Origin: a virus
Strand: one strand, 5' to 3'
Virus record (IMG/VR): IMGVR_UViG_3300009146_000025
Span: 1 to 37,130 of that record
DNA length: 37,130 nucleotides
Shown here one piece after another: positions 1-37,130 of this stretch. The notes beneath the pieces were generated by a model. It was given only the letters and a program-made list of their open reading frames with translations. It ran no database searches and was not told where the DNA came from. Both the position numbers and the translations under genes were made by a program. Numbering within the stretch: position 1 is the stretch's first letter; the number at the start of each line of letters is the position of its first letter.

Positions 1-2227
1 CGAGTTCCAGGTTCCCCCCGATGCGCCGCCAGTCCCCCGACAGCGCGCCGCCGTGCGCGAGCGCGAGACGCTGCTCGGCTGAGACGCCGGGCCTCACACG
101 CCCGGCGACCCAGATGCCCGACGCGTCCTCCCCGGCGGCGACGTCGCACACCGCCAGCCCCGTGTCGTCGTAGTGGGCGGCGGCGGGCCGGTGCCCGAGT
201 TGCGCGGCGGCGTGGCCGGTGCCCAACGTGATCTGCCCCACCGGGACCGGGCCGTCGTCGGTGTCGACGGAGCCGGTGGCGAAGTAGGCGTAGCCGGTGT
301 GGCTGTAGGGCGGGGTGATGCAGGTGCCGTCGAAGCCGATGTGGCAGGTGCCCCACGTCGCCAGGTGCCCGTACACGCGTCCGTCCTCGGTGACGGTGAG
401 CGGGGTGGGCTCGGTGAGCCCCGGGTCGGCGAAGTCCTGGGGCGCGTAGACGGGCAGCAGCGCCGCGACCAGCGACCACGGCACCGCCGACGCGACGAGG
501 TCCGCGATCTCCCCGTCCCCGTCCCCGGGCTCCTCCTGCCCCTCCACGAAGGTGCCGTTGGCGATGTACGCCTCCTGGAAGGCGGGGATGGAGCAGGCGG
601 CGGCGCTGCTGATACGTCCGTCGGTCACCCACATCTCCGGCTCCGTCATCAGCGGCAGGTCCCAGAGCGCGTCCTCATCGAGCACCTCGCCCGTGTCCGG
701 GTGCACGTACTCCACGGTGGTGTCGTCCAAGTCCACCGACACGCCCCGGAGCACCTTCTGCTCCACCTCCCGGCTGGCCTGCTCGGCGGCGGGGGTGAGG
801 TTGCCGTCCGAGTCGGTCGCCCACACGCCCGAGTAACGGATCTTCGTGACCGGCCCCGAGTCGTCGCGCCAGATGGAGTCGATGCGGCCCGCGCGGATGG
901 AGCCGTCGTGCCCGGGCGCGTCCGCCACCTGCACCCGCAGCGGCAGCGGCAGGTCGCGCTGCCGCAGGGAGCCCTCTCGGAACCCGCGACCGTCGCCGGT
1001 CTGCACGCCCTCGGGGGCGAGGACGCCGTAGAACGGGGGACCGTCGGCGGGCATCTCCCCGGCCTCGGGGCCGACCATGATGAGCGGCGGGGGCTGGGCG
1101 GCGCGGGCGTGCTCGTGGTGGGAGGCGGGGGCCGGGGGCAGCGGCGGGGGCTGGGACTCGCCCTCCGGGGTCGTCTCCTCCTGCGACTCGCAGCCCACGA
1201 GGTAGTCGGGGTCGCCGGGCTCGCGTCCCTCGCAGTCGGGGCCGCAGCCTTCGCCGTAGCCGTCGTCGTCGGGCTCGCGGCCCTGGCAGTCGGTGGGCAC
1301 GTCGTCTCCTCCTCCACCCGGGGTGTCGTCGTCGTCGGCCAGCGTGACGGGCTCGGTGGTCATGGTGCTCTCCTTCGGGGCGGCAGCGCCAGACAGCGCG
1401 GTCGGGTAGGCGGGGTCGCCGGGCATGTGGAACAGGAGGGTGCAGCGGCAGTTGATGACCTCCTCGGGAGGCCCCGCCGGGTCGCCGGGCGCGTCCAGCG
1501 CATACCCGCCGACGTCGAAGGGTACGGAGGACAACTGCTGCTGCCCGTCCGCCTCCGCGTGCGTCTCGCGGGTCCGGGAGTCGGCTGTCGCCAGCCACTC
1601 CTTGACGACCTCCCCGCCGGGGATGCCGAACGCCTCAGCCATCTCCGTCGTCCCCGACAGGTGGCCCGCGTTGTAGGCACCGATGGTCTCGGTGCGGGCG
1701 ATGGTCAGAGCACGAGCCGCCCACTGGTCGGGGCCCAGCACCTTGTCGATGCGGGCGGCTATGGCGGGGATGGCCTCGCCCAACTGCCGCCCCGCCTCCA
1801 CCTCGGCGCGGACGCGGTCGAACACCTCGTCGGCGACACCCACCAGCCGGTTCCGCACCGTCGCCAGGTGCTCGGTCGTCGCGGCGTCCGGGGACAGCGC
1901 GGCCCGGTCGAGGACGTCGCGGAAGTCGTCGGGTGCGGCGGCGGTGACGGTGGGCGCGATCTCCGCGACCTGCTCCTCCCACGCGTCCGAGAACACGCCC
2001 CCGACGGCGGGGAGCAGCACGTCGTCCACCGCCGCCTGCCAGTCCGGGTCGTTGGCGTCCATGCGCGCCTGGTCGAGCGTCCCCGTGATGGGGTCGTAGA
2101 CGCCCGCTAGCCCGGTCAGCAGGACGGCGAGGGAGTCGGTGGCGGCACGCTGCACGGCACGCTCCCCAGCCACGACACGCGCTTCTCTCGCCAGCCGGGT
2201 CGGCAGCCACGGGTCGACCTCAGGCAT
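1..2227 (-). CDS. MuF-like minor head protein fused to capsid maturation protease (3' end beyond window)
   Basis: Open frame of 742 codons that leaves the window on the left without a stop, so it is partial. Residues about 1-270 look like a MuF/SPP1 gp7-type head morphogenesis domain: an ARTETIGAYNAGH segment, then WLATADSRTRETHAEADGQ, VPFDVGGYALDAPGDPAGPP and EEVINCRCT. After a linker rich in Asp, Gly and Pro, the second half resembles the actinophage capsid maturation protease, with GRVYGHLATWGTCHIGFDG, ITPPYSHTGYAYF and VGQITLGTGHA. The first domain would sit at the portal inside the head; the second would cut capsid or scaffold during maturation. The ATG overlaps the portal stop by 8 bases and has a GAGGAG ribosome site. 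An internal in-frame ATG at 1363 has its own AAGGAGAG site. Family assignment is from remembered motifs. Confidence 0.85.
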   Translation of the reverse strand, partial: MPEVDPWLPTRLAREARVVAGERAVQRAATDSLAVLLTGLAGVYDPITGTLDQARMDANDPDWQAAVDDVLLPAVGGVFSDAWEEQVAEIAPTVTAAAPDDFRDVLDRAALSPDAATTEHLATVRNRLVGVADEVFDRVRAEVEAGRQLGEAIPAIAARIDKVLGPDQWAARALTIARTETIGAYNAGHLSGTTEMAEAFGIPGGEVVKEWLATADSRTRETHAEADGQQQLSSVPFDVGGYALDAPGDPAGPPEEVINCRCTLLFHMPGDPAYPTALSGAAAPKESTMTTEPVTLADDDDTPGGGGDDVPTDCQGREPDDDGYGEGCGPDCEGREPGDPDYLVGCESQEETTPEGESQPPPLPPAPASHHEHARAAQPPPLIMVGPEAGEMPADGPPFYGVLAPEGVQTGDGRGFREGSLRQRDLPLPLRVQVADAPGHDGSIRAGRIDSIWRDDSGPVTKIRYSGVWATDSDGNLTPAAEQASREVEQKVLRGVSVDLDDTTVEYVHPDTGEVLDEDALWDLPLMTEPEMWVTDGRISSAAACSIPAFQEAYIANGTFVEGQEEPGDGDGEIADLVASAVPWSLVAALLPVYAPQDFADPGLTEPTPLTVTEDGRVYGHLATWGTCHIGFDGTCITPPYSHTGYAYFATGSVDTDDGPVPVGQITLGTGHAAAQLGHRPAAAHYDDTGLAVCDVAAGEDASGIWVAGRVRPGVSAEQRLALAHGGALSGDWRRIGGNLEL

Positions 2228-4001
2228 GGCTGCTCCTCGCCGTCAGGCAGCGCGCGAGCAGCCGGGGCGTGTGGTCGGCTCCCTCGGTGAGCAGGGCGCG
2301 GGTGTAGCGGTCCAACTCGGACACGAACCAGCCCTCCTCGACGTCGAGCACAGCAGCGACACGCGGGGCATGGTCCCAGGCGTCGAGGAGCGCCAGGTCG
2401 CACGCCTCGGCGGTGATGGGGCGACGGCGCTGCCCCCTCCGGTTGAGGCGGTTGTTGGCGCGCTCCAACGCACGCAGCACGAGCACCTCCCCGCAGGCCA
2501 GGAGGGCAGCGGCCTGCGGGATGGCGCGCTCCGTGGGCTCCGGCTCGGCGGGGGTGGCGGGCTCGGTGCCAGGAGACGTGGTGGGGACGACCTCGGAGGC
2601 TTGGGGTTGCAGGGACACGCCCAGGGCAGCCATCGCGGCGGCGGTCATGTCGCCCGTGGTGACGCCCATCGCCATCTTGCGGAGCAGCACGTTCTTGATG
2701 TCGGACTCGTCGGGAGCGTCCTCGGGGTCGAAGCCTGTCTCGCGGCGCAGCGCCTCACCGCTCAACTCGATGCGGTCGTACAGTTCGATGGCCTGGGTGG
2801 AGTGGTCGGGACGCAGCCGCAGGTCCTCGGTGGAGGCGACGACGTGCAGGCGGTCGACGTCGCCCGCGTACGTCGGGTCCGCCTTCAACGCGGGCCGGAG
2901 GTACTGCTCGGTCAGGGCGGCGCAGATGAGTTCGCACAGCGGCTCGATGTGCACCTTCAACGCGGCCTCCTCGATCTGCCACGCCGACCAGTGGTTGGAG
3001 TCCGACTGCCCCAACACCACCTCCGGCGGCAGGTCGAGTCCCAGCGCGAGCCGCCGGATGGCCTCGGTGCGCAGTTCCTGGGCGTGCGCGTCGAGCGGGG
3101 TGGAGAAGGTGATGTGCTTGGCGTCCCCGAGCAGCGCCCCCGGGGCGCGGATGACGATGGGCACCACGGCGGCGGCGTTGCCCCGGTCCTCGATGGGCAT
3201 GAGCATCGCCTCGGTGAGGGCGACGAGGAACGGGTCCGAGTTCGGGTCGAGCACCTCCGTCGGGTCCTCGACGTCGGGCACCGGCCCGAGTGCTGTGGTA
3301 GGTGGCGCGGAGAAGGTCATCTCGGAGGGGACGAGGAAGATGCCCGCTCCAGCCAGCCGCGAGTCGACGGACGCGCCGACGTGCTTGGTGAGCGCTTCGA
3401 TCTCCCGCAGCACAGGCAGCACGGCCCGCACCGACGAGTCCGCGAGCACCCACTGGCGGGGGTGGTGCCGCCAGATGCGGATGATGAGCGCCTCCTCGGC
3501 GAGCGGGCGGCGACCGTCGCCCCGGTCGATCTTCCACACCCCCGCCTGCTCGGAGACCTCCTCGGTCGACGCCACCAGCCACGTGTCGTTGGTGGTCGCC
3601 TGCCCGTCCTCGTCCTCCAGCCCCGGCTCCCCGATGAGGTAGCACTCGCCGGGCACCGACAGGTGGGTGCCGAGCGTCGCCATCATCTGCGACTGCCCCG
3701 CCTCGCCCCCGTACAGCGCCTCCAGCGCGTCCACGGGAGCGCCCTCCTCCAACTGCTCCTCAGCGCCGTCGGGGAGGTCCTGCTTGATGTGCAGGGTGAC
3801 GCGAGACAGGGCGTTGGCGACCCAGTTGACCCCGTAGCGGAGTTCCCCGATGGTGTCGTAGTAGTACCAGGCGAGGGGCTGCCACTCCTGGGCGACGTTC
3901 TTCGGCTTGATGCCGGTGCGCTGCGAGAGCGTCGCCGCCGAGGCGATGATGGAGTTGGGCTGCACCCTGGCAGGGGCGGTGACGCGCTTGGGACGTGGCA
4001 C
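2220..4001 (-). CDS. Portal protein
   Basis: 593 residues, the usual size for actinophage portals. The N-terminal part has the characteristic YYYDTIGELRYGVNWVANA stretch, followed by LSVPGECYLIGEP and, mid-protein, LGLDLPPEVVLGQSDSNHW, features I recognise from siphovirus portals. It would form the dodecameric ring at the head vertex through which DNA enters and leaves and to which the tail attaches. Start is GTG at 4001 with AGGAG six bases upstream. The gene overlaps the MuF/protease gene by 8 bases, so the two are translationally coupled. A TGCTAGC direct repeat lies about 75 bases upstream. Confidence 0.88.
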   Translation of the reverse strand: MPRPKRVTAPARVQPNSIIASAATLSQRTGIKPKNVAQEWQPLAWYYYDTIGELRYGVNWVANALSRVTLHIKQDLPDGAEEQLEEGAPVDALEALYGGEAGQSQMMATLGTHLSVPGECYLIGEPGLEDEDGQATTNDTWLVASTEEVSEQAGVWKIDRGDGRRPLAEEALIIRIWRHHPRQWVLADSSVRAVLPVLREIEALTKHVGASVDSRLAGAGIFLVPSEMTFSAPPTTALGPVPDVEDPTEVLDPNSDPFLVALTEAMLMPIEDRGNAAAVVPIVIRAPGALLGDAKHITFSTPLDAHAQELRTEAIRRLALGLDLPPEVVLGQSDSNHWSAWQIEEAALKVHIEPLCELICAALTEQYLRPALKADPTYAGDVDRLHVVASTEDLRLRPDHSTQAIELYDRIELSGEALRRETGFDPEDAPDESDIKNVLLRKMAMGVTTGDMTAAAMAALGVSLQPQASEVVPTTSPGTEPATPAEPEPTERAIPQAAALLACGEVLVLRALERANNRLNRRGQRRRPITAEACDLALLDAWDHAPRVAAVLDVEEGWFVSELDRYTRALLTEGADHTPRLLARCLTARSSHA

Positions 4002-4075
4002 GAGTGCTCCTGGCCGGGTGGGGTGGAGGGTCCACGGGCAGGGTAGGCCCGCGCCGCCTCGGACGGACAGGCACG

Positions 4076-4092
4076 TGCTAGCAGGTGCTACT
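4076..4092. promoter_or_regulatory. TGCTAGC direct repeat, candidate operator (left copy)
   Basis: Reads TGCTAGC-AGG-TGCTACT on the plus strand, a direct repeat with a 10-bp period. A nearly identical site is at 17454-17470. Both overlap the stop codon of a small membrane protein gene and lie upstream of the next gene (portal here). Tandem sites on one face of the helix fit a ribbon-helix-helix repressor; function is inferred. Confidence 0.45.
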
Positions 4093-4417
4093 CCGGGGGC
4101 TCGTCACGGACGACGATCATGGACGCCGCGTACGACCCCGCCAGCCAGCCCCAGAACACCCACCACGCCCAGCCGTCCCAGCCGTCGAGGTCGGAGAGCA
4201 GCGCCCACGCGAGCGCGGCGGCGGCGACGTAGGGGGCGGCGCAGAAGGGGCAGGTGACGAGCACGCTCCACGACCCGTGCCGGGTCCAGTTGGCGAACGC
4301 CACCCGGAACCACTCGGCGGGTGGCCACGAGTCGGAGGTGATGAGGCGGGTGAGGCGAGCGACGCCCACCACGCCGATGAGCGCGGCGGCGGCGATGACG
4401 AGCGGGTCGGTGGTCAC
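4088..4417 (-). CDS. Small membrane protein with CPFC motif (DUF1360-like)
   Basis: 109 residues with two or three hydrophobic stretches: residues about 6-25 (VIAAAALIGVVGVARLTRLI), 57-76 after CPFCAAPY, and 83-103 rich in Trp. The VLVTCPFCAAPY segment is typical of the small DUF1360-like membrane proteins found near head genes of actinophages; their role is unknown to me. Start is GTG; there is no visible Shine-Dalgarno. A hairpin lies just upstream. It is separated from the portal by a TGCTAGC repeat that overlaps its stop. Confidence 0.7.
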   Translation of the reverse strand: MTTDPLVIAAAALIGVVGVARLTRLITSDSWPPAEWFRVAFANWTRHGSWSVLVTCPFCAAPYVAAAALAWALLSDLDGWDGWAWWVFWGWLAGSYAASMIVVRDEPPE

Positions 4418-4433
4418 GGGGGCAGAGTAGCGA

Positions 4434-4472
4434 CACCCCCGGCCCTCGTCGTGAGCACGAAGACCGGGGGTG
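4434..4472 (-). terminator. Hairpin upstream of the DUF1360-like gene
   Basis: CACCCCCGG pairs with CCGGGGGTG (9 bp), with an inner TCGT/ACGA helix. It lies between the stop of the 26-residue gene and the GTG at 4417, so it can end the upstream small-gene transcript. No U-tract, as is common in GC-rich actinobacteria. Confidence 0.55.
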
Positions 4473-4494
4473 CGGATGGGGCCTGGGGAGCGAG

Positions 4495-4510
4495 CGACCC
4501 GCCAAGGACG
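4495..4510. repeat. 16-bp repeat, copy 1
   Basis: CGACCCGCCAAGGACG, identical to 24777-24792. In both places it lies on the plus strand next to a GC hairpin and upstream (in minus-strand sense) of a gene without a good ribosome site. It resembles the GACCCGCC leader element but in the opposite orientation. Role unknown. Confidence 0.6.
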
Positions 4511-4528
4511 CTTCTACCCGGCCCCGGC

Positions 4529-4609
4529 TCAGGTGGGGCGGACGGCTGCCCAGAGCAGCGCGCCGCCCGTGGCTCCGACCATCACGGCGTACAGCACGAG
4601 CGTCCTCAC
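4529..4609 (-). CDS. 26-residue membrane peptide
   Basis: GTG start overlapping the upstream stop as GTGA, then a single hydrophobic helix (about residues 4-22, LVLYAVMVGATGGALLWAAV) and a TGA. The coupled overlap and membrane-like composition are the evidence that it is translated. It ends the five-gene run that starts with the GACCCGCC leader at 5114. Function not recognised; too short for family assignment. Confidence 0.5.
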   Translation of the reverse strand: MRTLVLYAVMVGATGGALLWAAVRPT

Positions 4610-4731
4610 CGCGCACACCCGCAGGTGGGCGGCTCCGCGTGGCACTCCGGGAAGTCGCCGCACGACGACGACCACGTGAACACCGTGACCTCGTTGCCGC
4701 TGCTCGTCGTCTCCACGTAGTAGCCGCTCAT
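4606..4731 (-). CDS. Small Cys-rich protein (41 aa)
   Basis: 41 residues, ATG overlapping the upstream stop as ATGA. The N-terminal half is strand-like (YYVETTSSGNEVTVFTW); the C-terminal half carries four cysteines (CGDFPEC, then CGC), which could bind a metal or form a small ribbon. Unknown function; belongs to the accessory island between portal and terminase. Confidence 0.6.
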   Translation of the reverse strand: MSGYYVETTSSGNEVTVFTWSSSCGDFPECHAEPPTCGCAR

Positions 4732-4934
4732 GGCCGCAGCGCCATCACGTCGCCGACGGTCGAGCCCACGGCAGCAGCCAGGGCGACGTCCTCGGTGGCG
4801 AGGTAGGACAGGGCGGCGACGATCTGCGGGGTCGCCGCGACGGGCACGGTGATCTCGGTGCCGGTGCTGTCGTCCATGAACACGAGCAGCGCGTCCACAC
4901 GCTGGACGACGAAGCGGTCGGTGATGCGGCTCAT
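4728..4934 (-). CDS. Hypothetical protein (68 aa)
   Basis: 68 residues starting MSRITDRFVVQRVD, with a beta-rich first half (LLVFMDDSTGTEITVPV) and an Ala-rich helical second half. ATGA overlaps with both neighbours place it in the middle of a translationally coupled run. No recognised domain. Confidence 0.65.
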   Translation of the reverse strand: MSRITDRFVVQRVDALLVFMDDSTGTEITVPVAATPQIVAALSYLATEDVALAAAVGSTVGDVMALRP

Positions 4935-5095
4935 CGCTCGTCCTCGTAGTCGCGGTCGGTGCCCAGGGACTCGGTGGCGAGCACGCGGCCATCGACGGTG
5001 ACCTCGGCCCACCAGTCGCCCGCCCGTTCCACCCAGGTCTTGACCCGGACGTCGTGACGGTCGTTGGCGGCGGTGACGTAGTGAAGGTTCTGCAT
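4931..5095 (-). CDS. Hypothetical protein (54 aa), first gene of a small-gene run
   Basis: 54 residues starting MQNLHYVTAANDRHD, then VKTWVERAGDWWAEV and a C-terminal acidic tail. I chose the ATG at 5095 because it follows AGAGGAACCACC and the conserved leader element GACCCGCC (5114-5121). No promoter is visible directly upstream; a terminator hairpin is. Function unknown. Confidence 0.68.
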   Translation of the reverse strand: MQNLHYVTAANDRHDVRVKTWVERAGDWWAEVTVDGRVLATESLGTDRDYEDER

Positions 5096-5177
5096 GGTGG
5101 TTCCTCTCATGGTGGCGGGTCGGGGGGCTGTGGGAGTGTGGGAGGACGCCCATCCCTGCGGTGGACGTCCCCCCGGT

Positions 5178-5216
5178 GAGAGCGTCCCGGTCCCCCCCGG
5201 GCTCCGGGACGCTCTC
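5178..5216 (-). terminator. Strong hairpin after the 111-aa gene
   Basis: GAGAGCGTCCCGG pairs perfectly with CCGGGACGCTCTC (13 bp, 13-base loop), starting five bases past the stop at 5221. Acts as a terminator on the minus strand by position; it lacks a U-tract. Confidence 0.75.
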
Positions 5217-5220
5217 AGTC

Positions 5221-5556
5221 TCAGGCGGCGACGATGCCGTCGGCGTAGAGGTAGCCTCCCGCCCAGCCCGCAGCGTAGGTGGCGGCGGCGGCGAGCGCAG
5301 CCGATACCGACGAGTAGCGGATGCCCGCAGCGGGGCCGGTCCACCCGGCGGCCTTGTAGACGTTGCCCTCCGCGTCCACGAACGCGTGGACGGAGCGCTG
5401 GTTGCCGGTGTGCAGGACGACGCGCCCGAACTTGTTGCCGGGCTTGTCGGCGGTGAAGTGGTAGACGCCCGCGTGGTCGATGTGCGGGAAGGCGGCGTTC
5501 AGGCCCTCGGCGTACTCGGCGGCGTGGGCGGCGATGTTGGCGCGGTTGGCGTTCAT
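5221..5556 (-). CDS. Hypothetical phage protein (111 aa)
   Basis: 111 residues with an Ala-rich N-terminus, a central beta-rich segment (GNKFGRVVLHTGNQRSVHAF, then VDAEGNVYKAAGWTGPAAG) and a hydrophobic C-terminus. The QRSVHAFVDxxxGxVYKxAGW pattern is one I recognise from small uncharacterised actinophage proteins, often in several copies per genome. It is a single-gene unit: promoter at 5602-5630, leader element 5574-5581, AAGGAG site, terminator at 5178-5216. Confidence 0.72.
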   Translation of the reverse strand: MNANRANIAAHAAEYAEGLNAAFPHIDHAGVYHFTADKPGNKFGRVVLHTGNQRSVHAFVDAEGNVYKAAGWTGPAAGIRYSSVSAALAAAATYAAGWAGGYLYADGIVAA

Positions 5557-5601
5557 GGTGTGGCTCCTTGGTTGGCGGGTCTGTGTTGCTCTGTGTCTAC
5601 G

Positions 5602-5630
5602 ACTATACACGTGCTCCGGGGGGCGCACAA
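5602..5630 (-). promoter_or_regulatory. Promoter of the 111-aa gene
   Basis: TATAGT (5602-5607) and TTGTGC (5625-5630) with a 17-base spacer, followed by the shared GTCGTAGACA start region. A CRP-type box lies upstream and the -35 element is in the loop of the 5618-5643 hairpin. Confidence 0.8.
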
Positions 5631-5643
5631 CTTCACGCCCCCC
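5618..5643 (-). terminator. Hairpin with the -35 element in its loop
   Basis: GGGGGGCG and CGCCCCCC (8 bp) flank a 10-base loop that contains the -35 of the next promoter. It is the last of three hairpins following the 79-aa gene. Confidence 0.6.
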
Positions 5644-5650
5644 GCTGCTC

Positions 5651-5666
5651 TGTGACCTGGGACACG
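5651..5666. promoter_or_regulatory. CRP-type box 1
   Basis: TGTGACCTGGGACACG fits the actinobacterial CRP pattern GTG-N6-GNCAC. Its centre is 51.5 bp upstream of the -10 edge of the promoter at 5602, that is near -62. Confidence 0.6.
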
Positions 5667-5670
5667 CGGG

Positions 5671-5692
5671 ACCTGTCGAACCTTCGACAGGT
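5671..5692. terminator. Inverted repeat after the 79-aa gene
   Basis: ACCTGTCGAA and TTCGACAGGT are 10-bp arms separated by two bases. Could be part of a tandem terminator or an operator; the arms resemble but do not match the spacing of an actinobacterial LexA box. Confidence 0.45.
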
Positions 5693-5701
5693 CCGAGAGC
5701 A

Positions 5702-5737
5702 CCGCTGCCCCGGGCGGGGGGCGCACCGAGGCAGCGG
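5702..5737 (-). terminator. Terminator of the 79-aa gene
   Basis: CCGCTGCC pairs with GGCAGCGG (8 bp) around a GC-rich inner segment, seven bases past the stop at 5745. Confidence 0.6.
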
Positions 5738-5744
5738 CGGCTCC

Positions 5745-5984
5745 TCAGGGCGTGGTGACCGTCCACTCCTCCAGCAGCGTGTAGCCCTTGGACGTGTCGT
5801 GCGGGTCGACGTACTCGCGGCGCTGCACGACCTCGCCCGGGCACTGGTAGCCGAAGTCGTAGCCCCGGCTCCACGCGTCCCGAGCCTGCTCCTTGGCGCG
5901 CTCTGCTGCCTCTCGTGCCTCGGCCTCGTTGTCGAAGGTCAGCCAGCCGACCTTGCAGCCGGACCGTTGGTTGATGAGTGCCAT
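5745..5984 (-). CDS. Hypothetical protein (79 aa)
   Basis: 79 residues: a short strand region (GWLTFDNEAEA), a charged helix (EAAERAKEQARDAW) and an aromatic C-terminal half with one Cys. Start ATG has AAGGAGAAC and the leader element at 5999-6006 upstream; a TATACT box with no clear -35 is at 6050-6055. No recognised family. Confidence 0.7.
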   Translation of the reverse strand: MALINQRSGCKVGWLTFDNEAEAREAAERAKEQARDAWSRGYDFGYQCPGEVVQRREYVDPHDTSKGYTLLEEWTVTTP

Positions 5985-6049
5985 GCGGTTCTCCTTGTGG
6001 CGGGTCGTGGAGCGCCCCTGCTGGGCACCCCTCCAATGCAAGTATACAC

Positions 6050-6055
6050 GACGGG
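6050..6055 (-). promoter_or_regulatory. Probable -10 element of the 79-aa gene
   Basis: GTGTATACTTGC, the same GTGTATA(G/C)T core as the other promoters here but without a TTG-type -35; it sits between the stop of the 338-aa gene and the leader element of the next gene. Confidence 0.5.
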
Positions 6056-6060
6056 TCAAG

Positions 6061-7077
6061 TTACCTCATCAGCGCCGACACGTGGTTGCGGAGGATGAGC
6101 GGCTTGTCCGGGTCTCCGACGATGGTCGGGTGGATCCAGATGCGGCGGCGGTCCCAGGTGCCATCGTCGCGCTTGTAGGGCTGCCGACGCCAGTGCCCCC
6201 GACGGAGGAAGCGGTGCGAGTAGGTGCGCCCGGAGCCCTCGTGGTAGTCCCCCTCCACCCGGCGGAAGTCGATGACGGTGACGGCGGTCTGCCGGAGCCG
6301 GTGCGGTCGCTTGGCGTGCTGTCGTCGCACGTTGGCGGGGAGCCCGTGCCTCGTCACCTCGGCCAGCGGTTGTTGCATGATCCGCAACGCGGAGACGAGC
6401 CAGGCGGCGATGGGGTCGACCGCGAGGCGGGGTTGCAACTGCTCGGGCGACCAGCCCAGCGGGAACGACATGGAGAGCCCCTGGGGCGTGTCGTGGTAGC
6501 GGATCTGCTGGGACACCTCGGGCGGCAGCACGGTGCCCATCTGGATGGTGGTGGGCAGCGGCTTGTCGAGTCGCAGGAGCCCGACGTGCCACGGGGACAG
6601 GTCGGGGATGAGGTCCCAGCCTCCCTTGTCCACGAGGTGCGGCGGGTCGTGCTTCTTGTGCCCCCACCACGCGACGGTGACGTCGGAGCCGGAGCGCGCC
6701 CAGGTGATGCCGTTGACGTGCAGCGCGGTGCCGCGCACGTCGATGATGGCGAGCCCCTTCCCGGGCAGCCACATCCAGCCGTGGTCGGTGGGGAAGTCCT
6801 CCTCGTGCACGGCCTCGTCCTCGGGCCACGACTCGGCGGCGGCGGTGACGAGCGCGTGCATCTGCGGGGCGACGTAGTAGGACTCCGCGAGGGTGAGGGC
6901 GGTGTGGGCGTGCTCGGTGAGCGCACGCCCGTCGCCCTCCCAGGAGGCGTGGGCGTTGAGGCCGACGGCGGACTGCACGAGCGACGTCGTGAACGTCTCC
7001 GCGAACCGCGCCCACGACGGGTGCCGCAGCGAGTCGAGCGCGGCCTGGCGCATCCAGAACGCGTCCACGGCGCTCAC
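6061..7077 (-). CDS. Hypothetical protein (338 aa)
   Basis: The start is GTG at 7077, overlapping the upstream stop as GTGA; longer readings run through the upstream gene. 338 residues, soluble, rich in Trp and His, with WMWLPGKGLAIIDVRG, WGHKKHDPPHLVDKG and a basic C-terminal third (RRQHAKRPHRLRQTAV, then YSHRFLRRGHWRRQPY and WIHPTIVGDPDKPL). The basic end suggests nucleic-acid contact, but I recognise no domain. It is the largest gene of the accessory island and is coupled to two small genes upstream. Confidence 0.72.
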   Translation of the reverse strand: MSAVDAFWMRQAALDSLRHPSWARFAETFTTSLVQSAVGLNAHASWEGDGRALTEHAHTALTLAESYYVAPQMHALVTAAAESWPEDEAVHEEDFPTDHGWMWLPGKGLAIIDVRGTALHVNGITWARSGSDVTVAWWGHKKHDPPHLVDKGGWDLIPDLSPWHVGLLRLDKPLPTTIQMGTVLPPEVSQQIRYHDTPQGLSMSFPLGWSPEQLQPRLAVDPIAAWLVSALRIMQQPLAEVTRHGLPANVRRQHAKRPHRLRQTAVTVIDFRRVEGDYHEGSGRTYSHRFLRRGHWRRQPYKRDDGTWDRRRIWIHPTIVGDPDKPLILRNHVSALMR

Positions 7078-7292
7078 GACTCCACCACCCCTTCCGCGCG
7101 GAGGTGCGCGCCGTAGGAGTAGTCGGCGCGGTTCCCGTTGCCGGACATGCGCTTGCCGCACTGGCAGGTGATGCGGCGGCGCATCCCGAACCCGTAGGCG
7201 TCCTTGGTCCACGACTCCCACAGCACGATGCTGTGGCCCTTGTCGCGCTTGCGGGGCCGCGACTTGCGGGAGCGGTAGTTGGGGAGGCTCAT
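7074..7292 (-). CDS. Small basic CxC protein (72 aa)
   Basis: 72 residues, very basic N-terminus (NYRSRKSRPRKRDKGHS) then ITCQCGKRMSGNG, a possible half zinc site. ATGA and GTGA overlaps tie it to its neighbours. Possibly a nucleic-acid binding accessory protein; function unknown. Confidence 0.68.
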   Translation of the reverse strand: MSLPNYRSRKSRPRKRDKGHSIVLWESWTKDAYGFGMRRRITCQCGKRMSGNGNRADYSYGAHLRAEGVVES

Positions 7293-7558
7293 CGGTCCTT
7301 CACCACCGTGAGCGGGGCCACCTCGGCGAAGGCGGCGGCGAGGCCGTGCTTGCGCATGTACCGGTGGGCGGAGATGAAGTCCCCGGCCCACTCGGACTCG
7401 CGGGAGAGCCCGAAGTCGTGGGCGAGGGTGACGACGGCGCGGACCTCCGCGATGGTCGCCTCGATCCACTGCACGGCAGCGGCCTCGGGGTCCATCCCCT
7501 CCACCTCGGCGAGGTGGACGAGGGCGCGGGCCTCGTTGTCGGTGTGGGTGAGAAGCAT
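7289..7558 (-). CDS. Hypothetical protein (89 aa)
   Basis: 89 residues, largely helical and acidic (EARALVHLAEVEGMDPEA, WIEATIAEVRAVVTLAHDF). ATG follows GAAAGGAACCACC and the leader element at 7576-7583. No own promoter seen, so it is probably read from the promoter at 7755. Unknown function. Confidence 0.7.
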   Translation of the reverse strand: MLLTHTDNEARALVHLAEVEGMDPEAAAVQWIEATIAEVRAVVTLAHDFGLSRESEWAGDFISAHRYMRKHGLAAAFAEVAPLTVVKDR

Positions 7559-7597
7559 GGTGGTTCCTTTCGGTTGGCGGGTCGTGGTGGTTGGGGG

Positions 7598-7708
7598 TTA
7601 GAGGAGCGGCGCGCCGCAGCAGTCGGAGTAGCCGTAGCCGTCGTCCTCACAGTTCTCGTGGCACTCGTCGCAGCCCATCGGGGCGGTGTCGGCGGGGTTC
7701 TGGCTCAT
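7598..7708 (-). CDS. 36-residue Cys-rich peptide
   Basis: 36 residues with four to five cysteines (CDECHENCEDD, then SDCCGAPLL), a likely metal site. ATG preceded by GAGGAGCCCGCC, the leader element at 7727-7734 and a complete promoter at 7755-7783. The full control region argues that this very short gene is real. Confidence 0.7.
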   Translation of the reverse strand: MSQNPADTAPMGCDECHENCEDDGYGYSDCCGAPLL

Positions 7709-7754
7709 GGCGGGCTCCTCGTGGTTGGCGGGTCGTTGTGTGCTGCTGTCTACG

Positions 7755-7783
7755 ACTATACACACACTCGGTGGACTGGACAA
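7755..7783 (-). promoter_or_regulatory. Promoter of the 36-aa gene unit
   Basis: TATAGT (7755-7760) and TTGTCC (7778-7783), spacer 17. CRP-type box at 7804-7819. No terminator hairpin surrounds the -35 here, consistent with the upstream neighbour being on the other strand. Confidence 0.8.
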
Positions 7784-7803
7784 CTTCGCGGGTGCTCGCG
7801 GAG

Positions 7804-7819
7804 TGTGGCCTGGGACACA
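7804..7819. promoter_or_regulatory. CRP-type box 2
   Basis: TGTGGCCTGGGACACA, centre 51.5 bp from the -10 edge at 7760. It lies between divergent genes, only 22 bases before the ATG of the secreted RTX-like gene, so it could affect both. Confidence 0.6.
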
Positions 7820-7841
7820 CGGCGGGCAGTACCGTCCGACC

Positions 7842-8447
7842 ATGACGCCCCGCCTCCGTGCCGCCGCCACTGCTCTCGTCGCCACCCTCGCGCTCTCCGG
7901 GAGCGCTGCTCTCGTCGTCGCCCAGGGAGGCACCGCATCCGCCGACCACCCCAACCCTCCGGGCCAGGGCCACGACTGCGACAAGCCGGGCACCCGCACC
8001 GGCCACAAGGAGTGCCAGACCCCGACCGGCTCCCCCTCCACCTCACCGACTGTCCCGGTGCCGACAGCGACGGTGACCGTCACAGCGACGAACCCGACCG
8101 TCACAGCCACGGTCACCTCGACGCCCACGGTGAACCCGACGCTGCCCGTGCCGACGGTGACGGTGACGCTGCCCCCGCTGTGCAACCTCATCATCGGGAC
8201 GCGTCAGGCGGACCGACTCGTGGGCACTGTGAACCGGGACTGCATCGTCGCCCACGCGGGGGACGACCGGCTGTTCGGGGGACCCAACAACGACCGCCTG
8301 TTCGGGGGTCGCGGCGACGACGTGCTCCGGGGTGGCCCCGTGGCTCCGGGTGGCCGCAACATCCTGCGTGGTGGGCTCGGGTCGGACCTGTGCATCGGTG
8401 CCCCGGGCGACAAGTTCATCTCCTGCGAGCGCGAGCGCACCCGCTAG
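7842..8447 (+). CDS. Secreted RTX-like repeat protein (cargo gene)
   Basis: 201 residues on the strand opposite to its neighbours. Residues 1-35 form a Sec signal peptide (Arg near the start, LVATLALSGSAALVV core, likely cut after ASA). Next come a Cys-containing Pro/Gly segment, a Thr/Val/Pro stalk (about 62-107, PTATVTVTATNPTVTATV) and a C-terminal domain with hemolysin-type calcium-binding nonapeptides (GDDRLFGG, NNDRLFGG, RGDDVLRGG). It would be exported and fold on calcium outside the cell. No Shine-Dalgarno precedes the ATG, so the mRNA may be leaderless. It ends one base before the convergent gene. Orientation and content fit a moron; role on the host surface is a guess. Confidence 0.75.
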   Translation: MTPRLRAAATALVATLALSGSAALVVAQGGTASADHPNPPGQGHDCDKPGTRTGHKECQTPTGSPSTSPTVPVPTATVTVTATNPTVTATVTSTPTVNPTLPVPTVTVTLPPLCNLIIGTRQADRLVGTVNRDCIVAHAGDDRLFGGPNNDRLFGGRGDDVLRGGPVAPGGRNILRGGLGSDLCIGAPGDKFISCERERTR

Positions 8448-8448
8448 G

Positions 8449-8727
8449 TCACTGCCGCCCCCGGCTGTAGTCGGCCCACGCCTCGGCGTCGTCGTCGGGC
8501 AGCATGCCGCCGAGCATGTCGGTGGCGTCGCGGAGCACGTCGCGGGACTCGGCCTCGGACGGGTGGGTGTGGGCGGTCGCCGCCATCAGCAGCGCGACGG
8601 CGAGGAACTGGTCCAACACCTCCACCGTCTCCGCGTCCAGCCCGTCAGGCCCCGATAGCGCGAGGTACAGCGCGTCGGACGCGGCGGCGGCTTGGTCGTG
8701 CACGGTGCGCATCGTCTCGATCCTCAC
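8449..8727 (-). CDS. Hypothetical helical protein (92 aa)
   Basis: GTG at 8727 overlaps the upstream stop as GTGA. 92 residues, predicted helical and acidic, with AAAASDALYLALSGPDGLDA and a C-terminal DDDAEAWADYSRGRQ. No family recognised. Convergent with the RTX-like gene, one base apart. Confidence 0.66.
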   Translation of the reverse strand: MRIETMRTVHDQAAAASDALYLALSGPDGLDAETVEVLDQFLAVALLMAATAHTHPSEAESRDVLRDATDMLGGMLPDDDAEAWADYSRGRQ

Positions 8728-8957
8728 GACGCGACCTCCGCTTCCAGGGCGCGCTGCACGGCGACGCGGACGTCGGTGGTGTCGTAGGCGACGGCGGTGG
8801 CGGTGCGCTTGTCGAACAGGGCGACCTCGGAGAGCATCCCGAAGATGACCTCGTAGCGCTCCGCGAGCCAGGCGATGGCGGCGGGGTGCTCGGTGGCGAG
8901 GGTGGGCATGTCCCAGACCTGCACGTGCAGGGCGAGGACGTCGGCGGCGGTGAGCAT
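8724..8957 (-). CDS. Hypothetical protein (77 aa)
   Basis: 77 residues, helical, starting MLTAADVLALHVQVWDMPT. Good start signals: AGAAGGAGAACCACC and leader element at 8977-8984. A hairpin at 8990-9011 separates it from the 50-aa gene, so it depends on read-through or an unseen promoter. Function unknown. Confidence 0.68.
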   Translation of the reverse strand: MLTAADVLALHVQVWDMPTLATEHPAAIAWLAERYEVIFGMLSEVALFDKRTATAVAYDTTDVRVAVQRALEAEVAS

Positions 8958-8989
8958 GGTGGTTCTCCTTCTGGTTGGCGGGTCGGGTG

Positions 8990-9011
8990 CCGGGGAGCGA
9001 GTGCTCCCCGG
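8990..9011 (-). terminator. Hairpin after the 50-aa gene
   Basis: CCGGGGAGC and GCTCCCCGG, 9-bp perfect stem with a four-base loop, ten bases past the stop at 9021. Confidence 0.7.
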
Positions 9012-9020
9012 CGGGGTGGG

Positions 9021-9173
9021 TCAGCGGGGGACGATGGTCCAGGTGCCGTCGGTGGTCCAGCGGGTGGTCCAGGTGGCGAGGAACTCGGCGGTGGCTCCGT
9101 CGGCTGCCCAGGCGGCGCGGTAGGCGCGGCTGACGGCGGCGGCGGACTTGTAGCGGCGGGTGGTGTTCGGCAT
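9021..9173 (-). CDS. Hypothetical protein (50 aa)
   Basis: 50 residues with a basic N-terminus (RRYKSAAAVSRAYRAAW) and a Trp/Thr-rich end (WTTRWTTDGTWTIVPR). It has promoter, CRP-type box, leader element (9191-9198), ribosome site and terminator, so it is a complete monocistronic unit. Unknown function. Confidence 0.7.
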   Translation of the reverse strand: MPNTTRRYKSAAAVSRAYRAAWAADGATAEFLATWTTRWTTDGTWTIVPR

Positions 9174-9210
9174 GGCTGGCTCCTGTGGTTGGCGGGTCGT
9201 TGTGAGTACG

Positions 9211-9239
9211 ACTATACACACAGCGCGCGGGGTGGACAA
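9211..9239 (-). promoter_or_regulatory. Promoter of the 50-aa gene
   Basis: TATAGT (9211-9216) and TTGTCC (9234-9239), spacer 17. The -35 lies at the loop of the 9224-9259 hairpin, and a CRP-type box abuts that hairpin. Confidence 0.8.
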
Positions 9240-9259
9240 CTTCTCGACCACCCCGCGCG
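9224..9259 (-). terminator. Perfect 12-bp hairpin holding the -35 in its loop
   Basis: CGCGCGGGGTGG and CCACCCCGCGCG flank a 12-base loop. It follows the stop of the 34-aa gene by 11 bases and so serves as its terminator while carrying the next promoter. Confidence 0.7.
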
Positions 9260-9275
9260 TGTGGCGTGGGTCACA
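9260..9275. promoter_or_regulatory. CRP-type box 3
   Basis: TGTGGCGTGGGTCACA, centre 51.5 bp from the -10 edge at 9216. The TCA of its right half is the (reverse-strand) stop codon of the 34-aa gene. Confidence 0.6.
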
Positions 9276-9375
9276 TGCGCATCCCGGCGAACGCGATGCC
9301 CATGCCGTTGACGAGCACCGTCCACCCGAAGGCGAGCCCAGCGGCGTGCGCGACGATGCGCGGCAGCCGCCTCAT
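9271..9375 (-). CDS. 34-residue membrane peptide
   Basis: 34 residues with a basic N-terminus (MRRLPRIVAH) and one hydrophobic helix (AAGLAFGWTVLVNGMGIAFA). ATGA overlap with the upstream gene. Last gene of a three-gene unit. Function unknown; a small inner-membrane peptide by composition. Confidence 0.58.
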   Translation of the reverse strand: MRRLPRIVAHAAGLAFGWTVLVNGMGIAFAGMRM

Positions 9376-9578
9376 GCGGGGCTCACCACCCCGGTCTGGT
9401 GGCAGAGCCAGCCCAGGTCCGCGTCGTCGCCGTACGCCCGGCGAGCGAGCGCGAGAGCACGGGTTCTGTGGTCGTCGCGGCGCGCCTCGCACACGCGGAG
9501 GGCGCGCTGCTCGGGTCCCGGGTTGCGGACCAGCGTCACCAAGGTGACCTGGGCGCGGGTCGTGGTGTAGGTGCTCAT
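9372..9578 (-). CDS. Hypothetical protein (68 aa)
   Basis: 68 residues, Arg-rich and probably helical (PGPEQRALRVCEARRDDHRT, LALARRAYGDDADLGW). Coupled by ATGA overlaps to both neighbours. No family recognised. Confidence 0.66.
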   Translation of the reverse strand: MSTYTTTRAQVTLVTLVRNPGPEQRALRVCEARRDDHRTRALALARRAYGDDADLGWLCHQTGVVSPA

Positions 9579-9910
9579 GCGCTCATCCGGTCGTCCAGGA
9601 TGCCGCCGAGGGCTCCGGTGTAGCCCCACGCGAACGTGTCGTCGGGGTCGAACGCCTCGGGGTGGCCGACGGGGAGGCGGTGCGCCTCCTTGGCTGCTGC
9701 CTCCCACACCCGGTTGAGGGTGAGGGTGTCGCAGGCGGCGGCGACGCGCTTGGCGAGGTGGACGCCCGCGTACCAGGCGTCGGTGCCGGTGAGGCGGGGC
9801 TCGGAGGCGGTGGCGGGGAACACGTGCCCGCAGCGGCGGCAGCGGACGTAGGCGGTGGTGACGTCGAAGGCTTGGGTGAGCGGGCCTCCGCAGTGGGTGC
9901 AGTCGGACAT
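9575..9910 (-). CDS. Zinc-ribbon protein (111 aa)
   Basis: 111 residues. The N-terminus holds a clear zinc ribbon, CTHCGG at residues 4-9 and CRRCGH at 24-29, followed by an Ala-rich helical part. Start ATG has AAAGGCACCACC and the leader element at 9929-9936. Its mRNA begins with a structured leader of about 170 bases (see 10010-10083). A DNA- or RNA-binding role is plausible; no family recognised. Confidence 0.72.
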   Translation of the reverse strand: MSDCTHCGGPLTQAFDVTTAYVRCRRCGHVFPATASEPRLTGTDAWYAGVHLAKRVAAACDTLTLNRVWEAAAKEAHRLPVGHPEAFDPDDTFAWGYTGALGGILDDRMSA

Positions 9911-10009
9911 GGTGGTGCCTTTCGGGTTGGCGGGTCGGTGTGGTGGTGCGGTGGAGGGCAGTGGCGAGTCCTGGCAGGTGGAGACGCGTGCCCTTCCGGG
10001 TGGTGCGGA

Positions 10010-10083
10010 GTGAGCCCCTGATGCGGCTTTGGTAGGTGGCCCCGTGAGGCTCTACCTGCTCCCCGTCCATCTGCGGGGCTCAC
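10010..10083 (-). ncRNA. Structured leader RNA with alternative pairings
   Basis: Just after the predicted start point the transcript reads GUGAGCCCC, which can pair with GGGGCUCAC 56 bases later (9 bp) and enclose a GGUAG/CUACC hairpin. The same CCCC with its following G can instead pair with the nearby CGGGG to form a local hairpin (CCCCG, 8-base loop, CGGGG). The two folds exclude each other, as in attenuators and riboswitches. No known riboswitch class recognised. The rest of the 240-base gap holds only promoter, box and leader element. Confidence 0.5.
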
Positions 10084-10090
10084 GTCTACG

Positions 10091-10119
10091 ACTATACATG
10101 CACGTCCGGGGTGGGACAA
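10091..10119 (-). promoter_or_regulatory. Promoter of the zinc-ribbon unit
   Basis: TATAGT (10091-10096) and TTGTCC (10114-10119), spacer 17, with a CRP-type box upstream. Confidence 0.8.
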
Positions 10120-10130
10120 CTTCACGCCGG
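10106..10130 (-). terminator. Hairpin after the large terminase gene, -35 in loop
   Basis: CCGGGGTG and CACGCCGG (7 of 8 paired) flank a 9-base loop containing TTGTCC. It begins 20 bases past the terminase stop. Confidence 0.5.
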
Positions 10131-10139
10131 GTCGCGCGC

Positions 10140-10155
10140 TGTGACCTGCCTCACG
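10140..10155. promoter_or_regulatory. CRP-type box 4
   Basis: TGTGACCTGCCTCACG, centre 51.5 bp from the -10 edge at 10096. As in box 3, the TCA of the right half is the reverse-strand stop codon of the preceding gene, here the large terminase. Confidence 0.6.
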
Positions 10156-11782
10156 GGCGTCGCCGCTGCTGCTGTCGTGGTGCCGTCGGCATCCCCCGCT
10201 GCCCGCCGATCCGTCTCGGCTGCTGGGCCGGGTTCGACACCTTCCCCGGGCGAGCCCGCAGCGCCAGGTAGGTGACGCCGTGCACGAGCGCGTCCAGCCG
10301 GTTCGGGGACTCGCCCTCCCCGGGCACCCAGGCGGTCTGCTCGCCCTCCACCCCGGGCAGCACACCCACATGGTGCGCCCGGTGCTGCTGGTACAGCGCC
10401 TGCACCGGCTCGGCGCGGAGCCGCTTCCCGACCTTGGTGGGCACCTTGAAGATCGGGATGGAGACGCCCAGCGCGTCCATGCGGGTCGACAGCACGTCCG
10501 CCACCATGTCCCCGCCGTAGGTGTGCTCGGCGGCGATGCCCTCCGCGCCGTAGTCGAAGAACGCGCCGATCACCACCATCGCCCAGGTGCCCGGCGGTCC
10601 CGCGAGGGACAGGTCCGCGAGCGGGTAGACGTGGTTCCCGATGGAGCCGACGACGACGATGCCGCACTCGGTGCGACCACCCGGCGGGTCGACGGCGACG
10701 ATGACCCGCTGCATCAACGTGAGGCCCTCGGGGGCGACGGGGACGAGCATGGGCAGCCCGTCGTCGGTGGCCATGCCGCGCGGGCGCGGGTTGGGGGTCC
10801 ACCCGTACTCCCCGAGGGACACCCGGTCGTTCTCGATGCCGGGGCGCTCGTCGGGGTTGGGGAGGCCGTCGATGAGCAGCGGGCGGTCGTGGACCCACAG
10901 CGCGCCCTCCACGTCGCCCAGCACCTCGCCGTCCAACTCCTGACGGCCCAGCGTGGTGCCCCCGTACTTGTCCTCCCAGGTGCGCCGCGAGTCGTCGTCC
11001 AGCCGGTGCGCGTCCCTGGTGCGGCCCCGGGTCTGCACGGTCCCGGCGTCGCCCATCAGGTCGATGATCGCCTTCCGGTTCTTGGGGGTCGTGGACCCGA
11101 CGTAGTGCGGGTTGGTGCCGATGCGGAGCCCGAAGGTGGTGTGGTGCAGCACCTCGTCCAGACGTCGCATGGCAGCCGCTTCCTCCAACCACACCAGGCA
11201 CGTGTTGCCCGCCGCGCGGAGCCGGTCGATGTCCTGGGGTCCGTGGGCTCCGAGCAGTCGAGCACGCGACCCGCCCGGCCAGCGCGCCACCGTGCCCTCG
11301 CGGGTCGTGGTGAGGGTGATGGACGGGTTGATGGTCTGGAGCCCGGACACCCCCGTGACGCACGCCTCCACGGCGTCCCCCTGGGTGGGGGCGACGATGA
11401 CGATGCGGTGCCCGCCCGGGAGCCGCGTGTCGCAGGCGGGGCCCTCGGCGTGGGTGTCGACGTAGTGGGCTGCGCCCTCGGTCTTGCCGGTGCCCCGGCC
11501 TCCCAGTTCCAGCCACATGCCCTGGGTGGGGATGGGGGCGACGGGGAGGTCCAGGCAGCGCTCGTCGCACACGCCCGGGGCGCGCTCACTCATCCAGTGC
11601 GGCGGGTGGCGGTGGGGATGCTGCCACGGGTACGGCTCCCACCGGGACGCCTTGATGCGGCGGGCCTCGGCGGTGAGGGTGGAGGCGAGCAGCAGCGCGT
11701 CCTCATCGTTCACGGCGAGCAGTGTCGCCTCCTCGGCGGCGGCGAGCAGCGCCAGCGCCTCAGCCTTGGCCAGGGAGCCCAT
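10151..11782 (-). CDS. terL: Terminase large subunit
   Basis: 543 residues. The ATPase half has a Walker A loop GGRGTGKTEG (about residues 93-102) and a Walker B strand CLVWLEEAAA; a coupling-type segment GSTTPKNR follows. The nuclease half has the first acidic strand VIVAVDPPGG and later RLDALVHGVTYL. It would cut concatemeric DNA and pump it into the prohead through the portal. I chose ATG at 11782 because it follows GAGGTGG at good distance; it overlaps the upstream terS-like gene by 23 bases. Upstream in-frame codons are shadows of that gene. Unusual position: last gene of the long unit carrying the DNA modification genes. Confidence 0.92.
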   Translation of the reverse strand: MGSLAKAEALALLAAAEEATLLAVNDEDALLLASTLTAEARRIKASRWEPYPWQHPHRHPPHWMSERAPGVCDERCLDLPVAPIPTQGMWLELGGRGTGKTEGAAHYVDTHAEGPACDTRLPGGHRIVIVAPTQGDAVEACVTGVSGLQTINPSITLTTTREGTVARWPGGSRARLLGAHGPQDIDRLRAAGNTCLVWLEEAAAMRRLDEVLHHTTFGLRIGTNPHYVGSTTPKNRKAIIDLMGDAGTVQTRGRTRDAHRLDDDSRRTWEDKYGGTTLGRQELDGEVLGDVEGALWVHDRPLLIDGLPNPDERPGIENDRVSLGEYGWTPNPRPRGMATDDGLPMLVPVAPEGLTLMQRVIVAVDPPGGRTECGIVVVGSIGNHVYPLADLSLAGPPGTWAMVVIGAFFDYGAEGIAAEHTYGGDMVADVLSTRMDALGVSIPIFKVPTKVGKRLRAEPVQALYQQHRAHHVGVLPGVEGEQTAWVPGEGESPNRLDALVHGVTYLALRARPGKVSNPAQQPRRIGGQRGMPTAPRQQQRRRP

Positions 11783-12293
11783 CGTCAACCACCTCACCGA
11801 GCACGACGTGGCGCAGGTCCGCGAGGGCGTCGTGGAGCGCGGCCTGGGCACCCGAGGTGATGGACACCTGCTGGGGTGCGTCGAGTCCGTTCATGCGTGC
11901 CCGGCGTGCGGAGAGGCGGACGAGGGTGTCGACGGCTTGCAGGTCGCCGGACACCACCTTCTCCCAGATGGCGGCTTGGGCGCGGTCGAGGCGCGCGTTC
12001 TCCGTCTGCCGCAGTTCCGCGACGCTGGACTCCTCCCAGCGGTCGAGTGCCCGCAGCACCGCCTGCCGGGCGGCGGACTTGTTGGCGTACCCGGCGAGCA
12101 CCGCCACCTGTTCGTAGGGGAGCCCGGACAGTTTCAGCGCCACCGCGCGAGCCCGGTTGGCGGCAGCCACCGCCTCGTCGTGGCCGGTGTCGCCTCGGTA
12201 CGCGGAGGCGGGCTGCAAGGCGGCGAGCGCAGCCTCGGAGACGGCGGCCACGGTCTGGTCGCCTACGGGCACTCCACGGTCTCCGACGGGCAC
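11760..12293 (-). CDS. Putative terminase small subunit
   Basis: 177 residues. The central part reads as a helix-turn-helix (LSGLPYEQVAVLAGYANKSA then ARQAVLRALDRWEES), followed by a helical oligomerisation-like region (WEKVVSGDLQAVDTLVRLSA). Directly upstream of, and overlapping, the large terminase, which is the usual place for the DNA-recognition subunit. GTG start at 12293 with GAGGTG five bases ahead. Assignment rests on position and HTH-like sequence. Confidence 0.72.
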   Translation of the reverse strand: MPVGDRGVPVGDQTVAAVSEAALAALQPASAYRGDTGHDEAVAAANRARAVALKLSGLPYEQVAVLAGYANKSAARQAVLRALDRWEESSVAELRQTENARLDRAQAAIWEKVVSGDLQAVDTLVRLSARRARMNGLDAPQQVSITSGAQAALHDALADLRHVVLGEVVDDGLPGQG

Positions 12294-12297
12294 GGGG

Positions 12298-12879
12298 TCA
12301 CCTCGTGAGCGCGAGGAACTCGGCGCGGACGGTCGGGTCGTCCTTGAACTGGCCGCGCAGCACGCTGGTCACCATCGCCGCCCCCTGGGCCTTGATGCCG
12401 CGCAGGCTCATGCAGGAGTGGGTGGCGCGGATGATGCACGCCGCGCCGTCGGGAGAGAGGTGCTGGTCGAGTGCGTCCACGACCTGGGTGGTGAGGCGCT
12501 CCTGCACCTGGGGCCGCATCGCGTAGTGGGTGAGCAGGCGGGGGATCTTCGACAGCCCGACGACCCCCTTGGCGGACGGCAGGTAGGCGACCCACGCGTC
12601 ACCCGTGAAGGGCAGCAAGTGGTGTTCGCAGAGGGACGTGAAGGCGATGGGGCCGACGGCGATCATCTCGTCGGTGGGGTAGCCGACGTCGGAGAACACC
12701 CTGCCGAGCAGCGCGGCGGGGTCGCCGGGGGGTGGGGTGGTGAACTCGGCGAACGCCTTGACTACCCGGGCGGGCGTGTCGAGCAGCCCCTCCCGGTCGG
12801 GGTCCTCGCCCATGAGGCGCAGCAGCGCGCGGACGCCCTCGACGGCGATCTCCTCGCGGGTCATCGCAACCAGGTCCAT
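12298..12879 (-). CDS. folE: GTP cyclohydrolase I
   Basis: 193 residues, full length for the family. Converts GTP to 7,8-dihydroneopterin triphosphate, the first step to preQ0. Zinc and active-site motifs are intact: LCEHHLLPF (Cys and His), VVGLSKIPRL, QVQERLT and HSCMSLRGI with the second zinc Cys. Start ATG overlaps the queE stop by one base (TGATG). Next to queE, queD and queC, so it serves 7-deazaguanine synthesis rather than folate. Confidence 0.93.
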   Translation of the reverse strand: MDLVAMTREEIAVEGVRALLRLMGEDPDREGLLDTPARVVKAFAEFTTPPPGDPAALLGRVFSDVGYPTDEMIAVGPIAFTSLCEHHLLPFTGDAWVAYLPSAKGVVGLSKIPRLLTHYAMRPQVQERLTTQVVDALDQHLSPDGAACIIRATHSCMSLRGIKAQGAAMVTSVLRGQFKDDPTVRAEFLALTR

Positions 12880-13613
12880 CAGTGGCCCCTCTCGTCGGCC
12901 CACAGCAGCACATGGAGCCGGGTGGTGGTGTGGAAGCCCGCGTCCATGATGCTCTCCGCGAGGTCGCGGTGCCGGGTCGTGATCGCGTCGGTGGTGACGC
13001 CCTCGGGCATCACCCAGCACGCGTCCCGGGGGAGCCCGCACTCCTCCACGAGCCGTACCGCTGTCGCCACGTCAGCCGCCGTCTGCGCCACGAACTTGAA
13101 CGATGCGTCTCCCTGCACCGCCAGGTCTCCCCAACGTCTCAGAGCGCGCGGTTTGATGCGCTTCTTGTACGGGTCGTCGGTGGCGACCTTGGGGGACACG
13201 ATGGAGTGGGCGACCCGGTCCGTCCACCACAGCGGCGGGGCGATGGTGCCGTTGGTCTCCACGTGCCACACCCACTCGTCGGACAGCAGCGGCAGCAGCC
13301 GTTGGTGGTGGAGCAGCGGCTCCCCGCCCGACAGCACCACGAGGCGGGTGTCGTGCTCGCGGAGCGCGCGGTGGATGACCTCGACCTCGGTGACGGGGTT
13401 CTCGGCGGCGACGTCGTAGCGAGAGTGGTCCCAGGTGTAGGGGGTGTCGCACCAGGAGCAGGACAGGTTGCACATGCCGAGCCGGACGAAGGAGCAGCGG
13501 CGTCCAGCGAACGGCCCCTCCCCCTGCCACGTGGGACCGAACACCTCCGACAGCGGCAGCGTGGAGGTGCGCCCGGCGCGGGCGAGAGCGTAGGCGGTCA
13601 TGCCGGGGATCAT
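12879..13613 (-). CDS. queE: 7-carboxy-7-deazaguanine synthase (radical SAM)
   Basis: 244 residues. Radical SAM enzyme that ring-contracts 6-carboxytetrahydropterin to 7-carboxy-7-deazaguanine. Shows the substrate loop FGPTWQGEGPFAGRRCSFVR, the cluster motif CNLSCSWC (CX3CX2C), DTPYTWD and the SAM-binding VVLSGGEPLLH. ATG at 13613 overlaps the queD stop as ATGA; a second ATG at 13601 is possible. Coupled to folE downstream. Confidence 0.93.
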   Translation of the reverse strand: MIPGMTAYALARAGRTSTLPLSEVFGPTWQGEGPFAGRRCSFVRLGMCNLSCSWCDTPYTWDHSRYDVAAENPVTEVEVIHRALREHDTRLVVLSGGEPLLHHQRLLPLLSDEWVWHVETNGTIAPPLWWTDRVAHSIVSPKVATDDPYKKRIKPRALRRWGDLAVQGDASFKFVAQTAADVATAVRLVEECGLPRDACWVMPEGVTTDAITTRHRDLAESIMDAGFHTTTRLHVLLWADERGH

Positions 13614-13999
13614 TCCCGCCACCACCACGCCCAGGTCTTGGGTGTCTCCGACACGCCGACGGCGATGGCTGCGCCCACAGGCACCATCAGCAGCCCCCGC
13701 ACCTGCGCGGCGAGAGCAGCAGCGAGGTGCTCGGCGGTGGGGTTGGGGAGCGCCGGGAGGGCGTCGTTGAGGTGGCGGTGGTCGAGGTGCTCGTCCACCC
13801 AACGCCCGAACGGGGCCAGGTCGCCGTAGTCGAGCACGAACCCTTGGGCGTTGAGGTAGGAGTTGGCGAGCCGCACCCGGACCACGTAGTTGTGGCCGTG
13901 CATGCGTGCACACGGGTGGCCCTCGCGGAGCCCGGTGAGGCAGTGGGACGCGGAGAAGGCGAAGTCCTTCTCGATGGTCCAGCAGTCGTCGCCCCTCAC
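13610..13999 (-). CDS. queD: 6-carboxytetrahydropterin synthase
   Basis: 129 residues, typical length. Converts dihydroneopterin triphosphate to 6-carboxytetrahydropterin. Zinc ligands are in FSASHCL and MHGHNY, the catalytic Cys in GHPCARMHG, the Asp-His pair in LDHRHLND and the substrate Glu in SETPKTWAW. GTG start at 13999 overlaps the upstream stop as GTGA. Confidence 0.92.
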   Translation of the reverse strand: MRGDDCWTIEKDFAFSASHCLTGLREGHPCARMHGHNYVVRVRLANSYLNAQGFVLDYGDLAPFGRWVDEHLDHRHLNDALPALPNPTAEHLAAALAAQVRGLLMVPVGAAIAVGVSETPKTWAWWWRE

Positions 14000-14649
14000 G
14001 CGGCGCTCCTCAGGTTGACCCGGGGGGCCGTGTCGGGGTGGCGGGCGTACTCGCGGCAGTAGGAGGCGAGCACGCGTGCCCGGTGCCGCCGCAGCCCGAA
14101 GTGGTCGGCCCAGTCGGTGAGCCGGTCGAGGCGTCGGGCGACGTCGAGCGCGGTCTCCACGTCGGCGTCGGTGATGGTGCACAGGGCCCCGGTGCCGCCG
14201 TCGGTCCTGTTCATCGCCCAGCCGCGCCCGAACAACTGCTCGGCGACACGCCACCCCGTGGGTGCGTGGATGAAGCGGATCAACTCGAAGTCGCAGGAGA
14301 AGGGCTGCCGTCCGTGGATGCCGCAGCGCCCGTCCTCGGGTTGCAGGTTGTGGCAGCGGGGGCCGTGGTTGTCGGGCTGCTCGTCGGACCACACCTCCAC
14401 CTGGCGTCCGTCGAAGGTGACGTCGCGGCGGGTGAGCGGGTAGGGGTGGGGCTCGGTGGGGAGGTAGTCGAGGGTGAAGGTGGGGCAGCAGCCGCCGCAG
14501 CCCGACGGGCAGGTGAAGCCGCGCAGCAGAGCGGGACCGAAGGTGATGGGCTCGGGTTGGACGACGTGCTCGCCCCACGTGAACGGGTGGGTGGTGATCG
14601 CGGCGAAGTAGCCGAGGACGATCTTGTCGAGGGAGTCACGCTTGGGCAC
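13996..14649 (-). CDS. YkgJ-like Cys-rich metal protein inside the deazaguanine operon
   Basis: 217 residues. The Cys pattern CPSGCGGCCPTF (about residues 47-58), then PRCHN, RCGIHGRQPFSCDFE and a later LCTI is that of the YkgJ/UPF0153-type putative zinc- or iron-binding family. The C-terminal third is helical (ADVETALDVARRLDRLTDW). It sits between queC and queD in the same coupled run (GTGA overlap with queD, 14-base overlap with queC), so it probably takes part in, or supports, 7-deazaguanine chemistry, for example by metal or cluster supply to QueE or by an extra base modification. This role is inference. Start GTG at 14649 is the best available; ribosome site is weak. Confidence 0.75.
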   Translation of the reverse strand: MPKRDSLDKIVLGYFAAITTHPFTWGEHVVQPEPITFGPALLRGFTCPSGCGGCCPTFTLDYLPTEPHPYPLTRRDVTFDGRQVEVWSDEQPDNHGPRCHNLQPEDGRCGIHGRQPFSCDFELIRFIHAPTGWRVAEQLFGRGWAMNRTDGGTGALCTITDADVETALDVARRLDRLTDWADHFGLRRHRARVLASYCREYARHPDTAPRVNLRSAA

Positions 14650-15307
14650 GCGTCGCCGCCATCCAGAAGTCGGGGTCGGCGTAGACCGTGGGGTCGGGGA
14701 CACCTGCGACGTGGAACGCTTCCGCGCGCTCCACGCACGTGCCGCAGCGTCCGCAGTGCTCCTCCCCGCCTTCGTAGCAGGACCAGGTGAGGTGCAGCGG
14801 GGCGTCCCACGACTCGCCGTAGCCCACCACGTCGGCCTTGGTGTCGTGCACGAACGGGGTCGCCACGTGCACGTCGTAGGCGTCGGCGGCGGCGTCGACG
14901 TGCGCCCAGAAGCCGGGGCGGCAGTCTGGGTAGATGGGGTGGTCGCCCGCGTGGACCCCGAGGACCAGCGTGTCCCCCGGGCGGGTGCCCGCGAGCGCGG
15001 CGGCAGCGAACAGGAGGTTGCGGCCCTGGACGACGGTGGCGGTCATGGAGTCCTCGGCGTAGTGGCCGTGCGGCACCTCCTGCTCACCGAGCAGCGCGGA
15101 CCCGGCGAGCAGCCCCCGCAAGTTGATGGTGTGGTGGGGGACGCCCATCCGCCGCGCCACCTTGCGTGCGGCGTCGACCTCACGCAGGTGCCGCTGCCCG
15201 TAGTCGAAGGACACGGCGCGCGGGGAGCCCGAGTAGCCGGGGCCCAGCGCCCAGGCGAGGGCGACGGTCGAGTCGATGCCGCCGGAGAGGATGACGTGGG
15301 TGGTCAC
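14636..15307 (-). CDS. queC: 7-cyano-7-deazaguanine (preQ0) synthase
   Basis: 223 residues, full length. ATP-dependent conversion of 7-carboxy-7-deazaguanine to preQ0. PP-loop LSGGIDST near the N-terminus, FDYGQRH, a GRNLLFAAAAL segment and the zinc site SCYEGGEEHCGRCGTCVER. GTG start overlaps the QueF-like stop (GTGA). Confidence 0.93.
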   Translation of the reverse strand: MTTHVILSGGIDSTVALAWALGPGYSGSPRAVSFDYGQRHLREVDAARKVARRMGVPHHTINLRGLLAGSALLGEQEVPHGHYAEDSMTATVVQGRNLLFAAAALAGTRPGDTLVLGVHAGDHPIYPDCRPGFWAHVDAAADAYDVHVATPFVHDTKADVVGYGESWDAPLHLTWSCYEGGEEHCGRCGTCVERAEAFHVAGVPDPTVYADPDFWMAATRAQA

Positions 15308-15690
15308 CAGCCTGCCCCTTCCGCGCTGGCAGTGAGTTCCAGCCCGCCCCGCACCTGCTGGGTGAGCACCACCTCCACGTCGGTGCCGAGCCGGTTGGTG
15401 AGGTCGCGGGCGATGGTCGCGGCGAGGTCCTCGCACGACAGCGCCAGGTCCCGGTAGCGCCACAGGTAGTGCTTGACCCCCTTGGACTCCAACGTGTAGC
15501 CGACCTGCGACGCGTCCCAGGTGATGGTGGCGTGGTACGTGTCGGGCTGGTGGGTGACGGGGCACTGGCAGAGCAGTTCCTCGGTGACGTACTGCACGCC
15601 GCCCACGTTGGGCTTCACGGTCCAGCGTTCGATCTGGTCGGCGCGGATGGGGCCGTGGGCGACCTTGCCCAGCAGCGTGTCGGTGGTCAT
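15304..15690 (-). CDS. QueF-like protein (preQ0 reductase family)
   Basis: 128 residues, short unimodal QueF fold. The active-site Cys region is LLCQCPVTHQPDTYHATI and the QueF motif ESKGVKHYLW is present. Where QueF usually has His-Glu (FHED) this protein reads LSCED, so the Glu is kept but the His is replaced by Cys. Bacterial QueF reduces preQ0 to preQ1 with NADPH; archaeal QueF-like proteins add ammonia to make archaeosine. Keeping the ESK motif favours reductase activity, the changed His leaves it open. ATG overlaps the dpdA stop (ATGA). Confidence 0.8.
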   Translation of the reverse strand: MTTDTLLGKVAHGPIRADQIERWTVKPNVGGVQYVTEELLCQCPVTHQPDTYHATITWDASQVGYTLESKGVKHYLWRYRDLALSCEDLAATIARDLTNRLGTDVEVVLTQQVRGGLELTASAEGAGW

Positions 15691-17027
15691 CGGTGCTCTC
15701 CTGTCAGGTCGGGGATCATCTCGTCCCAGTTGTCGTCCTCCACGGTGTGCTCGGTGAGCGGCACCCCGTAGTCGTCGTGGACGGCGGTGGCGATCTCGGT
15801 GAGGGACAGCACCATGCTCCCGAAGTACACCGACCACTGCGGCGACCCGAGCACGTCCACGAGGGTCGTCATCGACCCGTCCCGGCGGCACACCTGCCCG
15901 AACTGCGCCACCCGGAGGATGTGGTTGTTGTCGAGCGCCACACAGTCGTCCCCGAGGATGTTGAGGTAGGCGCGCTGCTTCGCCCACGACCCGCCGAGCA
16001 GGTGCACGGGGCGTCCCTTGAACGCCTCCACGGGCAGTTGGGTGCCGCCGTACGACGTCTCCACGGAGTACCCGAGCACCACCCGCGCGTCGCCCACGGT
16101 GTCGGGGATGCGGTCGAGGCAGTCGAACTTCGGGATGAGGATGACGTCCTCGACGTGCTCGGCGAGGTCGGCGGCTTGGTCGAGTGTCTGCTCCACGGTC
16201 AGGTAGTCGAGTCCTTCCTCGGCTGCCTGCTGCTTCGTGAACAGGTCGCGGGTGGTGCACGACTGTGGCTTGCACTCCGCGACGGCGGCGAGGTGGGCGG
16301 CGTGGTCGTAGTCGCGGTACGGGTTGTCCATGAAGGCGACGGGGGTGTGGCGGGGGTAGCGCTCGCGGTAGCGGCGGATGGTGTTGATGCCCGTCGAGAT
16401 GACGCCGGGCACCCAGCCGAGCCGGTCCCCGACCATCGCCTCCACCATCGACGGCCCGGAGTTGAGGGACAGGATGAGCCGCAGCGGGAGGGTGCGGTGG
16501 CGGGCGGCGCGCTGCTGTCCCGCCTCCACTTCGGCCTGCCTCGTGAGTCCGTCGAGGGTGAGGGTGGAGAGGAAGGCGAGGTGGTCGAGGTCGTCGGGGG
16601 TGTAGCCGGTGCCGAGGAGGCCCGCGTCGTGGGTGGCGATGTCGCGGAGCACGTCGAGGAGGAGGGCGTCGTCGTACTGGCCGATGTCGGCGGTGCGGTT
16701 GTCGGTGAGGAGGATGCGGGTGGCTTCGTCGTCGTCCACGTCGAGCCACAGCACCGGGAGCAGGGTCGCGCCCAGTTCTAGTGCCGCCTGGTACGTGTGG
16801 TTGCCAGCGAGCACGTGCCCGGTGGAGCGCTGCACGTACAGCGGTCGGTAGAGGCCGTTGTGGCGGATGGAGTCTCCGATGGCGTCGGTGTCGCCGTTGC
16901 GGGGGTTGCGGGGGTGGGGGGTGAGGCGGGTGGGGTCGGTGAGGAGGTCGCGGAGGGCGGGGTGTGCTCGGACGTCGCCGCCGAGGTGGATGAGTTCCTC
17001 GCGGGGCACGGTGTCGAGGGTGGTCAT
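15687..17027 (-). CDS. dpdA: ParB-like domain fused to DpdA-type DNA deazaguanine transglycosylase
   Basis: 446 residues. Residues about 30-150 are a ParB/Srx-type domain (HPRNPRNGDTDAIGDSIRHN, VLAGNHTYQAALELGA, ILLTDNRTADIGQYDD). Residues about 180-430 read as a TGT/DpdA barrel: LRLILSLNSGPS, PVAFMDNPYRDYDHAA, VILIPKFDC, VVLGYSVETSYGG, RPVHLLGGSWAKQ and DCVALDNNHILRVAQFG. DpdA exchanges guanine in DNA for a 7-deazaguanine made by the downstream genes, protecting phage DNA from restriction. The ParB part may position the enzyme or hydrolyse nucleotide. ATGA overlaps with the ribbon-helix-helix gene before and QueF-like gene after. Confidence 0.82.
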   Translation of the reverse strand: MTTLDTVPREELIHLGGDVRAHPALRDLLTDPTRLTPHPRNPRNGDTDAIGDSIRHNGLYRPLYVQRSTGHVLAGNHTYQAALELGATLLPVLWLDVDDDEATRILLTDNRTADIGQYDDALLLDVLRDIATHDAGLLGTGYTPDDLDHLAFLSTLTLDGLTRQAEVEAGQQRAARHRTLPLRLILSLNSGPSMVEAMVGDRLGWVPGVISTGINTIRRYRERYPRHTPVAFMDNPYRDYDHAAHLAAVAECKPQSCTTRDLFTKQQAAEEGLDYLTVEQTLDQAADLAEHVEDVILIPKFDCLDRIPDTVGDARVVLGYSVETSYGGTQLPVEAFKGRPVHLLGGSWAKQRAYLNILGDDCVALDNNHILRVAQFGQVCRRDGSMTTLVDVLGSPQWSVYFGSMVLSLTEIATAVHDDYGVPLTEHTVEDDNWDEMIPDLTGEHR

Positions 17028-17431
17028 GGGTGGGTGCCGTTGAGGGTCTTGAACTCCACGGGGGCGCTCTCGTTCGCTAGGAGGATGCGGTGGATGGCTT
17101 GGCGGCAGTCGGTGAGGTTGTCGTAGCCGCCGGGGCTGGTGCCGAGGGGGGTCGCTGTCTCGACGGCGGTGAAGGTCCAGTGCCAGCCGTCGGGTTCCTC
17201 GTGGTAGTCGACGCGGTTGGTGAAGGGGCGTCCCCGGGCGGGGCGGATGGTGCGTTTCCCGGGGGCGGTCTGGGTGGAGGTGGTTTGGGTGCGTTGGAGT
17301 GCCCAGGTGAGGGCGCGGCTGACCCAGGCGTCTCTGGAGAGGTGGAGGGGGGCGCGGCGGGTGTCGATGGTGTCGCGGAGGTGGCGGGGGACGCGGACGT
17401 TCATCTGGACCCGGTCGTCGGGGTCGTTCAT
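17024..17431 (-). CDS. Ribbon-helix-helix DNA-binding protein
   Basis: 135 residues. Residues about 8-45 have the RHH pattern: strand VQMNVRVP, then RHLRDTIDTRRAP and SRDAWVSRALTWAL. The C-terminal part (VDYHEEPDGWHWTFTAVETA) is unassigned. It heads the DNA modification genes and overlaps dpdA by ATGA. A TGCTAGC direct repeat lies 23 bases before its start codon, a natural site for autoregulation; a second copy precedes the portal gene. Probably a transcription regulator. Confidence 0.72.
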   Translation of the reverse strand: MNDPDDRVQMNVRVPRHLRDTIDTRRAPLHLSRDAWVSRALTWALQRTQTTSTQTAPGKRTIRPARGRPFTNRVDYHEEPDGWHWTFTAVETATPLGTSPGGYDNLTDCRQAIHRILLANESAPVEFKTLNGTHP

Positions 17432-17453
17432 GTGCGGGAGCGTAGCCCCGAAC

Positions 17454-17470
17454 TGCTAGCAGGTGCTAGC
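17454..17470. promoter_or_regulatory. TGCTAGC direct repeat, candidate operator (right copy)
   Basis: TGCTAGC-AGG-TGCTAGC, perfect direct repeat with a 10-bp period, directly upstream of the ribbon-helix-helix gene and overlapping the stop of the 35-aa gene. Partner of 4076-4092. Confidence 0.5.
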
Positions 17471-17573
17471 GGCTGCCGATGAGGTAGCCGACGAGGACCC
17501 ACAGTGGTGCGGCGAGGAGCACGAGCGCGAGCACGTCTCCGAGGCGGTGGTGCCCTCGGTGCTTGTGGGTCAT
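17466..17573 (-). CDS. 35-residue membrane peptide
   Basis: A His/Arg-rich N-terminus (MTHKHRGHHRLGD) followed by one hydrophobic helix (VLALVLLAAPLWVLVGYLI). Its ATG directly follows the upstream TAG with no gap. Ends in the TGCTAGC repeat, like the DUF1360-like membrane gene at 4088. Function unknown. Confidence 0.6.
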   Translation of the reverse strand: MTHKHRGHHRLGDVLALVLLAAPLWVLVGYLIGSR

Positions 17574-17942
17574 CTAGATGCTTCCGTAGGGGGCGAAGTC
17601 GGGCAGGGCGTTGGTGCCGTCGCGGCGGCCCCACAGGTGCAGGGCGCGGGCGTGGATGTTGACGTGCCGGTCGGGTGGGGCGAACACCTGGTAGGCGTAG
17701 CCGCCCCGGGGCCAGGCTGCGGCGTGGAGGGTCACGAGGTCGTCGTAGGTGGGCATCGCCAGTCGGGCGATGGAGGCGTGGACCCAGTCGTGGCCGTCGT
17801 GGTCGGCGCACGAGACGATCACCGAGGAGGTGCCGTCGCGGGACTCCATCTGCCAGCCGTCGGGGCCGAACGGGCGGGGGACCAGCCACTCGTCGCGGCC
17901 CATGATGCGGCGCAGCGCCAGCCCGTCGATGCTGCTGGTCAT
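17574..17942 (-). CDS. Hypothetical protein (122 aa)
   Basis: 122 residues, mixed alpha/beta with many Trp and His (IMGRDEWLVPRPFGPDGWQM, VIVSCADHDGHDWVHASIAR, RHVNIHARALHLWGRRDGTN). ATGA overlap with the upstream gene. No family recognised. Confidence 0.68.
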   Translation of the reverse strand: MTSSIDGLALRRIMGRDEWLVPRPFGPDGWQMESRDGTSSVIVSCADHDGHDWVHASIARLAMPTYDDLVTLHAAAWPRGGYAYQVFAPPDRHVNIHARALHLWGRRDGTNALPDFAPYGSI

Positions 17943-18133
17943 GCGTCGTCCAGTGCGGTGGGTCGGTAGGTGGCCCAGTCGTTGAGGGACGGGTAGGTGC
18001 CGTGTGCCTCCACCCAGGCGAGTGCCCACAGGTAGGCGACGATGGCGCAGCGGACACGTTGGGCGGTGGGGGCGTTGTGCTCGCCCAGGAAGGCGAGGTC
18101 GGCGGCGACGAGCGCGCCCGGGTCGAGTCTCAC
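17939..18133 (-). CDS. Hypothetical protein (64 aa)
   Basis: 64 residues, helical (ALVAADLAFLGEHNAPTAQR, CAIVAYLWALAWVEAHGTYP). I prefer GTG at 18133, which overlaps the upstream stop as GTGA; an ATG at 18142 would add three residues. Function unknown. Confidence 0.62.
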   Translation of the reverse strand: MRLDPGALVAADLAFLGEHNAPTAQRVRCAIVAYLWALAWVEAHGTYPSLNDWATYRPTALDDA

Positions 18134-18390
18134 CGCTTCCATCCGTAGCAGAGCGGGGCGCAGGTGTGGGCGTCGCCGCCGTGCTGGTCGGGGGCGGGCA
18201 GCCCGAAGCCGTCGCAGCGCTGGCACCGGCAGGGCAGCCGCTTCCCCACGATGGGGCCGATGGCTCCCTCACAGGCGCGGTGCCGGTTCCCGGCGCAGGG
18301 ACCACACAGGCGACGTGAGGCGGTGGCAGCGAGCACGGCGACCAGTATCCCGAGAACGGCGGCGAGGGGGTCAGGTGAGGGGGACGTCAT
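18130..18390 (-). CDS. Membrane-anchored Cys-rich protein (86 aa)
   Basis: One N-terminal hydrophobic helix (LAAVLGILVAVLAATA) then a Cys-rich domain with LCGPCAGNRHRACEGA, LPCRCQRCDGFG and HTCAPLC. The CXXC spacing fits one or two zinc sites of the DnaJ-like or ribbon type. Overlaps the upstream gene by 20 bases. Unknown role, probably at the inner membrane. Confidence 0.66.
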   Translation of the reverse strand: MTSPSPDPLAAVLGILVAVLAATASRRLCGPCAGNRHRACEGAIGPIVGKRLPCRCQRCDGFGLPAPDQHGGDAHTCAPLCYGWKR

Positions 18391-18730
18391 GGCGGCGGGC
18401 GGCGGCTCTGATGTGCCGGAGGGTGTCCCCGGCCTGTCGGATGAGCGTCAGGTGGTCGGGGAGCCCAGCAGCAGTCGCGGCAGCCACGGGGGTGTCGCGC
18501 TCGTCGGGTGCGTCGGCGAGCGCGTAGGCGGCGGCGTTGCGGACCTCCTCCAGCAGCATCTCCAGGGTCTCGATGCGCTCCACAGCCTCCGTGTAGAGGT
18601 TGAGAGCGTGCCCGGAGTCCATCCGCCACCACACGTTGTCGTCGTCGGCGTACAGCCCCCGAAAGACCGCGAGAGGTGGGGTGTGCGGCCACTCGTCGGG
18701 GTCGACGTTCCAGTCGATGTCGTCGGTCAT
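18371..18730 (-). CDS. Hypothetical protein (119 aa)
   Basis: 119 residues: acidic, Trp-containing N-terminus (MTDDIDWNVDPDEWPHTPP), a helix-rich middle (YTEAVERIETLEMLLEEVRN, possible coiled coil about residues 47-66) and a helical end. ATGA overlap upstream. No family recognised. Confidence 0.66.
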   Translation of the reverse strand: MTDDIDWNVDPDEWPHTPPLAVFRGLYADDDNVWWRMDSGHALNLYTEAVERIETLEMLLEEVRNAAAYALADAPDERDTPVAAATAAGLPDHLTLIRQAGDTLRHIRAAARRHDVPLT

Positions 18731-18912
18731 GGCAGCACCCGGAGGCGGAAGGTGCGGTCGTCGTGGGTGACTTGGAGGACGTCGGTGTAGTCGCCCAGCG
18801 CGTCCACCTCGGGTTGGACGTCCAGGTGGTGCTTCCACAGGATGCCCAGCACCAGTCCGGTGTGCAGGGCGTGGGTGACCCCGGCGAAGTTGGGCTCGTC
18901 GTCGTCGTGCAT
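18727..18912 (-). CDS. Hypothetical protein (61 aa)
   Basis: 61 residues (MHDDDEPNFAGVTHALHTG, then LGDYTDVLQVTHDDRTFRL). ATG at 18912 with GAGGAG six bases before. Follows ssb by eight bases. Function unknown. Confidence 0.65.
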   Translation of the reverse strand: MHDDDEPNFAGVTHALHTGLVLGILWKHHLDVQPEVDALGDYTDVLQVTHDDRTFRLRVLP

Positions 18913-18920
18913 GGTGCTCC

Positions 18921-19394
18921 TCAGAAGGGTGGGTCGTCGGACTGGACGGCGGGTGCCGACCAGGGGTCGGCGGGGACGTTCTGTCGAGCAGACTGCCCGG
19001 GGCGCGGGGTCTGCCACGGGTCGTCGTACGCCGCGCCGGGCTGCACGCGCTGCCCCTTGGGCTCGCCGCCCGGGATGGGGGCGACGGTGGCCCACTTCAA
19101 CTCGATGGACGTGCCCTCGGTGCCGTCGGAGCGCGTGTAGGTGCGGGCGAACAGGAGGCCGTTGACGAGCACCTTCATGCCCTTGCGGACACGTTCGGCG
19201 ACAGCCTCGGCCTGCTGGTCCCACACGGACGCACTGATCCACGGCGTGCTGTCCCCGTCCTCCCAGCCGGTGTCGGTCTTGCGGGACTCGGTCGCCATCA
19301 GCGACACCGAGCACACCGCCTTGCCGGAGGGCGTGAAGCGCAACTCCGGGTCGGAGCCCACACGGAACTCCCCGGTCAGGTTCGGCAGTCTCAC
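18921..19394 (-). CDS. ssb: Single-stranded DNA-binding protein
   Basis: 157 residues. OB-fold start LPNLTGEFRVGSDPELRFTP and SGKAVCSVSLMATES, then TPWISASVWDQQAEAVAERV and GMKVLVNGLLFARTYTRSDG, the usual SSB order. A Pro/Gln-rich tail ends in DDPPF, the acidic tip that recruits repair and replication partners. GTG start overlaps the upstream stop (GTGA). Protects single strands during phage replication and works with the annealing protein at 29222. Confidence 0.93.
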   Translation of the reverse strand: MRLPNLTGEFRVGSDPELRFTPSGKAVCSVSLMATESRKTDTGWEDGDSTPWISASVWDQQAEAVAERVRKGMKVLVNGLLFARTYTRSDGTEGTSIELKWATVAPIPGGEPKGQRVQPGAAYDDPWQTPRPGQSARQNVPADPWSAPAVQSDDPPF

Positions 19395-19888
19395 GCGTCC
19401 CGCTCCTTGCGGTGCACGACGAGCGTGAAGCCCGCGCGGGCGGCGAACATGGTGGCGTACTCGATGAGGGTGTGGATCTCGTTGCCCGAGTGGAACAGGT
19501 GCTCGGCCTCGGCGCTGTCGAGCCCGAACACCTCTTGGGCGTAGGTGGCGATGTTCTCCAGCCTGCCGTCGGGGGTGACGCAGTAGTCCACGTTGGTCTC
19601 CTCCCCGGCGTGCCCGAGGTGGGTCCACTGCACCATCTGCGCGCCCGCCAGGAGCGCCCCGTTCCCGGCGAGGCAGCACGCGGACGAGCAGGACATCTTG
19701 ACGGGGCGGAAGGAGTGCCCGCCGACGTGGATGAGGCCGCGCTGGGCGACGCCCCTGCCCCAGGTGTTCTGGTCCCACTTCACGGTGTCGCTCTCGCGCC
19801 CCGCCCAGCGGAGGTCCTCATCGGTCGCGGCCCACTGGACCGCCTCCTGCAACATGAGGAACTGGTCCTCGGTCATCGTCGTGCTCAC
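19391..19888 (-). CDS. Hypothetical protein (165 aa)
   Basis: 165 residues; start GTG at 19888 with GGAGAA upstream, overlapping the previous stop. Contains SFRPVKMSCSSACCLAGNGA and an acidic helical end (LDSAEAEHLFHSGNEIHTLI). I recognise a recurring actinophage hypothetical protein but no function. Lies between a Cys-rich gene and ssb. Confidence 0.7.
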   Translation of the reverse strand: MSTTMTEDQFLMLQEAVQWAATDEDLRWAGRESDTVKWDQNTWGRGVAQRGLIHVGGHSFRPVKMSCSSACCLAGNGALLAGAQMVQWTHLGHAGEETNVDYCVTPDGRLENIATYAQEVFGLDSAEAEHLFHSGNEIHTLIEYATMFAARAGFTLVVHRKERDA

Positions 19889-20121
19889 AACAGTTCTCCT
19901 TCTATAGTGGCGGTGTCGGTGTCGGGGTACTTGGGGAACGGGAAGCGCACCACCTCCCAGTCGGGCTCCTCCCAGGTGCCGGTCCAGGCTCCCGTGCAGG
20001 CGCGTCCGCACTCGTGCAGCGGGTCACCCGCCTCGACGTGCCCGGGGGGCTTGACGCAGGTGCAGGCGGCGCAGTCGGCCCCGCAGATGGCGCGGCCTTC
20101 GTAGGTCGGCTCGTCGCTCAC
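19885..20121 (-). CDS. Cys-rich protein (78 aa)
   Basis: 78 residues with six cysteines in the first half (AICGADCAACTCVKPPGHVE, then HECGRACTG), a probable zinc-binding module, and a Trp-rich C-terminus. GTG at 20121 overlaps the upstream stop as GTGA. Function unknown. Confidence 0.68.
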   Translation of the reverse strand: MSDEPTYEGRAICGADCAACTCVKPPGHVEAGDPLHECGRACTGAWTGTWEEPDWEVVRFPFPKYPDTDTATIEGELL

Positions 20122-20441
20122 TCGGTCCCCTCCATCGGCTGCCCGGCGACGAGCAGGGACGCGGTGTCGGGAGTGAGCCCGTGCCACGAGCCCTCCTCGG
20201 CGATGTTGAAGGACAGCGTGCCGCCGCAGGTCTCGTCGTGCTTGACGGCGGTGCAGGTGACCTCGACGCTCGCCCCGGTGCGGAGGATGAGGTCGGACTC
20301 CCAGCCGGACTTGGCCTGGTTGACGTAGACCCCGGTGAGGGCGTAGGCGCGGTGGCCGTCGGTGATGAGGTCGCCCTCCACACCGCAGCGGTCGCAGGTC
20401 GCGGTGGCCGAGTAGACCGCCAGCGGCAGCGCGGGGCTCAT
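20118..20441 (-). CDS. Zinc-binding hypothetical protein (107 aa)
   Basis: 107 residues, beta-rich, with CDRCGVEGD near residue 16 and VTCTAVKHDETCGGTL later; together a plausible four-Cys zinc site. ATGA overlap with the upstream 46-aa gene. No family recognised. Confidence 0.68.
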   Translation of the reverse strand: MSPALPLAVYSATATCDRCGVEGDLITDGHRAYALTGVYVNQAKSGWESDLILRTGASVEVTCTAVKHDETCGGTLSFNIAEEGSWHGLTPDTASLLVAGQPMEGTE

Positions 20442-20578
20442 CGGGCGACCTCCGCGTAGATGGCGACGCGCTGGGCGACAGTGAGCACCGACGGGGCGGC
20501 GTCGGGGTAGGTCGGGCAGTCGCGGTGGGTGTAGTGGCCGTCGCAGTCGTAGCAGCGTCCGGTGGCGTGGTCGAACAT
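20438..20578 (-). CDS. 46-residue zinc-finger-like peptide, head of the long unit
   Basis: MFDHATGRCYDCDGHYTHRD followed by CPTYPDAAP gives a CX2C-N9-C zinc knuckle. It is the first gene behind the promoter at 20613, with leader element 20595-20602 and AAAGGAG site, and starts the run that continues through the modification and terminase genes. Confidence 0.68.
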   Translation of the reverse strand: MFDHATGRCYDCDGHYTHRDCPTYPDAAPSVLTVAQRVAIYAEVAR

Positions 20579-20612
20579 GGTGGCTCCTTTGGTTGGCGGG
20601 TCTGTGTCTACG

Positions 20613-20618
20613 ACTATA
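20613..20618 (-). promoter_or_regulatory. -10 element at the head of the 10-kb unit
   Basis: GTGTATAGTCGTAGACACAG, identical in its core to the other promoters. The -35 is poor (TTAGGC with an 18-base spacer) and no CRP-type box is present at the expected position. It may be weaker or need another factor. Confidence 0.6.
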
Positions 20619-20638
20619 CACGAGTCCCGTGGTGCTGC

Positions 20639-20848
20639 CTAATCGGTCTGCGGCGGCGTGTCGTCGCCGTGCCAGTTGCTCTCCAAGTGGTCCGCCATCT
20701 CACGCAGCGAGGCGATGCACCGCTCCTTCGTGAGCGCCGCGTGAGACACGAGGTTCATCTGGCCGTTGTCCTGCAACGTGAGCACCAGGACCGCGTTGTC
20801 GAGGCGCTCGTGGATGAGCAGCATGTCGGACTCCAACGGCGCGGTCAC
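20639..20848 (-). CDS. Hypothetical protein (69 aa)
   Basis: 69 residues: beta-rich first half (MLLIHERLDNAVLVLTLQDN) then a helix (KERCIASLREMADHLESNW). GTG overlaps the upstream stop as GTGA. Last gene of an eight-gene unit. Function unknown. Confidence 0.66.
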   Translation of the reverse strand: MTAPLESDMLLIHERLDNAVLVLTLQDNGQMNLVSHAALTKERCIASLREMADHLESNWHGDDTPPQTD

Positions 20849-20985
20849 GACTCGACCTCCTCGGGGTCGGGCGGGCAGAACCTGTCCGCGAGTCGTTCCA
20901 GCGCGTCCGCGATGCGCTTGACGTCGCGGGCCTGGTCACGCATGGCACGGAAGTGGTCGACCTCGTAGCCGGTGATGTCACTCAT
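20845..20985 (-). CDS. Small helical protein (46 aa)
   Basis: 46 residues with one amphipathic helix (RAMRDQARDVKRIADALERL), a likely short coiled coil, and an acidic tail. ATG overlaps the upstream stop by 8 bases. Function unknown. Confidence 0.62.
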   Translation of the reverse strand: MSDITGYEVDHFRAMRDQARDVKRIADALERLADRFCPPDPEEVES

Positions 20986-21253
20986 CGCGCGCCTCCGTGG
21001 GGGCGAGCGTGAAGCCGTCACCCTCGGTCATCCGCGTGGGCAGCATCACGTGGAACTCACAGCCCGGCTCGGTGCAGGTGTCGTCGTCGGGCAGCCGGGT
21101 GCCGTCGAGGATCCACTCCGCGACCTCCAACACGGCGAGGTGGTTGACCGCCGCCAGCGGCGAGCGGGTGCCCAGGATGGAGCGGGCGGCGATGAGCGCC
21201 TGGACGCGCTGCTGGGCGTCGGGGGCGAGGTCGGTGGGGATGGGGTCGTTCAT
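20978..21253 (-). CDS. Hypothetical protein (91 aa)
   Basis: 91 residues: helical first half (APDAQQRVQALIAARSILG, VNHLAVLEVAEWILDG) then DDDTCTEPGCEFHV, a possible metal pair. ATGA overlap upstream. No family recognised. Confidence 0.66.
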   Translation of the reverse strand: MNDPIPTDLAPDAQQRVQALIAARSILGTRSPLAAVNHLAVLEVAEWILDGTRLPDDDTCTEPGCEFHVMLPTRMTEGDGFTLAPTEARDE

Positions 21254-21729
21254 GGGGTGACTCCTTCTGGTGGGGTGGTGGCTCTCCACACGCGGGCCAT
21301 GCGCCCGGAGAGGAGGGGTCGCTTCTCGCCCGTCCACTCCACGAGGCCCAGGACCTCTAGTTCGTGGCGACGAGTGCGCAGCCCGGACGGGGACTGCGGC
21401 AGGGCTTGGTGGAGGGGGTAGGCGGCGACCATCGCTTCGTCGGTGCTGGGGCCGAGTGCTCGCAGCGTGGCGAGCACAGCAGCCTGCCGCTTGCGGATGT
21501 GGTCGATGGAGGCGGCGGCGTCGTGGGAGGTGTCCGGGTCGCTCGTCCGGGCCACCGCGTCGGGCTCCCACAGCGGCAACTGGTCGGGCGACTCGGTGCA
21601 GCGGCAGGAGCGGACGGTCACCTCCCGGCTGGACACGGGGGAGCCGTGCTGGTTGAGCGGCATGGTGCAGCCGCGCCGCTCGTCGTGGTAGCCCCACGGG
21701 TGGTGGCAGCCCGGGCAGTAGTCGCTCAT
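21250..21729 (-). CDS. Zinc-finger plus winged-helix protein (159 aa)
   Basis: N-terminal metal site CPGCHHPWGYHDERRGC and later SCRC; the C-terminal two-thirds look like a winged helix: SDPDTSHDAAASIDHIRKRQ, AVLATLRALGPSTDEAMVAA, then SGLRTRRHELEVLGLVEWTG as recognition helix and wing. This layout occurs in many phage DNA-binding accessory proteins. Probably a transcription or replication accessory factor. ATGA overlap upstream. Confidence 0.7.
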   Translation of the reverse strand: MSDYCPGCHHPWGYHDERRGCTMPLNQHGSPVSSREVTVRSCRCTESPDQLPLWEPDAVARTSDPDTSHDAAASIDHIRKRQAAVLATLRALGPSTDEAMVAAYPLHQALPQSPSGLRTRRHELEVLGLVEWTGEKRPLLSGRMARVWRATTPPEGVTP

Positions 21730-21911
21730 CCCAGCGCCCCCGCCGCGTCGAGGAAACACGACACCACCAGCCGCTCCGGGAAGCCGTTGGAGTCCACCAT
21801 CGAGTCGTCGGGCATGCCGAGCAGCGTGCACGCGGAGAGGAGCAGCCGCAGGTCGGTGAGCCGCTGCGGCTGCTCCAAGGTGAGCCGGAGGATGGCGCGC
21901 TCGTCGCTCAT
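21726..21911 (-). CDS. Hypothetical protein (61 aa)
   Basis: 61 residues, helical (EQPQRLTDLRLLLSACTLLG). ATGA overlaps both sides. No recognisable domain. Confidence 0.62.
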   Translation of the reverse strand: MSDERAILRLTLEQPQRLTDLRLLLSACTLLGMPDDSMVDSNGFPERLVVSCFLDAAGALG

Positions 21912-22075
21912 GCGTCCGGCGTCCAGTCGAAGTATTCGCGGGGCTGGTGGGTGAACTGCAAGGTGCCCTTCACCCCGTCGCTGCGGCGCACCACGACCAC
22001 GTACGGGGCGAGGAAGCCGACGACCTCGAAGTCCCGCACCACCTCGGCAGTGGTCCAGGTCTGCTCGTCGCTCAC
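21908..22075 (-). CDS. Small beta-rich protein (55 aa)
   Basis: 55 residues starting GTG with GTGA overlap; VVGFLAPYVVVVRRSDGVKG and TLQFTHQPREYFDWTP suggest a small barrel. Function unknown. Confidence 0.62.
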   Translation of the reverse strand: MSDEQTWTTAEVVRDFEVVGFLAPYVVVVRRSDGVKGTLQFTHQPREYFDWTPDA

Positions 22076-22293
22076 AGCACGGTCACCGTGCGCATGGCGC
22101 GCCGCAGGAGTTGGTCGTAGGACTCGGACTGCATCGCCCACGTGTTCCAGCGGGTCGCGTCCTCGGGGTGCCCGGCGCGGCGCAGCCCCTTGGCGACGGC
22201 TCCGATGATGGCGTAGGCGTTGCCGTCCTCGCCGCTCAACTGGACCTCCACCTCGGGGTGGGGCTTGGGCTTGGTGCTGGTCTGCTCGTCCAT
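22072..22293 (-). CDS. Hypothetical protein (73 aa), first gene of an eight-gene unit
   Basis: 73 residues with GEDGNAYAIIGAVAKGLRRA and a helical C-terminus; I have seen similar GNAFAI-type small proteins in phages without known function. ATG follows AAGGAGCACGAG. No TATAGT promoter is visible between it and the tandem hairpins upstream, so its transcription is unexplained. Confidence 0.66.
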   Translation of the reverse strand: MDEQTSTKPKPHPEVEVQLSGEDGNAYAIIGAVAKGLRRAGHPEDATRWNTWAMQSESYDQLLRRAMRTVTVL

Positions 22294-22338
22294 CTCGTGC
22301 TCCTTGTGTGGGTCGTAGCGGGTCGTTTCGGGGGGAGA

Positions 22339-22376
22339 GGGGGACGGCGGGCAGTCTCAGGGACCCGCCGTCCCCC
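22339..22376 (-). terminator. Second of two tandem strong hairpins
   Basis: GGGGGACGGCGGG pairs with CCCGCCGTCCCCC, 13 bp, 12-base loop. Lies downstream (minus sense) of the DUF932 gene. Confidence 0.75.
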
Positions 22377-22378
22377 GA

Positions 22379-22415
22379 CCGGGCGCGCTGGCTCCCCCCT
22401 CCCCAGCGCGCCCGG
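22379..22415 (-). terminator. First of two tandem strong hairpins
   Basis: CCGGGCGCGCTGG pairs with CCAGCGCGCCCGG, 13 bp, 11-base loop, starting seven bases past the DUF932 stop. Two perfect 13-bp stems in a row suggest strong expression of the gene before them. Confidence 0.8.
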
Positions 22416-22421
22416 GGTCTG

Positions 22422-23552
22422 TCAGACCGACAGCAGGTCGGTCGCCTTGCTCTCCAGCGCGTACGCCTCGTCCCCGTCGGTGACGGTCTGAGAGTAGGCA
22501 GTGATGGCGTTGGTCACGCCGCCCAGGGTCATCTGCCCGCCCTTGATGAACTGGCCCAGCACGCCGTCGATCTGCTCGGTCGTGAAGCCGAGGCGCTTGG
22601 TGTGCTCGCGCACCTCGTCCACCGTCTCCACGGGCTTGCCCGCCGCGACGTTCCACCCGTCGATCACCGTCCGCATGTACTCGACATCGAGGAACGTGCG
22701 CACCGCGTCCGAGGTCTTGGCGGTGATGAGCGCCAACTGGCGCTGCTGGGTGTCCTCGGACCAGCGGACCAGCCCGTCGTCCATCTTGCCGCCCAGGTGC
22801 ACGGCGCGCATGGCGTCCTTGGTGACGGTCATGCCGTTGCGGCAGACCTGCACGACGAGTCGCGGCGTGATCGTGAACGCCCCCCCACCCGTCTCCGAGT
22901 TGCTGATCTGGAAGCCCGCGAACAGGGTGGGGTTGTCGTCGCCCGTCTCCCCCGTGAAGGGCGAGCGGTAGCCCCGGAGCAGGTCGGGGGCGAGCGCCTT
23001 GACCTCGGGAGCAGTGACGCGGACGACCATGCGCCGCTCGGTCAGGTCGGCACCGTCGATGACGACCTCCACCCCCGCCTTGGCCACGCCGTCGAGCGCG
23101 GCGGTCAGAGCGTCGAGGTTGTCCATGATCGCGTAGGAGTTGGACAGCAGCGCGCGAGCGATGCCCGGCTCGTTCTCGTTGTCGGGCTTGAACGTGCGCA
23201 GCAGGAAGGAGCGCGGGTCGGCCTTGTCGGGGTCGCCCCCGCCGTACAGCCACCCGTTCACGTTGGCGTCGTAGAGGTCGGGGCGCTCGGCGCGCATCCG
23301 GCGGACGTACGGGAGCGGGATGTTCAACTTCTCGGCGAGGCCCTCATCGAACACGGCGGTGGGGCGGTAGCGCCCGTCGGCGCGAGTGACGCCCTCGTCG
23401 GTGAGGACGGCGGTGGACCCGGCGACGGTGATGTCGGCGTTGTCGGCCCACAGGGTCGTGGCGGGGGTGACGAGGTCGACCTTGCGCGCCTGCTGGTTCT
23501 TGAGCATGGCGGCGAGGTCACCCAGGTCGGCGTTGCGAGTCGTGATGGTCAT
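22422..23552 (-). CDS. DUF932 (phage/plasmid-like) protein
   Basis: 376 residues. The order of motifs is that of the DUF932 family: LNIPLPYVRRM, ARALLSNSYAIMDNLDALTA, GFQISNSETGGGAFTITPRL, VCRNGMTVTKDAMRAVHLGG and a helical end. The family is widespread in phages and plasmids and not firmly assigned; a DNA transaction role is suspected. ATG at 23552 has AAGGAGAACCAGC and leader element 23570-23577. It is flanked by its own promoter and by two 13-bp terminators, so it is a strong single-gene unit. Confidence 0.85.
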   Translation of the reverse strand: MTITTRNADLGDLAAMLKNQQARKVDLVTPATTLWADNADITVAGSTAVLTDEGVTRADGRYRPTAVFDEGLAEKLNIPLPYVRRMRAERPDLYDANVNGWLYGGGDPDKADPRSFLLRTFKPDNENEPGIARALLSNSYAIMDNLDALTAALDGVAKAGVEVVIDGADLTERRMVVRVTAPEVKALAPDLLRGYRSPFTGETGDDNPTLFAGFQISNSETGGGAFTITPRLVVQVCRNGMTVTKDAMRAVHLGGKMDDGLVRWSEDTQQRQLALITAKTSDAVRTFLDVEYMRTVIDGWNVAAGKPVETVDEVREHTKRLGFTTEQIDGVLGQFIKGGQMTLGGVTNAITAYSQTVTDGDEAYALESKATDLLSV

Positions 23553-23607
23553 GCTGGTTCTCCTTGTGTGGCGGGTCGTCGTGCGCTCGGTCGAGCCCAC
23601 GAGTGTA

Positions 23608-23613
23608 ACTATA
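23608..23613 (-). promoter_or_regulatory. -10 element of the DUF932 gene
   Basis: GTGTATAGTTACACTCG. No TTG-type -35: the -35 position falls in the loop of the hairpin at 23619-23647. Confidence 0.6.
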
Positions 23614-23618
23614 CACGA

Positions 23619-23647
23619 CCGGGGGGGAGCGGGTCGCACCCCCCCGG
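23619..23647 (-). terminator. Terminator of the 197-aa gene, overlapping the next promoter
   Basis: CCGGGGGGG and CCCCCCCGG, 9-bp stem, 11-base loop, five bases past the stop at 23652. The loop covers the -35 position of the DUF932 promoter. Confidence 0.7.
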
Positions 23648-23651
23648 AAGA

Positions 23652-24245
23652 TCAGGCGGTGGCGGGCGAGAGGCCCGCCTTGTCCAACTCCCGCAGGGCG
23701 CGGGTGCTGGCGTCGGCGACGGTCAGACCGTACTGGGCGGCGACGACAGCGAAGCGCTGCGAGCCCAGGCCCAGGTCGCGGGCGACGTTGCGCAGCGTGA
23801 TGTCGATGAGCGCGTCGCGGCTGCGGACCGGGGTCTCCACGCGGTCGAGCACGCGGGCGATGCGGGCCTCCCGCTCCTCGTTCTCGCGCTGCTCGCGGGT
23901 GACGTAGGTGCCCTGCTCCTTCTCGACCGCGATGGCCTTGGTGCGGACGTCGCAGTAGAGGGTGGCGGCGATGTCGGTGCCCACGCGGAGCAGGTGCGTC
24001 TCCTCGCACTTGCGGCACCAGCGGAGGTAGGTGGCACCGTCGGCGACGGGGTTGGTCGAGTAGCGGACGCGGGTCTTGGTGCTGACCTCGATGACGCCGC
24101 CCTTCACGAGCGCGATGGTGATGACGCCCTCGGCCCGCTTGTAGGCGGTGGCCATGGTGGGCTCGATGGGGGCGGACTCGGTGCCCGCGTACGCGAAGCC
24201 GACGCGGAGGTTGAGGGACTTGGCCTGGATGGTCTTGATGCTCAT
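23652..24245 (-). CDS. Hypothetical protein (197 aa)
   Basis: 197 residues: beta-rich N-terminus (NLRVGFAYAGTESAPIEPTM), a CRKCEE zinc half-site near residue 75, a charged helix (REQRENEEREARIARVLDRV) and a C-terminal part that may be a helix-turn-helix (ALIDITLRNVARDLGLGSQR). Strong own promoter with CRP-type box; possibly a DNA-binding early protein. No family recognised. Confidence 0.7.
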   Translation of the reverse strand: MSIKTIQAKSLNLRVGFAYAGTESAPIEPTMATAYKRAEGVITIALVKGGVIEVSTKTRVRYSTNPVADGATYLRWCRKCEETHLLRVGTDIAATLYCDVRTKAIAVEKEQGTYVTREQRENEEREARIARVLDRVETPVRSRDALIDITLRNVARDLGLGSQRFAVVAAQYGLTVADASTRALRELDKAGLSPATA

Positions 24246-24293
24246 GGTGGAACCTTTCGGTGGCGGGTCGGTGTGTGTTGCTCTGTGTCTACG

Positions 24294-24322
24294 ACTATAC
24301 ATGCACACCGGCGGGTGCACAA
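24294..24322 (-). promoter_or_regulatory. Promoter of the 197-aa gene
   Basis: TATAGT (24294-24299) and TTGTGC (24317-24322), spacer 17, with leader element 24262-24269 downstream. Confidence 0.8.
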
Positions 24323-24336
24323 ACTGATGTGGTGGT

Positions 24337-24711
24337 TCAGGGTGTGTGCTGGGTCACAGCCTTCGATCCGTCGTCGTCCAGCAGCCACCACCGCCCTCCG
24401 ATGAGCACCGGCACCGTGCCCGGCTCGTCCTCGGTCCACGACACCAGCCACCCCGCCTCCCGGGACTCGACCTGCTCCGCGTGGACGGCGGCATGGCACC
24501 ACGGGTGCAGCGCGAGCAGGTTGGACAGACGGTCCCCGCCGACCGTGCGGCGCTGGCGGTGGTGGCGCTCCATCCGCCCGCCCAAGTCCTTGCCGCACTT
24601 GTCGCAGCGCTGCCCGGAGCGTCGCAGCAGCGCCAGGGTGGCGTCCGCCCACTCGGCGGCGACCCAGCGCGGGGCGTCGCGGCGGCGCGGGGTGCGGCGG
24701 CGCTGTCTCAT
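24337..24711 (-). CDS. HNH endonuclease
   Basis: 124 residues. HNH core: CDKCGKDLGGRMERHHRQRR, then GGDRLSNLLALHPWCHAAVH, giving two CXXC-type zinc pairs, the His-His, the Asn and the final His. Basic N-terminus. It would nick or cut DNA; free-standing HNH proteins in phages act in homing or in packaging. Start is uncertain: ATG at 24711 has only a weak ribosome site, and a hairpin lies 20 bases upstream. The 3' end contains a CRP-type box serving the next promoter. Confidence 0.8.
   Translation of the reverse strand: MRQRRRTPRRRDAPRWVAAEWADATLALLRRSGQRCDKCGKDLGGRMERHHRQRRTVGGDRLSNLLALHPWCHAAVHAEQVESREAGWLVSWTEDEPGTVPVLIGGRWWLLDDDGSKAVTQHTP
24343..24358. promoter_or_regulatory. CRP-type box 5
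   Basis: TGTGTGCTGGGTCACA, centre 51.5 bp from the -10 edge at 24299, inside the last codons of the HNH gene. Confidence 0.6.
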
Positions 24712-24730
24712 GCTCGGCCCAGCAGACCAC

Positions 24731-24765
24731 GACGCCCGGACAGCGACGAAGGCTGCCCGGGCGTC
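24731..24765 (-). terminator. Hairpin between the 176-aa gene and the HNH gene
   Basis: GACGCCCGG pairs with CCGGGCGTC (9 bp, 17-base loop), about 100 bases past the stop at 24869. Confidence 0.6.
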
Positions 24766-24776
24766 ATCTGTGGGTC

Positions 24777-24792
24777 CGACCCGCCAAGGACG
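24777..24792. repeat. 16-bp repeat, copy 2
   Basis: CGACCCGCCAAGGACG, identical to 4495-4510, again next to a GC hairpin and before a gene with a poor ribosome site. Confidence 0.6.
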
Positions 24793-24868
24793 GGAACCAC
24801 TCCTCCGACAGAGGGAGGCGGCATGTGCGCGACTGTGAGGAAGCGACTGCCGTGCACAGCGTAGCGGG

Positions 24869-25399
24869 TCACGACAGGTCCCCGGGCTCACGGGGTCCGC
24901 CGATGATCTGGACGGTGACACGGCCCCGGGTGGTGGTCGAGTGCTCGTCCGGGTCGATGCCCAGCGCCCGCAGCACCCCCACCCGCCAGTAGCCGATCCC
25001 GGCGGCGTCGGTGAGCCAGCGCCGCACCTCCCACGGGTCGGGGATCTCGCCCTCCAACTCGGTGAGGTGCTTGTCCAGCACCAGCCCGGCGAGGGACTCG
25101 TGGTCCCACTCTTTGCGGTTCTTGGCGCGGTGCACGGCGACCACGCCCACCCCGGGCACCTCGACGTCCTGCCAGATGCCCGAGGCGCGGCGCTCGGTGA
25201 TGATGTACCGCTCCAACGCCTCCGCGACCGCGAGCACGTCGGACACCTCGTGCCGGACGTGCCGCAGCAGCAGCGCCGCCTCCTCCCAGGTGAGGTCGTC
25301 CATGTGCTTGCCCACCACGCCGTCGAGTCGTTCGATGGCCTGCCCGACGCGTTGGAGGGCCTTGGCGAGCGCCTTGCGGACTGCTGGCTCCTCGGTCAC
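24869..25399 (-). CDS. Hypothetical protein (176 aa)
   Basis: 176 residues; GTG at 25399 overlaps the upstream stop as GTGA. N-terminal long helix (RKALAKALQRVGQAIERLDG), then LTWEEAALLLRHVRHEVSDV, a middle VPGVGVVAVHRAKNRKEWDH and a C-terminal strand pair. I recognise it as a recurring actinophage early protein of unknown function, often near recombination genes. Confidence 0.7.
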   Translation of the reverse strand: MTEEPAVRKALAKALQRVGQAIERLDGVVGKHMDDLTWEEAALLLRHVRHEVSDVLAVAEALERYIITERRASGIWQDVEVPGVGVVAVHRAKNRKEWDHESLAGLVLDKHLTELEGEIPDPWEVRRWLTDAAGIGYWRVGVLRALGIDPDEHSTTTRGRVTVQIIGGPREPGDLS

Positions 25400-25593
25400 T
25401 TGCGCAGCACCGCCGTCACGATCCACCCGGGCTCCTCGGGCTCCCCGGGGTGGCGGGTCTCGCAGGGCACGCAGAACGGCGAGTCGGGTCCGTCCGTCGC
25501 TCCCGAGCAGGGTCGCCGGGAGCCGTCGGGCGCGACGATCACGCAGCAGCACGTCCACGACCCGACCCGGACAGGCGGCTCCACCGTGCTCAC
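25396..25593 (-). CDS. Cys-rich protein (65 aa)
   Basis: 65 residues, beta-rich, with WTCCCVIVAPDG, RRPCSG and FCVPCETRH: a likely zinc ribbon. GTG directly follows the upstream TAG; GAGGGAG is the ribosome site. Function unknown. Confidence 0.66.
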   Translation of the reverse strand: MSTVEPPVRVGSWTCCCVIVAPDGSRRPCSGATDGPDSPFCVPCETRHPGEPEEPGWIVTAVLRK

Positions 25594-25878
25594 CTAGGGC
25601 TCCCTCGGCTCGGGGACAGCCGCCACGGTGACGTCGGCGAACAGGTGCCACACGTACGGCCCCATCGTGAGCGACCCGATGTGCTCGCCGTCGCCGTCGA
25701 GCGGGTGCCCGGTGCCCACGATCCGCACCCAGCGGGTGAGCGCCTGGGTCTGCTCGGACTCGACGGTCCACACGGTCGGCACGCTGTCCTGGGTGGCGAC
25801 GAGCGCCACCACTCCCGCGCCGATGGGCTGGGCGTCCGCCGTGAGACGGAGAGGCCACTTCAACACCCGGCGAGTCAC
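25594..25878 (-). CDS. DUF7352-like protein (94 aa)
   Basis: 94 residues. VLKWPLRLTADAQPI, IVGTGHPLDGDGEHIGSLTM and GPYVWHLFADV match the small phage family with a GTGHP...GPFVWHLF signature (DUF7352 as I recall it). Function unknown. GTG overlaps the upstream stop as GTGA. Confidence 0.75.
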   Translation of the reverse strand: MTRRVLKWPLRLTADAQPIGAGVVALVATQDSVPTVWTVESEQTQALTRWVRIVGTGHPLDGDGEHIGSLTMGPYVWHLFADVTVAAVPEPREP

Positions 25879-26078
25879 GAGCCCTCCAACGTGTCGGCGG
25901 CTTCTTTGATGTGGGCGGCAGCCTGCCGGAGGTCACCCTCGGCGATCCGGGTGAGCATGTCGCGCCTCTCGTCGTCGTCGGTGTAGACGGCCTCGGCCTT
26001 GCACCACTGGGCGTTCTCCATCCGCTCCTCGGCCATGCTGAGGAGCGCCTCGGCCTGGTGGACGCTCTGGCGGCTCAC
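25875..26078 (-). CDS. Small helical protein (67 aa)
   Basis: 67 residues, almost wholly helical (SVHQAEALLSMAEERMENAQ, RDMLTRIAEGDLRQAAAHIK). GTG at 26078 with GTGA overlap. Unknown function. Confidence 0.64.
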   Translation of the reverse strand: MSRQSVHQAEALLSMAEERMENAQWCKAEAVYTDDDERRDMLTRIAEGDLRQAAAHIKEAADTLEGS

Positions 26079-26476
26079 TCCGCGACCGCCAGTCGACGTC
26101 GGCGCGGGGTGGGTCCCCCGGTCATCCGCTGCAAGGCTGCGAGCCGGAAGGTGGCTCGGGGCACCTTGTGGCCCGGGCTGTCGAAGTGGCCCTTGGCGAG
26201 GTAGCCGTCCACGTAGCGGTAGCCGTTCTTCAACACCTCGCCGCGCGAGTCGAGCACCTGCACCCGAGTGGTCTCGCACGACGAGCACAGCAGGGTCCGC
26301 TGGTAGGAGCGGGACTTGGAGTCGTAGGTCGCGGTGTACGAGGCCCACGCGTGTCCCAGTTCGCGGCAGTGCAGCAGGTTGGCTTCCAGGGCTGCCGCCC
26401 ACTCCTCGGGGTTGGCGTAGTGGCGGGCGTCCTCGGCCACGGGTGTCTCCTCTCGTCGTCGTGCTCGGCGGCTCAT
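26075..26476 (-). CDS. Zinc-ribbon protein (133 aa)
   Basis: 133 residues with LLHCRELGHAWASY and LLCSSCETTRVQV forming a probable four-ligand zinc ribbon, between basic termini (SRRARRREET; PTPRRRRLAVAE). The pattern HCRELGHAW...C..C is common in phage proteins of unknown function. ATGA overlap upstream. Confidence 0.7.
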   Translation of the reverse strand: MSRRARRREETPVAEDARHYANPEEWAAALEANLLHCRELGHAWASYTATYDSKSRSYQRTLLCSSCETTRVQVLDSRGEVLKNGYRYVDGYLAKGHFDSPGHKVPRATFRLAALQRMTGGPTPRRRRLAVAE

Positions 26477-26751
26477 TCGATGCCCTCGGCGCAGCGGCGC
26501 GCCTCGTGGATGCCGCCCGCCTCGTAGGCGGTCTCGTGGGTGGGGCAGCGGGTCATCAACTGCCCCAGGGGTCGGTTGGTCCAGCGGTGCTTGATGACGG
26601 TGCCACCCGGCCCTTGGTAGGCGCAGGTGGTGACCGAGCAGTACCCGGCCCGACCTAGCGCGACCGGCTCCTCCCACGAGAGCAGCGGGCGGCAGTCGGG
26701 GTCGGGGTCGCCCTGCTCGCGCATCCGGTCCTCGATCTCCGTGACGGTCAT
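26473..26751 (-). CDS. Hypothetical protein (92 aa)
   Basis: 92 residues with YCSVTTCAYQGPGGTVIKHR and MTRCPTHETAYEAGG: Cys/His spacing compatible with zinc. ATGA overlaps both sides. No family recognised. Confidence 0.66.
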   Translation of the reverse strand: MTVTEIEDRMREQGDPDPDCRPLLSWEEPVALGRAGYCSVTTCAYQGPGGTVIKHRWTNRPLGQLMTRCPTHETAYEAGGIHEARRCAEGIE

Positions 26752-26984
26752 CCGAGGAACTCCGTCGGGCCGGGCAGGGTCTTTCCGTCGCCCTGGTGGG
26801 CGTACTGCCACAGCGCCTCAGCGGTGCCGCAGGACGAGCAGATGTAGGTGGCGTTGTCGTAGCGCGAGAGCGCTCCGGGGTAGACGCCGCGTTGGACGTC
26901 GTTGGGGACCCCGCCGCCGCAGCGCGGGCAGGGGCCTGCGAACTCTGAGGACGTCGGGTCCGACTTGGGGTCGGTCGTGGGCAT
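26748..26984 (-). CDS. Zinc-ribbon protein (78 aa), head of a seven-gene unit
   Basis: CPRCGGGVPNDV and YICSSCGTAEALWQY give a classic CXXC...CXXC ribbon. ATG has GAAAGGAACCACC and the leader variant GACCCGTC at 27001-27008. First gene behind the -10 element at 27021. Confidence 0.72.
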   Translation of the reverse strand: MPTTDPKSDPTSSEFAGPCPRCGGGVPNDVQRGVYPGALSRYDNATYICSSCGTAEALWQYAHQGDGKTLPGPTEFLG

Positions 26985-27020
26985 GGTGGTTCCTTTCGGT
27001 GACGGGTCGTCGTGCTTGTG

Positions 27021-27026
27021 ACTATA
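27021..27026 (-). promoter_or_regulatory. -10 element of the seven-gene unit
   Basis: ATGTATAGTCACAAGC. No TTG-type -35; the -35 position falls in the loop of the 27030-27063 hairpin. Confidence 0.6.
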
Positions 27027-27029
27027 CAT

Positions 27030-27063
27030 GGGGAGGGGGGCGAGCGTACCCACCCCCCTCCCC
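27030..27063 (-). terminator. Terminator of the DUF6011-like gene, overlapping the next promoter
   Basis: GGGGAGGGGGG pairs with CCCCCCTCCCC, 11 bp, 12-base loop, seven bases past the stop at 27070. Confidence 0.75.
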
Positions 27064-27069
27064 CGGGGC

Positions 27070-27696
27070 TCACCGGCTGGCGATGAAGGCCCGCTGGGCG
27101 GCAGCACCCTTGGGGTACGGCCACCCGTTGTTCGTGGCGCAGATCTCGCCGTAGCCGATGAGGGCCGAGACGTGCGCGGAGAGGGTCTGCCCGCCCAGGG
27201 TGCGGCAGCAGTTGATGCAGATGTTGTGGCTGAGGCCGATGCGGGCAGCGTCGGCGGCGGTCATGGGGACGAGGCCCTCGGCGGCGAGCGAGCGGCCCAC
27301 GCCCGGCGCGTACTCCCACGATGCGCGAGCGCTGCCGTCCCAGTCGCGGGTGACGGTGAAGCGCTTGGCGTAGGTGGAGGTGCCCGCCTTGTTGGCGACG
27401 ACACGGAACGCCTCGCCGTCCTTGACGTAGAAGCCGACCTCGGCGGGAGTGTTGAGCGCGGCGGCGTCGCGGTCGGCCTTGGCGCGGTAGGCACGCTCGT
27501 CGTCCTCACGCTCGGCGCGCTGGATGGCCTCGGTGTACTCGCGGGTGGTGGAGTAGTCGGGGCAGCCCCCGATGTGCTGGGCGGCCCAGGAGCCGTTGGC
27601 GGCCTTGGCGAGCCAGCCACCCTCGGCGGCGACGCGGCCACCGCAGTCGATGCAGGTGGCGGGGTAACGGTTGGTCTTGCGGGTCATGGTGCGCAT
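27070..27696 (-). CDS. Zinc-binding protein with DUF6011-like end (208 aa)
   Basis: 208 residues. N-terminal CIDCGGRVAAEGGW plus a later GGCPDYS; middle charged helix and a beta domain (EVGFYVKDGEAFRVVANKAG); C-terminal RIGLSHNICINCCRTLGGQT with SALIGYGEICATN, the C..C...S...G.G..C pattern of DUF6011. Likely two metal sites. Single-gene unit with own promoter and terminator; function unknown. Confidence 0.75.
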   Translation of the reverse strand: MRTMTRKTNRYPATCIDCGGRVAAEGGWLAKAANGSWAAQHIGGCPDYSTTREYTEAIQRAEREDDERAYRAKADRDAAALNTPAEVGFYVKDGEAFRVVANKAGTSTYAKRFTVTRDWDGSARASWEYAPGVGRSLAAEGLVPMTAADAARIGLSHNICINCCRTLGGQTLSAHVSALIGYGEICATNNGWPYPKGAAAQRAFIASR

Positions 27697-27740
27697 GGTG
27701 TTGCTCCTTGTGTTGGCGGGTCGTTGTCGTGCTGTCTACG

Positions 27741-27769
27741 ACTATACATGCACTCCGCAGTGAACACAA
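27741..27769 (-). promoter_or_regulatory. Promoter of the DUF6011-like gene
   Basis: TATAGT (27741-27746) and TTGTGT (27764-27769), spacer 17. A short imperfect stem (CTCCGC/GCGGGAG) flanks the -35. No CRP-type box at the expected place. Confidence 0.78.
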
Positions 27770-27784
27770 ACTGGCGGGAGCAGC

Positions 27785-27820
27785 GGCGCGGGGCTGTGGA
27801 CGAAACCAGGACCCCGCGCC
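27785..27820 (-). terminator. Terminator of the 155-aa gene
   Basis: GGCGCGGGG pairs with CCCCGCGCC (9 bp), nine bases past the stop at 27829. It occupies the place where the CRP-type box lies in other units. Confidence 0.7.
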
Positions 27821-27828
27821 TCTCTCCT

Positions 27829-28296
27829 CTACGGCGTGCCGAGCACCGCGTCCACGTCGTCCAGGATGGCCTGGACGCTGCCCGGGGTCGCCTCAGGTGT
27901 CAGGTCGACCAGCGCCACGCGCGGGTCGATCCCGATGAGGTTGCCGATGCTGATGGCGGCGGCAGTGAGGCTGCGCCGTCTCGTGGCGGCGTGCGGGCTG
28001 TTCGACAGCGCCTGGTGGGCGCGGACGACCTCGGAGTAGGCGTCCCGGATGATCCGGTTCTCCCACTCCGCGATGAAGCCCTCGGGCTGGGTCGGGTGGA
28101 TGAGGAACCACGCCGAGTCCGACCCGGCTCGTCGCGCGTACAACGGGACGCCCCGCTCTCGGAGCCAGCGAGCAGCCATCTGCCGTTCGTTGCGGGTGCC
28201 GCTGGGGAGCGCGTGCGCCCGCAGCCCGTGGCCAGTCTTGGCTTTCTCTGCCACGGCTCGGAGGATGTCGAGCGCGTGGTCCGAGACGCGGCTCAC
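27829..28296 (-). CDS. Hypothetical protein (155 aa)
   Basis: 155 residues; GTG at 28296 overlaps the upstream stop as GTGA. Contains a possible winged-helix start (SDHALDILRAVAEKAKTGHG, RNERQMAARWLRERGVPLYA) and a helical end (AISIGNLIGIDPRVALVDLT). Could be a DNA-binding accessory protein; no family recognised. Confidence 0.66.
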   Translation of the reverse strand: MSRVSDHALDILRAVAEKAKTGHGLRAHALPSGTRNERQMAARWLRERGVPLYARRAGSDSAWFLIHPTQPEGFIAEWENRIIRDAYSEVVRAHQALSNSPHAATRRRSLTAAAISIGNLIGIDPRVALVDLTPEATPGSVQAILDDVDAVLGTP

Positions 28297-29087
28297 GACT
28301 GCACCCCGCTCAGGTCGTTCGGGACGCCCGCGTCGAGGTCCAGCCACGTCATCGCGTGGAGCACCGCCTCGCGGAGTTCCTTCACCGCCATGTCAGCCTC
28401 GGCGATGCGGCCCTCCTCGCGGAGTTCCGCCACCTGCATCTTGACGTCCATCAGGTCGCCCGCGATGCGGAACGTGACCTTGCGCCACCGGGGCGTCGGG
28501 TCGCCCGGAGCGTGGCTCTGACCCAGCGGCGACAGCCCAGCGCCCGCGAGCGTGTCGTTCATCTGCCGCTCCACGACAGCCTCCCCGACCTGCTTGAACG
28601 CCTCGGGGCTCATCCCCTTCACGACGTCCTCGACCACCTCGGGCGTGAGGGACTGCCCGAGCACGCTCGCGCCGTGCTGCTCCACGATCCTCTCGATGGT
28701 CCGCTCCGCGCCCTTGGTGGACGAGTAGCCGTCCGTCCCGGTCCGGGTCGGCGGCCACGGCATGTCCGGCACCTCGTACGTGTCGCCGAAGGTGACGGGC
28801 TGCGCCTTCCCCGCCTTGATGGCGTGCTCCCACGCGTCGCGGTAGCGAGTCACGGTCACGTCGGTCAGCAGTCCGACGATGCCCTTCTCCACGAGCGCGG
28901 TGACCGTCAGGGTTCCCATAGATCTATGGGAACTCGGTCGCGGTCCCGGCTTGTCGGGAGCGGGGCCGACGAGCGCGTAGACGAGCGCCGCGCGGTCCCA
29001 CTCCTTACTGGTGACCAGCGCCCCGATGGACGCCAGCCTCTCGATGGCGGTCGCCGCGTCCTGCGGCAACCGGTGCTGCTCTGTCAT
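28293..29087 (-). CDS. Hypothetical protein (264 aa)
   Basis: 264 residues, largely helical: LPQDAATAIERLASIGALVT, EWDRAALVYALVG, RYRDAWEHAIKAGKAQP, GQSLTPEVVEDVVKGMSPEA, VAELREEGRIAEADMAVKEL. The N-terminal half could hold a helix-turn-helix. A 22-bp perfect palindrome lies in its coding sequence (28912-28933). ATG has AAGGGAGACACGC and the leader element 29121-29128. No family recognised; sits beside recombination genes. Confidence 0.7.
   Translation of the reverse strand: MTEQHRLPQDAATAIERLASIGALVTSKEWDRAALVYALVGPAPDKPGPRPSSHRSMGTLTVTALVEKGIVGLLTDVTVTRYRDAWEHAIKAGKAQPVTFGDTYEVPDMPWPPTRTGTDGYSSTKGAERTIERIVEQHGASVLGQSLTPEVVEDVVKGMSPEAFKQVGEAVVERQMNDTLAGAGLSPLGQSHAPGDPTPRWRKVTFRIAGDLMDVKMQVAELREEGRIAEADMAVKELREAVLHAMTWLDLDAGVPNDLSGVQS
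28912..28933. promoter_or_regulatory. 22-bp perfect palindrome within a gene
   Basis: Arms GTTCCCATAGA and its exact complement, centre AGATCT. Coding for SSHRSMGTL on the minus strand. Such a perfect even palindrome is a candidate protein-binding site. Confidence 0.45.
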
Positions 29088-29137
29088 GCGTGTCTCCCTT
29101 GGTCCCCGACCTGCCCGTGTGGCGGGTCGGACAGTCG

Positions 29138-29143
29138 ACTATA
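29138..29143 (-). promoter_or_regulatory. -10 element of the 264-aa gene
   Basis: CGCGTGTATAGTCGACTGTCCGACC region; nearly identical to the region at 30619, and unlike the TTGTCC class it has no recognisable -35. Confidence 0.55.
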
Positions 29144-29169
29144 CACGCGGGCGAGAGGGCGCACGGGAG

Positions 29170-29187
29170 AACCCCGAAGGCGGGGTT
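29170..29187 (-). terminator. Hairpin downstream of the annealing protein gene
   Basis: AACCCCG and CGGGGTT with a four-base loop. On the plus strand it is followed by TT and so could also act there; by position it serves the minus-strand gene ending at 29222. Confidence 0.65.
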
Positions 29188-29194
29188 TTGTCGA

Positions 29195-29218
29195 GAATCC
29201 GACAGATCTAGCGGATTC
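29195..29218 (-). terminator. First hairpin after the annealing protein gene
   Basis: GAATCCG and CGGATTC around a 10-base loop containing AGATCT, four bases past the stop at 29222. Confidence 0.5.
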
Positions 29219-29221
29219 CCG

Positions 29222-30301
29222 TCAGGCCCAGGGGTTGGCGCTCTCGGGCTCGGCGGCGGGGGTCTCGGCAGCCTTGTCCTGCTGCTCGGCGGCGACGAGC
29301 GAGGCGACGTACGCGCCGATGGTCTCCGCGAGCGCGTACATGGTGTCGGCAGGCTGCCGGTCGAGGTCACCGACGCTGATGCCGCCGTGTCGCTCGCGCC
29401 ACTTCGCGGTGACCTCCTCGCGGGTCTTGCCGACCTGGGAGGCGTAGTCGTCCAGCCGGGCGAGTGAGGCGGCGGTGGACGGGCCGTTCCACGCGGGCTC
29501 GGCGGGGGCCTCGTGTGACTCGTCGTCGTGCTGTCCCGCGCGCGAGAGGATCGCGGCAGCGGCCTCGGACTTCGACCACAGGTAGGTGGCGACCCCGAAG
29601 CGGAGAGCGGCGTTGCGGATGGCGTCGCCGATGGCCTCCTTCACCGCGTCGCCGCCCTGCCGGTTGGTGGCGTCCCCGTACCCGAGGCGCGTCACGCCCA
29701 ACACGGTGAGCCTGATCCACAGGCCACCACGGCTGTCGAGCAGGGGCAGCCCGAACTGGTCGGTGGCGACGGGCTCCCACGTCCACGACGGGTCGACCTC
29801 CAGCAGCCGCATCGTGACTCCGGCGTGCCCGACGTAGGACAGGTGCACGGCGGGCAGCCCGTGCCAGCCGCCGCACTCGCGGCAGTTGCCCTTGGTGGCG
29901 TCGCGCTTGGTGGGCTTGGGCAGGGACTCGACCTCATCGGCGGGGAAGGGCCGCGCGAGCGCAGCGAACGACTCCGGGGTGGCGGGGTTGGGCGGCAGCG
30001 GCTCCAGGAGCCCGAACATGCGTTCGGCGTCGTCCCACGACAGCGCGCGGCGGGTGTCGACGTCGCGTCCCAGCGCCACCGACAGGTAGTCGAGGACGTC
30101 GGCGCGTTCATGGAGCCCGAGCCGGGAGCGCAGCAGCCCGTGGAGGTGCCGCATCTGCGGTTCGCTGATGCCCTTGAAGTCGTCGTCCCGGGGGACGTTC
30201 GACAGGTCGGCGCGGGACTCGTCGGGCGGTGGGGTGGGGGCCGCTGCCTTCTTGGCGGGAGCCCTCTTGCGGGTGGTGGGCTGGCGGGTCGGCTCGGTCA
30301 T
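29222..30301 (-). CDS. Rad52/ERF-like single-strand annealing protein
   Basis: 359 residues. Basic, Ala/Pro-rich N-terminus (TRKRAPAKKAAAPTPPP). The core about residues 145-250 has MRLLEVDPSWTWEPVA, LWIRLTVLGVTRLGYGD and KEAIGDAIRNAALRFGVATY followed by LWSK, the pattern of the Rad52/ERF recombinase superfamily (DAxxxAxxxALRxxAxxFGxxxYLW). It would anneal single strands in phage recombination and concatemer formation, together with the SSB. C-terminus has an acidic tail. ATGA overlap with the winged-helix gene upstream. Confidence 0.82.
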   Translation of the reverse strand: MTEPTRQPTTRKRAPAKKAAAPTPPPDESRADLSNVPRDDDFKGISEPQMRHLHGLLRSRLGLHERADVLDYLSVALGRDVDTRRALSWDDAERMFGLLEPLPPNPATPESFAALARPFPADEVESLPKPTKRDATKGNCRECGGWHGLPAVHLSYVGHAGVTMRLLEVDPSWTWEPVATDQFGLPLLDSRGGLWIRLTVLGVTRLGYGDATNRQGGDAVKEAIGDAIRNAALRFGVATYLWSKSEAAAAILSRAGQHDDESHEAPAEPAWNGPSTAASLARLDDYASQVGKTREEVTAKWRERHGGISVGDLDRQPADTMYALAETIGAYVASLVAAEQQDKAAETPAAEPESANPWA

Positions 30302-30576
30302 GTGGTCGCGTGCTCCTTCTCGTGGGTGGTGGTGCGGGTGGCGGCGTTGATGCCGTACAGCGTGACGGGTCGTCCGCCGGGCTTGGCGGGCGGCGCGTGG
30401 AAGCGCTCGATGTCACCTCGGAGCATCAGGATGCGGGCGGTGACGGCGATGGGGTGCGTCTCGTCGCCTAGGTCTGCGGCGACGTCGCGGCAACGGTGGA
30501 AGCCGGGGTGTTCCTCAAACCAGGCGAGCAGTCGAGCGCGTCGGCTGGCTGGGTCAAGGTCGTCCTTGGCGGGCAC
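30298..30576 (-). CDS. Winged-helix DNA-binding protein (92 aa)
   Basis: 92 residues: RRARLLAWFEEHPGFHRCRD and VAADLGDETHPIAVTARILM read as the first helices of a winged helix, then RGDIERFH and GRPVTLYGI as wing. Start GTG at 30576 with GAGAGG upstream. First gene leftward from the divergent control region at 30577-30740; possibly a regulator of it. Confidence 0.72.
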   Translation of the reverse strand: MPAKDDLDPASRRARLLAWFEEHPGFHRCRDVAADLGDETHPIAVTARILMLRGDIERFHAPPAKPGGRPVTLYGINAATRTTTHEKEHATT

Positions 30577-30618
30577 AGGTCTGTCCTCTCTGTGGGGTGG
30601 GGTTGGGTCGGACAGTCA

Positions 30619-30624
30619 AGTATA
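30619..30624 (-). promoter_or_regulatory. -10 element of the leftward unit at the divergent region
   Basis: CGCGTGTATACTTGACTGTC; shares CGCGTGTATA..TGACTGTCCGACCC with the promoter at 29138. No clear -35. Confidence 0.55.
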
Positions 30625-30684
30625 CACGCGACAGCCAACGACACGCCGGGGGCGCTAGTCTGTCTCGCACACGTCCATAGAAAC

Positions 30685-30714
30685 GCTCCCGCGCTGTGAC
30701 GAGCAGCCGGGAGC
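30685..30714 (+). other. Leader hairpin before the replication genes
   Basis: GCTCCCG pairs with CGGGAGC, with an inner GCTG/CAGC helix. Lies 26 bases upstream of the initiator ATG, in the likely 5' leader. Could modulate transcription or translation of the replication module. A rightward promoter is not evident. Confidence 0.45.
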
Positions 30715-30740
30715 ATGACCTGAGGAAGCCAGGTGCATCA

Positions 30741-31541
30741 ATGCTAGAGCACCCCCCCGACACAACGCATCCGCACCAGTTCACGATGGTCGAGGATGAC
30801 GTCCTCGACGCTCTCGACGGCGACCACGCAGCAGCGCACCTCGTCGCCCGCATCAAGTTCCGGGCAGGCAGCGACGGGTGGTGGACAGCGACACGCGCGG
30901 AGGTGCTGGCGGACGCTCGGCTCACGCCAGGAGTGCTGCGCCGTCTGCTGCCCATGCTCCGCGAGGCGGGCTGGGTCGAGACGGAGCGGGTGAGGCCCTA
31001 CGACCCGACTCTCCGCTACCGGGTGCTGAATCCGCAATCACGGAGTGTGGAATCCCCCGCCTCAGTGAGTGCGGATTCGACACCACCGGATGCTGAAAGT
31101 GCAATCACTGAGGATGCTGATTCCGCAACCACACTGTCTAGTAAGAACGTAGAGAACAAGAGCAAGAACACAGACACGCGCCAGCCCACGTTGGCGCTCG
31201 TCGTCTCCGGCCAGCCGACGACAGCGGAGTGGTTCGACCAGTGGTGGCGGCACTACCCGAGGAAGGTCGGGAAGCGGGCAGCGGCCAAGGCGTTCGCTGC
31301 TGCTGCCAAGCGGGCACCAGTCGAGGACATCTGCCGGGGCCTCGGTGCCCAGTTGCCGACCCTCGCGGCGATGGACCCTCGGTACGTCAAGCACCCGACG
31401 ACGTGGCTGAACCAGGACTGCTGGGAGGACGACGTGGCGGTCCTCAACCCGCCCAAGCCGAACCCCTGGGCCGAGCAGCCGACGAACCCGTGGGGCGCTA
31501 CTGTCGTCCGACCCGACCCGCTGCCCAAGGAGTTGCACTGA
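30741..31541 (+). CDS. Replication initiator / replisome organiser (lambda O-like layout)
   Basis: 266 residues. N-terminal domain (about 15-100) looks like a winged helix: DDVLDALDGDHAAAHLVARI, GWWTATRAEVLADARLTPGV, LRRLLPMLREAGWVETERV. Residues about 100-145 are a Ser/Asp-rich linker. The C-terminal domain FDQWWRHYPRKVGKRAAAKA ... KHPTTWLNQDCWEDD is the typical end of phage replication proteins that load helicase. The linker DNA carries iteron-like repeats (31028-31136). I chose ATG at 30741, preceded by AGGTG; a GTG at 30696 has no ribosome site. Overlaps the next gene (TGATG). Confidence 0.8.
   Translation: MLEHPPDTTHPHQFTMVEDDVLDALDGDHAAAHLVARIKFRAGSDGWWTATRAEVLADARLTPGVLRRLLPMLREAGWVETERVRPYDPTLRYRVLNPQSRSVESPASVSADSTPPDAESAITEDADSATTLSSKNVENKSKNTDTRQPTLALVVSGQPTTAEWFDQWWRHYPRKVGKRAAAKAFAAAAKRAPVEDICRGLGAQLPTLAAMDPRYVKHPTTWLNQDCWEDDVAVLNPPKPNPWAEQPTNPWGATVVRPDPLPKELH
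31028..31175. other. Probable replication origin: iterons and A-rich stretch inside the initiator gene
   Basis: Five related sites close to GAATCCGCAATCACTGAG: plus strand at 31028-31045, 31095-31113 and 31119-31136; minus strand at 31044-31055 (short) and 31060-31078. They are followed by an unusually A-rich stretch (31137-31175, TAGTAAGAACGTAGAGAACA and on) in an otherwise GC-rich genome, a candidate unwinding element. The encoded protein segment is a low-complexity linker, as in lambda O with its internal ori. Confidence 0.6.
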
Positions 31542-32218
31542 TGGACGAGCACGACATCCGCCACCTGATCGGCCAGCGGATCATGCCGCTGGACAAGTTC
31601 TTCAAGGCGTTCACGCCCGAGGAGGCAGCGACAGTCGTGGAGGGCTGGACGCGGCTGCTGCCCGAGGTGCCGGTGGCGTTCGCGGAGGACGTCGTGACCC
31701 AGCACTACCGCAGCGAGACGCGGAGCATCCAGCCCGCCGACCTCGTGGCCGCGTGGACGTTCCTCCAACAGGAGCGACGACGAGCCGACCAGATCGAGCG
31801 CCGCCGGTCGGTCGCCACGGCGGACGACCTGCCCGGCAAGCCGCCCTGGTTCGATGAGGTGCGACGTCGAGCAGCGATGGTGGCAGCGACCGCGCGCGAG
31901 GAGGGACGCGACCCGACGGCAGCCGTGGCAGCGATGGCGTCGCCCGTCCGACCTCAGGGCATGGCCGGGCCGCTCGCGGAGGGTGCGACGACGACGGCGG
32001 AACTCCGCGCGGGGCTGCTGGACCGGCAGTGCAAGCACGCGAACATCTGCGCGTGCGACCACGTCGAGTGCCGCGACGGGTGGGTGGACGAGGAGGTGGT
32101 GATCCGCCGCCGGGGCAGGCACGTCTACTCGGCGGTGGTGCGGTGCGTCCACTGCTATGACGCGGCGGTGATGGCTGAGGAGTTGGCTCCGAAGAAGCCG
32201 AAGCGGCGTTGGCAGTGA
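31541..32218 (+). CDS. Replication accessory protein (225 aa)
   Basis: 225 residues. Helical N-terminal part (LIGQRIMPLDKFFKAFTPEE, VVTQHYRSETRSIQPADLVA, AAWTFLQQERRRADQIERRR) and a C-terminal Cys/His cluster: RQCKHANICACDHVECRDGW and RCVHCYDAAV, likely a zinc domain. Proteins of this type directly follow the HTH initiator in actinophages, where a loader or partner role is suspected. Overlaps the initiator by one base. Confidence 0.7.
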   Translation: MDEHDIRHLIGQRIMPLDKFFKAFTPEEAATVVEGWTRLLPEVPVAFAEDVVTQHYRSETRSIQPADLVAAWTFLQQERRRADQIERRRSVATADDLPGKPPWFDEVRRRAAMVAATAREEGRDPTAAVAAMASPVRPQGMAGPLAEGATTTAELRAGLLDRQCKHANICACDHVECRDGWVDEEVVIRRRGRHVYSAVVRCVHCYDAAVMAEELAPKKPKRRWQ

Positions 32219-32263
32219 GCGACACGCTGCTAGGAACCTCAGCGACGAGAGCCCGGCGCACCT

Positions 32264-32269
32264 ATACAC
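32264..32269 (+). promoter_or_regulatory. Possible rightward -10 element
   Basis: CCTATACACTC in the 93-base gap between the replication accessory gene and the next gene; lies between GCACC and GGTGC arms. No convincing -35. Low confidence. Confidence 0.25.
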
Positions 32270-32311
32270 TCGGTGCCAAGTACCAGCCACCGGGAAGGGG
32301 TGGAGGTGACC

Positions 32312-32518
32312 ATGATGATCGCCAGCCGCGAGCAGCAGGCCGCTCTCCTCAGCGTCCGCTGCACCTACTGCCAGGCACCGCCTGGCCAGTTCTGCACGTC
32401 CCCGCGCTCTCGTCGGCGCGCGTGGAGCGGTGCTCCGACCGTCCTCACTCACCTCGACGGTGCCTCCCACGAGGCCCGTTGGGTCGCCTCCGGGCTCCGG
32501 GAAGGTGCCTCATGCTGA
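32312..32518 (+). CDS. Zinc-finger protein of the CxxCxAxPGxxC type (68 aa)
   Basis: 68 residues. CTYCQAPPGQFCTSPRSR followed by THLDGASHEARW matches a common actinobacterial zinc finger (C..C.A.PG..C ... H...R). Probably nucleic-acid binding. ATG at 32312 has GGAGGTGACC directly before it; an upstream ATG at 32273 lacks a ribosome site. Confidence 0.75.
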   Translation: MMIASREQQAALLSVRCTYCQAPPGQFCTSPRSRRRAWSGAPTVLTHLDGASHEARWVASGLREGASC

Positions 32519-32721
32519 CCGCCGCCCTCACCGGCCCCACCCTCGACCGGCTGGTGGTGATGGCGCAGGCGTACGACATCGAGCCCGACGTGATGCTGGC
32601 CCGGTTGCTGGACCGTGACCAGCACGACCACCCGCACCGCTGCCCAACGTGTGCACGGCATGCGGCACGCGAACACCTGAGACTGCTCGCCGACGAGCAG
32701 CCCTCACTGTTCGTCGGGTGA
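32512..32721 (+). CDS. Small protein with C-terminal CPTC motif (69 aa)
   Basis: 69 residues: helical N-terminus (GPTLDRLVVMAQAYDIEPDV, MLARLLDRDQHDH) then HRCPTCARHAAREH, a probable zinc site. Overlaps the upstream gene by 7 bases, ribosome site GGAAGG. Function unknown. Confidence 0.68.
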   Translation: MLTAALTGPTLDRLVVMAQAYDIEPDVMLARLLDRDQHDHPHRCPTCARHAAREHLRLLADEQPSLFVG

Positions 32722-32978
32722 GGGCGGTGGGCGCTACCTACGGTGGCGTCCACCGTCTGCTCGCGGAGCAGCGTGGCCCCGCGACCGCCCACGACTGCTC
32801 GTGTGGTGCTCCCGCACACCACTGGGCGTACACCGGCCCCCGGGAGCCGGGGGAGCGGTGGCCCTTCTCCGAGGACCTGTCGCAGTACGTCGCCATGTGC
32901 CGCCGCTGCCACAGCCGCTACGACCGGAGCGTGGTGAAGGCGATGAAGCGGCACCCGGACGACCCGCTCCTGTTCTAG
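32718..32978 (+). CDS. HNH-like zinc protein (86 aa)
   Basis: 86 residues from GTG at 32718 (GTGA overlap). [32 protein letters not shown] and [20 protein letters not shown] form the short HNH-like zinc fold common in phage genomes; the catalytic set looks incomplete, so it may bind DNA rather than cut it. Its TAG shares the CTAG palindrome with the stop of the convergent collagen-like gene. Confidence 0.72.
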
Positions 32979-33574
32979 CCCGCCAGGCACACGTACATGG
33001 TGACCTGCCCGCCGGGGGCGTTGAGGATCAACTCCCCCGGCGCGAACCCTGCCGGGCAGACCAGTTCCGTCGAGGGCGGACCGGGGGGTCCACTCGGACC
33101 CGCTGGCCCCGGAGCGCCCGGCTGTCCCGCCACACCCGCCACGCCCGGCGGACCCTTCGGACCAGGCGGACCCACCACCCCCCGGGGACCGGCTGGACCA
33201 CGAGCACCAGCCTCTCCTCGTTCCCCCTTCGGGCCCTGCTCTCCGCGCTCGCCCTTCGGTCCGCTCGCACCCGCTGCTCCTCCCGCTCCGACTGCTCCCG
33301 CAGGCCCGGGTGGACCGGCGGGTCCGACGTCTCCGGGCGGACCCTGCTCGCCCCGCTCGCCAGCCTCCCCAGCGGGTCCGGCCACACCCGGGGGACCAGG
33401 GACACCGGGGGGACCCTGCTCGCCCGTCGTACCCCCCTTATCGCTTGGCTCTGGGGTGCTCTGGGGCTGGGCCTGCGCCCCCGTGACAGCGGCGACGAGC
33501 GCCGCCGTGGCGAGCACGCTGGCCAACCCGAACCCGAGCACCGGGCGGGACGTGATCGCGTCCAGCAGGCTCAC
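32975..33574 (-). CDS. Collagen-like repeat protein with N-terminal anchor
   Basis: 199 residues. A hydrophobic segment (about 12-33, [20 protein letters not shown]) acts as membrane anchor or signal, then about 110 residues of Gly-X-Y repeats rich in Pro ([35 protein letters not shown], repeated GPKGER), and a 30-residue globular tip with two Cys ([12 protein letters not shown] ... MYVCLAG). The repeats should form a trimeric triple helix. Phage collagen-like proteins are usually fibre parts; here it overlaps the putative holin gene (ATGA), so a role at the envelope or in the lysis cassette is also possible. Confidence 0.8.
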
Positions 33575-33807
33575 TCGACCACCCGGCGTCCGCGCTCGGT
33601 GCGGCCCGCGAGGAAGCCCGCCAGCAGACCCAGCAGCGTGTTGATGACCGACCCGATGGCGGCACCCGCCTGCGACGTGTCAGACCCCGGGTCACGGATC
33701 TGGATGACGGCGATGGTGACCGTGGAGCCCACGATCACGAAGCAGATGGTGCCCGCGATGATGAGCAGCAGCAGGTCCGTGGTGGGGCGGTCCGAGAGCG
33801 GAGGCAC
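33571..33807 (-). CDS. Putative holin (78 aa)
   Basis: 78 residues with two hydrophobic helices, about 11-34 ([20 protein letters not shown]) and 47-66 ([20 protein letters not shown]), and a basic C-terminus ([10 protein letters not shown]). Size, topology and place next to a cell-wall hydrolase fit a holin that opens the membrane at lysis. Confidence 0.72.
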
Positions 33808-33808
33808 G

Positions 33809-34447
33809 TCACGCCTTGACCAGTTCCAGCCTGCACGTCAGAGCCTTGTGGTCCGACGCCCCATGCTCAGGACCCCAGCCGCGCGTGATGGAGTCCTTGT
33901 GCCGCAGGTTGGTCGCCACCCAGATGATGTCCTGCACGTGCCGGATGGTCAGGCCCTCGTCGTCGGCGACGTCCTTCACGTCGAAGTTCGCGTCCAGCCC
34001 CACCACCGGCTTGCCCAGTTTGTCGAGCAGCCTCCGCAGGTTGTGCACCCACTGGTCGAGCCGCTGGTCTTGGAACCGTGGCGGCGGCGCGTGCCCGGCG
34101 ACCGGGTGGCACACTTTCCCCGTCTCGCGGTGCGTGATCTCGGCGTAGGCGAGCCACCGGGCCAGCATCCCGTCGGACCCCTTCACCTCGTCGCAGGCGA
34201 ACCACAGGGCGTGCTCATCCACCCGCCACACGTCGGAGTCCACGGCGATGCACGAGCCCGCCTTCGCGTCGCTGGACGTGTTCTGCAACGACTTCCACGA
34301 CCCGGGTAGCAGGTCCGCGAGCCGGAAGTCCTTGGCCTCCTGGAGCATCATCACGGAGCCCCACTCCGTGATCTTGCGGACGTACTCCTTGTTCTTGCCG
34401 CGCGCGAAGTCCATGTTGGCGGTGGTGAAGCCCTCGACGGCAGCCAT
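33809..34447 (-). CDS. Endonuclease/exonuclease/phosphatase-fold protein (DNase I-like)
   Basis: 212 residues. Motifs of the EEP superfamily in order: TTANMDFARG (first strand Asn), VMMLQEAKD (metal Glu), GHAPPPRF, VVGLDANFDV (Asp/Asn) and GASDHKALTCRL (the final Asp-His pair). Likely a metal-dependent phosphodiesterase. It lies between the hydrolase and the holin, an unusual place for a nuclease; it could degrade host DNA at lysis or act at the tail tip during entry. ATG overlaps the upstream stop by one base (TGATG). Confidence 0.82.
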   Translation of the reverse strand: MAAVEGFTTANMDFARGKNKEYVRKITEWGSVMMLQEAKDFRLADLLPGSWKSLQNTSSDAKAGSCIAVDSDVWRVDEHALWFACDEVKGSDGMLARWLAYAEITHRETGKVCHPVAGHAPPPRFQDQRLDQWVHNLRRLLDKLGKPVVGLDANFDVKDVADDEGLTIRHVQDIIWVATNLRHKDSITRGWGPEHGASDHKALTCRLELVKA

Positions 34448-35025
34448 CACACGTGCTTGGCGATCCGCTGCCACGTCTCCCGCAGCACCTGGCGGGCAGG
34501 CTTCGACTCGGTCTCGCCGCTCGGGGTGGTGACCTGCATCTTGTCGGTCCACACGCGCTCGGCTGCCTCGTTGTTGTTCTTGGCCACCTCGTCCGCGACG
34601 ATGCTCCGCAACTTCTTCCAGTCCTCGTCGTTCATCTCGTCCTCATCTCCCAGGGGCAGCGTGACCCCGTTCAGGTCCCCGGTCCACCCGAGGTACTCAT
34701 ATCCCCAGGTGCGCTCCACCCAGGCGATGTCCTCGTCGGACACGTCGCCCGACGAGTGACAGTCCGTCCCCCGCTGGCCCTGGTGGTGGACGTCTCCGAT
34801 CACGATGTGCCCGTAGTTGCCGCCCCGGTAGAACAGGGGAGCCCCGTCGGGTGGTGTCCGGTCCCCGGGGTGCTTGTCCCGTGCCCCGTTCCACGCCTCG
34901 ATGGCGGAGCCGTACAGGGAGTTCACCTCCCACCACGTCCGCACGTACTTCAAGCACATGCCCACCGAGCAGGAGCCTTGGTCGTGGGCGTGCCCGAGCG
35001 CCTCGGACGGGCCGCTAGCCACCAT
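34447..35025 (-). CDS. Putative cell-wall hydrolase (CHAP or NlpC/P60-like), endolysin candidate
   Basis: 192 residues. GSCSVGMCLKYVRTWWEVN supplies a Cys at the start of a helix, and NYGHIVIGDVHHQGQRGTDC the His, in the order Cys-His of papain-like peptidoglycan amidases; GDRTPPDGAPLFYRGG before the His is the usual PPxGxxxxW-like segment. The C-terminal half (MNDEDWKKLRSIVADEVAKN and on) is helical and may bind the envelope or oligomerise. With the holin it forms the lysis pair. Start ATG overlaps the upstream gene by 11 bases. Confidence 0.7.
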   Translation of the reverse strand: MVASGPSEALGHAHDQGSCSVGMCLKYVRTWWEVNSLYGSAIEAWNGARDKHPGDRTPPDGAPLFYRGGNYGHIVIGDVHHQGQRGTDCHSSGDVSDEDIAWVERTWGYEYLGWTGDLNGVTLPLGDEDEMNDEDWKKLRSIVADEVAKNNNEAAERVWTDKMQVTTPSGETESKPARQVLRETWQRIAKHV

Positions 35026-35236
35026 CGCGCTCCACCTCCTCAGCCGCCCGCCGCAGCACCGACCGCACGGCGTCGATGCGCAGCCGCAGGTCCCCGGGGT
35101 CGCCCTCGCGGGTCGCCAGGTACATGTCGACGTCGGAGAGCAGCAGCCGCGCGACGAGCAGCGCCCGGCGCACGTCGGGCGGGGCGTCGTCCTGACCGCC
35201 GGGTGGTTCCGGTGGGGCGTTGCCGAGCAGCGACAC
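35015..35236 (-). CDS. Hypothetical protein (73 aa)
   Basis: 73 residues from GTG at 35236 with AGGAGG five bases before it: Pro-rich start (LLGNAPPEPPGGQDDAPPD) and an amphipathic helix (RRALLVARLLLSDVDMYLAT, LRIDAVRSVLRRAAEEVERD). Between tail-collar and hydrolase genes; function unknown. Confidence 0.66.
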   Translation of the reverse strand: MSLLGNAPPEPPGGQDDAPPDVRRALLVARLLLSDVDMYLATREGDPGDLRLRIDAVRSVLRRAAEEVERDGG

Positions 35237-35246
35237 GGTGACCTCC

Positions 35247-36044
35247 TCAGGTCTTGATGATGAACCCCAGCGCCAGGTAGGGGTTGGTGATGTTGACGGG
35301 GGTGGACGCGCCGACGCTGCCCGACTGTCCCGCGTGGGCCGGGAACCCCAGGGCGTGCGTGTGCACCGCGCTGATGCCGGAGGTGGAGACGGAGTGGTTG
35401 TGGAGGCCGTCGGTGGAGGTGGGGATGGTCTGCGCGATGACACCCGACCCCCGGTAGAACCCTTGGCTGCGGACGTTCTGCGTCCCGGCGGCGACGCCGT
35501 GGTTGTGCCCGATGGGCGCGATGGCGTCGGAGGTGTACCCGCTGTGGGCGTGGTCGCTGGACACGTACCCGGTGTTCAGCACTCCCCCGTGGCCGTGGTC
35601 GAAGGTGTGCGTGTGGGCGGGCATCTGGTTGGGGACGAGGGTGGAGGTGAACGACCCGCCGTCCGACCCGAGCGGGTAGAGGGCGTCCGCGCCCATCGGC
35701 AACTTGGCGACCATGTCGGGGACGTTGAAGGACGACCCGGCTCCCCCGTACGTGGTGCCGATGGCGGCGAACAGTTCCGGGTAGGCGGTCCGCGAGTACG
35801 CCGCGCCGTCACACAGCAGCCACCCGGCGGGGACAGCGGAGGGAGCCTTCGACGCGAGCCCAGCCGACGCCGCGCCGTGCATAGCGAGCACGCCCGGGGG
35901 CACAGACTGGTACTCGTCGCCGCCCAGCGCTCGCACCACGAACGGCGAGTTGGCGGTGCCCGCGCCGTCCACGTCCATGCCCTCCCCGCCCTGGATGACG
36001 CAGGCGCAGCGGGCACCCAGGCAGTCGTCGTCGCAGCCAGCCAT
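35247..36044 (-). CDS. Phage tail-collar domain protein, copy 1
   Basis: 265 residues. N-terminal Cys-rich tip (CDDDCLGARCACV), then a tail-collar domain: AVPAGWLLCDGAAYSRTAYP, LFAAIGTTYGGAGSSFNVPD and MVAKLPMGADA. The C-terminal half is built of Gly/His segments (HTHTFDHGHGGV, SDHAHSGYTSD, GHNHGVAAG, GLHNHSVSTSG, VHTHALGFPAH), the pattern that binds iron along trimeric fibre tips such as T4 gp12. Ends IIKT like its neighbour. Likely a receptor-binding or baseplate-tip protein. Confidence 0.86.
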   Translation of the reverse strand: MAGCDDDCLGARCACVIQGGEGMDVDGAGTANSPFVVRALGGDEYQSVPPGVLAMHGAASAGLASKAPSAVPAGWLLCDGAAYSRTAYPELFAAIGTTYGGAGSSFNVPDMVAKLPMGADALYPLGSDGGSFTSTLVPNQMPAHTHTFDHGHGGVLNTGYVSSDHAHSGYTSDAIAPIGHNHGVAAGTQNVRSQGFYRGSGVIAQTIPTSTDGLHNHSVSTSGISAVHTHALGFPAHAGQSGSVGASTPVNITNPYLALGFIIKT

Positions 36045-36054
36045 AGTCGCCTCC

Positions 36055-36813
36055 TCAGGTCTTGATGATGAACGCCACGGCGGTGTACGGGTTGAGGTGG
36101 CCGATGGGCTGGGACGTCCCCGGTCCCGCCCCGGACGGTCCCGCGTGAGCGGGCACGCTCACCGCGTGGGTGTGGTTGGCGTTGATGCCGTACGTGGTGA
36201 CGGAGTGGTTGTGCAGCCCGTCGGTGGAGGTGACGAGCGCGCCCGAGTAGGGCGACGAGTAGCCCGCCCCGCCACCCGCGCCGCCCGCCGACAACCCGAC
36301 CCCGTGGTTGTGGGCTCCGGCGTCGGAGGTGATGCCCCCGTGGGCGTGGTCGTTGGACTCGGAGCCCGTCCCCAGGGTGCCGCCGTGCCCGTGGTCGATG
36401 GTGTGCGTGTGCGGGGGCAGCATGTTCGGGGCGAGGGTGTGGGTGAGGGTGCCGCCGGTCTGCCCCAGCGGGTAGGTGCCCGCGAGCGCACCCAGCGGGA
36501 ACCGGCCCGCCAGGTCGGGGACCGCGAACGTCGTCGCCCCGTCCCCGGCCCCGTAGGTGTCGCCGATGATCCCGAACAGGGTGGCGTACGTCGTCCGGGA
36601 CACCGCCTGCCCGTTGGCGACTAGCCACCCCGACGGCACCGAGGAGCCCCCGTACATGACCACCGTGCCCGGTGGCAGCGTCGACCCGGGGGTGCCCTGC
36701 GCGGAGACGACTATGGGATTCTCGGACGTCCCGACCCCGGTGACGGTGACGTTCTGGCCCGCGACGACGACGCAGGTGCACTTGTCGCCTGAGCAGCCTG
36801 AGCACCTAGGCAT
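36055..36813 (-). CDS. Phage tail-collar domain protein, copy 2
   Basis: 252 residues, paralog of the next gene with the same plan: CSGCSGDKCTCVVVAGQNV start, SVPSGWLVANGQAVSRTTYA, LFGIIGDTYGAGDGATTFAV, PDLAGRFPLGA, then HTHTIDHGHGGTLG, NDHAHGGITSD, AHNHGVGLSAG, GLHNHSVTTYG and NHTHAVSVPAH. Tandem duplication with divergence suggests two tip proteins of different specificity. ATG with GAAGGAGACACGCC upstream. Confidence 0.86.
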   Translation of the reverse strand: MPRCSGCSGDKCTCVVVAGQNVTVTGVGTSENPIVVSAQGTPGSTLPPGTVVMYGGSSVPSGWLVANGQAVSRTTYATLFGIIGDTYGAGDGATTFAVPDLAGRFPLGALAGTYPLGQTGGTLTHTLAPNMLPPHTHTIDHGHGGTLGTGSESNDHAHGGITSDAGAHNHGVGLSAGGAGGGAGYSSPYSGALVTSTDGLHNHSVTTYGINANHTHAVSVPAHAGPSGAGPGTSQPIGHLNPYTAVAFIIKT

Positions 36814-36851
36814 GGCGTGTCTCCTTCGGTTGGGTCATGGTCTCACTTTCG

Positions 36852-37130
36852 CTAGGCGTCGGCGGGGAACGAGATGCCGTCCAGTGAGTGCTCTGAACCG
36901 AGCCCGGACGGGCCGTAGTAGGGGATCACGGAGGAGTTCGCGTCGATGTGGATGCAGGCGAAGCCCGAGGTGCTGCCCCACGACACGCAGCGCAGCCCGG
37001 ACGCGAACCCGTGCTTGAACCCGGCGGGCAGGTTGAAGGCGGGGGTGCCGTACCCGCTGCCGTTGCGGACGGTGCCGCGCAGGTAGACGATGCCGTTCCG
37101 CTTGCGGTACGACACGGGCTCGGTGTAGAC
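36852..37130 (-). CDS. Tail fibre C-terminus (5' part beyond window)
   Basis: 92 codons open to the right edge, so partial; an internal GTG at 37115 is not needed as a start because the frame continues (VYTEPV before it). The sequence SYRKRNGIVYLRGTVRNG, FNLPAGFKHG and LDGISFPADA is the beta-rich receptor-binding end seen in actinophage tail fibres. Confidence 0.78.
   Translation of the reverse strand, partial: VYTEPVSYRKRNGIVYLRGTVRNGSGYGTPAFNLPAGFKHGFASGLRCVSWGSTSGFACIHIDANSSVIPYYGPSGLGSEHSLDGISFPADA

Follow-up and report, generated by a model that had tools for sequence, protein, structure and literature searches.

The seven-gene operon described here probably makes a 7-deazaguanine, and its ParB–DUF6610 fusion protein would swap this base into the DNA of the phage itself, which would thereby be shielded from restriction. 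The operon occupies positions 12298–17027 of the window, that is, the whole 37,130-nucleotide stretch of the virus record IMGVR_UViG_3300009146_000025 that was analysed. All features located below are on the minus strand. On the basis of the modelled fold, the order of its conserved motifs, its mutual exclusion with TGT-type DpdA and the DUF6610 case of HVTV-1, the fusion is concluded to be a DNA-guanine transglycosylase, as a very divergent relative of TGT. It should be mentioned that the record is classed as linear and is possibly a fragment.

The seven genes overlap and are all real and intact. The first-pass annotation had described them as coupled, and this is borne out by the open reading frames, their overlaps and the Pfam, NCBIfam and PHROG matches. 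The order is ParB–transglycosylase fusion, QueF, QueC, YkgJ-like protein, QueD, QueE and FolE, with successive overlaps of 4, 4, 14, 4, 4 and 1 nt. The preceding gene (17024–17431) overlaps the start of the fusion gene by 4 nt and codes for a small protein to which no family is assigned: Pfam and PHROG searches gave no match. On visual reading, this protein seems to be ribbon-helix-helix-like. On the other side, a small gene of phrog_645 ("RNase E"; 11760–12308; PHROG, 6e-23) is located between FolE and the terminase large subunit TerL (10151–11851, with a likely start at about 11782; Pfam, 1.7e-9), which has 62% identity to TerL of phage Pam4. Phage Hilltopfarm has an RNaseE-annotated gene at the equivalent position. 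No promoter or terminator was found between the operon and the phrog_645 and terminase genes. A promoter-like repeat, TATAGTCGTA, is present in seven exact copies on the minus strand, against 0.08 expected. In the repeat search, the closest copy upstream of the operon was at 20613–20641 and the next was past the terminase, at 10091–10119, with no copy between them; co-transcription of the operon with the terminase is therefore plausible. The first-pass annotation had the same transcript go on to the terminase; the spacing of the repeats is compatible with a shared transcript, but the 11760–12308 frame intervenes between FolE and TerL.

The four enzymes of preQ0 synthesis are each present and intact: FolE, GTP cyclohydrolase I (12298–12879; Pfam, 1.4e-61); QueD, 6-carboxytetrahydropterin synthase (13610–13999; QueD/PTPS, 2.7e-28); QueE, the radical SAM 7-carboxy-7-deazaguanine synthase (12879–13613; TIGR03365, 9.3e-25; PHROG, 3e-52), with the motif CNLSCSWC; and QueC, 7-cyano-7-deazaguanine (preQ0) synthase (14636–15307; Pfam, 1.1e-48; TIGR00364, above the cut-off), with SGGIDS and C-x7-CxxCxxC. 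The catalytic and metal motifs are all there in these four proteins and in QueF. Families and motifs both agree with the earlier claim that FolE, QueD, QueE and QueC are intact and suffice for preQ0; together they would convert GTP to preQ0.

The QueF-like protein (128 aa; 15304–15690) was assigned as a preQ0 reductase from a QueF-II match (TIGR03139, 2.1e-12) and an alignment. Cys43, Asp50 and Glu68-Lys70-Lys73 are invariant across eight aligned phage proteins, and the motif ESKxxK is kept. This means that the features of a nitrile reductase, namely the active-site Cys and Asp and the ExKxxK NADPH motif, are present. These retained motifs predict preQ1 rather than preQ0 as the product, a point missed in the first-pass annotation; the reduction would probably be catalyzed by QueF. 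We consider it rather unlikely that the final base is instead preQ0 or of the amido or archaeosine type, with the QueF-like protein being an amidinotransferase (QueF-L) or inactive. The TIGR03139 score is 46.9 bits, under the curated cut-off of 86.9 bits; in the alignment, the actinophage QueF proteins have Cys where a His normally precedes the active-site Glu; and QueF and QueF-L are poorly discriminated by sequence (PMC6884629). These points favor such a base, but the catalytic Cys, Asp and ExKxxK motif are invariant and are the same in QueF of HVTV-1, a virus that carries dPreQ1 (PMC6884629).

The YkgJ-like protein (13996–14649) matches the CxxCxxCC family at 2.7e-4, slightly under the cut-off, and has 49–50% identity to Knocker gp4 and Pan1_55. 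A fold search against the PDB gave no match. Its gene is linked to QueF in 27 of the 35 loci having YkgJ. From this homology and conservation, the protein is probably involved in further modification of preQ1, and is a candidate DpdM acting on dPreQ1. DpdM is reportedly a dPreQ1 methyltransferase (Cui 2023); the assignment rests on the homology to Cellulophaga phage proteins.

The fusion protein (446 aa; 15687–17027) was delineated with Pfam, PHROG, AlphaFold2 and Foldseek. Its C-terminal half matches PF20314, DUF6610, to which Pfam assigns no function, at 2.7e-34 and 119 bits (gathering cut-off, 27). Profile searches gave no match of this half to PF01702, phrog_887, phrog_7068 or the DpdA PHROGs, nothing significant was found when its sequence was compared with the PDB, and a profile–profile comparison of DUF6610 with phage DpdA and E. 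coli TGT detected nothing (hhalign probability, 0.2%). The identification as TGT is therefore dependent on the fold. In the AlphaFold2 model (pLDDT, 86.9), residues from about 181 to 420 (15768–16487) form a TGT-like (β/α)8 barrel with eight barrel strands. Among the best 50 of 153 Foldseek matches to the PDB (E ≤ 0.001), only ParB/Noc-type proteins and TGT are found; the TGT matches have E values of about 1e-5 and a probability of 1.00, with modest TM-scores of 0.32–0.43 over the two-domain chain. The viral library gave the queuine TGT of Mufasa8 (E, 2e-5) and a DUF6610 protein of HCTV-1. The "ParB–DpdA fusion" proposed earlier thus holds for the ParB domain and the TGT-like fold, but the C-terminal half is DUF6610 and has no sequence match to DpdA families. 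The first-pass annotation had named a predicted C-terminal fold other than a TGT-like barrel as grounds for refutation, and the model did not show such a fold.

The invariant residues of DUF6610 are Asp234, Asp261, Pro299, His342-LLGG, Gln351 and Asp366, with Asp234 conserved in all 42 sequences and Asp366 in 43 of 43. Asp234, Asp261, His342-LLGG and Asp366 follow the order of the TGT motifs DSGGFQ, FDEC, YLMGVG and FDCV, with which they were paired by order and motif. Asp366 is probably the nucleophile and Asp234 probably the acid/base. The zinc motif of TGT, CxCxxC, is absent from the fusion, and the Funsized phage DpdA likewise has none that can be seen in its sequence.

DUF6610 substitutes for TGT-type DpdA in preQ0 operons. 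Among the loci having at least three core genes, 14 (the window included) have only DUF6610 and 22 only TGT, while three have both and two neither. PF01702 was a poor probe, missing all phage DpdA proteins, so that phrog_887 and home-made profiles were used. In searches of whole records, no DpdA was found in the window or in the DUF6610 relatives, and three control records were positive for phrog_887; phrog_7068 matched nothing, controls included, and adds little alone. Dozens of viral contigs also carry the fusion, as do at least three named mycobacteriophages, so that it is not unique to this phage. DUF6610 is also present in haloviruses, HVTV-1 among them, and in some, such as HRTV-14, no pathway genes are nearby. 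No description of DpdA4, DUF6610 or a ParB–TGT fusion was found in the literature searched.

The N-terminal domain, residues from about 28 to 153 (16569–16946), is of the ParB/Srx type (PHROG ParB, 2.6e-37; Pfam ParB_N, 2.2e-4), and its fold matches ParB structures with CDP or CTPγS (Foldseek E, 2e-6). The nucleotide motif GERRxR of ParB is absent from the fusion, with AGNHTYQA in its place. A plasmid search with this N-terminus as the query found nothing. Phage Pam4 has the same ParB module on a DNA methylase that lies close to its terminase. A ParB gene adjoins DpdA in Mufasa8, phi47:1 and loci L086 and L093, and the two are fused in the window protein. In bacterial Dpd systems, DpdB is a ParB-like ATPase that drives dPreQ0 insertion (PMC12839542); these systems likewise combine a transglycosylase (DpdA) with a ParB-like partner, but as separate proteins of a host self-marking restriction system, in which DpdC turns the base into dADG. 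The ParB domain of the fusion may tie insertion to a DNA track, a site or a nucleotide cycle.

Similar operons are found in other phages. Mycobacterium phage Rosebush and E. coli phage CAjan have FolE, QueD, QueE, QueC and DpdA, with dPreQ0 in place of about 30% of G, but their DpdA is classical, QueF and amidotransferase are missing and no fusion is reported. In Cellulophaga phages phi47:1 and phi38:2 (L016), genes for FolE, QueF, a YkgJ-like protein, transglycosylase, ParB, QueC, QueD and QueE are together, with ParB and classical DpdA as separate genes; phi38:2 DNA is 7-deazaguanine-modified (PMC11515303). Also close to the window are Mycobacterium phages Knocker, Funsized and Rinkes (L014, L001 and L020). 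Gene 1 of each, annotated only as ParB-like nuclease, is a ParB–DUF6610 fusion with 40–42% identity over about 90%, and genes 1–8 include QueF, QueC, QueD, QueE and FolE in one operon upstream of the terminase. The YkgJ-like gene is present in Knocker but not in the operons of Funsized and Rinkes. In addition, these three phages have an adenylate kinase gene and a DpdA-type TGT that is separate from the fusion; the window operon lacks both.

DUF6610 could therefore be accessory in those three phages. By extension, the fusion might be a DpdB-like accessory factor, with the true DpdA in the host or in a part of the phage outside a fragmentary linear record. We regard this as improbable, since DUF6610 is the only candidate in 14 pathway loci, counting the window and the complete HVTV-1 genome of 102 kb, and an accessory would not need a TGT barrel whose acidic residues are invariant. 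In HVTV-1, gp69 is a DUF6610 protein adjoining FolE, and probably belongs to the group called DpdA4 (Cui et al. 2023). The preQ1 locus (gp69–gp82) has FolE, QueE, QueD, QueC, QueF and DUF6610, like the window, and no classical DpdA; it differs in its archaeal host, and no ParB domain was detected on gp69 and no YkgJ-like gene nearby. The DNA of HVTV-1 contains about 30% dPreQ1, and Hutinet 2019 found no DpdA (PMC6884629). As another candidate, gp83 was considered for its length and place beside QueF, and was rejected as unrelated. For phages with pathway genes but without DpdA, a role in tRNA precursors has been suggested (PMC6884629), and the operon could likewise boost queuosine precursors for host tRNA. 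Such a role seems very improbable here and was rejected, given that the operon encodes a transglycosylase fused to ParB; the ParB module on the Pam4 DNA methylase also points to DNA.

In the preferred model of base exchange in phage DNA, the DUF6610 barrel would break the glycosidic bond of guanine and insert the deazaguanine. Other DpdA genes have a separate ParB/DpdB partner next to them; the fused ParB-type domain would take its place and, probably with nucleotide binding, keep the enzyme on double-stranded phage DNA. Inserted or free preQ1 would probably be methylated by the YkgJ-like protein, and the exchanged base would protect the DNA from restriction.

This model proposes a function for DUF6610 of Pfam, and gives gp69 as a specific gene candidate for the DpdA that Hutinet et al. 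did not find in HVTV-1. More tentatively, viruses of bacteria and archaea might share in DUF6610 a large class of DNA-guanine transglycosylases that has gone unrecognised. Its ParB-fused branch would be a self-loading DNA clamp that, before packaging, works its way along the phage DNA by a nucleotide cycle, so that modification with methylated preQ1 would be restricted to phage DNA and possibly dense. With the transglycosylase and its ParB partner in one polypeptide, the fusion would be a natural single-protein system for ParB-driven base exchange. Occurrence of the same ParB module on the Pam4 DNA methylase near the terminase suggests that this module may be a general, swappable recruiter for base-modifying enzymes of phages.

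The C-terminal half of the 446-residue fusion protein (15687-17027, minus strand) matched one Pfam family only, DUF6610 (2.7e-34), together with phrog_23010 and phrog_16059, both of unknown function, the PHROGs to which gp69 of HVTV-1 and the HRTV-14 protein belong. No link between this half and tRNA-guanine transglycosylase (TGT) was detected by sequence and profile-profile searches. In the predicted structure (pLDDT 86.9; mostly above 90 in the barrel region), the strands at residues 183-188, 206-210, 232-234, 256-258, 294-297, 314-321, 341-344, and 362-366 are modeled in the (β/α)8 order. The 50 PDB matches listed by Foldseek were ParB or Noc structures, many of which hold CDP or a CTP analogue, plus TGTs. 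Against viral models, the fusion matched an uncultured-phage protein annotated as ParB (full length, 41% identity), a 387-residue haloviral protein, and the queuine tRNA-ribosyltransferase of Mufasa8, a classical phage DpdA. TM-scores were modest, in keeping with a query of two domains. DUF6610 is identified as a TGT-like domain and probably a DNA-guanine transglycosylase. This is the chief advance over the first-pass annotation, whose interpretation, a 7-deazaguanine operon with a ParB-DpdA fusion, was right in substance.

DUF6610 loci were gathered by profile (58 viral and 7 cellular), and 43 proteins were aligned. Phe232, Asp234, Pro254, Asp261, Pro299-Lys300, His342, Leu344-Gly345-Gly346, Gln351, and Asp366 are invariant or nearly so. 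The catalytic roles of the TGT residues are well established, and the E. coli enzyme shows the same order: DSGGFQ (89), FDECTP (142), QGS (187), GGLAVGE (213), YLMGVG (242), and DMFDCV (261). VHLLGGS and VALDNN of the fusion stand at the places of YLMGVG and MFDCV, and 24 residues separate His342 from Asp366, against 22 between the Tyr and the nucleophilic Asp of TGT. This order and spacing suggest Asp366 as the nucleophile and Asp234 as the acid/base, an assignment made from motif order and not from superposition. The TGT zinc motif CxCxxC is absent from the fusion.

Among loci that have three or all four of the core genes, 14 had DUF6610 only, 22 TGT only, three both, and two neither. DUF6610 and TGT-type DpdA are thus near-exclusive (Fisher p 1.9e-6, indicative only, because the loci are mutually related, HVTV-1 was entered twice (L013, L071), and fetching was partly by DUF6610 or TGT queries). 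The DpdA family phrog_887, searched against whole records, had no match in that of the window, in those of eleven DUF6610 relatives, or in HVTV-1, and was positive in mycobacteriophages Knocker and Funsized and in locus L086. HVTV-1 contains about 30% dPreQ1, and DpdA was not found there by Hutinet et al. (PMC6884629). Its gp69 is a DUF6610 protein adjoining FolE, and is probably the missing enzyme. In haloviruses of the HRTV group, HRTV-14 (gp56, L012:7860-8774) and those with orthologues among L066-L078, a stand-alone DUF6610 gene lies upstream of the DNA polymerase; no preQ0 genes were present within the stretch read around it, and it is possibly a lone transglycosylase fed by host preQ0. 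Loci L096 and L111 have YkgJ, QueF, QueC, QueD, QueE, and FolE and were negative with both TGT and DUF6610 profiles; another transglycosylase type may be hidden there.

The gene calls bore out the seven minus-strand genes claimed at 12298-17027. Every gene begins within the end of the one before it, with overlaps of 4 nt (ATGA) for fusion-QueF, 4 for QueF-QueC, 14 for QueC-YkgJ, 4 for YkgJ-QueD, 4 for QueD-QueE, and 1 for QueE-FolE. Family matches in profile searches were strong for FolE (CEHH), QueC (SGGIDS and the zinc motif C-x7-CxxCxxC), QueD (CARMHGH), and QueE (CNLSCSWC), and weaker yet consistent for QueF (CPVTHQPD, ESKGVKHY), the YkgJ-like protein, and ParB_N. FolE, QueD, QueE, and QueC form the established route from GTP to preQ0 (PMC6884629). 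QueF keeps the catalytic Cys43 and Asp50 and the ExKxxK motif, all unchanged across eight phage QueF sequences, HVTV-1's among them; these retained motifs argue for preQ1.

In the YkgJ-like protein, 24 columns are invariant across 28 relatives, among them C46, C50, C53, C54, C98, C108, H111, C118, and C156 (start residue uncounted). The model of this protein was confident (pLDDT 93.3), and a PDB fold search with it gave no relative. QueF occurs in 27 of the 35 YkgJ loci, and a transglycosylase of either type in 26. A dPreQ1 methyltransferase with a new fold was reportedly named DpdM by Cui et al., and the YkgJ-like protein is likely DpdM. Given this and the kept QueF motifs, the predicted base is dPreQ1 or its methylamino derivative. 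Homologues include those of Cellulophaga phages phi47:1 and phi38:2, and phi38:2 DNA carries a 7-deazaguanine modification (PMC11515303).

On the DUF6610 tree, 25 of the 61 rows were found to have a ParB domain on the DUF6610 ORF itself, all within one 33-row group (support 91); the haloviral and short forms are mostly outside it. The window clusters with mycobacteriophages Knocker, Funsized, and Rinkes and with locus L021 (98). In phages with classical DpdA, ParB is often the adjoining gene (Mufasa8, phi47:1, L086, L093). For bacterial Dpd systems, DpdB, which is ParB-like, has been described as the ATPase powering insertion (PMC12839542). In the window, ParB is fused to DUF6610. The canonical nucleotide motif GERRxR is absent, the fusion reading AGNHTYQA in its place. 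ParB-DUF6610 fusions were also seen in Peptococcaceae and Chloroflexota MAG contigs (L080, L079, L081), which are probably proviral.

Pseudanabaena phage Pam4 has a terminase 62% identical to that of the window, and shortly upstream of it, as in the window, a ParB gene. In the 829-residue product of this gene 70 (L116:6053-8539), a ParB module 54% identical to the window's is fused with a DNA methylase into which a PLP-dependent enzyme is inserted; the protein may be a further base hypermodification enzyme. ParB-methyltransferase fusions of unknown function have been noted (PMC12783734). We infer that the ParB module can be swapped between enzymes and recruits to DNA or acts as a clamp on it.

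The minus strand carries repeats of a promoter-like element, TTGT-N19-TATAGT, whose extended form is TATAGTCGTA. This extended form occurs there in seven exact copies (5598, 7751, 9207, 10087, 20609, 24290, and 27737) against 0.08 expected, most with TTGT 19 nt upstream. The copies are embedded in longer repeats of 35-69 nt; a weaker eighth lies at 29138-29166. They are probably the phage's own promoter set. Neither a promoter-like copy nor a minus-strand terminator-like site was found between 20613 and 10119, so the operon, the small gene (11760-12308), and the terminase probably share one transcript. The same coupling to the terminase is seen in Knocker, Funsized, Rinkes, and Hilltopfarm. 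Elsewhere, two adjacent minus-strand ORFs of similar length (35247-36044 and 36055-36813) lie over three repeat pairs (67, 102, and 157 nt; 75-79% identical; about 800 nt apart), likely a gene duplication.

Mycobacteriophages Knocker (L014:1-3188), Funsized (L001:1-2565), and Rinkes (L020:1-2560) carry a ParB-DUF6610 gene 1, annotated as ParB-like nuclease only, and a separate classical DpdA gene 3 in one operon, whereas phrog_887 detected no DpdA in the window record. Such co-occurrence points to two different specificities of insertion or to tasks divided between the enzymes. Cui et al. 2023 (NAR) reportedly describe DpdA4 as confined to archaeal viruses. This DpdA4 group probably corresponds to DUF6610; if so, the present data widen DpdA4 to bacterial phages.
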